NCBI GenBank assembly: GCA_944367465.1
Contig: CALVWO010000004.1
Coordinates: 1-49,190, forward strand
Reading direction: 5' to 3'
Source of the DNA: an uncultured Clostridia bacterium
Lineage (GTDB): Bacteria; Bacillota; Clostridia; Christensenellales; Borkfalkiaceae
DNA length: 49,190 bases
The notes below the pieces were generated by a model that was given only the letters and a program-made list of their open reading frames with translations, ran no database searches and had not been told where the DNA came from. Of the stretch, positions 1 to 49,190 are shown one piece after another (positions within the stretch are counted from its first letter, which is position 1; each line of letters begins with the position of its first letter). A program made the position numbers and the translations under genes.

Positions 1-323
1 GCAACGCCTGCCGTATCGAGCGCGCCGCGGATGATGTGATAGCGGACGCCGGGCAGATCCTTGACTCTTCCGCCGCGGATAAGAACGGAGCTGTGCTCCT
101 GAAGGTTGTGACCCTCGCCGGGAATGTACACCGTACCTTCCTGCTTGTTAGTGAGTCTCACCCTCGCGATCTTACGAAGCGCCGAGTTGGGCTTCTTGGG
201 GGAAGTCGTCGTCACGGAAAGGCATACGCCGCGCTTCTGAGGGCATGCGTCGAGGATGGGGCACTTGGACTTGTTCGCCTCCGTCTCTCTGCCTTTCTTG
301 ATGAGCTGGTTGATCGTGGGCAT
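1..323 (-). CDS. rpsL: 30S ribosomal protein S12 (3' end outside window)
   Basis: S12 is a 30S protein at the decoding centre. About 107 codons are visible and the C-terminus runs off the window. The family blocks [36 protein letters not shown] and [11 protein letters not shown] are all present. The lysine in PKKPNS (near residue 43), where streptomycin-resistance substitutions occur in other bacteria, is unchanged. The start is fixed by an ATG preceded by a full AAGGAGGT Shine-Dalgarno. In Bacillota this gene usually leads rpsL-rpsG-fusA; here the next genes would lie outside the left edge. Identity is certain from the sequence. Confidence 0.98.
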
Positions 324-504
324 TTGGTTACCTCCTTGTAAGATTTCGGAATATCCTTAAAACCGCAAAGGCGGTCCGTAAAGGAACTGATTGAGAACGC
401 AATGCTTTTTGCGCAAAGTTGCAAGCAAGACGCGGCATTGCGGAGCAAGTATACGTCAAAAATTGCAACGAAAAAATACGCCCATCCAAAAACAGGCGAT
501 ACAC

Positions 505-533
505 ATTGTATCAAAAGCGTATTCCTTTGTCAA
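505..533 (-). promoter_or_regulatory. sigma-A promoter of rpsL
   Basis: On the minus strand TTGACA (528-533) and TACAAT (505-510) are separated by exactly 17 bp. Transcription would start near 498, giving a leader of about 175 nt before rpsL. The leader contains a short perfect hairpin at 361-375 (ACCGC/GCGGT). That a promoter is present is read directly; its use is inferred. Confidence 0.85.
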
Positions 534-683
534 ATGTTTATAGCAATTTTTCCCAAAAAATTTGTATATATACGTAATTATATATAGTATACAGCGAATT
601 CCCCGGCACATTGCGGAGTGTTTGGGCAGGATCGACGCCCTTTCCGTGCGCCGGCACCCCGCATGCGCCGCGCAGAATGTGAA

Positions 684-715
684 AATTTTTACAATTTTTT
701 TACAACTGTGCGACA
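684..715 (+). repeat. AT-rich block, copy 1 (upstream of the lipoprotein genes)
   Basis: This block reads as TTTTTACAA, a T-run, ACAACT, GTGCG and AC. It recurs almost unchanged at 3163-3196 after the third lipoprotein gene. In both places it lies just upstream of a -10-like hexamer, so it is probably part of a promoter region duplicated along with the locus. Confidence 0.7.
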
Positions 716-721
716 ACTTTA

Positions 722-752
722 TGACAAATTTTTGTGTGCCCTGGTGTATAAT
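722..752 (+). promoter_or_regulatory. probable promoter of the lipoprotein gene cluster
   Basis: A consensus TATAAT lies at 747-752, 29 bp before the first start codon. The -35 region is poor (TGACAA at 722-727 with a 19-bp gap is the best candidate), so activity may depend on a factor. The AT-rich duplicated block lies immediately upstream. Confidence 0.5.
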
Positions 753-781
753 GGAGATACAAAACATTTTGAGAGGACAAT

Positions 782-1531
782 ATGCGTAAATTTTCTGCAG
801 GAGCAGCACTGTGCGCTTCAGCCTTTACAACAGCTCTTGCTGTTGCGTGCATGACGGCATGCGCGCCCCGCTATCCCGACGAGGCATACGAAAATCATCC
901 TGTGGCAGACCTGATCGCGGAATATCTGCACGATCCTTCCGATGAGACCTTTTCTCCGCTGACCGACACGGGGTTGAAAAAGGTCTCCGAGAGTGAACTG
1001 CGCGCCGCGCTCGGCGGCGCGGCGGAGGAAGCGATCGGCGTTTCCCGCACCTATCTGTACATGGAGCGGACGATAACAAACGGCGGCGAGACGATCGTCT
1101 CCCCCATTGTATACGCCTATGCTTACGCGGGCGACAGCGAACTGTACGGAACGGGGACTCTGATCGTGCACACCAACGGAAAGAAAGTTGTCGCGGAGGA
1201 AGGCGTCGCCTATGAAGATCTCCGCGAAACATATACGGCAGTCATGCGCGAAGTGGTCACTTATCAGTTTCTTCCCGAGGCAGGAAGCGCGAACTATGAA
1301 TGTATCGCCGTTTCCAACTTTGCGGCGGCAGAGATCTACCGTTCCGTGCCCGACTTTGGTGAATTCCACGACACCGAATATGCCCTGACGCAATTCGGAC
1401 CATACTGCGACGACGCCGTGACGCCCTACCTCGCGGGAGAACGCGTCGGCAAGGATATGTGCATGACAGAATTTGCCGTGACATACGAAGGAGAGACCGT
1501 GGGTTCCGTTCCCATGCCGCACAGGAGATAA
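782..1531 (+). CDS. secreted lipoprotein of unknown family, paralogue 1
   Basis: A 249-residue protein I do not recognise. The N-terminus is a lipoprotein signal: MRK, a hydrophobic Ala-rich stretch, then a Cys (C27 by alignment with its paralogues; C23 is an alternative). The mature part should be tethered outside the membrane. It shares with the next two genes a block HPVADLIAEYL after the lipobox, a YTER/YMER-type segment, a SP-VYAYAY stretch, QFLPEAGSANYECIA, and FGPYCDDAVTPYLAGE near the C-terminus. It is the most divergent of the three: its C-terminus ends VGSVPMPHRR where the others end in IGTVPLSRGRE. The start has AGAGGA upstream. It is probably transcribed with the following two genes. 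Function is unknown. Confidence 0.85.
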   Translation: MRKFSAGAALCASAFTTALAVACMTACAPRYPDEAYENHPVADLIAEYLHDPSDETFSPLTDTGLKKVSESELRAALGGAAEEAIGVSRTYLYMERTITNGGETIVSPIVYAYAYAGDSELYGTGTLIVHTNGKKVVAEEGVAYEDLRETYTAVMREVVTYQFLPEAGSANYECIAVSNFAAAEIYRSVPDFGEFHDTEYALTQFGPYCDDAVTPYLAGERVGKDMCMTEFAVTYEGETVGSVPMPHRR

Positions 1532-1533
1532 GC

Positions 1534-2292
1534 ATGAAAAGAACATATTTCTATGCATTGTTTACAGGGATCATTCTATCTGCCGCGCTCGGTATTTCCG
1601 CCTGCGCGGGAGAAACCAACTACCCTTTCTCTTCCTATCTCGATCATCCCGTAGGAGATAAGATCGCAGCATACCTTGAAGACACCTTCCTCACCGAAAC
1701 GCCGCGAACGGCGGAAAGCATGCGTTCTACACTCGCCGAAGCGGGACTTCAACTGACGACGGAAGAGGAACTCTCCGCCATTTTGGGGGAAGTCGCCGCG
1801 CCGATCTTCGGAGATGACCGCAATTATTTTTACACGGAGCGTACATTCAAGGCACAAAACGGACAGGAGATCGTCTCCCCCGCCGTATATGTATACGGCA
1901 CAGGGGAAGATCTGCGCTTTACGGAATACATCCGCGGAGAAACAGACGGCACAACATGGGATTCCTTCGATTGCTCCGTATATGACGTACTCTCTTTTCA
2001 GTTTTTGCCCGCGGAAAACGGTACAGGCTACGAATGTATCGCGCACTCCGATTTCGCATTTGCAGAAGTCATCTATGCGGAACACGGCGTCGAATACAAC
2101 GGGCAGTCCTCCGATCCCGTTACAACATATACCCGCCTCACGTTTACACAATTTGCCCCTTACTTCGACGACGCGGTCACGCCCGTGTTAGCAGAAAGGG
2201 ATATTGAGCCGGATATGCGCCTTTCGGAAACGGATATCATCCTCGGCGGCGTGGAGATCGGCACCGTTCCCCTCTCGCGCGGGAGAGAATGA
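1534..2292 (+). CDS. secreted lipoprotein of unknown family, paralogue 2
   Basis: A 252-residue protein starting 2 bp after the preceding stop, with AGGAG placed over that stop codon, so translation is probably coupled. Signal peptide MKRTYFYALFTGIIL leads to an ISAC lipobox. The mature protein begins AGETNYPFSSYLDHPVGDKI, nearly the same as paralogue 3. Other shared blocks are FTEYIRGE, SFQFLPAENGTGYECIA, FTQFAPYFDDAVTPV and the ending VEIGTVPLSRGRE. It contains no enzyme motif that I can name. The near-identical DNA at the 5' and 3' ends of paralogues 2 and 3 points to recent duplication or gene conversion. An in-frame upstream start at 1459 is rejected because it lies inside the previous gene and lacks a signal peptide. 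Confidence 0.85.
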   Translation: MKRTYFYALFTGIILSAALGISACAGETNYPFSSYLDHPVGDKIAAYLEDTFLTETPRTAESMRSTLAEAGLQLTTEEELSAILGEVAAPIFGDDRNYFYTERTFKAQNGQEIVSPAVYVYGTGEDLRFTEYIRGETDGTTWDSFDCSVYDVLSFQFLPAENGTGYECIAHSDFAFAEVIYAEHGVEYNGQSSDPVTTYTRLTFTQFAPYFDDAVTPVLAERDIEPDMRLSETDIILGGVEIGTVPLSRGRE

Positions 2293-2374
2293 CCGCTCCT
2301 TCCGAGTAATATTTCTCTTGTCTGATGTTTACAACAGCAATCCATTAAATGATATGTTTTGCGGGAGACATACG

Positions 2375-3130
2375 ATGAATTCTAAAAAATATCCTGTTTT
2401 TGTTACCACGATCTTCGTTGTCTCAGCGATCGCACTCTCCGCTTGCGCGGGAGAAACCAACTACCCCGTTTCCGCCTATATGGATCATCCCATCGGAGAT
2501 GCGATCGTCTCGTATATGCAGGGAAAGGACGGCTCCTATATTTTCCCCGATCCCGACATAGGCACCGCGCTTACGCAACTCGGCGTCGAAGTTGTTTCGG
2601 AAGAAACGCTGCGAGAAAAGCTGGGCGACGAAGCAGACGCCCTCTTCAACGAACCCTGCACCTACCTGTATACAGAACAGACCGTTCCCATGCAGAACGG
2701 TTTATCCGTCAGTTCCCCTATCGTCTTTGTAATCAGTGCAGCTGACAACAGACGCTTTATCGAATCGTTCCGGGGGCCGGAAATTTTTGGCGGCTCACGA
2801 TGGGAAAGCTTCTTTGTTTGTGTATACGAAATATTATCTTGGCAATTTCTTCCCTCCGAAAAAAACAACGGCTACGATCTTGTCGCTTTGTCGGAATTTG
2901 TATTTGCCGATATTTTTTGTACAGAACATTATTTTTCTTCTCCGGGGCAGACGGCTGCAACGCAATCAAAATACACTTTCGCACAATTTGCCCCTTATTT
3001 TGAAACGGCAACGAAGTACGAATCAGAATACGGCGATGAACTTCCTGACGATCTGCGGCTGAAAGAAGTCACCATAGATATCGGCGGCGTAGAGATCGGC
3101 ACCGTTCCCCTCTCGCGCGGGAGAGAATGA
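2375..3130 (+). CDS. secreted lipoprotein of unknown family, paralogue 3
   Basis: A 251-residue protein with signal MNSKKYPVFVTTIFVVSAIA and lipobox LSAC, followed by AGETNYPVSAYMDHPIGDAI. The start has GGGAG upstream; the frame is open further upstream, but that extension overlaps the previous gene and has no signal peptide. The centre (about 2740-2960) is noticeably more AT-rich than its neighbours and diverges most from paralogue 2, whereas both ends are almost the same. The last residues match paralogue 2 (VEIGTVPLSRGRE), and the DNA identity continues for about a dozen bases past the stop. It is followed by a rho-independent terminator. Function is unknown; it is likely the last gene of a three-gene unit. 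Confidence 0.85.
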   Translation: MNSKKYPVFVTTIFVVSAIALSACAGETNYPVSAYMDHPIGDAIVSYMQGKDGSYIFPDPDIGTALTQLGVEVVSEETLREKLGDEADALFNEPCTYLYTEQTVPMQNGLSVSSPIVFVISAADNRRFIESFRGPEIFGGSRWESFFVCVYEILSWQFLPSEKNNGYDLVALSEFVFADIFCTEHYFSSPGQTAATQSKYTFAQFAPYFETATKYESEYGDELPDDLRLKEVTIDIGGVEIGTVPLSRGRE

Positions 3131-3140
3131 CCGTCCCTTC

Positions 3141-3169
3141 CGGCGGATTCCCAACCCGCCGCATTTTTT
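3141..3169 (+). terminator. rho-independent terminator after the lipoprotein genes
   Basis: CGGCGG (3141-3146) pairs with CCGCCG (3156-3161) around a 9-nt loop, followed by CATTTTTT. It lies 10 bp after the stop codon. Confidence 0.75.
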
Positions 3170-3196
3170 ACAATTTTTTTACAACTTTGTGCGGAC
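3163..3196 (+). repeat. AT-rich block, copy 2 (upstream of the candidate RNA)
   Basis: This repeats the 684-715 block: TTTTTTACAA, a T-run, ACAACTTTGTGCGGAC. Both copies precede a -10-like hexamer. Confidence 0.7.
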
Positions 3197-3220
3197 TTTT
3201 TTACATCTGTCTGCTATGAT
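3192..3220 (+). promoter_or_regulatory. probable promoter of the candidate RNA
   Basis: TATGAT lies at 3215-3220 with CGGACT (3192-3197) 17 bp upstream; only the GAC core of the -35 matches consensus. Initiation would fall near 3226-3228, exactly where a 7-bp stem begins. Confidence 0.5.
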
Positions 3221-3225
3221 ATATG

Positions 3226-3413
3226 CGGACGGACGGGAAAGACTCCCGATCGGGTACGACGCCCGAAAACGTCCGCGTGCAACTGCCCCTTGCACATCTT
3301 CATCGTCACCGCGGCAAAAGCATGATGCAGCCGCGGACTCCGTCGGGAGTTCCCGCCCCGACGGAGCCATCCTCCCAAAGGCGCTCCCATATTTATGGGC
3401 GCGTTCTTTTTTT
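3226..3413 (+). ncRNA. candidate structured non-coding RNA, family unknown
   Basis: No plausible gene occupies 3131-3531. Instead there is a promoter-like element, a chain of helices and a terminator. Helices read directly are: 3225-3231/3270-3276 (7 bp) enclosing 3234-3238/3244-3248 and 3250-3254/3262-3266, which forms a three-way junction; 3277-3282/3290-3295 (6 bp, 7-nt loop); 3309-3315/3330-3336 (7 bp, GC-only, 14-nt loop); 3338-3347/3357-3366 (10 bp perfect); and the terminal hairpin at 3381-3402 followed by TTCTTTTTTT. The transcript would be about 185 nt. pgk has its own consensus promoter downstream, so this is better explained as a free-standing RNA than as a pgk riboswitch. I do not recognise the family; it does not match the riboswitch cores I know. 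Confidence 0.55.
3381..3413 (+). terminator. rho-independent terminator of the candidate RNA
   Basis: GCG plus CCCATA (3381-3391) pairs with TATGGG plus CGC (3394-3402), with a 2-nt bulge, followed by a run of eight T in ten bases. Confidence 0.8.
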
Positions 3414-3463
3414 GAATGTGCGCCTTTCCTGCGATTTCCGCACCCGAAATTTCCATCAAAGTA

Positions 3464-3492
3464 TTGACAAATTTTTCAAAAAGCATTAGAAT
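3464..3492 (+). promoter_or_regulatory. sigma-A promoter of pgk
   Basis: TTGACA (3464-3469), 17 bp, TAGAAT (3487-3492). The expected start is near 3499, giving a 30-nt leader with AAGGAG before the pgk ATG. Confidence 0.9.
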
Positions 3493-3531
3493 ATTTAAGG
3501 TAATCAAAAAGGATAAGGAGAACAACCAACC

Positions 3532-4854
<1,323 letters not shown>

Positions 4855-4872
4855 CCTCAGACAAAACGGCAG

Positions 4873-4900
4873 GAACGGCTCCCCGCGGAGCCGTTCTTTT
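4873..4900 (+). terminator. rho-independent terminator of pgk
   Basis: GAACGGCTCC (4873-4882) pairs perfectly with GGAGCCGTTC (4887-4896) around a 4-nt loop, followed by TTTT. Confidence 0.9.
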
Positions 4901-4977
4901 CATATTCTTTACCGATTCTTTATGACGGCGACCGGAAAGCCCGGAATTGTTATTTCATAAAGCATGGTTATCGCCCG

Positions 4978-5007
4978 CCGCCCGCTCCGCAGAGCGGGCG
5001 GCCTTTT
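4978..5007 (+). terminator. second terminator-like hairpin between pgk and tpiA
   Basis: CCGCCCGCTC (4978-4987) pairs with GAGCGGGCGG (4992-5001) around CGCA, then CCTTTTA. It lies 80 bp after the pgk terminator. The rest of 4901-5067 shows no gene; this is either a tandem back-up terminator or a remnant. Confidence 0.6.
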
Positions 5008-5067
5008 ATAGCGGCGGACAATTTGCAAGAAAAATACAAAATAGCCGCGCAACAGGTTACGGCAATG

Positions 5068-5096
5068 TTGCATTTTCCAAAAAAATGTGCTATAAT
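5068..5096 (+). promoter_or_regulatory. sigma-A promoter of tpiA-gpmI
   Basis: TTGCAT (5068-5073), 17 bp, TATAAT (5091-5096). Predicted leader is about 38 nt. Confidence 0.88.
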
Positions 5097-5140
5097 CTTT
5101 TGTGGGGGATGAGGATAAAAACATTATCAGGAGGCAACCT

Positions 5141-5938
5141 ATGAAACCCTCATATTTCAGGAATCCCATCATCGCGGGAAACTGGAAAATGAACAACACC
5201 GCCAAGGAGGGCGTTGCGCTCGTGAACGCGCTCAAACCCCTCGTGAAAGACGCTTCGTGCGAAGTCGTCGTGTGCGTGCCCGCCATCGATATTCCCGCCG
5301 TCGCGGAAGCGCTCGAAGGGAGCAACATCCAGCTCGGCGCGCAGAACGTGCACTACGCGGAGCGCGGCGCATACACGGGCGAGATCTCGGCGGAGATGCT
5401 CAAAGAATACGGCGTGAAATACGTGATCATCGGTCACAGCGAACGCAGACAGTATTTCGGCGAAACGGATGAAACGGTCAATATGCGCGCGCTGACAGCC
5501 ATCAAAGAGGGCATCACCCCCATCGTCTGCATCGGAGAAACGCTGCAGGAACGCGAAGGCGGCAGGACGAAAAAAGTGCTTGCGCGCCAGATCGAAGAGG
5601 GACTTGCGGGCATCGAAGATATTTCCAAGATCGTCATCGCATACGAACCCGTATGGGCGATCGGCACGGGCAGAACGGCGACCTGTGAGCAGGCGAACGA
5701 GACGATCGCCTTTATCCGCAGCAAGTGCGCGGAGCTCTTCGGCGAGGATAAGGCGATGCGCATGCGCATCCAGTACGGCGGTTCCATGAACGCGGGCAAC
5801 TGCCGCCAGCTCATGGACATGCCCGAGATCGACGGCGGACTCATCGGCGGCGCCTCGCTCAAAGCAAAGGATTTTGCCGAGATCGTGCATTTCGACAAGG
5901 GCATTCAGGGCATGCGCCTTCCCAAAGAACTCATGTAA
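5141..5938 (+). CDS. tpiA: triose-phosphate isomerase
   Basis: Interconverts dihydroxyacetone phosphate and glyceraldehyde 3-phosphate. It is a full-length 265-residue TIM barrel. Catalytic residues are visible: K16 in AGNWKMN, H99 in IGHSERR and E169 in AYEPVWAIGTG. The phosphate-binding loops IQYGGS and DGGLIGGASL are present. The ATG at 5141 is chosen because AGGAGG lies 6 bp upstream; an in-frame GTG at 5102 lacks a site and is too close to the predicted transcription start. gpmI follows after 68 bp that contain a 12-bp hairpin. Confidence 0.97.
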   Translation: MKPSYFRNPIIAGNWKMNNTAKEGVALVNALKPLVKDASCEVVVCVPAIDIPAVAEALEGSNIQLGAQNVHYAERGAYTGEISAEMLKEYGVKYVIIGHSERRQYFGETDETVNMRALTAIKEGITPIVCIGETLQEREGGRTKKVLARQIEEGLAGIEDISKIVIAYEPVWAIGTGRTATCEQANETIAFIRSKCAELFGEDKAMRMRIQYGGSMNAGNCRQLMDMPEIDGGLIGGASLKAKDFAEIVHFDKGIQGMRLPKELM

Positions 5939-5942
5939 CCTG

Positions 5943-5970
5943 TTTTGCGGCACGGAGACGTGTCGCAAAA
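5943..5970 (+). other. hairpin with GAGA tetraloop between tpiA and gpmI
   Basis: TTTTGCGGCACG (5943-5954) pairs with CGTGTCGCAAAA (5959-5970), 12 bp with one G-U, closed by a GNRA-type loop. It is not directly followed by a T-run, so it is more likely an mRNA processing or stability element or a partial attenuator than a full terminator. Confidence 0.55.
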
Positions 5971-6006
5971 AACTATTTTTCCAATCATATTCAGGAGAAA
6001 GAAGAT

Positions 6007-7566
6007 ATGAAAAAACCTTATGCGATCATCATCATGGACGGTTACGGACTTGCGCCCGCGGGCGACGGGAACGCGATCTCCATTGACGGGAGCAAGAACG
6101 TAAACTACTACCGCGAGAACTACCCCTCCGCCACGCTGGGCGCGAGCGGGCGTTCCGTGGGTCTGCCCGACGGGCAGATGGGCAACTCCGAAGTCGGACA
6201 CCTCAATATGGGCGCCGGGCGCATCGTCTACCAGGATCTCACCAAGATCACCAAAGAGATCGAGGACGGCGAGTTCTTCCAAAATCCCGCCCTTCTGAAG
6301 GCGATGGAGAACGCGAAACAAAACGGCAAAAAGCTGCACCTGTGGGGACTTCTCTCCGACGGCGGCGTGCACAGCCACATCACGCACCTCTATGCGCTCC
6401 TCGAAATGGCGAAACAGCACGGCGTGCCCGAGACCTATGTTCACGGTTTCATGGACGGGCGCGACGTCTCCCCCACCTCCGGCGTGCACTATGTGGAGCA
6501 GCTGCAGGCGAAAATGGACGAGCTCGGCTACGGCAAGATCGCGTCGCTCTCGGGCAGATATTACGCCATGGACCGCGACAACAACTGGGATCGCATCGAA
6601 AAGGCGTACGATATGCTCACGATCGGCACGGGCGTTCACGAGACGAACGCCGCCGAGGCGCTGAAAAAGTCGTATGAAAACGGCGTGACGGACGAATTCG
6701 TCCTCCCCACCAACATTGTGGAGAACGGAAAGCCCGTGGCGCTCGTCGGCGAGGGCGACTCCGTCATCTTCTTCAACTTCCGCCCCGACCGCGCGAGAGA
6801 GATCACCCGCGCATTCTCGCAGGATCCCTTCGTCGTTCCCAAGGGTACGGCATTCGAGCGCAAGACGGGATTTTTGCACCCCGTTTACGTCTGCTTCACC
6901 GTCTACGACGCGGCTTACACGAACGTGGAGATCGCGTTCCCCAAGCAGAGCATGCACAACACGCTGGGCGAATATCTTGCAAAAATGGGCAAAAAACAGC
7001 TCCGCATTGCGGAGACGGAGAAGTACGCGCACGTCACCTTCTTCTTCAACGGCGGCGTGGAGGCGCCCAACGAAAACGAGGTGCGCGTCCTCATCAATTC
7101 GCCCAAGGTCGCAACGTACGACTTGAAACCCGAAATGAGCGCGTACGAGGTGACGGACAAGGTGCTCGAAGAGCTTTCGACGGGTACGTACGACGCCATG
7201 ATCCTCAACTTTGCCAACTGCGACATGGTCGGGCATACGGGCGTGATCCCCGCCGCCGTCAAGGCGGTGCACGCGGTGGACGAGTGCGTGAAGAAGGTCG
7301 TCGACAAGATCCTTTCGATGGGCGGCAGCGCGCTTCTCACCGCCGACCACGGCAACGCGGACAAGCTCCTCGATACCGACGGTTCGCCCTTCACGGCGCA
7401 CACCACCAACCCCGTGCCCGTGGTGCTCATCTCCGCCGACGAGAAGTACCGGAACGTGACGCTGAGAAAGGACGGCATCCTCGCAGATCTCGCGCCTACG
7501 CTTCTGGAAGTGATGGGACTGCCCATCCCTGAGGAAATGACGGGAAAGAGCTTGATCGAAAAATAA
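6007..7566 (+). CDS. gpmI: 2,3-bisphosphoglycerate-independent phosphoglycerate mutase
   Basis: Interconverts 3- and 2-phosphoglycerate. It is an alkaline-phosphatase-superfamily metalloenzyme. At 519 residues it has the usual length. Visible motifs: MDGYGL near the N-terminus (metal Asp), the phospho-acceptor serine region GQMGNSEVGHLNMGAGR, MDGRDVSP, FNFRPDRAREI, the metal-binding C-terminal blocks NCDMVGHTG and TADHGNADK, and HTTNPVPVVL. Start: ATG with AGGAG. It ends in a strong terminator and completes the lower-glycolysis block with pgk and tpiA. Gene choice (cofactor-independent type) is certain from these motifs. Confidence 0.97.
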   Translation: MKKPYAIIIMDGYGLAPAGDGNAISIDGSKNVNYYRENYPSATLGASGRSVGLPDGQMGNSEVGHLNMGAGRIVYQDLTKITKEIEDGEFFQNPALLKAMENAKQNGKKLHLWGLLSDGGVHSHITHLYALLEMAKQHGVPETYVHGFMDGRDVSPTSGVHYVEQLQAKMDELGYGKIASLSGRYYAMDRDNNWDRIEKAYDMLTIGTGVHETNAAEALKKSYENGVTDEFVLPTNIVENGKPVALVGEGDSVIFFNFRPDRAREITRAFSQDPFVVPKGTAFERKTGFLHPVYVCFTVYDAAYTNVEIAFPKQSMHNTLGEYLAKMGKKQLRIAETEKYAHVTFFFNGGVEAPNENEVRVLINSPKVATYDLKPEMSAYEVTDKVLEELSTGTYDAMILNFANCDMVGHTGVIPAAVKAVHAVDECVKKVVDKILSMGGSALLTADHGNADKLLDTDGSPFTAHTTNPVPVVLISADEKYRNVTLRKDGILADLAPTLLEVMGLPIPEEMTGKSLIEK

Positions 7567-7578
7567 AAACAACGTAAA

Positions 7579-7611
7579 AGCCCCCTGCCGGTACGATCAC
7601 GGCAGGGGGCT
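7579..7611. terminator. bidirectional terminator between gpmI and the HAD gene
   Basis: AGCCCCCTGCCG (7579-7590) pairs perfectly with CGGCAGGGGGCT (7600-7611). The T-rich side follows on the minus strand (TTTTACGTTGTTTTT), so termination of the convergent minus-strand unit is clearest. Confidence 0.75.
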
Positions 7612-7642
7612 CTGCATATCCGCAGCTTTCCTCTCAAATGCT

Positions 7643-8479
7643 TTATTCGCAAAATTTCGTGAATCTCTCCGCAAGCCACTTTGCGACGGCGTCCTCGTCG
7701 TTATCGCCGATGACGGCGGTCGCAAGAGCTTTCAGCTCGGGCGCGGCGTTTGCGACGGCGTACTTTTCGTCTGCGATCTCAAACATGGGAATATCGTTGA
7801 TTTCGTCCCCGAAACAGACGATCCTGTCGCAGCCGAGTTTCTCCTTCAAAATCTTCGCCGCGGACGCCTTGGAGGCGTTCCGGGGCAGCACCTCCAGCCA
7901 CGGCGCGTCCGTATAGATGTCGCGCGAGAAGATACAGCGGAACTTATCCTGTAAAAATTCGTACACGGGGCGGAGTTTTTCCTCGTCGTCGATGCAGGCG
8001 AAATAATACACGTCGCCGTCGAGCGCCTCGTCCACGGAAAAAATTTCGCGGGCGCGGTGATCCTCCGCGTTCGACGTGCGCGAAAGCACGAACGCCCACT
8101 GTTCCTTTCCGCACTTCTCGCGCAGATAGGAGAAACGGTTGCGCCCGTCGATGACGGCATAGGAGAGCGGATACAGCCCGTGCGAGAGAAACGCCCCCCA
8201 GATGAGGCCCTCCTCTTCGGGGGTGAATTTTTCGGCATGCAGGACGTGCCGCGTGACGCTGTCCACGATGAACGCACCGTTGTGCACGATGACGGGGATA
8301 TCCACCTCGATGCCCTTCGTCACGCGGACGGCGGTATCGATGCTGCGCGCCGTCGCGTACGAAAAATGCACGCCCGCGTCCACGAGGCGGTTGACGACCC
8401 TGTTCGTATACTCGCTCGTCCGCTGATCCGCTCTGAGGAGCGTTCCGTCGAGATCGCTCAGATAAAGCGTTTTGTCCAT
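7643..8479 (-). CDS. HAD superfamily (Cof-type, IIB) phosphatase
   Basis: A 278-residue Cof/YidA-like hydrolase that should dephosphorylate small sugar or cofactor phosphates; the substrate cannot be told from sequence. Motif I is LSDLDGTLL (nucleophile and general-acid Asp), motif II the ATARS threonine/serine region, motif III the Lys in NASKASAAKIL, and motif IV FGDEINDIPMFE. The cap (about residues 80-190) is of the C2B type. It is the last gene of a minus-strand series starting at pepP, 31 bp after the hydrolase gene. Confidence 0.9.
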   Translation of the reverse strand: MDKTLYLSDLDGTLLRADQRTSEYTNRVVNRLVDAGVHFSYATARSIDTAVRVTKGIEVDIPVIVHNGAFIVDSVTRHVLHAEKFTPEEEGLIWGAFLSHGLYPLSYAVIDGRNRFSYLREKCGKEQWAFVLSRTSNAEDHRAREIFSVDEALDGDVYYFACIDDEEKLRPVYEFLQDKFRCIFSRDIYTDAPWLEVLPRNASKASAAKILKEKLGCDRIVCFGDEINDIPMFEIADEKYAVANAAPELKALATAVIGDNDEDAVAKWLAERFTKFCE

Positions 8480-8510
8480 GCTGACCTCCGCGCGGCAGCG
8501 CCGCCCCCTT

Positions 8511-9362
8511 TTATATCTCCAAAGTCATGCCGTCGTATGCGGCGATGACCCCGTACTCTCTCTCCGCGCGCGCCACCGCCTCCGCCGTCGGCGCGCCGTT
8601 GTGCGAAAAATGCGTAACGACGAACTTTGTGGCGCCGTCCGCGACCCCTGCGCGGCACAGGCGTTCGCGCGTGTAGACCGCCTCTTTCAGATTCATGTGG
8701 CGGGCGTTCGGATCGGCGTCGTCCCACAAAAAGGTGCAGTCGCACGAAACGGCATCGGCACGTTTGCCGAGCGCTTTGAGAAAGTCCATCGTATCGTCGG
8801 GAAGGCGCCCCGTATCGCAAAGGTGCAGATAGCGCTTCCCGCCGTGCTCGACCATGTAGAGGAGCGGATCGCGCGAGGAATGGTGCGCGGGCATGGTATA
8901 GGCGCGCCAGTCGTCGAAAGCGATCTCCTCGAAGGCGCCCACGGGCATGGTACGCACATTTTTTGCCACGGACTCCTTCATTTCCCGCCGCGTGCATTCG
9001 CGGAACACGTCGCACACCTCGCGGTTGCAGTAGATCGTGAGCTCCTCCGCCGCCATCTCCGCCGCATACTTATAGCCGCGCAGGATAAAGTCGTGCGCGT
9101 AGAAATGATCCATGTGCGAATGCGTGACGAGCAGATAGCGGATCGCCGAGAAATCGACGCCGTACGCCGCCATGTGCGCATAAGCGTCGGGCGGAAAATC
9201 GACGGAAAGCTCGCCGTCGATGAGCACCTGCATGCGGGTACGCAGTTCGCGCGTTTTCTCCCCCGCGGCAAGGCGGGCGCGCAGCCCCTTGCAGTATGCG
9301 CAATTGCAGAAGAGCGCAGGCACGCCCTCCGCCGCTCCCGTTCCGAGATACTGTATTTTCAT
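8511..9362 (-). CDS. PhnP-like metallo-beta-lactamase-fold phosphodiesterase
   Basis: A 283-residue protein resembling PhnP, which opens cyclic ribose phosphates during phosphonate use. Seen: N-terminal LGTGAAEGVPALFC followed by the extra metal-binding CNCAYC cluster typical of PhnP, the dinuclear site THSHMDH, a CDTGRLP segment, CDCTF, THFSHNG and the ending YDGMTLEI. No other phn gene is in the window, so a phosphonate role is not supported; a general cyclic-phosphate or repair hydrolase is equally likely. It lies 24 bp after dtd. Confidence 0.8.
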   Translation of the reverse strand: MKIQYLGTGAAEGVPALFCNCAYCKGLRARLAAGEKTRELRTRMQVLIDGELSVDFPPDAYAHMAAYGVDFSAIRYLLVTHSHMDHFYAHDFILRGYKYAAEMAAEELTIYCNREVCDVFRECTRREMKESVAKNVRTMPVGAFEEIAFDDWRAYTMPAHHSSRDPLLYMVEHGGKRYLHLCDTGRLPDDTMDFLKALGKRADAVSCDCTFLWDDADPNARHMNLKEAVYTRERLCRAGVADGATKFVVTHFSHNGAPTAEAVARAEREYGVIAAYDGMTLEI

Positions 9363-9386
9363 TGCGTCCTCTTCCGAATCTGTTTT

Positions 9387-9824
9387 CTATATTTCATAAA
9401 TGATGGTCACGGGCCCGTCGTTGACCTGTTCGATGAACATGTGCGCACCGAACACGCCGAGTTTTACGGGCACGCCCTGCCCGCGCAGCGCCCCGGCAGC
9501 CGCAAGGTAGAGCGCGTTCGCCCGTTCGGGGCGCTCCGCCTCGGTAAAGGACGGACGGTTGCCCTTGCGCACGTCGCCGCAGAGCGTGAACTGCGAGACG
9601 AGCAGCACTTCGCCGCCGACGTCACGCACGGAGAGATTCATCTTGCCGGCTTCGTCCTCGAACACACGCAGATGCGCGATCTTTTCGGCGCACTTCACCG
9701 CCTGCGCCTCTTCGTCGCCTGTTTTTACTCCAAAATAGACGACGAGCCCGCGTCCGATCTCGGATACGGGCTCATCCCCTACGGTGAGCTTTGCACGGCT
9801 CACACGCTGTGCTACAAATTTCAT
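9387..9824 (-). CDS. dtd: D-aminoacyl-tRNA deacylase
   Basis: Removes D-amino acids and glycine wrongly attached to tRNA. The 145-residue protein carries the family hallmarks: [15 protein letters not shown] at the start, LLVSQFTLCGD, KGNRPSF, and the Gly-cis-Pro motif in NDGPVTIIYEI. Its ATG shares one base with the efp stop (TAATG), so it is translationally coupled to efp, another gene that keeps the ribosome moving correctly. Confidence 0.97.
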   Translation of the reverse strand: MKFVAQRVSRAKLTVGDEPVSEIGRGLVVYFGVKTGDEEAQAVKCAEKIAHLRVFEDEAGKMNLSVRDVGGEVLLVSQFTLCGDVRKGNRPSFTEAERPERANALYLAAAGALRGQGVPVKLGVFGAHMFIEQVNDGPVTIIYEI

Positions 9825-10387
9825 TACACGCGGCTCATGTACTCGCCCGTGCGGGTATCGATGCGGATGGTATCGCCCTCTTCGACGAACATGGGCACCT
9901 GGAAGGTCGCGCCAGTCTCCACCTTGGCTGCCTTGGTGACGTTGGTCGCGGTATTGCCGCGCACGCCGGGCTCCGCCTCGATGACTTTGAGCTCGACGAA
10001 GTTCTCGGGCTCGACGGAGAATGCGCTGCCGTAGAGGAATTTGACGGTAACGACGTCGTTTTCGCGGATATAACGGAGCGCGTCCTCGACCTGCGAATAG
10101 TTGAGGGGGGTGAGGTTGAACTCTTCATCCATGAAGTAGTAGAACTCGCCGTCGTTGTAGGAATAGGTCATCTTCTTGGTCTCGACCTGCGCCGTCTCGA
10201 GTTTTGCGGTGGGGTTGAAGGTCTCGTCGGAGAGCACCTGTCCCGTAACGACGTTCTTGAGCGTGCAGCGCACGAACGCCGCGCCCTTGCCGGGTTTGAC
10301 GTGCTGGAACTCCGTAACGGTGTACACACCGCTCTTATATTCGAACGTGGTGCCCTTTCTGATGTCGCCTGCCATGATCTGTGCCAT
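9824..10387 (-). CDS. efp: elongation factor P
   Basis: Relieves ribosome stalling at polyproline. The 187-residue protein has the three OB-like domains: N-terminal [17 protein letters not shown], the loop [12 protein letters not shown] with Lys at the tip (the residue modified in other bacteria), and the C-terminal [16 protein letters not shown]-type block. Several proteins in this window are rich in proline runs (infB and ftsK linkers), so demand for EF-P is plausible. It is preceded by AAGGAGAT and lies 40 bp after pepP. Confidence 0.97.
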
Positions 10388-10427
10388 TTTTCTGATCTCC
10401 TTTTATCGTCAACTGAATTTTAATAAT

Positions 10428-11489
10428 TTACAAGATGAGCAGATCGTGCGCCGTCTTGTGCATGAAGGAACGCACCTTTCCGTTTTCGAGGCAGATGCTG
10501 TCCTCAATGCGGATGCCGTATTCGCCCGCAAAGTACAGCCCGGGTTCATCGGAGAACACCATGCCGTCGAGCAGTTTTTCCTCGCCGCGGGGCGCAAGCA
10601 CGGGATATTCGTGGATCTCGAGCCCGATGCCGTGCCCGAGGGAATGGGTAAAGAATTTATCCAGTCCCTTCTCCGCGAAAAGTCCGCGCGCGATGGCGTC
10701 CGCCTCCCGCCCCGTCATGCCGGAGACGAGTTTTTCCTTGACACGTTCATGCGCTTCGAGGACGACGGCATACTTCTCTTTGAAGTCGCCGTGCTTTCCG
10801 TCGTCGCCGAAGAGGAAGGTACGGGTACAGTCGGAACAGTACCCCTGCGTTTTGCAGCCGAAATCGATGAGCACCACGTCGCCGAAACGCAGCTTTGTAT
10901 CGCCCGTCTCGTGATGGGGAACGCTCGAACCCCTGCCGAACGCGACGATGGTCTCGAACGAGGTGCCGTCGGCGCCCTGCATGCGCATCTCATACTCCAG
11001 GACTGCGGCAAGCTCGCGCTCCGTCATGCCCTCCTTGATGCGGGGAAGCGTTTTGAGCAGCCCCTCTTCCGCCATGTCGCAGGCGCGGGCGATGCAGCCG
11101 AGCTCGGATGCAGACTTCACCTTCATCGCCTCGCGCAGGGCGGGCATACAGTCGGTGAGCGTAAAACCGCGATCCTCCAGCCTTGCGCATGCCGCGCGGC
11201 TCACGAAGGGATAGGGAACGCCCAGCGTTTTACAGCCGGATACGAGAGATACCGCCCTTTCGAACGAGCCCTCGACGACGCGGATGCCGCTCTCTTTAAG
11301 CGCTTCGGTCGCCGCCTCGAAATAGCGCATATCGGCAACGAACGTGCAGGTGTTGCCGTCGTATACCGCGAACCCGTCCGTCGAATAGAACCCCGTGACG
11401 TAACGGCGGAGAAAATCCTGTTCCAAAAAGAGCGCATCGGCGCCCGTTTCCGCATAAATGCGTTGCAATTTTTGCGATTCCACAGCCAT
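10428..11489 (-). CDS. Xaa-Pro aminopeptidase family M24 (PepP/PepQ-like)
   Basis: A cytoplasmic metallopeptidase, 353 residues from the ATG. The creatinase-like N-domain carries YVTGF; the pita-bread C-domain has all five metal ligands: the two Asp in LIDFGC and SDCTRTF, His in HSLGHGIG, and Glu in DEPGLY and RIEDSI. It is commonly next to efp, as here. The start is uncertain: the ATG directly abuts a consensus -10 (TATAATATG) and has no ribosome binding site. Either the mRNA is leaderless and translation begins at the GTG two codons on, or a TTG at codon 8 is used. An in-frame GTG further upstream is rejected because it lies within the promoter. Confidence 0.92.
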   Translation of the reverse strand: MAVESQKLQRIYAETGADALFLEQDFLRRYVTGFYSTDGFAVYDGNTCTFVADMRYFEAATEALKESGIRVVEGSFERAVSLVSGCKTLGVPYPFVSRAACARLEDRGFTLTDCMPALREAMKVKSASELGCIARACDMAEEGLLKTLPRIKEGMTERELAAVLEYEMRMQGADGTSFETIVAFGRGSSVPHHETGDTKLRFGDVVLIDFGCKTQGYCSDCTRTFLFGDDGKHGDFKEKYAVVLEAHERVKEKLVSGMTGREADAIARGLFAEKGLDKFFTHSLGHGIGLEIHEYPVLAPRGEEKLLDGMVFSDEPGLYFAGEYGIRIEDSICLENGKVRSFMHKTAHDLLIL

Positions 11490-11518
11490 ATTATACCAAA
11501 TACGCAGACGCAAGTCAA
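11490..11518 (-). promoter_or_regulatory. sigma-A promoter of the pepP-efp-dtd unit, abutting the start codon
   Basis: TTGACT (11513-11518), 17 bp, TATAAT (11490-11495), then ATG at once (11487-11489). Transcription is expected about 7 nt further on, inside codon 3. Confidence 0.88.
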
Positions 11519-11548
11519 TAATTTTTTGTGCAGAAATGCGCGGAACGC

Positions 11549-12400
11549 TCAGCCGCGGTACGCCTCGTACATGCGCTTCATCGCAGCCGCGTCCTCCGCC
11601 TGCGTGCCGTCCGATTCGCTGACGATATAGGGCTCGAGCGCAAGTTCATGCAAAACTTCGGCGAGCGGCTCGAACTGCGGACCGTACACTTCGTCGGCAA
11701 AGGTGAGGTGTTTGATCTCCCCTTTCGCGCCGTACATGATCTTGGAGAAATGCACATGAAAGTGCTTCATGCGCTCGTATCCGAGTTCGCCGATCATGTA
11801 CTCCAGCAGGCGCTTATAGTCCGCCGCCGTTTTCAGGCTCCCCTGCTCGCGCGCATTGACATGCCCGAAATCCACGCAGGGCGTGAACACGCGGTCGATC
11901 CTGCAAAAGCGCACGATCTCCTCGGGCGTGCCGATCTGCGCGAGCTTGCCCATCGTCTCGGGGCAGAACATGAGGCCGTCGAGCTCGTTGAGGTAGATGT
12001 AATCGCGCAGTATTTTCAATCTGTCCTCCGCGCGGGAGACGGCGGTCTCGCGGCTGTCTTTGCCCTGCGCGGCGGGATGGAACACGATGCGCTTTCCGCC
12101 CATCAGGCGCACCATCTTCGCGCTGTCGAGCACATAGCCGTAGGACTTTGCCGCCATCTCGTCGTCGGGATTGGCAAAATTGATGAAATAGGGCGCGTGG
12201 ACAGAGATCTCCACGTCCTGCGCGGCAAACGCCTGCCCGATGGAGCGCGCCTTCGCCTCCGTCATACGGACGCCCCGCCCGAAGGAGTACTCGAAGCAGT
12301 TCAGCCCCATCTCCTTTACGTATCCGGCAGCCTCTTCCGTATGTTCGTAGCCCGCCGCATAGAAACTTGCGGAATTCCCGCTCGGTCCGAATTTGATCAT
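11549..12400 (-). CDS. endonuclease IV-like TIM-barrel protein (AP endonuclease family 2)
   Basis: A 283-residue xylose-isomerase-like TIM barrel. Metal-binding candidates are visible: HAPYFINFA, FHPAAQGKD, PETMGKLAQIG, CVDFGHVNARE, HFHVHFSK and SESDG. These resemble Nfo, which cuts DNA at abasic sites, and the PETMGK segment is typical of Nfo-like proteins. Sugar isomerases share the fold, so activity is inferred. The ATG at 12400 is chosen for its AAGGAG. It begins 1 bp after ribF and is the last gene of the long rimP–truB unit. No convincing terminator follows. Confidence 0.8.
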   Translation of the reverse strand: MIKFGPSGNSASFYAAGYEHTEEAAGYVKEMGLNCFEYSFGRGVRMTEAKARSIGQAFAAQDVEISVHAPYFINFANPDDEMAAKSYGYVLDSAKMVRLMGGKRIVFHPAAQGKDSRETAVSRAEDRLKILRDYIYLNELDGLMFCPETMGKLAQIGTPEEIVRFCRIDRVFTPCVDFGHVNAREQGSLKTAADYKRLLEYMIGELGYERMKHFHVHFSKIMYGAKGEIKHLTFADEVYGPQFEPLAEVLHELALEPYIVSESDGTQAEDAAAMKRMYEAYRG

Positions 12401-12401
12401 G

Positions 12402-13274
12402 TCAGGCTCCTTTTTCCGTTCGTAATCTGCAAATATCCTTTGCAAGCTGTTCTCTAAGCGCCTCCGCCGAGGGAAACGCCGTTGTGGGGCGGTAATACGT
12501 TTCGGGAAAGACGCGCACCGTTTCGCCGTACAGATTACCCGAAAAACCCTCCAAATACGCCTCGATCTTCTTTTCCGCCACGCCGAACGTGGGGCGCGGA
12601 CCGATGTTTACGATGGCGGGGAATTCGCCCGCGGGCGTTTGCGCATGTCCGCCGTACACGCCCTCTTTGGGGAGCGTTTTTTCGGCGGGAAGGGAGAGAT
12701 TGAGGGTGGGAAACCCGAGTTTGCTCCCGACATGCCTGCCATGTTCGACGGCGCCCTGAATGAAGTACGGAACGCACAGGAGCGAATTTGCCCCACCCAT
12801 GTCCGCCTCCGCGAGCATTTTTTTGATGCGGGTGGAGGAAACCTTCTCTCCGCCCGCCTCGCGCAGGGGGAGCACCGTGACGGGACACGGCGCCATGCGC
12901 CTTAAAAGAGCGGGCGTTCCCGCCGCACCCGCGCCGAAGCGGAAATCTTCGCCGCAGAACACCGCTCCCGTACAGATACGGGAGAAGAGCGCGCCGAGGA
13001 AATTTTCGGCGGGCGTATCGCGGAACCCGTCCGTGAAGTCGTATTCGAGCGTATAGGAGACGCCGAGACGGTGCAAAAGCGCGCGCCGCTCCGCGGGCAG
13101 GAAGAGCGCGCCTCCCTGCTTGCCGCCGAAGATGGTGAGCGCCGCGACGGGATAACCCGTCCGTTTCGCCTCTTCGAGCAGCGTAAGATGCCCGATGTGG
13201 AACCCGTCGAACGCGCCCAGAAGGAGCGCGCAGGGCGTACGCAGCGCCGCTTTTTCTCCGAGAACGGTCAGCAT
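12402..13274 (-). CDS. ribF: bifunctional riboflavin kinase / FAD synthetase
   Basis: Phosphorylates riboflavin to FMN and adenylates FMN to FAD. 290 residues. The N-terminal nucleotidyltransferase has LGAFDGFHIGHLTLLEEA, FCGEDFRFG and VSSTRIKKML; the C-terminal kinase has GSKLGFPTLNL (with the PTxN motif), GVYGGHA and NIGPRPTFG. The start is an ATG with GGAG that overlaps truB by 7 bases. The order truB-ribF is conserved in Bacillota, where rpsO often follows; here it is absent. Confidence 0.96.
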   Translation of the reverse strand: MLTVLGEKAALRTPCALLLGAFDGFHIGHLTLLEEAKRTGYPVAALTIFGGKQGGALFLPAERRALLHRLGVSYTLEYDFTDGFRDTPAENFLGALFSRICTGAVFCGEDFRFGAGAAGTPALLRRMAPCPVTVLPLREAGGEKVSSTRIKKMLAEADMGGANSLLCVPYFIQGAVEHGRHVGSKLGFPTLNLSLPAEKTLPKEGVYGGHAQTPAGEFPAIVNIGPRPTFGVAEKKIEAYLEGFSGNLYGETVRVFPETYYRPTTAFPSAEALREQLAKDICRLRTEKGA

Positions 13275-14101
13275 AATTTTTTCTCCGCGCGCGCAAAGCC
13301 GCCTTCCGCGCGCGCAAGCCCGTAAAACTCGCCGCCGCGGTACAGTTTGTATACCCCGTCCTCCGCCGCGACCGGCACCGTTACGCCGTGGAAGATGCGC
13401 TCGTCGGCGCAATCCAGCACGGGGAAGGGAAGAACGGTCTCCGTGGGGATGAGATATCCGCGCACGTTTTCGGGCGTGAGCGCCTCGAGCGGGACGGCAG
13501 TCTCCGCCGTAAAGACGCCGCTCGCGTCGCGCCGCAGATAGGTCATGTACCCCTGCGTGCCGAGCGCGGCGGCGAGATCGCGGACAAGCGCGCGCACATA
13601 GGTGCCGCCGCCGCAGACGATGGTAAATTCGTATTCGTCGGGCGCAGTCTGCTCCGCAAGGCGGAATTCGTCGATGACGACCTTCTTCGGGGCGATCTCG
13701 AACTCCACTCCCTTGCGCGCCAGCTCGTAGCCGCGCCTGCCGCCCACCGATACCGCGCTGTACCGGGGCGGGATCTGTTCGATCTCGCCCAAAAAGGCAG
13801 GAAGCGCGCCCGCGACCTCCTCAGCCGACGGGATCCGCCCGCCGGCAGTCACCTCCCCTTCCGCGTCCAGCGTATCCGTCGTCGCGCCGAAGCGGAACCG
13901 CGCCGTGTAACGCTTTTTTTTGGAGAGAAAATGATCGAAGAGCCGCGTTGCATTGCCCACGCCCACGGGGAGCACCCCCTCGGCGAGCGGGTCGAGCGTA
14001 CCCATGTGCCCGCAGGGCGTCCTCAGGAGCCATTTCACGCGCCCCACGACCGCCGCCGAACTCTTGCCCGACGGCTTGTAGATATTGAGAAAACCCGTCA
14101 T
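13268..14101 (-). CDS. truB: tRNA pseudouridine-55 synthase
   Basis: Makes pseudouridine 55 in the T-arm of tRNAs. 277 residues. The catalytic Asp is D37 in GHMGTLDPLAEGVL; KRYTARFRFG, PPRYSAVSVGGRRGYELAR and CGGGTYVRALVRDL follow as in the family. The C-terminal ~60 residues are the weaker PUA-like part. It overlaps nrnA by four bases (ATGA) and ribF by seven, so the three are tightly coupled. Confidence 0.97.
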   Translation of the reverse strand: MTGFLNIYKPSGKSSAAVVGRVKWLLRTPCGHMGTLDPLAEGVLPVGVGNATRLFDHFLSKKKRYTARFRFGATTDTLDAEGEVTAGGRIPSAEEVAGALPAFLGEIEQIPPRYSAVSVGGRRGYELARKGVEFEIAPKKVVIDEFRLAEQTAPDEYEFTIVCGGGTYVRALVRDLAAALGTQGYMTYLRRDASGVFTAETAVPLEALTPENVRGYLIPTETVLPFPVLDCADERIFHGVTVPVAAEDGVYKLYRGGEFYGLARAEGGFARAEKKLC

Positions 14102-15066
14102 AAAGGAAGCCTTTGCCTGACGGCGAAGGAGAGTTTATCGATGACCTCTTCCGGATCGCCGAAGAGCATGCAGCCGGAGGCGAGCACATGTCCGCCGCCG
14201 CCGAACGTTGCGGCAACTTCGTTGACGTTGACCTTTCCCTTGGAGCGCAGCGAAACTTTGTACTGCCCCTTCTTGACCTCCATGAGGCAGACGCTGACTT
14301 CGACGGGCTCCACGGTGAGCGCAAAATCGACGATGCCCTCCGTGGCGTCCTGTCTGAGCCCGTATTTTCTGAGGATATCCTGCGTGACGAGCGCGACGGC
14401 GAAGGCATCGGAAAGCTCGTAGCGGAGCGCGGAGATGACCTCCGCGTACATCTGCGCGCGCGCCTTCGACTGTTTTTTGAAGATCTCGTAGGTGATCATG
14501 CTCACATCGGCGCCCGCGTCCGCGGCGTATGCCGCCGCGCGGAAGGTATCGCCGTTCACGTCGCTGTGCGAAAAAGCGCCCGAATCGGTGACCATGCCCG
14601 TCATGAGATAATTTGCGGTCAGCCTGTCGGGACTGACGCCCAGCTCCCCGATGAGTTCGGCGATGTTCTCGCAGTTGCTGGCGCGGTTGCGCACGAAGTT
14701 ATATTTGCAGTAACGGGTGTTGGAGACGTGGTGATCGATGTTCACCGTGATCTTTCCCTGTTTCACCCCCGCAAGAAACACGGGCTGAAGATAGCCGAGG
14801 CGCGCCTCGTCGGAGGAGTCCACGCAGATATAGCCTTCCGCGTTGAGCGAAGGCGCTTTTTTAATGGAATCCATCCCCTCGAGCACGAAGAACTTTGCGG
14901 GGATCTCCCCTTCGTTGACGACCTCGTTGGGGATATTCAGCATAAAAAGAGCGCGGGACAGCGCCATTGCGCTCCCGAGGGCGTCGCCGTCGGGGCGCAT
15001 GTGCGTGAAGATGACCGCGCTTTTCAGGCGCCTGATGACGCCTGCGATTTCTTTTAAGGTATTCAC
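14098..15066 (-). CDS. nrnA: DHH/DHHA1 phosphoesterase (NrnA-type oligoribonuclease / pAp phosphatase)
   Basis: Degrades very short RNAs and 3'-phosphoadenosine 5'-phosphate in relatives. 322 residues. DHH motifs: THMRPDGDALGS, CVDSSD, NIDHHVSNTRY and MVTDSGAFSHSD; the DHHA1 substrate motif is GGGGHVLASGC. It starts one base before the rbfA stop region and overlaps truB. Its usual place beside rbfA and truB in Bacillota supports the assignment. The exact physiological substrate is inferred from the family. Confidence 0.93.
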   Translation of the reverse strand: MNTLKEIAGVIRRLKSAVIFTHMRPDGDALGSAMALSRALFMLNIPNEVVNEGEIPAKFFVLEGMDSIKKAPSLNAEGYICVDSSDEARLGYLQPVFLAGVKQGKITVNIDHHVSNTRYCKYNFVRNRASNCENIAELIGELGVSPDRLTANYLMTGMVTDSGAFSHSDVNGDTFRAAAYAADAGADVSMITYEIFKKQSKARAQMYAEVISALRYELSDAFAVALVTQDILRKYGLRQDATEGIVDFALTVEPVEVSVCLMEVKKGQYKVSLRSKGKVNVNEVAATFGGGGHVLASGCMLFGDPEEVIDKLSFAVRQRLPL

Positions 15067-15426
15067 TTATTTTTCGTCCTTATGAAGGGATGCAAAGAGT
15101 TCGTCCATGTGCGAGCCGTACTCCATGCTGCCATCCTCCAAAAAGGTGATGGCAGGTACGGTGCGCATGCGCATGACCTGCGCGAGCGCATGGCGGACAA
15201 AGCCCGCGTTCTCGCGGAGCGCCGCAAACACCTGCTTTTTTGCCTCGGGCGAGATGCCGTAGACGCTCACATATACCTTCGCCGTCTTGAGGTCGGGCGC
15301 GATGTCCGCCTCCGTGACGCTCACAAGCCCCGTGATGCGGGGATCGCGGTCTTTGAGTTCGCCCGAGATGACGGCGGCGATCTCCTTTTGCAGTTCGCCG
15401 TTCAATCTGTCCGTTCGTTTTGTCAT
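15067..15426 (-). CDS. rbfA: ribosome-binding factor A
   Basis: Helps mature the 16S rRNA 5' region of the 30S subunit. 119 residues, the usual length. It shows RTDRLNGELQKEIAAVI, the RDPRITGLVSVT block, AKVYVSVYG and the P-AITFLEDGSMEYG segment. The ATG at 15426 is chosen because AGGAG lies 5 bp upstream; an in-frame GTG six codons earlier sits on that site. The whole 144-bp gap to infB is filled by a palindromic element. Confidence 0.95.
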   Translation of the reverse strand: MTKRTDRLNGELQKEIAAVISGELKDRDPRITGLVSVTEADIAPDLKTAKVYVSVYGISPEAKKQVFAALRENAGFVRHALAQVMRMRTVPAITFLEDGSMEYGSHMDELFASLHKDEK

Positions 15427-15439
15427 AGAATCTCCTATG

Positions 15440-15566
15440 TTCACGGAATATTCTCACGCAAAAGCTTGTCGCGGCGGAGCGCCGCTTGCGACTGTTCGGC
15501 GCAGCCGAGCCGCCCGCAGGGTGCGCTCCGCCGCGACGACGTCAGTTCAAAAAGAAATTCGTGAAC
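15440..15566. repeat. palindromic element A between infB and rbfA
   Basis: The ends TTCACGGAATATTCT (from 15440) and AGAAATTCGTGAA (to 15565) are inverted copies of each other with one bulge. Inside, GTCGCGGCGGAGCGC (15468-15482) pairs perfectly with GCGCTCCGCCGCGAC (15523-15537), 15 bp, with a further small hairpin in the 40-nt loop. The ends match those of the element at 20892-20934. In the infB–rbfA transcript it would form one long hairpin just upstream of the rbfA ribosome binding site. Confidence 0.7.
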
Positions 15567-15570
15567 CCCT

Positions 15571-18198
15571 TTATGCCTTCGGAAGTTCCTCGATAACGTA
15601 GCACTCGATGAAATCGCCCACGCGGATCTCGTTGAAGTTCTCGATCGCGCAGCCGCACTCGAGCCCCGCGGCAACTTCCTTCACGTCGTCTTTATAGTGT
15701 TTGAGCTGTTTGACGTTCCCTTCGACGATCATCACGTCGTTGCGGTAAATGCGCAGTTTCCCGCCGCGCACCAGGCGGCCTTCTGTGACGAGGCAGCCCG
15801 CGACGGTGCCGACCCCCGTGATGTTGAACGTCTGGCGCACCTCCGCCTTGCCCATGTACACCTCGCGGTACTTGGGAGAGAGCATACCCTTGAGCGCCGC
15901 CTCCATATCGTCGAGCAGTTCGTAGATGATGCGGTACATGCGCACGTCCACATGGCTGCGCTCCGCGAGCGCCTTTGCCTTGGTATCGGGACGGACGTTG
16001 AACCCGATGATGATCGCATTCGCGGAATCCGCGAGCGAGACGTCGCTCTCGTTGATGGCGCCCGCCGCCGCGTGAATGACCTTGATGCGCACCTCCTCGT
16101 TGGAGAGCTTTTCGAGCGAGCTTCTGACCGCCTCGACAGAACCCTGGACGTCCGCTTTGACGACGACTTTGAGATCCTTCATGTTGCCCTCTTCGACCTG
16201 ACGGAACACGTCGTCGAGGCTCATCTTGGAAGTCTCGTGCACCATGGATTCGCGCTGCTTGTTCCTGCGCTCTTCCTGAACCTGCTTCATGAGCCCCGGT
16301 TCGACGGCAAAGATCGCGTCGCCCGCGTTGGGAACGTCTTCGAGACCGAGCACGGAGACCGCCGTGGAGGGACCTGCCTCCTTGACCGTTCTGCCCTTGT
16401 CGTCGATCATGGCGCGCACGCGCCCGACCGTGGTGCCGGAAACAAGGCTGTCGCCCGTGCGGAGGGTACCGTTCTGGACGAGCACGCTCGCCATGGGACC
16501 CTTGCCCTTATCGAGCTTGGCTTCGATGACGACGCCCTTTGCCTTCCTCTCGGGATTGGCTTTGAGTTCGCGCATTTCTGCGACGAGATCGATGTTTTCC
16601 AGGAGCGCATCGATGCCCATGCCCGTCTTTGCCGAGACGGGAACGACGATGACGTCGCCGCCCCACTCTTCGGGCACGAGGTCGTACTTCATGAGCTCCT
16701 GCTTGACGCGGTCGGGCTCGACGTGCGGTTTATCCATCTTGTTGAGCGCAACGATGATGGGCACGTCCGCCGCCTTGGCGTGGTTGATCGCCTCCACCGT
16801 CTGGGGCATGATACCGTCGTCCGCCGCCACGACGAGCACGACGATATCTGTGACCTGCGCGCCGCGCGCACGCATCGCGGTGAACGCCGCGTGACCGGGC
16901 GTATCGATAAAGGTGATCTTCCTGCCCTCGCCGAACGTGACGGTATAGGCGCCGATGGACTGCGTGATGCCGCCCGCCTCGCCCTCGGTGACGTTGGTCT
17001 TGCGGATGGCGTCCAGAAGGGAGGTCTTGCCGTGGTCGACGTGACCCATGACGGTGACGACGGGCGCGCGGGTGACAAGGTTTTCGCCCTCCTCCTCGCC
17101 GTGCATCTTCAAAAGGGCGTCCTCCGCCGTCTCGGCGGGCTTATACTCGAGGTCGATGCCCAGTTCCAGCGCGATAAACGCGGCGTTGTCGTAATCGACA
17201 GACTCGTTCACCGTCTTCATGACGCCCTCCTTGAAGAGACGCTTGGTGATCTCCACCGCCGAGATGCCGAGCTTTTCGGAGAGCACCTTGATGGGGATCT
17301 CTTTGGAAGTGACGACGGCGTGGTCGATCTTGATGGTCTGCGCCTCCTTGCGGACGTTCTTCTTGCCGAAGCGCGCCTTGCGGTAGCCGCTCTTATCTTC
17401 GTCGAAATCGCCGATGCTCGCCCCCTGGCGGCGCTGAAGATCGCGCTTGTTGGCGGGACGGCGGGGCTCGACGTACGTTTTTTCAAACTTTTTGGGTGCG
17501 TCGCGGCGCACGGGTGCGGGCGTGGGGGGCGGCGCGACGGGGCGCATGCCTGCGGGACGGGGCGCCATGGGACGGCTCCCCTGTGCGGGGCGCGCTCCCA
17601 TACCGCCCTGCGGACGGGCGCCCATGCCGCCCTGCGGACGCGCCCCCTGCGGGCGCTGACCCTGCGCGGGGCGCTGCTGATTGGGCGTGTAGGTAGGACG
17701 CGCGCCGCGCTCCTGCCCGGGGCGGAATGTCTGACGGGCGGGCTCCTGCGGGCGCTGACCCGCCGCGGGACGCTGCTGCGCAGGTCTTTCCGCGGGCGCG
17801 GGCTGAGGCTTTGCGGGCTGTGCGGACTGCTCCGCCTTGGGCGCCTCGGGCGCTTTGGCAGGCTGCTCCTCCGCAGGCTTTGCAGGCTGCTCCGCTTTGG
17901 GCGCCTCGGGCGCGGGAACGGACGCGGCGGCTTTTTCCGCCTCCGCCTTTGCCTTCGCAGCCTCCGCCTCCGCGCGCTCGCGCTCGGCTTTTGCCGCCTC
18001 CTCCGCGGCGCGCGCCTCTTCGGCGCGGCGCTTCTCCTCTTCCTCCGCACGGCGCGCCGTTGCGGCGGTCTCGAGTTCCCCGAGCTTTTTCATGAGCTCG
18101 GAGAGCTGTTTCTCCCCCGCCGAAATCGACTTTTTCAATGCGTCCGTGCGCTCGTCCGTAAGAAGCGCGTTCAATTTTTCAATGTTCTCGTAAGCCAT
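15571..18198 (-). CDS. infB: translation initiation factor IF-2
   Basis: The GTPase that places initiator tRNA on the ribosome. 875 residues. About 1-60 is helical; 60-130 is a charged Ala/Glu/Arg coiled coil; 130-280 is a Pro/Ala/Gln/Arg-rich linker with short tandem repeats (GARPQGGM twice). IF2-N (about 320-390) precedes the GTPase: P-loop [12 protein letters not shown], switch [15 protein letters not shown], and SAKTGMG. Domains II, III and C2 follow to a normal C-terminus. ATG at 18198 with GGAGG is chosen; the frame is open upstream but without a site. It follows ylxQ after 86 bp containing two small hairpins. Confidence 0.97.
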
Positions 18199-18284
18199 TC
18201 CGTATCCTCCGATATTTGACCCGCATGCGCGCCCCTGCGCGCATCCCGCTCCGCTGCGGGCGTGCGGAAGCTCCATTCGAGCGT

Positions 18285-18575
18285 TTATTCTTTCTCCTGA
18301 GCGATGATCGCCGCGGCAAGGTGTTCTTCGCGCACCGCCGCAAGCTTGCATGCCTCTTTATGCACCAACGCATCCAGCCCGTCCGTCCAGACGACGGGGC
18401 AGGCAAAGCGCGCCGCAATTTTTTGTATCTCTTTCTGCGTATTGGGCGAGGCGCTCCTGTCGGCGACGAGCAGATACACCCTGCCGCGCGTCGCCGCGAC
18501 GGCGTTCACGCCCAGCGCCAGCTTGCCCGCACGCCTGCAAAACCCGAGATAGGTCTCCGTTTTACTTCCCGCCAA
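18285..18575 (-). CDS. ylxQ: L7Ae/L30e-family RNA-binding protein (YlxQ)
   Basis: A 96-residue kink-turn RNA-binding fold. It shows ETYLGFCRRAGKLALGV, VYLLVADRSASPNTQKEI, and a VVWTDGLDALVHKEACK segment typical of YlxQ. Its place between ylxR and infB is conserved. The start is most likely TTG at 18575, 6 bp after a perfect AGGAGG that lies within the end of ylxR; an ATG eight codons earlier has no site. It overlaps ylxR by 14 bases. Confidence 0.88.
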   Translation of the reverse strand: MAGSKTETYLGFCRRAGKLALGVNAVAATRGRVYLLVADRSASPNTQKEIQKIAARFACPVVWTDGLDALVHKEACKLAAVREEHLAAAIIAQEKE

Positions 18576-18834
18576 GGAATTCCTCCTCGATGCGTGCATA
18601 CACCTCTTCCGGCACGTCCGCCGAAAACGTTTTGTTGAGAAGGCGGTATTTCTTCAGCTTTTTCACGCACTCCGCGCTGTTGCAGATGTACGCGCCCCGC
18701 CCGGGGAGCTTGCCCGAAAAATCCAGACTGATCGCGCCCTCGCTGCTGCGTACGACGCGGAGCATCTCCTTTTTCGGCTTTTCCTCGCGGCAGGCGATGC
18801 AGGTGCGCATGGGGATCTTTCTTACTTTGGGCAT
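18562..18834 (-). CDS. ylxR: YlxR-family RNA-binding protein (RnpM-like)
   Basis: A 90-residue DUF448 protein. It begins MPKVRKIPMRTCIACREEK, has the GRGAYICNS block and two conserved Cys pairs (CIAC and CNSAEC), and ends with a basic helix. In relatives it binds RNA and modulates RNase P. It starts directly after the nusA stop codon and is co-transcribed. Confidence 0.93.
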   Translation of the reverse strand: MPKVRKIPMRTCIACREEKPKKEMLRVVRSSEGAISLDFSGKLPGRGAYICNSAECVKKLKKYRLLNKTFSADVPEEVYARIEEEFLGGK

Positions 18835-19917
18835 TTATTCCTCCGTGGGCGCCTCGGCGGATTCAAGATTGAGTTTCGCCGCGGCGGATTCGCTCTTGAC
18901 GTCGATCTTCCAGCCCGTGAGGCGCGCGGCAAGGCGGGCGTTCTGCCCGTCTCTGCCGATGGCGAGCGAGAGCTTATCGTCGGGCACGACGGCGACCGCC
19001 GACTTCTCGCCCATCTGCGTGACGGAGACGACCGTTGCGGGAGAGAGCGCCTTTGCGATGAATTCGAGCGGATTTTCGCTCCAGAGAATGATATCGATCT
19101 TCTCGCCGCCCAGTTCCGCGACGACCGCATTGACGCGCGCGCCCTTGTTTCCGACGCATGCGCCGACGGCGTCGATGCGGGGATCTTCGGAGGCGATCGC
19201 CATTTTCGTGCGGTGACCCGGCTCGCGGGAAATGCCCTTTACGACGACCGTGCCCGCCTTGATCTCGGGCACTTCCTCTTCAAACAGGCGCTTGACGAGC
19301 CCGGGCGCCGCGCGGGAGACGAGCACCTGCGCGTTTCTGCCGCCGCTCTTGACGCGTTTTACGTAAACTTTGATCCTGTCGCCCGCGAGATACTTTTCGC
19401 CGGGAACCTGATCCTGCGGGAGCATGAGCCCCTCGATCTGCCCCTTGCCGATCTCGACGTACACGTTGCGGGCGTCCACCTTGCGCACGAGCCCGCTCAT
19501 GAGCTCGCCCTCTTTATCGGAAAACTCGGAGAGCGTGTTGTCGCGCTCCGTCTCGTGGATCTTTTGCAGGATGACCTGTTTCGCCGTCTGCGCGGCGATA
19601 CGGGTGAAGTCCTTGGGCGTGAATTCCTCGGTGAGCACGTCGCCCACCTTGGCGCTCTTTTTGATCTCCTGCGCCTCTTCGAGCGTGATCTCGCCGTCGG
19701 CAGGCTCCTCGCTGTCCACAACGGTGCGCGTGAGGAAGAAACGGATCGTCCCCTTTTCGGGATTGAGTTTGACTTCGACCCCTGCCGCGTCGCCGAAAAA
19801 CTGCTTTTTGTAGGCGGACGCGAGCGCCGTTTCGAGCGCCTCGACGAACACCTCTTCGCTGATGCCCTTTTCGCGTTCCAGATCGGCAAGCGCCGCAAAG
19901 AAATCCTTGTTGATCAT
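18835..19917 (-). CDS. nusA: transcription elongation/termination factor NusA
   Basis: Binds RNA polymerase and nascent RNA to control pausing and termination. 360 residues: N-terminal polymerase-binding domain (ALADLEREKGI, ALETALASAYKK), S1 domain (GLVRKVDARNVYVEIGKGQ), KH1 (PGHRTKMAIAS, DAVGACVGNKGARVNAV) and KH2 (DDKLSLAIGRDGQNARLAA). It lacks the acidic repeats of proteobacterial NusA, as usual in Gram-positives. The ATG at 19917 has AGGAG; the open frame upstream is ignored. It follows rimP after 49 bp. Confidence 0.97.
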   Translation of the reverse strand: MINKDFFAALADLEREKGISEEVFVEALETALASAYKKQFFGDAAGVEVKLNPEKGTIRFFLTRTVVDSEEPADGEITLEEAQEIKKSAKVGDVLTEEFTPKDFTRIAAQTAKQVILQKIHETERDNTLSEFSDKEGELMSGLVRKVDARNVYVEIGKGQIEGLMLPQDQVPGEKYLAGDRIKVYVKRVKSGGRNAQVLVSRAAPGLVKRLFEEEVPEIKAGTVVVKGISREPGHRTKMAIASEDPRIDAVGACVGNKGARVNAVVAELGGEKIDIILWSENPLEFIAKALSPATVVSVTQMGEKSAVAVVPDDKLSLAIGRDGQNARLAARLTGWKIDVKSESAAAKLNLESAEAPTEE

Positions 19918-19966
19918 GATAAATCTCCTTATTTTCCTGTTGTTATAACGCCGCTGCGTCAGATGT

Positions 19967-20422
19967 TCATACTTCGATGAGAAGGCAGACCTTCGAAGTC
20001 TTTTCGAAGGGGATTCCGATCTCCCCTTTCTTTGTGCCGAGACGGATAACGCCGTTTTCGAAGGCGAGCAGTTTCCCCTCGTGATACTTCGCGCCCTCGA
20101 AGGGAGCATAGAGATGCACTTCGATATCCTCGCCCATGTGCCGCGCAAAATCGCGCTCCGTTCTGAAGGGGCGGTCGAGCCCCGGGGAGGAACAGTTGAG
20201 CGTGTACGCCGCGCCGTAAGTGGGATCGAGCTCGTCGAGCGCGGGATCTGCGGCACGGTGGAATTTTTCGCACAGATCCATATCCACGCCGCCCGCGGCG
20301 TCGATGACGATGGTAAGCGACTTTTCGCGGTTGTTCCAGACGGCTTCGACGATCTCGCAGCCCGCCTCTTCGGCGACGGGACGGAGGAACTCCTCGATCT
20401 CGCGCATGGGTTTTATCTGCAT
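19967..20422 (-). CDS. rimP: ribosome maturation factor RimP
   Basis: Needed for 30S assembly. 151 residues. The N-terminal domain shows CEIVEAVWNNREKSLTIVID and the conserved GGVDMDLCEKFHRAADPALDE block; LNCSSPGLDRPFRTERDF marks the linker; the C-terminal SH3-like domain carries EVHLYAPFEGAKYHEGKL. It has an AGGAGG site. It opens the nusA-infB block. The 650 bp before it contain no clear promoter, so it may be read through from the PolC-derived gene or from a promoter I cannot see. Confidence 0.96.
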   Translation of the reverse strand: MQIKPMREIEEFLRPVAEEAGCEIVEAVWNNREKSLTIVIDAAGGVDMDLCEKFHRAADPALDELDPTYGAAYTLNCSSPGLDRPFRTERDFARHMGEDIEVHLYAPFEGAKYHEGKLLAFENGVIRLGTKKGEIGIPFEKTSKVCLLIEV

Positions 20423-20891
20423 ATTGCGCCTCCTCGGTCAATGAAAATGGCGTAAACTTTCCGCTCACGCGGCTTTAAATTACTTGCGCAAGCAGGGTTG
20501 CACTGCGCCCGTCTCAGCGACACCAAGGTAGTGTGTCGCTTCGGTCACGAAATTGCCGCTGAAATGGCAATTTCTTAGTTCGCGGCGCGCGCACACCGCA
20601 CTGCGGTGGTGCGCATAATGCGCCGCTCACCCCACATTTGCGCATACCTGCGCTTTTGCGGCAAAGTTATCAAATAACGTTGCAAAAGGCGTCACTGCGT
20701 TATGCCGGCTTGCTATAAATCACAGATACAAGCAAAATCGCTATTTTGCGCAGTATGCCTCAATTTGCCGCTCACGCGGCTTTCGGGTAGGTGTGAATGC
20801 GGGCGAACTATAATTGTAAGCCCCTAAGGTTCGCCCGCAGAGCGGGAGGTGCTGTCAGGCACAAAGTGCCGTGTCAGCAACTTCCTGCTCA

Positions 20892-20934
20892 GATCACGGA
20901 ATTTTGTCGTCCCTTTGGACGAGAAAATTCGTGA
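20892..20934. repeat. palindromic element B, ends shared with element A
   Basis: CACGGAATTTTGTCGTCC pairs with GGACGAGAAAATTCGTG around CTTT. The outer sequence TCACGGAAT-TT-TC and the right end GAAA-TTCGTGAA match the ends of the element at 15440-15566, while the interiors differ. Confidence 0.65.
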
Positions 20935-20956
20935 ATAACCCCCGAATATATGAATA

Positions 20957-20980
20957 TTGAGAGCGGCGAACCGCTCTCAA
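20957..20980 (-). terminator. hairpin after the PolC-derived gene, possible weak terminator
   Basis: TTGAGAGCGG/CCGCTCTCAA, 10 bp perfect; on the minus strand the loop is TTCG. What follows (TATTCATATATTC) is only moderately T-rich, so termination may be partial. Confidence 0.5.
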
Positions 20981-21078
20981 TCCATACTTCAGATTAAGAT
21001 CATCCTTAGTTTACCATTTTTGGGAAGAAAATGCAAGCGTTTTGCAAATATTTTTTTAATCGGACGGCAACGGGAGGC

Positions 21079-22590
21079 TCAGTCGAGCTTTTTCGCCATT
21101 TTCACGAGTTCGATAAAAATTTTCGCGGTGACGAAGGCGTCGTCGAAAGCACGGTGATGATGAAAGGTGAACCCGAAGAAATCGGCGACGTCGTTGAGCC
21201 TGTGGTGATTGAGCCGCAGGAGCTTCTGCGACATGACGAGCGTATCGTACTGCCTCTGCTCGAAACGGTACCCCTCTTCGGCGCCGTAATGGCTGATGAA
21301 CTTGTAGTCGAACCCCATGTTGTGTGCAACGAGCGAACAGCCCGCCGTGAACTTGTAAAAATCGGCGATGACGTCCGGAAGCGCGGGCGCGCCCACCAGC
21401 ATGTCGTCCGTGATGCCCGTGATCTTCACGATCTCCTCGGAGAGCCTGACAGGGCAGGCGACGAAGGTGGAGAGCTTTTCGCAGATGCGCCCCTCCCTGA
21501 TCTTGACGGCGCCCAGCTCGATGATGCGATCCATCGCCCCCATGGCGGGATTGGTGTTGAGCCCCGTCGTCTCCAGGTCGAACACGACGAACTCCCGCTT
21601 TTTGAAATCCTCCGGGATGCCCGCCTCGCCGAAGAGCGTTGCCTGCACATAGTCGCTCACGGGAACGGGAAACACCGCCTTATAGGCGGACGGCACGGGA
21701 CGGGAAGGCCGCTCCTCGGGCACGAACCCCTCGGGCGGACGGCCGCGGTCGATCTGCTTGGCGCGGAAGGAGAGGCTCCCGTTGAAGAGCTCGTTATCCC
21801 CCGTGAGGCAGACCGTATCCCCCTGTTTGATCTCGCGCACCTTTTCGACGGTCGCCTTTTTGGAAAAGTAGGAACAGCGCATCTGCGCGGAGCCGTCGGT
21901 GAGCGAAAAACTGAAATAGGGCTTTCCGTTCTTGGTAGCGCGCTCCTCCACATAGGCGACCGTGCCGCATACGGTGACGCCCTGCGCCTCCTTCTGCAGA
22001 TCGGCGATGTAAATGGCATGCTTGGGATTCGCGCCGTCGATGGGTGAATAATCCTCGATATCGAACATGCGCGGCGCAATGACGTACTCCGCCTCGGGCG
22101 GCGCCTCGCGCTCGATCTCCCCGCGATCCTTTTCGACGGCGCGCACGTCGCCGTACCATGCCCCGGGGAAGTTTTTGGCGAGCTCGGCGCCCACGGCGTC
22201 GAGGATACCGTCCTCGTGCATGCGCACGCGCTCCGCCTCTCCCACGCCGATGAAAAATCTGCCGCCGCCCTCGTCGACGTACGCCTCGATATCCTCCGGG
22301 TCGACGAACGCCGCCGCGGCGGGAAAGCGCGTTTTGAGGATATCCGCCACCGCGCGGCGGATGCCCTCGGGATCGGGCACCGCTTTGCGCACGTTCACCT
22401 CCGCGGTAAACCCTTCGGGCACATAGCGCGCGGAGACGGTGCGCGCGTGCTCCACGTCGTCGGCAGAATACGTCTTGTCGGTGACGAGAAAGAATGTGAC
22501 CGTGCGCCCCTTGACTTCGATCTTTTTCAGGACGGCGCGCCCGAGACCCGCCGCCCGGCGTATTTCTTCCAAGTACTGTTTGCTCTTCAT
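21079..22590 (-). CDS. PolC-derived protein: N-terminal, OB and DEDDh exonuclease domains without polymerase
   Basis: A 503-residue protein lying exactly where polC sits in Clostridia (after ispG, before rimP). About 1-160 resembles the PolC N-terminal region, 205-285 is an OB fold (CGTVAYVEERATKNGKPYFSF), then a Pro-rich linker, then a complete DEDDh 3'-5' exonuclease: FDLETTGL (D338, E340), HNMGFDYKF (D428) and HHRAFDDA (H479, D484). It ends right after the exonuclease. PolC proper is about 1,400 residues, with the exonuclease inserted in a PHP domain and a polymerase core after it; both are missing here and no remnant is found downstream. The clean ends and intact active site argue for a functional protein rather than a broken gene. 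It overlaps ispG by 4 bases. Confidence 0.85.
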   Translation of the reverse strand: MKSKQYLEEIRRAAGLGRAVLKKIEVKGRTVTFFLVTDKTYSADDVEHARTVSARYVPEGFTAEVNVRKAVPDPEGIRRAVADILKTRFPAAAAFVDPEDIEAYVDEGGGRFFIGVGEAERVRMHEDGILDAVGAELAKNFPGAWYGDVRAVEKDRGEIEREAPPEAEYVIAPRMFDIEDYSPIDGANPKHAIYIADLQKEAQGVTVCGTVAYVEERATKNGKPYFSFSLTDGSAQMRCSYFSKKATVEKVREIKQGDTVCLTGDNELFNGSLSFRAKQIDRGRPPEGFVPEERPSRPVPSAYKAVFPVPVSDYVQATLFGEAGIPEDFKKREFVVFDLETTGLNTNPAMGAMDRIIELGAVKIREGRICEKLSTFVACPVRLSEEIVKITGITDDMLVGAPALPDVIADFYKFTAGCSLVAHNMGFDYKFISHYGAEEGYRFEQRQYDTLVMSQKLLRLNHHRLNDVADFFGFTFHHHRAFDDAFVTAKIFIELVKMAKKLD

Positions 22591-23624
22591 CCGATCAGTT
22601 CATCCAGCCGCGCGAAAAAGACGCGCTCGGCTTCCTCTTTTTTCACACGTTCGTTCTCTCTTCCCTTCTGCATGATCACGCAGTATTCCTCGCCGCCCGC
22701 AATGCCGAGGTCGCACCCCCTTGCCTCGCCGGGGCCGTTGACGACGCACCCCATGACGGCGACTTTGAGCTTCTTCTTTACGGTGCGCACCCGCGCGTTG
22801 ACGCGCTCGGCGAGCCCGATGCAATCATAGCGGCACCTGCCGCATGTGGGACAGGAGACGACTTCGACGTACTCCCTTTCGATGCCGCAGGCGCGCAGGA
22901 TATCGTGCGCGGCGTATACCTCTTTGACGGGATCCGCGGAGAGGGAGACGCGGATCGTATCGCCGATGCCGCCGAGAAGCAGCGCGCCGATGCCGACGCT
23001 GCTTTTGACGATGCCCATCTCCTCCGTACCCGCCTCGGTCACGCCGAGATGGAGCGGATAATCGCACCGCTTTGCAAGCATGGTGTACGCCTCCACGGTG
23101 AGCGGAACGTCGGACGCCTTGACGGAGAGCACGATATCGTGTACGCCGTGCTTTTCGAGGATCTCCGCGTTATAGAGGGCGCTGCCGACGAGCGCCTCCG
23201 CGCTCCTGCCGTATTTTTCGAGGAAGTGCTTTTCGATGCTCCCCGTGTTCGCTCCCACGCGCACGGGCACGCCGTGCGCCTTCACGCAGTCGGCGACGAG
23301 GGCGATCTCCCGCTCTCCGCCGATGTTGCCCGGATTGATGCGCAGCTTACTTGCCCCCATCTCGACGGCGAGCACGGCGAGCCTTGCCGAAAAATGCACG
23401 TCCGCCACGACGGGAACATGCACGCGCGGGACGACTTCTTTGAGCGCACAGGCGTCCGCCTCGTCGGAGACGGCGACGCGCGCCACATCGCACCCCGCCT
23501 TTTCCAGCGCAAGAATTTGAGCGACGCACCCTTCCGCGTCGCTCGTTTTTACCGTCGTCATGCTCTGGACGGAGACGCTCCCGCCCCCCATCAGGACATT
23601 GCCGACCTTTACAGTTCTTTTCAT
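22587..23624 (-). CDS. ispG: 4-hydroxy-3-methylbut-2-en-1-yl diphosphate synthase
   Basis: Reduces methylerythritol cyclodiphosphate to HMBDP in the non-mevalonate isoprenoid pathway. 345 residues. The TIM-barrel part has VQSMTTVKTSD, ADVHFSARLA and KLRINPGNIGG; the C-terminal reductase part has the 4Fe-4S ligands SCPTCGRC and GCVVNGPGEA. In many relatives dxr and rseP precede it; here nrdR does. It overlaps nrdR and the PolC-derived gene by 4 bases each. Confidence 0.97.
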   Translation of the reverse strand: MKRTVKVGNVLMGGGSVSVQSMTTVKTSDAEGCVAQILALEKAGCDVARVAVSDEADACALKEVVPRVHVPVVADVHFSARLAVLAVEMGASKLRINPGNIGGEREIALVADCVKAHGVPVRVGANTGSIEKHFLEKYGRSAEALVGSALYNAEILEKHGVHDIVLSVKASDVPLTVEAYTMLAKRCDYPLHLGVTEAGTEEMGIVKSSVGIGALLLGGIGDTIRVSLSADPVKEVYAAHDILRACGIEREYVEVVSCPTCGRCRYDCIGLAERVNARVRTVKKKLKVAVMGCVVNGPGEARGCDLGIAGGEEYCVIMQKGRENERVKKEEAERVFFARLDELIG

Positions 23625-24100
23625 TTCGCGGGTTCCTGTTCGGTTTCCTTCTTTTCGATCATTTTCTGCAATTCCGCCATAAAGGAGGAGATATCCTTGA
23701 AGGAGCGGTACACCGAGGCGTAGCGCACATAGGCGACCTCGTCGAGCTTTTGCAGCCCCTCCATCACCATCTCGCCGATCTGCTTGGAGGAGACTTCCTG
23801 CTCCATGGAATTATAGATGCGCTTTGCGATATCCTCGGCGAGGGCGTCGATCTTTTCGATGGGTACGGGGCGTTTTTCGCACGCCTTGATGACGCCGCGC
23901 TTGATCTTGCCCAGATCGAACGCCTGCCGCGTGCCGTCCGATTTGACGACGAGGATGGGCGCGACCTCGATGGTCTCGTAGGTGGTGAACCTTCTGCCGC
24001 ACCCCATGCACTCGCGGCGGCGGCGGATGGTGCGCTCGTCGTCCGCCGAGCGCGAATCGATGACCTTGCTCTCCGTACAATTGCAGTACAAACAACGCAT
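23621..24100 (-). CDS. nrdR: transcriptional repressor NrdR
   Basis: Represses ribonucleotide reductase genes in response to dATP/ATP. 159 residues. The N-terminal zinc ribbon is MRCLYC ... CMGCGRRFTTYE; the ATP-cone is VVKSDGTRQAFDLGKIKRG followed by CEKRPV and KLDEVAYVRYASVYRSF. The ATG at 24100 has a purine-rich GGGGGAAG site; the longer open frame upstream crosses the promoter. It is the first gene of a unit with ispG and the PolC-derived gene. No nrd gene lies in the window. Confidence 0.97.
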   Translation of the reverse strand: MRCLYCNCTESKVIDSRSADDERTIRRRRECMGCGRRFTTYETIEVAPILVVKSDGTRQAFDLGKIKRGVIKACEKRPVPIEKIDALAEDIAKRIYNSMEQEVSSKQIGEMVMEGLQKLDEVAYVRYASVYRSFKDISSFMAELQKMIEKKETEQEPAK

Positions 24101-24151
24101 AAGTTCTTCCCCCTTCTGCTGAAAACGTATATCTTGTATGTTATATGGGAT

Positions 24152-24180
24152 ATTATACCATATCTGCGCGCATTTGTAAA
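24152..24180 (-). promoter_or_regulatory. sigma-A promoter of nrdR-ispG
   Basis: TTTACA (24175-24180), 17 bp, TATAAT (24152-24157). The leader of about 45 nt contains an AT-rich stretch, but I cannot identify a convincing NrdR box. Confidence 0.85.
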
Positions 24181-24206
24181 GAGTTTGGGGCATGCGCGGC
24201 GCACAC

Positions 24207-24236
24207 AAAAAACCCTGCCGCAGGGCAGGGTTTTCG
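24207..24236 (-). terminator. rho-independent terminator of the malic enzyme gene
   Basis: AACCCTGCC pairs with GGCAGGGTT around a short loop; on the minus strand it is followed by TTTTTTGTG. It is 14 bp after the stop codon. Confidence 0.85.
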
Positions 24237-24247
24237 CTCGTGTGACG

Positions 24248-25420
24248 TCAGATCCTCGCGACGCCCGTCTTTCTTGCCGCAGCTTTGACCGCCTCGGCAA
24301 CGGCGTCCTTAACGTGAGGATTGAAGGAATCGGGAATGATGTACTCGGGGGTGAGCTCGTTTTCGGGGATGACCGACGCGATCGCCTCCGCAGCCGCGAT
24401 CTTCATCTCGTCGTTGATGTCGCTCGCGCGGACGTCGAGCGCGCCGCGGAAGATGCCCGGGAACGCGAGCACGTTGTTGATCTGGTTGGGGAAGTCGCTC
24501 CTGCCCGTACCCATGATGCGCACGCCCGCCTTTTTCGCCTCGTCGGGCATGATCTCGGGAACGGGGTTCGCCATTGCAAAGATGATGGGATCGGGCGCCA
24601 TGGTCCTGACCATCTCGGCGGTGAGGCTGCCGGGCGCGGAGACGCCGATGAACACGTCCGCGCCCTTGATGACGTCCTGCAAGGAGCCAGCCTTCTTTTC
24701 GAGGTTGGAGATCTTCGCCATCTCCGCCTTAATGTCGTTCAGACCCTCTCTTCCTTCGTAGATCGCGCCCTTTCTGTCGCAGAGGATGACCTTCTTCAAG
24801 CCTCTGCTCATGAGCAGTTTGGTGATGGCGATACCCGCCGCGCCCGAGCCGTTGACGACGACGGAGAGATCCTCCATCTTCTTGCCGACGAGCTTGAGCG
24901 CGTTGATCATGGCGGCGAGCGTAACGACCGCGGTGCCGTGCTGATCGTCGTGGAAGATCGGGATGTCGCAAACCTCTTTGAGACGCTTTTCGATCTCGAA
25001 GCAGCGGGGCGCGGAGATATCCTCGAGGTTGATGCCGCCGAAGCTGCCCGCAAGCAGGCGGACGGTGTTCACGATGTCGTCAACGCTCTTGGAGCGCACG
25101 CAGAGCGGGAAGGCGTCGACGTCGCCGAACGTTTTGAAGAGCGCGCACTTGCCCTCCATGACGGGCATGCCCGCCTCGGGGCCGATGTCGCCGAGACCCA
25201 GAACCGCGGTGCCGTCCGTGACGACCGCGACGAGGTTCGCGCGGCGGGTGTAAACGTAGGAAAGATCGACGTTCTTGGAGATCTCGAGGCAGGGTTCGGC
25301 AACGCCGGGCGTGTAGGCGACCGCAAGCTCTTCACGGTTGGTGATGGGCGCGCGGGTCACGACCTCGATCTTGCCCTGCCATTCTTTGTGCTTTTCGAGT
25401 GCAAACTGCTTCTTATCCAT
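24248..25420 (-). CDS. NAD(P)-dependent malic enzyme
   Basis: Oxidatively decarboxylates malate to pyruvate. 390 residues, the short bacterial form without a phosphotransacetylase tail. Seen: AVAYTPGVAEPC, VVTDGTAVLGLGDIGPEAGMPVMEGK-type region (the Tyr-Thr-Pro-Gly and metal-binding blocks), IFHDDQHGTAVV, the nucleotide loop VNGSGAAGIAI, and ANPVPEI. The ATG at 25420 has AGGAG. It lies 34 bp after the LDH-fold dehydrogenase and shares its promoter. Cofactor preference cannot be read with certainty. Confidence 0.95.
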   Translation of the reverse strand: MDKKQFALEKHKEWQGKIEVVTRAPITNREELAVAYTPGVAEPCLEISKNVDLSYVYTRRANLVAVVTDGTAVLGLGDIGPEAGMPVMEGKCALFKTFGDVDAFPLCVRSKSVDDIVNTVRLLAGSFGGINLEDISAPRCFEIEKRLKEVCDIPIFHDDQHGTAVVTLAAMINALKLVGKKMEDLSVVVNGSGAAGIAITKLLMSRGLKKVILCDRKGAIYEGREGLNDIKAEMAKISNLEKKAGSLQDVIKGADVFIGVSAPGSLTAEMVRTMAPDPIIFAMANPVPEIMPDEAKKAGVRIMGTGRSDFPNQINNVLAFPGIFRGALDVRASDINDEMKIAAAEAIASVIPENELTPEYIIPDSFNPHVKDAVAEAVKAAARKTGVARI

Positions 25421-25454
25421 AATAAATGACTCCTTATGTGAGAGAATTTTGAGT

Positions 25455-26393
25455 TCAGATATTGAGAGAATCCATGAACGATCTGATCTGCGCCGCCGAG
25501 CTGCGGAGTTTTGCAAGCTCCTCCTCCGTGAAGTCGTAAGGCAGATAGCCCTTCACGCCCGTGTTGCCCACGAACGAAGGCACGCTGATGGCGACGTTGC
25601 TGATCCCGTAATAGTCTTCCAGAACGGAGGTGACGGAGAAGATGGAACCTCTGTCTTTGATGACGGTGCCCGTGAGTTCCGCGACGATGGCGGCGATGGC
25701 GTAGTTCGTGACGCCCTTGCGCTTGATGACCTGCGCGCCCGAGGAGACGGTGTCCTTTACGATCTCGTCCTTATCCAGCACGATGCCGCGCTTTGCGCAG
25801 AAGGAATCCAGCCGCATGCCCGAAACGTGTACCGAACTCCACACCGCGAACTGGCTCTCGCCGTGCTCGCCCGCCGTAAAGCCGTGGATGTTGCGGATAT
25901 CGGTATCGGTGTGCGTGGTGAGCAGATAGCGGAAACGCGCGCTGTCGAGCACCGTGCCCGTACCGAACACGCGCCCGTGCGGCAGCCCGCTCTCCTTCTG
26001 GATGAGGTAGGTGATGACGTCCACGGGATTGGAGACGACCATGACCGCGCCGTCGCGCCAGTACTTTTTGAGATTGGCGATGATGTCGCGCGCGATGGCG
26101 ACGTTCTTCGCCGCCAGATCGAGGCGCGTTTCGCCGGGCTTTCTGCCGACGCCCGCGGTCACGATGGTAAGATCGCTGTCCGAAATGTCCTCGTAGGTGC
26201 CGGCATGGATGTCCATCGAACCCATCGTGATGAGTCCGTGGCTGATATCCATTGCCTCGCCCTCCGCTTTCGCCTGATTGACGTCGACGATGGCGATCTC
26301 TGCGGCAAGCCGCTGGGTTGCGATGGAGAACGCGCATGCCGAACCGACTGCGCCCGCTCCGATGATGGTTACTTTGGTAGGTTTACGTTCCAT
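25455..26393 (-). CDS. LDH/MDH-superfamily 2-hydroxyacid dehydrogenase (malate dehydrogenase likely, lactate possible)
   Basis: 312 residues with the NAD loop IIGAGAVGSACAF, acidic D37 (VDVN; NAD-preferring), the active-site loop TAGVGRKPGETRLDL, D150, R153 and catalytic H177 in GEHGESQ. The loop carries Arg (R84) where lactate dehydrogenases usually have Gln (dogfish position 102); Arg there is the textbook determinant for oxaloacetate/malate. The overall sequence, however, is of the LDH-like branch. Malic enzyme follows in the same unit, an arrangement described for the malate shunt of thermophilic Clostridium. I therefore favour malate dehydrogenase. An automatic annotation would probably read L-lactate dehydrogenase. 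Confidence 0.85.
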   Translation of the reverse strand: MERKPTKVTIIGAGAVGSACAFSIATQRLAAEIAIVDVNQAKAEGEAMDISHGLITMGSMDIHAGTYEDISDSDLTIVTAGVGRKPGETRLDLAAKNVAIARDIIANLKKYWRDGAVMVVSNPVDVITYLIQKESGLPHGRVFGTGTVLDSARFRYLLTTHTDTDIRNIHGFTAGEHGESQFAVWSSVHVSGMRLDSFCAKRGIVLDKDEIVKDTVSSGAQVIKRKGVTNYAIAAIVAELTGTVIKDRGSIFSVTSVLEDYYGISNVAISVPSFVGNTGVKGYLPYDFTEEELAKLRSSAAQIRSFMDSLNI

Positions 26394-26449
26394 ATTTCCC
26401 TTCTTTGAAAATATTTATTTTCGAAAATTTCCGATAAATCCCATTTAAT

Positions 26450-26479
26450 ATTATAGCACAAGTCCTGCTGAATAGACAA
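26450..26479 (-). promoter_or_regulatory. sigma-A promoter of the dehydrogenase-malic enzyme unit
   Basis: TTGTCT (26474-26479), 18 bp, TATAAT (26450-26455), giving a leader of about 50 nt. Confidence 0.82.
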
Positions 26480-26596
26480 GGGTTTTTCAAAAAATTTTAC
26501 GGGAAAGAATTGGCGTTTTTTGCAGACGGTGTACAGCGCAGAACAAACGCGCGTACTCTCCACGCACGGGACGGGCGTCCGCCCGCGGAACGCGCG

Positions 26597-26630
26597 CAAA
26601 GGGCGCTCCGTACCAACGGGGCGCCCTTTG
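26597..26630. terminator. strong hairpin after the YitT gene
   Basis: CAAAGGGCGCTCCGT pairs with ACGGGGCGCCCTTTG, 15 bp with one U-G, loop ACCA. Neither side has a good T-run (TTGATTTTCC on the plus side), so it may block or process transcripts rather than be a classical terminator. It lies between the YitT gene end and the dehydrogenase promoter; the rest of 26480-26642 shows nothing else. Confidence 0.55.
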
Positions 26631-26642
26631 TTGATTTTCCGT

Positions 26643-27614
26643 TTATTCGTCGTCCTTCCCCTCTTCGGGCGGTTCGGACCCGGCGGCATGGTCGATGGGC
26701 GGAAGGATCACCCGTTCGGCGGTAAATCCCCTGCCGCGCACCTCCGAAGCGGACGAGACGGTAAAGAATGCCTCGGGATCGATCTTCTGCACCTCGTTTT
26801 TCAGGCGCGCGACCTCGCGCTGGGAGACCACTGTCATGACGAGGCGGCACGTCTCGTGCAGATAGCCCGTTTCGCCGTGCAGGATCGTCACGCCGCGGTT
26901 GAGCGAACGGAAGATCATTTCGCGTATTTCGGCGTATTTCCTGCTGATGATGAGCACCTGCGCGCGGCGCGTGCCGATCGGCGCGACCACCTCGAGCGCG
27001 GCGGAGGAAAGCACGTTGATGATGATGCCGTACAAAACCGCCTCCAGCGGAACGGCGACAAGCTGGAGCAGGATGATGATCCCGTCGAGCACCCACAGCG
27101 CAAGGGAGACGTGCATGCCGAGATACTTGTGCGCAAGCAGCGCGGGGATATCCGTGCCCCCCGTACTCGCCCCGATGCGGACGACGACGCCGATCCCGAC
27201 GCCGAACATCAAAGACCCCATGCAGATCGCGAGCATCGCGTCGTCGGAGGCGATCGCGTGGCCGTATTTTTCGACGTACAGCATATTGAGCTGCGTAAAG
27301 ACGGTGAGGAAGGTCGGGTAAAGCAACGTTCCCGCGAGCGTTGCGAGCGCGAATTTTTTGCCGAGGAGCAGGGCGCCGATAATGAACAGAACGCCGTTCA
27401 CGATGTACACCGTGACCTCCACGATCCACTCCTGTTCCGCCGAAACGAGGTTCCTGATGAGGATGCCGATCCCCGTGACCCCGCCCATGACAAAATCGTT
27501 CGGGATGATAAACAGCGCGCTCGCCGCCGCCGACATGGCGTTGCCGAAACACACGATCAGAAAATAAAGGACGAAACGCTTTGCCTGGTTGGCGGTCGGT
27601 TTCCTGAATTTCAT
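26643..27614 (-). CDS. YitT-family integral membrane protein
   Basis: 323 residues with an N-terminal DUF161 membrane part (five or six hydrophobic segments, e.g. VLYFLIVCFGNAMSAAAS, VTVYIVNGVLFIIGALLL, SLALWVLDGIIILLQLV) containing the family block VGIGVVVRIGASTGGTDI, and a C-terminal cytosolic DUF2179 domain (RGVTILHGETGYLHE, CRLVMTVVSQREVARLK). It ends in an acidic tail. The molecular role of the family is unknown. The ATG at 27614 is chosen for its AGGAGAG site over an upstream TTG. It has its own promoter and is divergent from the Cys-rich gene. Confidence 0.92.
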   Translation of the reverse strand: MKFRKPTANQAKRFVLYFLIVCFGNAMSAAASALFIIPNDFVMGGVTGIGILIRNLVSAEQEWIVEVTVYIVNGVLFIIGALLLGKKFALATLAGTLLYPTFLTVFTQLNMLYVEKYGHAIASDDAMLAICMGSLMFGVGIGVVVRIGASTGGTDIPALLAHKYLGMHVSLALWVLDGIIILLQLVAVPLEAVLYGIIINVLSSAALEVVAPIGTRRAQVLIISRKYAEIREMIFRSLNRGVTILHGETGYLHETCRLVMTVVSQREVARLKNEVQKIDPEAFFTVSSASEVRGRGFTAERVILPPIDHAAGSEPPEEGKDDE

Positions 27615-27640
27615 ACTCTCTCCTCTCTGCAAACGCCACC

Positions 27641-27669
27641 ATTATAGCACGAATGCGCGCCGATTTCAA
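27641..27669 (-). promoter_or_regulatory. sigma-A promoter of the YitT gene
   Basis: TTGAAA (27664-27669), 17 bp, TATAAT (27641-27646). Confidence 0.85.
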
Positions 27670-27700
27670 GCAAAACGCCGATCTTTCCCGCGGAACGCGC

Positions 27701-27727
27701 ACCGCCCGCGGCGCGCCGTCATATTAT
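27701..27727 (+). promoter_or_regulatory. possible mother-cell (sigma-E/K-like) promoter of the Cys-rich gene
   Basis: AC (27701-27702), 17 bp, CATATTAT (27720-27727), about 42 bp before the ATG. There is no sigma-A -35. The CATA-type -10 resembles sigma-K/sigma-E elements, but the match is short and could be chance. Confidence 0.3.
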
Positions 27728-27769
27728 GTAACAGGGCAACGCCCGAATTTTTACCATACGAGGTCACTT

Positions 27770-28021
27770 ATGTGCAATTCCTGCAATTCGTGCAATCAAT
27801 GCAACTGCGGGTGCTGCGGCGCCCTTGCACGCGCGCTCGATAACCTGTTCGCCGTCGCAAACAGATGCGGCTGCAACTGCAACTGCGGCTGCGGCGGCTC
27901 CGCGCGCAGCGGATTCGGCTCCTGCGGACAGCAGAATTCCTGTTCCGACGCCTACTACGCACGCCAGTACGCGCTCTACAGCGTGAGCGGAAACTGCTGC
28001 TACTGCTGCTGCAACAGCTGA
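27770..28021 (+). CDS. cysteine-rich mini-protein (19 Cys in 83 residues)
   Basis: I do not recognise the family. The protein starts MCNSCNSCNQCNCGCCG, has a helical ARALDNLFAVANR stretch, a second cluster CGCNCNCGCGG, two isolated Cys (52, 58), a Tyr-rich segment SDAYYARQYALYS and a final CCYCCC. There is no signal peptide and no obvious membrane segment. GAGGT lies 5 bp before the ATG, and a consensus bidirectional terminator follows 17 bp after the stop, so a real transcript is likely. The composition suits a disulfide-cross-linked spore-coat-like protein or a metal-binding peptide; neither can be proved here. The open frame upstream of this ATG lacks a start signal. Confidence 0.75.
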   Translation: MCNSCNSCNQCNCGCCGALARALDNLFAVANRCGCNCNCGCGGSARSGFGSCGQQNSCSDAYYARQYALYSVSGNCCYCCCNS

Positions 28022-28038
28022 ACGACGACCGGAACGCA

Positions 28039-28066
28039 AAAACGCCGCGCTGCTGCGCGGCGTTTT
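28039..28066. terminator. bidirectional terminator, Cys-rich gene and rny
   Basis: AAAACGCCGCGC pairs with GCGCGGCGTTTT around TGCT; T-runs follow on both strands. Confidence 0.9.
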
Positions 28067-28117
28067 CTTATAAAATCCGTACAAAGGGACGCGCCGCACG
28101 GCTGCGCGGCAGCTCCG

Positions 28118-29734
28118 TTATTTTGCGTACTCCACGCTTCTGAATTCGCGGATGACGTTGACTTTGATCTGACCGGGATATTCGAGTTCCGCCTCGATCT
28201 TCTTTGCGATATCCTTTGCAAGGAACATCGCCTTGGCGTCGTCGACCTGATCGGGCTTGACCATGACGCGGATCTCTCTGCCCGCCTGGATCGCATAGCA
28301 CTTTTCCACGCCCTGGAATCCCGCGCCGATCGCCTCGAGCTTTTCGAGACGCTTGACGTAGTTGGAACCCGTCTCGCGGCGTGCGCCGGGGCGCGCGCCC
28401 GAAATGGCGTCTGCCGCCTGCACGAGAACCGCCTCGATCGTCTTGGGTTCCACGTCGCCGTGGTGCGCCATGATGGCGTTGACGATCATGGCGTTTTCCT
28501 TGTATTTTTTGGCAAGGTCGGCGCCGATCTGGATATGCGTACCCTCCTGCTCGTGATCGACCGCCTTGCCGATATCGTGCAGAAGTCCGGCACGCTTGGC
28601 GAAATTGACGTCCAGCCCGAGCTCCTGCGCCATGAGCCCCGCGAGGTTTGCGACCTCGATGGAGTGCTTATAGACGTTCTGACCGTAGCTGGTGCGGAAT
28701 TTGAGCCTGCCGATGAGTTTGATGAGCTCGGGATGCAGCCCGAAGATGCCCACTTCGAACATCGCGTTCTCGCCCGCCGCCTTGATCTGCTGATCGAGCT
28801 CCTTGGTGACCTTTTCCACCGTCTCTTCGATGCGGGCGGGATGGATGCGCCCGTCGGCGATGAGGCGTTCGAGCGTGAGCCGCGCGATCTCGCGGCGGAC
28901 GGGATCGAACCCGGAGAGGATGACGACCTCGGGCGTATCGTCGATGATGAGCTCGATGCCCGTGGCGTTTTCAAGCGCGCGGATGTTGCGCCCTTCGCGC
29001 CCGATGATACGCGCCTTCATGTCGTCGTTGGGCAGCGGCACGACGGAGACGGTCGCCTCCGAGGCATGATCCGCCGCACAGCGCTGAATGGCGAGCGTGA
29101 TGATGTTTTTGGCGTTGAGCTCCGCCTCCTCCTTCGCCTGCTGTTCGAGGTTGCGCACCTGAACGGCGACGTCGTGGCGGGTCTCGTCGAGGATCTCGTC
29201 GGTGAGGAGTTTTTTCGCCTCTTCCTTGGTGAGCTGCGCGACGCGCTCCAGCTCCTGCACCATGAGCTCGTGCTGATGGGAGAGGATCTCCTGCTTTTTG
29301 GAAACTTCGTCGAGTTTTTTGTTGAGGTTCTCCTTCTGCGCGTCGAGCGACTCGTTCTTTTTGTTGAGTTCGGCTTCCTTGCGCTCGAGGGCGTCCTCCT
29401 GCTTGTTGAGACGGGCTTCGATGCGCTGCTGTTCGGCGCGCTTCTCCTTCATCTCCTGTTCAAATTCGTTTCTGCGCTTTAACTCCTGTTCCTTTGCCTC
29501 TAAGATGGATTCCTTCTTGATGCGCTTTCCTTCCGCGCGCGCCTCGGAGAGCATCTCCTCCACGCGTCTGCTCGTTTCGTCGAGTTTCTGTTCGGACCTC
29601 TTTTTTGCACGCTTTTTCAGGACATACACAGTTATCGCAACGGCGACCGCGGCACCAATGATAAGCGCGGCGACAATAAGACCAATTGCAAGACCGGTTT
29701 CCATAGCAAGGAGCAGGCTGCCAAGATTTGCCAT
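28118..29734 (-). CDS. rny: ribonuclease Y
   Basis: Membrane-anchored endoribonuclease that starts mRNA decay in Bacillota. 538 residues: one N-terminal membrane helix (about 14-40), a long coiled coil (about 42-200), a KH domain with [17 protein letters not shown], and an HD domain with [13 protein letters not shown] (catalytic HD) and MAHHGDVEP. The C-terminal end SVEYAK is typical. Start: ATG with GGGAGG. It is monocistronic with a consensus promoter. In many Bacillota rny follows recA; here they are separated by bglA and nadE. Confidence 0.97.
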
Positions 29735-29840
29735 AGTTACAGCCTCCCTTTGATGAAATTGACTTTATCCAATGCTGACCCGCACGGGACGCGCCCTGCA
29801 GACGCGTACAATGCGGACAGAATACGACATTGTCCTGTTC

Positions 29841-29869
29841 ATTATACAATATCTTGTGGGGCATGTCAA
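29841..29869 (-). promoter_or_regulatory. sigma-A promoter of rny
   Basis: TTGACA (29864-29869), 17 bp, TATAAT (29841-29846): a perfect match. The leader is about 100 nt. Confidence 0.92.
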
Positions 29870-29903
29870 TCGCTTGACGGGAATTTCACGAAAAAGTTTT
29901 TGC

Positions 29904-30004
29904 GCGGCGCGCCCCGCGGGCGCGCCGCATCCCGAACGGAAAGCCCCGCGGGCGCGCCTTACCGGCGCCCGCGGGGCTTTTGCATTCAGCTGCTTTCCGT
30001 TCGG
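29904..30004. terminator. nested GC-rich palindromes after bglA
   Basis: Three perfect inverted repeats: 29904-29914/29918-29928 (11 bp); 29940-29955/29965-29980 (16 bp); and an outer pair 29932-29944/29992-30004 (13 bp) that encloses and shares five bases with the 16-bp stem. On the minus strand they follow the bglA stop. They probably end the ftsK-to-bglA unit, although the T-runs are short. Confidence 0.6.
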
Positions 30005-30022
30005 AAAAAGCGAGAAACGAAA

Positions 30023-31360
30023 TTATTTGAAGATTTCCTCGCCGTTGCTCTCCATCACTTTCTTGTACCAGAACGCGCTCTTTTTGGGCGTACGGACGAG
30101 CGTATCGTAATCGATATGGATGAGCCCGAATTTTTTGGAGAATCCCTCCGCCCACTCGAAGTTATCCATGAACGACCAGTAGAAATACCCCTTGACTTCC
30201 ACCTCCTGCGCGGCGCGGTGCAGCGCGCGGAGATAGCGCTTGACGAAATCGATGCGGCAGTCGTCGTTGACGGTGCCTTCGAGCGTCTTCCACTCGGTGA
30301 GCGCGACGCCGTTCTCGGTATAGATAATCGGGATGCGGTAGCGCTCATAGAGGAATTTGGGACCCCAGTAGAGGCTGTCGGGGAAGACGTCCCAGCGCAT
30401 GTCCGTCTTGGGAACGGAGGGCTTGGGCGTGACGGGCACCGCCTCGCCGTTCTTTCCGGTGGTGACGTATCTGCCCGTATAGGTGTTCACGCCGTAAAAA
30501 TCGATCCGGCATTTGAGATCGTCCGCAGGGGGCGTAAATCCGTTTTCCGCCATCCACGCGGTGTATTCCTCGGGATACTTCCCCGTGACGAGCGGCTCCA
30601 CCCAGAAGCTGCCCGAAAACAGATCGTTATGGCAGGCGAACGTTTCGCGGCGGGCGGTCTCCACATCGGCGTCCGTATAGGGCATCACGGGGCCGAACGC
30701 CTGCGCGAAACCGATCTTTACCGGACGGGAACAGGCCGCGCGGACGGCCTTTTCGCCGAGCGCAAAGCCCTTGAGCACGTTGTGCGCGCACTGCAGAACC
30801 TCCGCGCGGGAGAGGCGGAGGAAGGGAGCGTGGCAGCCCTGATAGTGCCCCAGCTCGATAAAGCACTGCGGCTCGTTGATGAGGATGAAATTCTCCACAT
30901 ATTCGCCGAACAGTTCGGCGCAGACGCGGCAGTAATTTTCGAACCATGCGGGGCTCTCGGGATTCAGCCAGCCGCCCCTGAGATAGAGCTCATAGGGATA
31001 GTCCCAGTGAAAGAGCGTCATCCACGGCGTGATGCCCGCGCGGCGCAGCTCCTTCAGAAGGTCGAGATAGAACTGTACGCCGGACGCGGAGACTTCGCCC
31101 GTGCCGTGCGGCATGATGCGCGCCCAGTTGAGCGAAAACCGGTAGTTCTTAACGCCCATGCGCTGCATGAGCGCCACGTCCTCCTTCATGTGGTGGAAGT
31201 GATCGCACCCGACGTCGCCGGAATGCCCCTCGAAAACGCGCCCGGGCGTGCGGGAACCGACGTCCCAGACGTTGAGACCCTTATCGCCCTCGCTCGCCGC
31301 ACCCTCGATCTGATAGGACGCGGTCGCCACGCCCCAGACGAAATCTTTTGCAAAACTCAT
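30023..31360 (-). CDS. family 1 glycoside hydrolase (beta-glucosidase-like)
   Basis: Hydrolyses beta-glucosides or related disaccharides in the cytoplasm. 445 residues, a standard GH1 barrel: FVWGVATASYQIEG at the N-terminus, acid/base E163 in LINEPQ, nucleophile E349 in YTENG, and YFYWSFMDNFEWAEGF for the sugar-binding Trp/Glu. There is no signal peptide and no adjacent PTS, so unphosphorylated sugars are likelier substrates. It is the last gene after nadE (21 bp gap), an unusual companion for recA and nadE. Confidence 0.93.
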   Translation of the reverse strand: MSFAKDFVWGVATASYQIEGAASEGDKGLNVWDVGSRTPGRVFEGHSGDVGCDHFHHMKEDVALMQRMGVKNYRFSLNWARIMPHGTGEVSASGVQFYLDLLKELRRAGITPWMTLFHWDYPYELYLRGGWLNPESPAWFENYCRVCAELFGEYVENFILINEPQCFIELGHYQGCHAPFLRLSRAEVLQCAHNVLKGFALGEKAVRAACSRPVKIGFAQAFGPVMPYTDADVETARRETFACHNDLFSGSFWVEPLVTGKYPEEYTAWMAENGFTPPADDLKCRIDFYGVNTYTGRYVTTGKNGEAVPVTPKPSVPKTDMRWDVFPDSLYWGPKFLYERYRIPIIYTENGVALTEWKTLEGTVNDDCRIDFVKRYLRALHRAAQEVEVKGYFYWSFMDNFEWAEGFSKKFGLIHIDYDTLVRTPKKSAFWYKKVMESNGEEIFK

Positions 31361-31381
31361 AGTATGTTCCCTCCGGATTTT

Positions 31382-33304
31382 TTACAATTTTTCCGCCTCG
31401 TCCAGCCACAGCGCCGCAGACGCGTCCGACGGCATGCGCCAGTCGCCGCGGGGCGACAGCGAAACGGAGCCGACCTTCACGCCGTCGGGCACGCAGTTGC
31501 GCTTGAACTGCTGCGAGAAAAAGCGGCGGTAGAAGTTGATGAGCCATTTTTTGAGCTCGGCGCGCCCGTACCTGCCCGCGAACGCCCTCTCGGCAAGATA
31601 GAGCGTTTTTGCGGGACGGTCGCCGCGGCGCAGGAAACGGAACAGAAAGAAATCGTGGAGCTCGTACGGGCCGACGATATCCTCCGTTTTTTGCGCGATA
31701 TTGCCCGCGGCGTCGGGCGGCAGGAGTTCGGGGGAGATCTCCGTGGCAAGGATATCCTCCAGGATGCGCTCCGTTTTGCCGCCGAGGCGCTTTGCCTCCG
31801 CGCGGACGAGATGTTTGACGAGCGTTTTCGGCACGCCGCAGTTGACCGCGTACATGCTCATGTGGTCGCCGTTGTATGTGCACCAGCCGAGCGCGAGCTC
31901 CGAAAGATCGCCCGTGCCGACGACGAGCCCGCCCGTCTCGTTGGCGACGTCCATCAGGATCATGGTGCGGTAGCGCGCCTGCGCGTTTTCGTATGCCGCG
32001 TTGAGCACCTTCGGATCGTGCCCGATATCTTCGAAGTGTTTCAGCACCGCCGCAGAGATGGGTACCGTGCGGGCGGTCACCCCCATCGCCTCCATGAGCG
32101 CGAGCGAGTTGCCCTTCGTCTTTCCCGTGGTGCCGAACCCGGGCATGGTATAGGCAAAAATGTTCTTGCGATCCTTTTTGAGCAGATCGAAGGCGCGCAC
32201 CGCGGCGAGCAGCGCGAGCGTGGAATCCAGCCCGCCCGAGATGCCGATGACCGCCGTTTTCGCGTTCGTGTGCGCGAGCCGCCTTGCCAGCGCCTGCGCC
32301 TGCATTCCGAGGATGAGCTGGGCGCGCTCCCCGCGTTCGCCCTCCTCCGCCGGGACGAAGGGCGCGGACGACAGGGCGCACAGCGTCGGCTCGGCGTCGC
32401 TCATGATATCGACGCTTTCGCGCAGATATCCGTCCCCTTCCCCGTCCGCAAGAGAGCGCACCGTGTTCATGCGCCTGCGCTCGTTCAGAAGATATTCCGC
32501 GTCGAGATCGGCGCAGACCTCGCCGCCCGAGAAGGGCTCCGCCTCCCCGAGGAGCGCGCCGTTTTCATAGATGAGATGGTTGCCCGCAAAGATGAGATCG
32601 GAACTGCTCTCCCCCATGCCCGCGTCGGCGTACACATAGGCGCAGGCGCACCTGCCCGATTGCGCCGAGACGAGCGTTTTGCGGTATTCGCGCTTGCCGA
32701 TGGTCTCGTTGCTCGCGGAAAGATTGACGATGACCGTTGCCCCTGCCGCGGCGTGGCGGGCAGAGGGCGCGTCGCTCACCCAAAGATCCTCGCAGATCTC
32801 GCAGGCAACGCACACTTCGGGATGCGCGGCGTCGCAGAACAGGATATCCGTCGAAAAATCCACGGTCACGTTCTCCGCGAGTTTCAGCAGACGATGTCCC
32901 TTCGGCGCGGGCGCGAAGTGCCGCTGTTCGTAGAATTCGGCATAGTTGGGCAGATGCGTTTTGGGAACGATGCCCAGCACCTTGCCGCCGGAGACCGCCG
33001 CCGCGCAGTTATAGAGCTTTCCGCCGGATACGACGGGAAGCCCCACAAACACGAGCATCTTTTTCCCTTCCGTCGCCGCGGCGACGGCAAGGAGCCCCGC
33101 AACGCAGCCGTCGGTGAGCTGTTTCTGCAAAAACAGATCGCCGCAGGTGTAGCCCGAAAGAGAGAGCTCGGGGAACACCAGCAGCTCCGTACCCTTCTGC
33201 GCGTGCGCCGCGATCGCCTCGGCGATGCGCGCGGCGTTATAGGCGGGATCGGCGACCTTCAGGGCGGGGCTCACCGCCGCCGCCCGCAAAAAACCGTACT
33301 TCAT
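31382..33304 (-). CDS. nadE: glutamine-dependent NAD+ synthetase
   Basis: Converts nicotinate adenine dinucleotide to NAD+ using glutamine. 640 residues. The N-terminal nitrilase-like glutaminase has the Glu ([13 protein letters not shown]), Lys ([13 protein letters not shown]) and Cys ([10 protein letters not shown]) triad; the C-terminal ATP-pyrophosphatase has the P-loop [25 protein letters not shown] and [12 protein letters not shown]. The ATG overlaps the recA stop (ATGA), so translation is coupled to recA. Confidence 0.97.
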
Positions 33305-34329
33305 GCGTTCGTCTCTTCGCCCGCGACCGCGTCGACGGGCGCGCCCTTAGCCGCGGCGCGGATCTTCTCCTCGATCTCCTTGGAGAGTTCGGGATTATCT
33401 TTGAGGAACTGGCGCATGCGCTCGCGCCCGTTCGCGACTTTGTTATCGTTGTAGCTGTACCACGCGCCGCTCTTTTTGATGACGTCGTACTGCACGCCGA
33501 GATCGATGATGCACCCCTCCTGCGAGACGCCCTCGCCGTACATGATATCGAACTCTGCCTGACGGAAGGGAGGCGCGAGCTTGTTCTTTACGACTTTTGC
33601 ACGCGTGCGGTTGCCCGCCGCGCCGTCGGTATCCTTGAGGATATCCGTCTTTCTGACGTCGATGCGGATGGAGGCATAGAACTTGAGCGCCTTGCCGCCC
33701 GGAGTGACCTCGGGATTGCCGAACATGACGCCCACCTTCTCGCGGAGCTGGTTGATGAAGACGACGCACGTTTTGCTCTTGTTGACGATGGCAGTGAGCT
33801 TGCGCAGCGCCTGGCTCATGAGGCGCGCCTGAAGGCCGACGTGCGAATCGCCCATATCGCCCTCAATCTCCGCCTTGGGCGTGAGCGCGGCGACGGAGTC
33901 CACGACGATGATATCCACCGCCGAGGAACGGACGAGCGCATCGACGATATCCAGCGCCTGTTCGCCCGTATCGGGCTGGGAGACGTAGAGCTCGTCGAGA
34001 TCGACGCCCAGCTTTTTGGCGTACACGGGATCGAGCGCGTGCTCTGCGTCGACAAACGCGGCGACGCCGCCCATCTTCTGCGCCTGCGCCACGGCGTGCA
34101 GGGCGACCGTCGTTTTGCCCGACGATTCGGGGCCGTAGATCTCCACCATCCTGCCGCGGGGAAGCCCGCCGACGCCCAGCGCCAGATCGAGCGAGAGGCA
34201 CCCCGTGGGAATGACCTCGATATCGGTATTGCCCGCATTGCTCCCCAGCTTCATGATCGCGCCCTTGCCGTAGGACTTCTCGATCTGCGCGAGCACCGCA
34301 TTCAGCGCCTTGAGTTTTTCTTCGTTCAT
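33301..34329 (-). CDS. recA: recombinase A
   Basis: Catalyses strand exchange and SOS co-protease activity. 342 residues. Walker [13 protein letters not shown], Walker B with [13 protein letters not shown]1/L2 loops ([40 protein letters not shown]) and the C-terminal YMEGVSQEG-type block are present. Start: ATG with AAGGAG. It lies between cinA and nadE. No LexA box is evident in front of it; the nearest promoter I see is that of ftsK, 6.5 kb upstream. Confidence 0.98.
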
Positions 34330-34350
34330 CTGATATGTCTCCTTGATTTT

Positions 34351-35430
34351 TTACGAAATTTCTTTATAGGCGAGAAAGAGCGCGAGATTGATCGCCGTCC
34401 GCGTGACCGTCTCGCGGTCGCCCGAGAGCTGGAACCGGAACACGCGCACCTTCTCGCGCGTGCCGACGGCAATGTAACACAGCCCGACGGGCTTGTTCGT
34501 GCCGTCCGCGTCCGGCCCCGCGATGCCCGTGGTGGCGATGGCAACGTCGCAGTGTCCCTGTTTCAGCAGCCCCGCCGCCATCTCGTAGGCGGTCTGGTCG
34601 GACACGGCGCCCTTATCCATGAGCGTGAAATCGCTCACGCCGAGGCGCTCGTGCTTCGCCTTGTTGTCGTATGCGTTGATGCCCTCGTAAAAGACGGCGC
34701 TCGCCCCCGGCACGCGGACGATCTCCCGCCCCACGCCGCCCGCCGTAAACGATTCGGCGGTGGAGACGTGCAGTTTGTGCAGTTTGAGCGCCGAGACGAA
34801 CCGTTCCGCGAGCGGGACGTCCTCCATCGCATACACATACTCTTTGAGCCCGTCCGCGAGGATGCGCACGACTTCGTCGGCGATCATTTTGGGCGTCTCC
34901 TGATCGTACAGCACCTCCACGCGCGTACAGCCGTACTCCTCGGTCGCGTGTACCGAGAGCCTGCCCTGCCCGGCAGCGTCCGCCTCCTTGAGGATGGCGC
35001 GGAGCTTTTCCTGCGGGGCGGAGACGGCGCGGAGCACGACGCGCGCATAGGTGCGGCGGCGGCGCTTATCGACGCGGGGCACGACCTCCGTTCTGACGGC
35101 GTCCGCTCCGCGCGCGCCCTCGGGGAGCACCGCAAAGAGGCAGTCCTCCGTATCCAGCACATATTCCTCGGCAAACTCCTGTTCCGCGGCGACGGACACC
35201 GCCTCCCGCGCGGAGGGCATGAGCACCCGCGCGCAGACGAGGAACACGCCGTCGCACTCGGTGGAAAGGCGCAGGAGCGCCGCCGAAACTTTGCTCGGCG
35301 CGTCGTACGGGAGCAGGACGACCTCGTCGAGGAACACGCCGCCCGCGAGCAGCGCGTCGAGCACGGGCGCATAATCGACGGAGGCAAGAATATTCCTGTT
35401 GTTGCGAAGCACGATGCCCGCGTATTTCAC
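34351..35430 (-). CDS. cinA: CinA-family protein: degenerate N-domain plus NMN deamidase (PncC) domain
   Basis: 359 residues. The C-terminal ~155 residues are a complete PncC domain that deamidates nicotinamide mononucleotide: STAESFTAGGVGREI, GINAYDNKAKHERLGV, and TTGIAGPDADGTNKPVG. The N-terminal ~200 residues keep the length and order of the CinA N-domain but not its catalytic signature: the usual GTELL...TN and GGLGPT.DD blocks are replaced by unrelated sequence (LRNNRNILAS, CARVLMPSAREAV). The N-domain pyrophosphatase activity is therefore probably lost. It overlaps pgsA by 4 bases and precedes recA by 21 bp, as in several other Gram-positives. Confidence 0.9.
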   Translation of the reverse strand: MKYAGIVLRNNRNILASVDYAPVLDALLAGGVFLDEVVLLPYDAPSKVSAALLRLSTECDGVFLVCARVLMPSAREAVSVAAEQEFAEEYVLDTEDCLFAVLPEGARGADAVRTEVVPRVDKRRRRTYARVVLRAVSAPQEKLRAILKEADAAGQGRLSVHATEEYGCTRVEVLYDQETPKMIADEVVRILADGLKEYVYAMEDVPLAERFVSALKLHKLHVSTAESFTAGGVGREIVRVPGASAVFYEGINAYDNKAKHERLGVSDFTLMDKGAVSDQTAYEMAAGLLKQGHCDVAIATTGIAGPDADGTNKPVGLCYIAVGTREKVRVFRFQLSGDRETVTRTAINLALFLAYKEIS

Positions 35431-36032
35431 GCCTGCGCCTCCTCCGAGAGCACCTGCTTATTTCTCACGACGTAATTGACGCCCGAAACGACGGTGAGCA
35501 CCGTGCAGATATAGAAGCAGAAGATCCCGACGGCGGCAATGACGACGCCCGCCTCATACCCGATGAACGCCATGCCCGCGAGGATGAGCGCGATGGAGGC
35601 GTCCTGGAACACCGTTTTGAGCTTGCCCAGCTTATCTGCCGCGAGCACGATGCCGCGCCCTGCGGCGATCATGCGGAACCCGCTGACGATGAGTTCGCGC
35701 GCGAGGATGACCGCGACGCAGATGCCCGCGACGATGAGCCCCCAGCCCGAGAAAAAGCTGATCTCGAACACGCCGCCGCGCGTGAGGAGAAGGATGAGCG
35801 CGGTGGAAACGAGCACCTTATCGGCAATGGGATCGAGAAACTTCCCGAGGTTGGTGACGAGCCCGCGGGAACGGGCGATGTGCCCGTCGAGCGCGTCCGT
35901 CGAGGCGGCGAGCACGAACACGACCGCCGCAACGAGGTAATTCCACCCGTTCATCACGTCCAGATAGAAGAAGAGGACGAACACGGGGATCATGAAAATG
36001 CGCGTGAGCGTGATCTTGTTGGGTAAATTCAT
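35427..36032 (-). CDS. pgsA: CDP-diacylglycerol–glycerol-3-phosphate 3-phosphatidyltransferase
   Basis: Makes phosphatidylglycerol phosphate in the membrane. 201 residues. The CDP-alcohol phosphotransferase motif is DALDGHIARSRG followed by GKFLDPIADK. Membrane helices lie at about 10-25, 28-45, 75-105, 130-150 and 155-180. ATG at 36032 with AGGAG; it overlaps rimO by 4 bases and cinA by 4. The rimO-pgsA-cinA-recA order is common in Clostridia. Confidence 0.95.
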   Translation of the reverse strand: MNLPNKITLTRIFMIPVFVLFFYLDVMNGWNYLVAAVVFVLAASTDALDGHIARSRGLVTNLGKFLDPIADKVLVSTALILLLTRGGVFEISFFSGWGLIVAGICVAVILARELIVSGFRMIAAGRGIVLAADKLGKLKTVFQDASIALILAGMAFIGYEAGVVIAAVGIFCFYICTVLTVVSGVNYVVRNKQVLSEEAQA

Positions 36033-37342
36033 AGTGTATTCTCCTTGACTGTTCCGTATAAATCGTAGGCGTCCGCCCTTTCGATATCCACCTCGTACAC
36101 TTTTCCCGTCTCCGCGCGCGGAGCGGTGAAATAGACGCAGCCGTCGATCTCGTATGCCTGGAAGGGCGCCCTGCCGACGAAACACGATCTTTCGTAATCG
36201 ATGCCGTCGCAGAGCACGCGGATGCGTTTGCCGGCATACTCCCGCAGGCGCGCGGCGGAGATCGCCTGCTGCATGCGGTAGAGCGCGCGCACCCGCCGTT
36301 CCTTCACACGGGCGGGCACCTGCCCTTTGAGCCGATAGGCGGGCGTATCCGGTTCGCGCGAGTAGGCGAAAAATCCGCAGTTTTCGAACTTCGCCTCTTC
36401 GAGGAAGGCTTTGAGCGCCTCGTGTTCCTCCTCCGTCTCCGTGGGGAATCCCGCGATGAAGGTGGTGCGCACGGCGATGCCCGGGATCTCCTTCCGCAGT
36501 TTTTGCAGGAGCGCCAGATACTCCGCGCGGCTCCCCCGCCGCCCCATGAGTTTGAGGATGCGATCCTCGCTGTGCTGGAGCGGGATATCGAGATATTTCA
36601 GGATCTTCGGATTATCGCGCACTTCGGCGATGAGTGCGTCCGTGACCACTTCCGGATAACAGTATAACAGACGAATATGACATATATTGTCCAGTTCAGA
36701 AATTTTTTTCAGAAGTTCGACAAATTTATTTTCGCCCGTATCCTCGCCGTAGCGGGTGGTATCCTGCGCGACGAGCACAAGTTCCTGCGTCTCGCCGAGG
36801 CTCTTCGCTTCGGCGACGAGCTCCTCCATGGGATAGGAACGGTACTTTCCCCTGATCCTGGGGATAAGGCAGTAAGTGCAGTGGTTGAAACAGCCGTCCG
36901 CGATCTTCAGGTATTTGAGATGGGGCGGCGTGGTGATCACGCGGTCGCTCCCCTCCCTGCCCGTATGCACGGCGTTGACGCGTTCGCCCGCATAGGCGCG
37001 TTCGAGCGCGGGAAAGAGCTCGGAGCAATCGGAGACGCCCAGAAAGACGTCCCCCTCCGTGAGAGCGGGAAAGAGTTCCGCGATATATTTTTCGGGCAGG
37101 CAGCCGGTGACGACGATCTTTTCCAGCACGCCGCCGCGGTGGGCGTTGCCCTCGATCACGGCGTCGATCGCCTCTTTGCGGGAGGCGTTCAGAAAGGCGC
37201 AGGTGTTCACGACGAGCACCTGCGCCTTTTCGATGTCGTCCGTGATCTCGCAGCCGTGGCGCCTGATCTCCCCGAGGATGCGCTCGCCGTCCACGCGGTT
37301 CTTATCGCATCCGAGGCTGATCATGCCGAACGTTTTTTTCAT
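36029..37342 (-). CDS. rimO: ribosomal protein S12 methylthiotransferase
   Basis: Radical-SAM enzyme that methylthiolates an Asp of ribosomal protein S12; the target region of S12 (KDLPG block) is encoded at the left edge of this window. 437 residues: N-terminal cluster ligands in SLGCDKNRVD, VNTCAF and TGCLPEKY; radical-SAM motif CFNHCTYC with PRIRGKYRS; C-terminal TRAM-like domain (CDGIDYERSCFVGRAPFQ). The choice of RimO over MiaB rests on SLGCDKNRVD. It overlaps ftsK by one base. Confidence 0.95.
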   Translation of the reverse strand: MKKTFGMISLGCDKNRVDGERILGEIRRHGCEITDDIEKAQVLVVNTCAFLNASRKEAIDAVIEGNAHRGGVLEKIVVTGCLPEKYIAELFPALTEGDVFLGVSDCSELFPALERAYAGERVNAVHTGREGSDRVITTPPHLKYLKIADGCFNHCTYCLIPRIRGKYRSYPMEELVAEAKSLGETQELVLVAQDTTRYGEDTGENKFVELLKKISELDNICHIRLLYCYPEVVTDALIAEVRDNPKILKYLDIPLQHSEDRILKLMGRRGSRAEYLALLQKLRKEIPGIAVRTTFIAGFPTETEEEHEALKAFLEEAKFENCGFFAYSREPDTPAYRLKGQVPARVKERRVRALYRMQQAISAARLREYAGKRIRVLCDGIDYERSCFVGRAPFQAYEIDGCVYFTAPRAETGKVYEVDIERADAYDLYGTVKENTL

Positions 37343-40300
37343 CAGTCCAGATCTCCGTATTTTGCCTCAAAATCTTCCTTGGAAAGGAGCACCGTGCGCG
37401 CCTTCGCCTTGCCGTCGAACGCCGAGATGTAGCCCATGAGCTCCATCCATTCGATGATCTTGCCCGCGTGGTTGTAGCCGACCGAGCATTTGCGCTGAAT
37501 GAGCGAGATGGACGCCTGCCCGAGCTTGACGACGATGGCGAGCGCCTTGATGTACTGCGGATCGACGGAGCTGTCGTCCGCGTCCTCTCCCCCGCCGCCC
37601 GCGCTGCCGCTCTCTTCGCGGTTGATGAAGTCGGCGACGTTTTCGTCGAAATACGCCTCATTGTGCGCCTTGATATCTTCAATGATCTTCTGCACTTCGT
37701 CAGAGCCGACGAACGCGCCCTGCACGCGGACGCAGTCGAACATGCCCTCGGTGCGGTAGAGCATATCGCCGTTGCCGAGGAGCTTCTGCGCGCCCGATTC
37801 ATCGAGAATGGTGCGCGAGTCGACTTCCTGGATGACGCGGAATGCAAGACGGGTGGGCAGGTTGCCCTTGATGACGCCCGTGATGACGTCGACGGAGGGG
37901 CGCTGCGTGGCGATGACGAGGTGCATGCCCGCGGCGCGCGCCTTCTGCGAAAGGCGCTGGATGCGCTCTTCGATCTCCTTCTTGGCGACCGACATGAGGT
38001 CTGCGAGCTCGTCCACGACGATGACGATCTTGGGGAGTTTCTCCTCGTCCTCGGTGAGCGAACGGTTATATTCGTCGATGTTGTGTACGTTGATGCCGCT
38101 GCGCGTCTTATTCTGGAAGAGCGTATAGCGGCGCTCCTGCTCCTTGAGCGCCCAGTTGAGGGCGGAGATCGCCTTCTGCGCGTCGGAAATGATCTCGTTG
38201 ATCATGAGGTGCGGCAGGCCGTCGAACACGGCGAACTCCACCTTCTTGGGATCGATGAGGATGAGGCGGAGCTCTTCGGGCGAATAGCGGCAGATGAGGC
38301 TGATGAGCATGGAGTTGAGGCAGACCGACTTACCGGAGCCCGTGGCGCCCGCGACGAGCAGATGCTTCATCTTGACGATGTTGCCGCATACGTTGCGCCC
38401 CTCGACGTCCTTGCCCATGGCGAACATGAGAGAATTCGGTTTGGCGTTGACGTACTCGTCCGCCTGCATGACCGACTTGAGCCCCACCGTCGCGCGGCGG
38501 GAGTTGGGGACTTCGATGGAGACGGCGCCCGCCTCGGAGTTGGAATAGATATTCACGCCGTCGCGCGCGTGCAGACGCATTGCGATCTCCGTGTCGCGCT
38601 TGATGACGGTGTTTACCGTGACGTTGCGAGGGATATCGATATCGTAACGGGTGACGGCGGAACCGACGGTCACCTTGACGACCTCTGCGTCCACACGGAA
38701 GGCGCTCAGCGTTTCGACGATGATGGCGGAGTTCTGATCGATCTCCTCCTGCGAGACGCTCGGCTTTTCCTGATAGGTGACGAGGCTCTCGAGGCTGGGA
38801 CGCACATACGCCTTATAGACGTGTTTTTTGGGTGCGGGCGCAGGTTCGCTCTCGTTCGCGGCGGGCGTTGCGGGAACGCGGGACGCGCGTTCCGCAGGCG
38901 CGCGCTCCGTCCGTTCGGCGAGCGCACGGCCGTCGTCGCGCGGGCTGCGCGCGGGCAGCGCGGATGCGCCGTCGTCTTCGAGATAGTTCGCATCGTCCAT
39001 CTCCGCGTCGTCGTCATCGTCGAGCAGATCCGCCGCCGAACGCATGGCGGGCGCGTCGTACACGCGGCTGCGTGCGGGCGGTCCCTCTGCGGGCGGCTCT
39101 TCCGCAGGTTCCTCCGCGGGCGGGACAAAACGATCGCGCGCGGGCGGAACGTCGGGAATATCGCGCGGGGCGGGCGTATCGGAGATGCGGATGCGCTCCT
39201 CCACCGGACGGGAGAACACGCTGCGGAACTCCTCGCGCGTCATGGGCGGGAGATCCTCGGGCGCGGGGACGTCCTCGACGGGTTCCGCGGGCTCCTCTTC
39301 GGGCTCTTCGCGGCGGACGGCGCTCTCCTCGCCGTAGACGGGACGGACGGGCGTGCGGGGCTCCTCATAAGCGGGGCGCGCAGGCTCCGCGCGGTAGCTC
39401 GGGCGCACGGGCGTATCGAGCTCCGCGGGCGCCTCGTACGTGGGGCGCGCAGGTTCCTCTTCGGGCTCCGCGGGCGCTTCCGCCGCTGCGGCGGGCGCCT
39501 CGTAATCGTTGACGTTGGGCTCGGAGCTGAACGTCTCTTCATAATCGTCCAGCTCGTCGGCATACGGTACGTCGTTGGAATAGTAATCGTGCTTTTCCGC
39601 CGCGGACTGCGCGGGCGCGCGGTAGGAAGGCGACTGCGGATAGTTGAAGTCGTCCTCGGCGGGTTCCGCGGGACGCTCGACGGTGACGCGGCGCGGCATG
39701 GCGGGACGCGACTCCTCGGCGCGCGCGGTGTACGCCTCGGAATAGCGCGGCGGCTGTCCGGACGCGCGGGAAACGTCCTGCGCGGGCTGCGCGGTCTGTG
39801 CGGTCTGAGAAGGCTCGTCCTGCACGGGCGTCACGCTCGAACGGCGCGGATAGGTGTTGAAACGCGAATCGCGGTCGAAAATAAGATTGTTCTTATAGCT
39901 GCTCGCGGGATCGCTCCTGAAGAGGATATCGCGGCTGCTCTGCGGCGGCTCGCCCGCCTTGGGCGACTCCGTGCGGACGGGCTGACGATACGCCTGCGCA
40001 GGCTGCGTATAGGGCGAGGGCGCCGTGCGGTAGACGGGCTGCTGCGCCGCCGGGGCGTTTGCCGGCTGAGCGGGCGCGGCATTGCGCGCATAAGCGCCCG
40101 GCGCCTGCACGTTCTGCGCATACACGGGCGCGGCGGGCGCGCCGTAGGCGGGGCGCCCCTCCTCGGAAAGCGCCGCCGTACGGGCGGGCGCGGGGATATC
40201 GTCGTAAGGGACGGGCGCATTTTCCGCGGGCGTCTTATCCTCTGCGCGCTTGCGCGGCGCGGAACGGAAGACCACCCTTCTGAGCGGCGTGCCCATGGCG

Positions 40301-40821
40301 ATCCAGAAGAGCACGGCTGCGAGCAGGATGGCGAACAGAACATAGGCTCCCGCCGCGGAGAGAAGCGCGCGGACGGGATAGGCGACGAGCCCGAACAGGA
40401 CGCCCCCGCCCGTGCCGTTCAGCGCGCTCTCGGACGCCGCCGACCAGCAGCCGCCGAGATAGCTCCCGTACCCGTTCCCGAAAAAGCGTTCCGCCGTTGC
40501 GGTATGCACGATGAAAAACACCGCGACGAGCAGAAGGACGCATTTGACCACCCATGCGGCGGGGAAATACCGTTTCCCGGAGATGAGCGCAACGGACGCA
40601 TAGATGCAGAGGATGAGGAGCGGATAGACGAAAAACCCGCAGAATCCCACGAAAAAGGACGTGATCGCCACGCCGATGTCGCCGAACACATACCGCCCCG
40701 TGACCGCGATGAAAAAGATGATCACGCTGAACAGCAGCAGGGTCATCCCCACCGTTTCGCGTGTGAAAAGGGCGTTCTTTCCCTTGTTTTCCTTGTTGTC
40801 TCCGCGCCCGACTCCGTTCAA
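37342..40821 (-). CDS. ftsK: FtsK/SpoIIIE DNA translocase with a very long disordered linker
   Basis: Pumps DNA through the closing septum. 1,159 residues. About 20-190 has four or five membrane helices (LLLFSVIIFFIAVTG, VYPLLILCIYASVAL, VKCVLLLVAVFFIV, YVLFAILLAAVLFWIAM). About 190-670 is a low-complexity Pro/Ala/Glu/Arg linker, roughly 470 residues. The motor has Walker A GATGSGKSVCLNS, Walker B IVVDELADLM and TQRPSVDVITG; the C-terminal winged helix carries QASISLIQRKCSVGYNHAG. The start is TTG with GGAGG 5 bp upstream. It leads the rimO-pgsA-cinA-recA-nadE-bglA unit. The linker reads well in the antisense direction only by composition. Confidence 0.95.
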   Translation of the reverse strand: MNGVGRGDNKENKGKNALFTRETVGMTLLLFSVIIFFIAVTGRYVFGDIGVAITSFFVGFCGFFVYPLLILCIYASVALISGKRYFPAAWVVKCVLLLVAVFFIVHTATAERFFGNGYGSYLGGCWSAASESALNGTGGGVLFGLVAYPVRALLSAAGAYVLFAILLAAVLFWIAMGTPLRRVVFRSAPRKRAEDKTPAENAPVPYDDIPAPARTAALSEEGRPAYGAPAAPVYAQNVQAPGAYARNAAPAQPANAPAAQQPVYRTAPSPYTQPAQAYRQPVRTESPKAGEPPQSSRDILFRSDPASSYKNNLIFDRDSRFNTYPRRSSVTPVQDEPSQTAQTAQPAQDVSRASGQPPRYSEAYTARAEESRPAMPRRVTVERPAEPAEDDFNYPQSPSYRAPAQSAAEKHDYYSNDVPYADELDDYEETFSSEPNVNDYEAPAAAAEAPAEPEEEPARPTYEAPAELDTPVRPSYRAEPARPAYEEPRTPVRPVYGEESAVRREEPEEEPAEPVEDVPAPEDLPPMTREEFRSVFSRPVEERIRISDTPAPRDIPDVPPARDRFVPPAEEPAEEPPAEGPPARSRVYDAPAMRSAADLLDDDDDAEMDDANYLEDDGASALPARSPRDDGRALAERTERAPAERASRVPATPAANESEPAPAPKKHVYKAYVRPSLESLVTYQEKPSVSQEEIDQNSAIIVETLSAFRVDAEVVKVTVGSAVTRYDIDIPRNVTVNTVIKRDTEIAMRLHARDGVNIYSNSEAGAVSIEVPNSRRATVGLKSVMQADEYVNAKPNSLMFAMGKDVEGRNVCGNIVKMKHLLVAGATGSGKSVCLNSMLISLICRYSPEELRLILIDPKKVEFAVFDGLPHLMINEIISDAQKAISALNWALKEQERRYTLFQNKTRSGINVHNIDEYNRSLTEDEEKLPKIVIVVDELADLMSVAKKEIEERIQRLSQKARAAGMHLVIATQRPSVDVITGVIKGNLPTRLAFRVIQEVDSRTILDESGAQKLLGNGDMLYRTEGMFDCVRVQGAFVGSDEVQKIIEDIKAHNEAYFDENVADFINREESGSAGGGGEDADDSSVDPQYIKALAIVVKLGQASISLIQRKCSVGYNHAGKIIEWMELMGYISAFDGKAKARTVLLSKEDFEAKYGDLD

Positions 40822-40895
40822 AACAGCCTCCGTATCGCTCCCCTACGGGGAGCGCTCTCAAAATCTTTTTTATTCAGGATACAAACTCATTATAT

Positions 40896-40924
40896 AGTAT
40901 AACATCTTCGCACGGATTTTTCAA
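40896..40924 (-). promoter_or_regulatory. sigma-A promoter of the ftsK-to-bglA unit
   Basis: TTGAAA (40919-40924), 17 bp, TATACT (40896-40901); a TATAAT-like hexamer lies 5 bp further on. Confidence 0.8.
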
Positions 40925-41059
40925 CGATATTGGGGAGGATTTTTGCATTTTTTTGTACAGCGGTGCGCCGCGGAAAACACCGCGTTCCCGCAAAAACGGG
41001 GCTGCCATGCCCGCCCCGGCGAAAAATCTGCCCACCATGTCTGGGGGCGGCACACAAAA

Positions 41060-41094
41060 CGCCCGCCCCGCCGCACAGAGCGGCGGGGCGGGCG
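41060..41094 (-). terminator. rho-independent terminator of spo0A
   Basis: CGCCCGCCCCGCCGC pairs perfectly with GCGGCGGGGCGGGCG (15 bp), followed on the minus strand by TTTTGTG. The remaining intergenic 40925-41059 shows nothing else. Confidence 0.85.
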
Positions 41095-41114
41095 CGTCCC
41101 CTTTTTCAGTTCCG

Positions 41115-41867
41115 TCACACCATGTTCTCGAGGATGAGCTTATCCGCGACGAGCGCGATGAACTCGCTGTTCGTGGGCTTTTCCGTTCCGATGTAGACGC
41201 GTGCGCCGAAGATGGCGTTCACCGCGTCGATGCGCCCGCGGTTCCAGGCGACCTCGATGGCGTGACGGATGGCGCGCTCTACCTTGCTGGCGGACGTGGA
41301 AAACTTTTCGGCGATGACGGGATAGAGCCCCTTCGTGACGTTGCCCATGATGTGAGGATCGGCGACCGCCATTTTGATCCCCTCCCTGAGATAGTTGTAT
41401 CCCTTGATGTGCGGCGGGATCCCGATGGAGATGAATATATTACTGATGCGCTCGTCGAGAGATCCCGCACGCTTGCGCTCGAGCTTGTCGCGCACGGGCG
41501 CGGGCGCCTCCTCCGAGACCTCCGCGACGCGCTCCTCCACGATCGCCGCGGAGACGGGCTTTACAAGGTAATACCGCGCGCCCAGCGCGATGGCGCGGTT
41601 GATGATCTTATCGTCCGTAAAGTTGCCGAGCACGATAAAATCCGCCTTGCTCCCCGATTTTCTGGCGCGCTCCATGACGGTGAATCCGTCGAGCGTGGTC
41701 AGGAGCAGGCTCGTGACCACCACCGCGGGCGAACACTTTTCGAGGAGCGCGAGCCCTTCGCCGCCGTCTCCCGTGACCCCGCATACGTCGTACCCCGCCT
41801 TCCCGAAATGCGCCGCAAGCTCTGCCGCAAACGTCTCGTTGCTCTCCAGAATGAGAACCTTTTTCAT
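41115..41867 (-). CDS. spo0A: Spo0A-type response regulator with a non-canonical receiver
   Basis: Spo0A is the master regulator of sporulation entry. 250 residues. The DNA-binding domain (about 135-250) is highly conserved: IPPHIKGYNYLREGIKMA, KGLYPVIAEKFSTSASKVE, RAIRHAIEVAWNRG and KPTNSEFIALVADKL. The receiver (1-115) keeps its length, the LDG turn and K102, but the phospho-acceptor is Ser53 (VVVTSLLLTTLDG aligned with VLVLDIIMPHLDG), the acidic pair is E8-S9 instead of Asp-Asp, and the switch Thr is G80. Aspartyl phosphorylation as in Bacillus is therefore not possible. The protein may be constitutively active or respond to something else. Own promoter, terminator and upstream 0A boxes. 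Confidence 0.93.
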   Translation of the reverse strand: MKKVLILESNETFAAELAAHFGKAGYDVCGVTGDGGEGLALLEKCSPAVVVTSLLLTTLDGFTVMERARKSGSKADFIVLGNFTDDKIINRAIALGARYYLVKPVSAAIVEERVAEVSEEAPAPVRDKLERKRAGSLDERISNIFISIGIPPHIKGYNYLREGIKMAVADPHIMGNVTKGLYPVIAEKFSTSASKVERAIRHAIEVAWNRGRIDAVNAIFGARVYIGTEKPTNSEFIALVADKLILENMV

Positions 41868-41899
41868 GCTATATTCCCTCCGAACACAATTGTAAGCGC

Positions 41900-41928
41900 A
41901 TTATAAAACACATTTTCGGTTTTGTAAA
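41900..41928 (-). promoter_or_regulatory. sigma-A promoter of spo0A
   Basis: TTTACA (41923-41928), 17 bp, TATAAT (41900-41905), with GGAGGG just before the ATG. Confidence 0.85.
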
Positions 41929-41988
41929 GTCATTTTTGTACAAAATTCAAAGAATTATTTACGAAATTCATATAATTTTGTTCAAAAA

Positions 41989-42011
41989 TGTCGAAGCGAC
42001 AGATTTCGACA
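41989..42011. promoter_or_regulatory. inverted pair of 0A boxes upstream of spo0A
   Basis: TGTCGAA (41989-41995) and TTCGACA (42005-42011) are two exact 7/7 copies of the Spo0A-binding heptamer in inverted orientation, 16 bp centre to centre. They lie about 100 bp upstream of the predicted spo0A start, which suggests autoregulation. Confidence 0.7.
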
Positions 42012-42061
42012 CATTTCGCCGCGGAAAAGACCCGCCCGGCTCGAATTTTCCCGTTATTTTC

Positions 42062-42116
42062 CGCAGCCCCGCGGGGCGGGCGGACGGAGCGCGTCCGCAC
42101 GCCCCGCGGGGCTGCG
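42062..42116. other. 55-bp near-perfect palindrome between the ABC-F gene and spo0A
   Basis: 42062-42078 pairs with 42100-42116 (17 bp, containing CCCCGCGGGG), and after one mismatch 42080-42086 pairs with 42092-42098 (7 bp), loop 5 nt. It lies 22 bp downstream (in minus-strand terms) of the ABC-F terminator and 50 bp upstream of the 0A boxes. Confidence 0.75.
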
Positions 42117-42137
42117 CCCGCCCTGGAATTTCCACGC

Positions 42138-42168
42138 AAAAAGCCCCCTCGGGGATTCCCGAGGGGGC
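42138..42168 (-). terminator. rho-independent terminator of the ABC-F gene
   Basis: GCCCCCTCGGG pairs with CCCGAGGGGGC (11 bp, loop GATT), followed on the minus strand by TTTTT. Confidence 0.92.
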
Positions 42169-42183
42169 GGACGCGGTACGGCG

Positions 42184-43761
42184 TTATACGTTCATGCTCT
42201 CGACGTATTCGTCGAAGGTGACGTTCTTATCGTACGTCTTGGTACCGTCGAGCACGATGATGCGGTTGCAGACGGTGTTCATGAGCTCCTGGTCGTGCGA
42301 GGTGAGCAGCATGCAGCCCTTGAACGCGGTGAGCCCGTTGTTGAGCGAGGTGATGGATTCAAGGTCGAGATGGTTGGTGGGTTCGTCGAAGATGAGGAAG
42401 TTCCCGCCTTCGAGCATCATTTTGGCGAGCATGCAGCGCACCTTCTCGCCGCCCGAGAGCACCTTCGCCTCTTTGAGCGCCTCTTCGCCCGAGAAGAGCA
42501 TGCGCCCCAGCCAGCCGCGCAGGTACTCCTCGTAATGATCCTTTGAGAACTGCGAGAGCCACTGAACGAGCGTGAGGGAGCACCCTGCAAAATATTCGTC
42601 GTTATTCTGCGGGAAGTAGGAGGCGGAGATGGTCTTGCCCCACTTGACCGTGCCCGCGTCGGGCTCCGCCTTGCCCATGAGAATATCGTACAACATGGTG
42701 ACGGAAGTGGATTTATCGCAGAGGATGCCGATCTTATCCCCCTTCTGCACGGTGAACGAGACGTTTTCGAAATACCCCTCCTTCGTCAGCCCCTCCACGG
42801 CGAGGATATCGTTGCCGATCTCGCGCTCGAATTTGAAATCGATGAAGGGATACTTGCGCAGCGAGGGCTTGAAGTCGGAGATGGTGAGTTTTTCGAGCTC
42901 CTTTTTCCGCGAAGTCGCCTGGCGGGATTTGCTCGCGTTCGCCGCAAAGCGCGCGATGAACTCTTTGAGCTCGGCGGCGCGCTGCTCCGCCTTCTTGTTG
43001 GCGTCGCGCTGCTGACGGGCAAGGAGCTGCGACGTCTGGTACCAGAAGTCGTAGTTGCCGAGGAAGAGATTGATCTTGCCGAAGTCTACGTCGCAGATAT
43101 GCGTGCAGACCTTGTTGAGGAAGTGGCGGTTGTGCGAGACGATGATGATGGTGTTCTCAAAATCGAGCAGATAATTTTCCAGCCAGCGCACCGTCTTCAA
43201 GTCGAGGTGGTTGGTGGGCTCGTCCAGAAGGAGCACGTCGGGATTGCCGAAGAGCGCCTGCGCGAGGAGCACGCGCACCTTCTGCTTGGCGTCGAGATCG
43301 CCCATGCGCATCTGATGATATTCGGAGGGGATATCGAGCTCGTTCAGGAGCGTCTCCGCCTCGCTTTCCGCCTCCCAGCCGCCGAGTTCGGCGAACTCCG
43401 CCTCGAGTTCGGAGGCGCGCACGCCGTCCTCCTCGGTGAAGTCGGTATGCGCGTAGAGCGCGTCCTTCTCGTCCATGATCTGCACCAGCCGCTTATGCCC
43501 GAGCATGACGGTGCGCAGCACCGTTTCGGCGTCGTACTTGTTCTGATCCTGCGCGAGCACCGACATGCGCTCGTTCTTATCGAGAGAGACCTCGCCTTTG
43601 TTCGGCTCGATCTCGCCCGAAAGCACCTTCAGAAAGGTGGACTTGCCCGCGCCGTTCGCGCCGATGATGCCGTAGCAGTTGCCCTTCGTAAATTTTAAGT
43701 TGACATCTTCGAACAGTTTTTTGCTGCCGTACTGCAGACTGACTCCCGTGACCTGTAACAT
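42184..43761 (-). CDS. ABC-F family ATPase (YkpA/YbiT-like)
   Basis: A soluble twin-ATPase that acts on the ribosome; no membrane segments. 525 residues. First domain: intact Walker A GANGAGKST and Walker B VLLLDEPTNHLD, but its signature is LDAKQ instead of LSGGQ. Second domain: degenerate Walker A (GILCDKSTSVTML) but intact signature LSGGEK and Walker B FLIFDEPTNHLD. Since ATP sites form between Walker A of one half and the signature of the other, one site is canonical and one is degenerate. A similar asymmetry is, to my knowledge, usual in the YkpA-like branch. The linker (about 240-320) is charged and helical. Resistance function is not indicated. Confidence 0.92.
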   Translation of the reverse strand: MLQVTGVSLQYGSKKLFEDVNLKFTKGNCYGIIGANGAGKSTFLKVLSGEIEPNKGEVSLDKNERMSVLAQDQNKYDAETVLRTVMLGHKRLVQIMDEKDALYAHTDFTEEDGVRASELEAEFAELGGWEAESEAETLLNELDIPSEYHQMRMGDLDAKQKVRVLLAQALFGNPDVLLLDEPTNHLDLKTVRWLENYLLDFENTIIIVSHNRHFLNKVCTHICDVDFGKINLFLGNYDFWYQTSQLLARQQRDANKKAEQRAAELKEFIARFAANASKSRQATSRKKELEKLTISDFKPSLRKYPFIDFKFEREIGNDILAVEGLTKEGYFENVSFTVQKGDKIGILCDKSTSVTMLYDILMGKAEPDAGTVKWGKTISASYFPQNNDEYFAGCSLTLVQWLSQFSKDHYEEYLRGWLGRMLFSGEEALKEAKVLSGGEKVRCMLAKMMLEGGNFLIFDEPTNHLDLESITSLNNGLTAFKGCMLLTSHDQELMNTVCNRIIVLDGTKTYDKNVTFDEYVESMNV

Positions 43762-43799
43762 GAAGCTCTCCGTTTTCTTCGTTTTCTTTTCCGCTGGAA

Positions 43800-43828
43800 A
43801 TTATACCATATTTATGCCCGTTTATCAA
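43800..43828 (-). promoter_or_regulatory. sigma-A promoter of the ABC-F gene
   Basis: TTGATA (43823-43828), 17 bp, TATAAT (43800-43805). Confidence 0.87.
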
Positions 43829-43862
43829 ACAAAACGAACGCCTCCCGCGAAAATTCCCCCCA

Positions 43863-43891
43863 TTGACTTTCTGCAAAAGCCGTGCTATACT
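43863..43891 (+). promoter_or_regulatory. sigma-A promoter giving a probable leaderless mRNA
   Basis: TTGACT (43863-43868), 17 bp, TATACT (43886-43891). The ATG begins 7 bp after the -10 box, where transcription is expected to start. The intervening bases (TTCCCC) contain no ribosome binding site. Confidence 0.85.
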
Positions 43892-43897
43892 TTCCCC

Positions 43898-44554
43898 ATG
43901 GAAATAAACGTGAACGGCACGACGATCTGGTACGAAAAAACGGGCGCGGGAGAGCCCCTCATCCTCCTGCACGGCAACGGCGAATCGCACGGGATTTTCT
44001 CCGAAGCGATCCCCTTGCTCGCAGAACGTTTCACGGTGTACGCCACGGACACGCGCGGACACGGAAAAAGCGCACCCGCAGGCGTTTTTCACTATACGGA
44101 CATGGCGGAGGACATGGCGGCGTTCATTGGGGCGCTTGCGCTTGAAAAGCCCGCCGTGTACGGATTCAGCGACGGCGGGATCACGGCGCTCCTGCTCGCG
44201 CTCCGCCACCCCGACCTCCCTTCGCGCATCGCGGTGAGCGGCGCGAACCTCCGCCCGGGCGGGCTTACACGCGCCTTTTTGAAGGACAGCCGCCGCGGAT
44301 ACCGCAAAACGCAGGATCCGCTCACAAAACTCATGCTCACGGAACCGCATATCTCTCTGCGGGATCTGAAAAAGATCCGCGTTCCCGTGCTCGTGACGGC
44401 GGGAGAGCACGACCTCGTGCGCGAGCGCCACACCCTTCGGATCGCCCGCGCGCTGCCATGCGGCACACTGAAGATCTTTGCAGGCGAAACACACGAGAGC
44501 TACATTGTGAACAGCACAAAATTCGTACCCGCGCTCATTTCTTTCCTTTCCTGA
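43898..44554 (+). CDS. alpha/beta-fold hydrolase
   Basis: A 218-residue small hydrolase; substrate unknown. Seen: LILLHGNGESHGIF (oxyanion HGNG), DTRGHGKS, nucleophile elbow GFSDGG, catalytic Asp in AGEHDLV and His in GETHESY. The cap region is short, so the protein is below the usual ~260 residues. No signal peptide. The start at 43898 is supported by the promoter position rather than by a ribosome binding site; the frame is open upstream only through the promoter. It is convergent with clpC. Confidence 0.88.
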   Translation: MEINVNGTTIWYEKTGAGEPLILLHGNGESHGIFSEAIPLLAERFTVYATDTRGHGKSAPAGVFHYTDMAEDMAAFIGALALEKPAVYGFSDGGITALLLALRHPDLPSRIAVSGANLRPGGLTRAFLKDSRRGYRKTQDPLTKLMLTEPHISLRDLKKIRVPVLVTAGEHDLVRERHTLRIARALPCGTLKIFAGETHESYIVNSTKFVPALISFLS

Positions 44555-44557
44555 CGC

Positions 44558-44588
44558 AAAAGCGGACGGCGCAACGCCGTCCGCTTTT
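44558..44588. terminator. bidirectional terminator between the hydrolase and clpC
   Basis: AAAAGCGGACGGCG pairs perfectly with CGCCGTCCGCTTTT (14 bp, loop CAA), with T-runs on both strands. Confidence 0.93.
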
Positions 44589-44593
44589 CCCGT

Positions 44594-47104
<2,511 letters not shown>

Positions 47105-47117
47105 AACGATCCTCCCG

Positions 47118-48164
47118 TTACAGTTCGAGCTGCATGCCGCGCAGCACGTTGCCCGTATATTCCGCGCGATAGATATCCTGCGCGCGCGCATCCAGCGGGG
47201 CGCCGTTGAGGCGGTTGATGTTGGCGGGGCGCATGGACATGGCGAGATCGTCCAGCTCGCGCATGCGCTCCTCGCCCTCGCCGCCCGCGGAGAAGTATCC
47301 GAGTGCGATGCCGAGTTTGAGATCTGCCACGCGGCGCATGAATTCGCGCTCCTCCAGAATGCAGCAGTTGGTGAGCGCCCCGTAGGCGCGGCGGACGCGG
47401 TCTTTGAGCGCGATGCCCTCCTCCGCCTTCATGCGGGCGCGTTCCAGAAGTTCCAGCTCCACAACGTACCCCACGGACGACTCGACGACGTAGAGGATAT
47501 CTTCCTCGCTCACGCCGAGCGTGACCTCGTTGCTCACCTGGAAGAGATCGCCTTCCGATCCGCTGCCCTCGCCGAACGCGCCGCGCACGGTGAGCCCGAG
47601 GCGGGTGAGCTGCGGCATGACGGTGCGCATGAGCCCCCGCCGCGAGATGGCGGGCAGAAAGAGCATGACGGACGCGCGCAGCCCCGTGCCGAGGTTGGTC
47701 GGGCAGGCGGTCAGATACCCGAAGGTATCGTCGAAGGCGAAGGGAATGGACTCGGAGATGACGTCGTCGATGCCCGCGATACGCTCGTACGCCTTTTTGA
47801 GTTCGAACCCCTTGGTGAAATACTGTTCGCGGACGTGATCTTCCTCGTTGAGCATGACGGAGATGCTCTCGTCGCGCGAGACGAGCGCCGCGGAAATGGC
47901 GCGGTTGCGCACAAGATCGCGCGAGATGAGGTAGCGCTCCATCAGAAACGCCGCGCGTTCATCGGAGATGCTGCGCATCTCGTAGAGCGAAAAATCTTCG
48001 ATCTCGGCAAGTTCGGCGGCGATGAGACGGACGATCTCGTGCGCCTGTTCCTCCGCATGCTTATCCCGGAGAAGCCGCCCGGGAAAGGGATAATCCTTAA
48101 AATTGCGCGCCAGCCGTATGCGGGTGGAGACGGCGACGCTCTCGAACGAATTGATCTGCGCCAT
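47118..48164 (-). CDS. mcsB: protein arginine kinase McsB
   Basis: Phosphorylates arginines of proteins to mark them for ClpC/ClpP. 348 residues with the phosphagen-kinase fold: VSTRIRLARN, NEEDHVREQ (catalytic Glu loop), TACPTNLGTGLRAS, and FQVSNEVTLGVSEED. Its start shares one base with the mcsA stop (TGATG). Located between its activator mcsA and clpC as in Bacillus. Confidence 0.96.
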   Translation of the reverse strand: MAQINSFESVAVSTRIRLARNFKDYPFPGRLLRDKHAEEQAHEIVRLIAAELAEIEDFSLYEMRSISDERAAFLMERYLISRDLVRNRAISAALVSRDESISVMLNEEDHVREQYFTKGFELKKAYERIAGIDDVISESIPFAFDDTFGYLTACPTNLGTGLRASVMLFLPAISRRGLMRTVMPQLTRLGLTVRGAFGEGSGSEGDLFQVSNEVTLGVSEEDILYVVESSVGYVVELELLERARMKAEEGIALKDRVRRAYGALTNCCILEEREFMRRVADLKLGIALGYFSAGGEGEERMRELDDLAMSMRPANINRLNGAPLDARAQDIYRAEYTGNVLRGMQLEL

Positions 48165-48661
48165 CAGCCGTCCTCCCGCGCCGTTTTGGAATTGAGCATT
48201 TTGAGTTCGCTCTGCAGCTTTTTCGCCGCGGCGTAATCGCCGGTGCGCATCGCCGCCTCGAGGCGTTCGATGAGCGCCTCCCTGCGGGCGGCGTAGTCGC
48301 GCGCGAGATCGTACTTATCCTCCGCAGACGCCTCGGGATGTTTGCCCGCGTGGCGCACCTCCCCCTGCATGTTGTGCATGCTGCGCACCGTCTGAATGAG
48401 TTCCTCGCGGAACGCGGAATAACAGTACGCGCAGCCCAACAGCCCCGTACGGCGGAATTCCGCCATGGTGGTGCCGCAGGCGGGGCAGGTTTTTGCGGCG
48501 GGCGCGCCGCCGCTACCGAGGAACGCCGTGAAAAAATCCTTCTCCTTTTCGGGATAGAGCGCGCGGTAGCAGGCGGGACAGAGCTCTACGGTGACCTCCT
48601 TCCCGTTGACCTTGCGTATGAACTTCTGCGCGGGGTTTTTCCCGCAGTTTTCGCAGAGCAT
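48164..48661 (-). CDS. mcsA: McsA, zinc-finger activator of McsB
   Basis: 165 residues. Four CxxC motifs (CENC, CPAC, CPAC, CAYC) form two zinc fingers; the C-terminal ~45 residues are a UVR domain (RREALIERLEAAMRTGDYAAAKKLQSEL). It activates and adapts the arginine kinase. The ATG at 48661 begins MLCENCGKN; its GGAGG site is about 12 bp away, which is long, so initiation may depend on coupling with the DUF1653 gene 16 bp upstream. Further upstream sequence in this frame has no McsA similarity. Confidence 0.93.
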   Translation of the reverse strand: MLCENCGKNPAQKFIRKVNGKEVTVELCPACYRALYPEKEKDFFTAFLGSGGAPAAKTCPACGTTMAEFRRTGLLGCAYCYSAFREELIQTVRSMHNMQGEVRHAGKHPEASAEDKYDLARDYAARREALIERLEAAMRTGDYAAAKKLQSELKMLNSKTAREDG

Positions 48662-48677
48662 TTCGCGCGCCGACCTC

Positions 48678-48914
48678 CTATTCCTCCGCCCCGACTTCCT
48701 CGAAGCGGTATTTCTGCGCGGCGGACGGGTATTTTTCGCCGTCCACTTCCGACAGGAACATTTCCAGCGGGCGCGCATACAGCCTGCGCCCGCCGTACAG
48801 CGCACGGTACACAACGAGCTCCGCGCCCGTTTCGCTGTCCGTCGCCACGTCCTCTACATAGTAATATTTTCCCTTGAAATGGCGATACACGCCGTGTATG
48901 ACGAGTTCGCGCAT
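48678..48914 (-). CDS. DUF1653 family protein
   Basis: A 78-residue protein with the family pattern [43 protein letters not shown]. The fold is a small beta-barrel; no biochemical role is known to me. It takes the place normally held by ctsR in front of mcsA and is probably in the same unit, one base after the stop of the upstream gene. Confidence 0.85.
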
Positions 48915-48915
48915 C

Positions 48916-49190
48916 TCACACCTTCTCGGGTTTGAAATCGGAAATATATTCGTATACCCCCGCGACGTCGGGCAAGTGATAGTTCCCGTACGCGCAGGCG
49001 ATCTTCAGATAGCGTTTGCCCTGCGCCTCCTGAAAGGATACGCGCTCGATCTCCTCCCATTTGAGGAAGATGCGCTCGTCGATGGCGCGCCCGCCCTCCT
49101 TCCAGTACAGTCCCTCCTCGCAGAAAGCGACCATGCCCTTCGCCTGAACGAAGGACGCGGCAGACTTGCCGAGGAAGAACAGACCGAATA
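48916..49190 (-). CDS. hypothetical protein, possibly PH-like domain (5' end outside window)
   Basis: The frame is open to the right edge, giving 90 residues of C-terminus. It reads [13 protein letters not shown], then [38 protein letters not shown] and ends DFKPEKV. The alternating strands with a W-E-E-I motif resemble bacterial PH-like domains that follow membrane segments, but this is a guess from pattern. It is adjacent to the DUF1653 and mcsA genes. An internal ATG at 49134 is unlikely to be the start because similarity-like hydrophobic sequence continues upstream. Confidence 0.6.

Follow-up and report, generated by a model that had tools for sequence, protein, structure and literature searches.

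A small RNA gene with a predicted Pho-box promoter beside pgk in gut bacteria of the Candidatus Gallimonas group

Introduction

The iron-starvation small RNA (sRNA) IsrR of staphylococci is ∼174 nt long, has two Fur boxes and folds into three stem-loops plus a terminator; its unpaired C-rich regions act on Shine–Dalgarno regions, there is no shared dependency on a chaperone such as Hfq, and its first two stems are conserved with little covariation (PMC9410917). PHO boxes of Escherichia coli and other bacteria consist of 11-nt direct repeat units, to which a regulator of the OmpR family binds head to tail at PhoB/PhoP-regulated genes such as pstS (PMC4415409). sRNA candidates with predicted PhoB sites are known from Sinorhizobium meliloti, in which some sRNAs rise on phosphate starvation, although those induced in this way had no evident PhoB site (PMC2573895).

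The locus described here lies in a 49 190-nt stretch of DNA from an uncultured Clostridia bacterium, which is referred to as the window. A structured RNA between lipoprotein genes and pgk had been proposed there from the letters of the DNA (the original prediction). To this the present work adds a Pho box, which points to the likely trigger of the RNA.

Methods

For the Pho-box matrix, 18 pstS promoters were taken from other genomes of the genus and the −10 element was left out. The matrix was run over the window (98 282 positions), over a 400 kb sample of other stretches of the same genome (∼800 000 positions) and over 1.18 Mb of fetched sequence. Homologues of the RNA were sought by BLASTN in 101 relatives, by inspection of the DNA upstream of pgk together with a motif search, with a covariance model (R1) and by an exact pattern scan of ∼85 000 species genomes. 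Alignment A2 contained seven sequences (the window, G018, G059, G107, G013, G017 and G319) and was fitted to the model; the double changes in hairpin H4 and the terminator also appear in a plain MAFFT alignment. Folding energies were compared with those of 200 dinucleotide shuffles, and the consensus structure with shuffled and slid controls.

Results

The RNA gene belongs to a gut bacterium of the Candidatus Gallimonas group. The features of the locus (window coordinates) are

3142–3169, + strand: GGCGG..CCGCC and then a T run, likely the intrinsic terminator that serves the lipoprotein genes upstream (from the sequence; unflagged by the consensus scan)
3165–3208, + strand: Pho box TTTACA-N5-TTTACA-N5-GTGCGG-N5-TTTACA, direct repeats phased at 11 bp (pstS-derived matrix)
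3215–3220, + strand: −10 element TATGAT, extended by a preceding TGC (from the sequence; every homologue has a −10-like hexamer in the corresponding position)
3226–3413, + strand: sRNA of ∼185–188 nt (fold z-score −4.05; R1 matches in six other genomes)
3226–3275, + strand: H1, in the window lineage a three-way junction with two near-identical hairpins (fold, alignment)
3277–3295, + strand: H2, GTGCAACTGCCCCTTGCAC, with a C-rich loop; candidate pairing region (six of six stem pairs invariant in seven sequences)
3296–3308, + strand: unpaired conserved linker ATCTTCATCGTCA, antisense-like to start-codon context (alignment)
3309–3336, + strand: H3, CCGCGG stem with a conserved GCATGA in its apical part (94.7% of cells paired)
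3338–3366, + strand: H4, variable stem kept by compensation (double changes in seven of ten pairs)
3367–3376, + strand: C-rich unpaired linker CCATCCTCCC followed by AAA; candidate anti-Shine–Dalgarno pairing region (alignment)
3377–3413, + strand: intrinsic terminator with a T run (double changes in six of 12 pairs; scan match at 3386–3399)
3464–3492, + strand: separate pgk promoter TTGACA-17-TAGAAT (11 of 12 consensus matches)

The gene is a stand-alone intergenic unit with its own −10 element, from the position of which the start was read as ∼3226/3227, and its own intrinsic terminator, closed by T7 at 3413. Since a likely terminator at 3142–3169 precedes it, the RNA is probably not transcribed from the upstream lipoprotein genes. 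The minimum free energy was −81.6 kcal mol−1, compared with −63.3 ± 4.5 kcal mol−1 for the shuffles, none of which (0/200) was as stable. The original prediction of a discrete RNA of ∼185 nt with a terminator was thus upheld by the fold and by the location of its parts, which include the three further stems that it had named (H2, H3 and H4). Its separation from the pgk promoter was also confirmed, the promoter of pgk lying beyond the RNA terminator. The RNA had been placed outside the known riboswitch and housekeeping RNA families; a covariance-model search of Rfam (4227 families) agreed with this, giving no match at the gathering threshold and none at E ≤ 10.

The predicted three-way junction is present in the window but is not conserved. 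H1 is one interrupted hairpin in G018, G059, G107, G013 and G017, whereas the window and G319 have a duplicated pair. At 3226–3275 of the window the tandem hairpin duplication (CGGGAAAGACTCCCG/CGGGTACGACGCCCG) rebuilds the 5′ domain as a three-way junction, which is restricted to the window lineage because the hairpin was duplicated there. H2 has the form GTGCAAC..CCCC..TTGCAC, with a stem that is unchanged across the alignment. The linker at 3367–3376 is C-rich in all homologues, and a similar CTCTCCCAA is found in other Pho-box RNAs (see below).

With BLASTN, G059 and G018 stood out as clear homologues, each with the RNA immediately upstream of pgk; those matches below ∼41 bits (L008–L034) that were inspected were chance matches in coding DNA and were rejected. 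G107 and G013 were added by inspection and motif search. A covariance model had been suggested as a check on the original prediction, and R1 recovered the RNA from six other genomes (E = 2e-52 to 3e-14), in all of which it sits beside pgk; the additions were G017 (3e-14, same genus) and G319 (4e-40, another genus of the family). Weak R1 matches in other genera (G299, G331, G227, G258 and G383) were rejected as the motifs were absent. The pattern scan yielded 56 loci, of which 50 were unrelated (many being one shared Lachnospiraceae sequence) and six, the same ones, passed R1; no further locus did so. The carriers include Candidatus Gallimonas merdigallinarum and Ca. Borkfalkia faecavium. In the latter (G319, genus g47; L125) the RNA and lipoprotein region are nearly identical to the window, pgk diverges past its 5′ part and the locus is near a contig end; this copy was treated as an assembly chimera or a recombination in pgk and left out as evidence of independent spread.

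In A2 the consensus structure had 89% of its cells paired, compared with 79.9% (mean) for shuffled and 38–54% for slid controls. Compensatory changes, on which the original prediction had staked itself, were abundant: 20 base pairs were changed on both sides among the seven sequences, compared with a mean of 7.7 for shuffled and 2–6 for slid controls, and RNAalifold agreed. Judged by sequence and predicted structure, the RNA represents an sRNA family that had not been described before and that has a narrow range.

Most of the genus has pgk without the RNA gene (G116 and G011, for example, have no RNA beside pgk), and in a small midpoint-rooted pgk tree the carriers fall on both sides. Upstream of pgk in G049 (L222, ∼3634–3665) the first Pho boxes, TTTTACAACTTTGTGCGG, are fused to GACTTGCATGA from H3; in comparison with G013, the junction looks like the result of a deletion between two GCGG repeats that removed the RNA gene. 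The gene therefore appears to be dispensable and was apparently lost there.

The promoter-like element of the original prediction was retained in part: the extended −10 is present, but in place of a good −35 hexamer there are four phased 6-bp boxes. The top match of the matrix in the window was 3165–3214 (score 38.4), abutting TATGAT; the runner-up was position 686 (5.9, before the lipoprotein gene at 782) and all other positions scored below −8. With the RNA-bearing genomes removed from the matrix the Pho box of the window scored 39.5, and held-out pstS promoters scored 30–72. At each of the seven RNA loci the Pho box was the top match (32–49) and immediately preceded the −10 element, while the best score in the background sample of the same genome was −0.9. 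The odd third box, GTGCGG, is common to the RNA promoter and the pstS promoters. BLASTN of the region within its own genome gave a match (5.7e-6) on contig C61, in DNA that precedes the start of a lipoprotein. The N-terminus of this lipoprotein, MKKKIFAIGLAAAMSVTAVGLMAGCG, is also that of the PstS frame that lies at one end of contig C38 and is followed by pstC. The assignment of the control element as a Pho box is strongly supported by these comparisons. The RNA is very probably controlled by a PhoB-type regulator and most likely belongs to the Pho regulon; it is likely to be made when phosphate is short, because its promoter has a control element in common with phosphate-uptake genes.

A PhoB/PhoR-type two-component pair is encoded in the same genome, downstream of pstSCAB-phoU-nptA on contig C38 (gene order pstS-C-A-B-phoU-NptA-RR-HK). 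The operon of G018 runs pstS-pstCA-pstB-phoU-Na/Pi symporter-response regulator-histidine kinase; its response regulator combines a Response_reg with a Trans_reg_C domain and matches PhoB best in NCBIfam, and the best match of its histidine kinase is PnpS, both below the equivalog cut-off. Hfq (PF17209) was absent from the ten genomes searched, in which positive controls were detected.

On the 1.18 Mb of fetched sequence the matrix gave 55 matches above 8. The strong ones were mostly either promoters with a Shine–Dalgarno start downstream (pstS and others) or terminator-ended units of ∼90–190 nt without a start, the pgk-side RNA among them. A second such RNA of the same genome (contig C62) has an CGGGGGAAAACTTGTAACG hairpin and related units in G107, G018 and G116. 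It lies at ∼5400–5555 on the − strand (L220, G000), is ∼100 nt long with a strong terminator and a conserved hairpin with GGGGGAAAAC, and precedes a gene for a product with the N-terminus MQTIPEILAEELGQ, which we take to be Tex-like. Further Pho-box RNAs were found in G130, G040 (two in tandem) and G029 (two). G130, G040a and G029a have a hairpin, then ATCTCTCCCAAC and then a terminator, the same plan as ATCCTCCCAAA in the pgk-side RNA. In the tandem pairs (L261 in G040, L265 in G029) the first members share the ATCTCTCCCAAC linker and the second members share GCGGGGGAAAACTTGTAAGCGC.

Pho-box-like elements were also seen before protein-coding genes. Three paralogous lipoprotein genes occupy 782–3130 of the window, and ahead of the first, at 686–748, are TTTACA, TTTACA, GCGACA and ATGACA, set roughly a helical turn farther from the −10 element than in the RNA promoter; the lipoproteins gave no family match in Pfam and NCBIfam. 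Promoters of this kind are also present in L263 (G015), L274 (G114) and L275 (G029), each ahead of a gene whose protein starts with MPA(T/I)YAHR, and before a gene of the same type near 10200 on contig C9 of G000; this gene is possibly a further member of the Pho regulon.

Complementarity to mRNA start regions was assessed in the same genome. The linker ATCTTCATCGTC made at least ten contiguous pairs in eight of 194 called start regions (crude gene calls), compared with a mean of 1.1 for shuffles keeping CAT, none of which (0/200) equalled eight; nine of 142 antisense-of-start controls were as good as this linker (about 0.06, crude gene calls). The H2 loop and the C-rich linker showed no clear excess of pairing with the 194 called start regions (crude calls).

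Discussion

The pgk-side RNA is probably a phosphate-starvation-induced, Hfq-independent, trans-acting sRNA, the conserved, unpaired C-rich segments of which would pair with mRNA start regions and lower translation. When phosphate is scarce, a regulator of the PhoB/PhoP type, encoded with pstSCAB-phoU, would bind the phased boxes and switch on the extended −10 promoter, yielding an RNA of ∼185 nt that ends at its own terminator. The RNA would pair with mRNA start regions without Hfq through the C-rich H2 loop and the linker before the terminator, with the UCAUCGUC linker perhaps acting as a further pairing segment, and translation of the paired mRNAs would fall.

A Pho-regulated RNA that binds protein as a sponge or scaffold, and does not pair with mRNAs, is a rather unlikely alternative. 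In H2 and at the base of H3 the primary sequence itself is conserved and compensatory changes are few or absent, as would be expected of a protein-binding site, and close relatives have a GGA-containing 5′ end; against it, the GGA repeats are gone in G013 and G017, and the C-rich loop and linker resemble known pairing motifs. The loss of these repeats also led to rejection of the idea of a CsrA sponge. It is improbable that the RNA is independent of phosphate and that its promoter merely resembles a Pho box: promoters often have T-rich DNA upstream, but the match preserves the spacing as well as the third box, with its unusual GTGCGG, and scores far above any of ∼800 000 background positions; moreover, most members of the genus lack the RNA, which would not be expected of a housekeeping RNA. 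A cis-acting leader or riboswitch-like attenuator of pgk would account for an RNA that is terminator-ended and always upstream of pgk on the same strand, but is very improbable given the strong promoter that pgk has of its own downstream of the RNA terminator, the distance from pgk in G013 (618 nt from the conserved hairpin) and in G017 (>480 nt, with an apparent ORF between), the many pgk genes of the genus without the RNA and the lack of an Rfam riboswitch match. A short mRNA for a small protein is scarcely credible: open frames exist inside the RNA (e.g. a GTG frame in H2), but they differ among homologues or cross the terminator, the shared GTG frame begins within the H2 stem, the length varies from 161 to 188 nt with indels not in threes, and no reading frame is kept across the homologues.

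We thus regard a trans-acting pairing sRNA as the probable reading. Its tie to pstS through the promoter provides a testable circuit in an uncultured gut lineage, from low phosphate through a PhoB-type regulator to the sRNA and its targets. The other Pho-box RNAs of the genus suggest that phosphate is spared by means of RNA, and more such RNAs could be found with the Pho-box matrix. More tentatively, several unrelated Pho-box RNA families, in G040 and G029 in tandem and with C-rich CUCCC or G-rich GGGGGAAAAC motifs in common, may together form a multi-sRNA, Hfq-free phosphate-sparing response of the genus; if so, RNA would here carry most of the effect of phosphate starvation, as a counterpart of the iron-sparing response.

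A validated PhoB/PhoP-driven base-pairing sRNA of Gram-positive bacteria was not found in the open-access literature. C-rich unpaired motifs like those of the pgk-side RNA occur in FsrA of the Firmicutes. RsaE, also of the Firmicutes, has C-rich unpaired motifs as well. Both differ from the pgk-side RNA, which lacks an Rfam match, in length and control. The S. meliloti sRNA candidates resemble it in their predicted PhoB sites but belong to a different host. With the PHO-box genes it shares the 11-nt direct repeats, which in this genus are common to the RNA and the pstS promoters of the genus itself; the difference is that the product is a noncoding RNA and that binding of the regulator is deduced from the boxes. 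IsrR offers what may be a close functional analogue, both being nutrient-starvation sRNAs under the regulator of the nutrient concerned, as read from the promoter in the case of the pgk-side RNA. They are also alike in approximate length, in stem-loops ahead of a terminator, in unpaired C-rich regions and in having conserved stems that show little covariation. The two have no known sequence relation; IsrR occurs throughout Staphylococcus and answers to iron through Fur repression, whereas the pgk-side RNA is found in seven genomes and would answer to phosphate through activation by a PhoB-type regulator.
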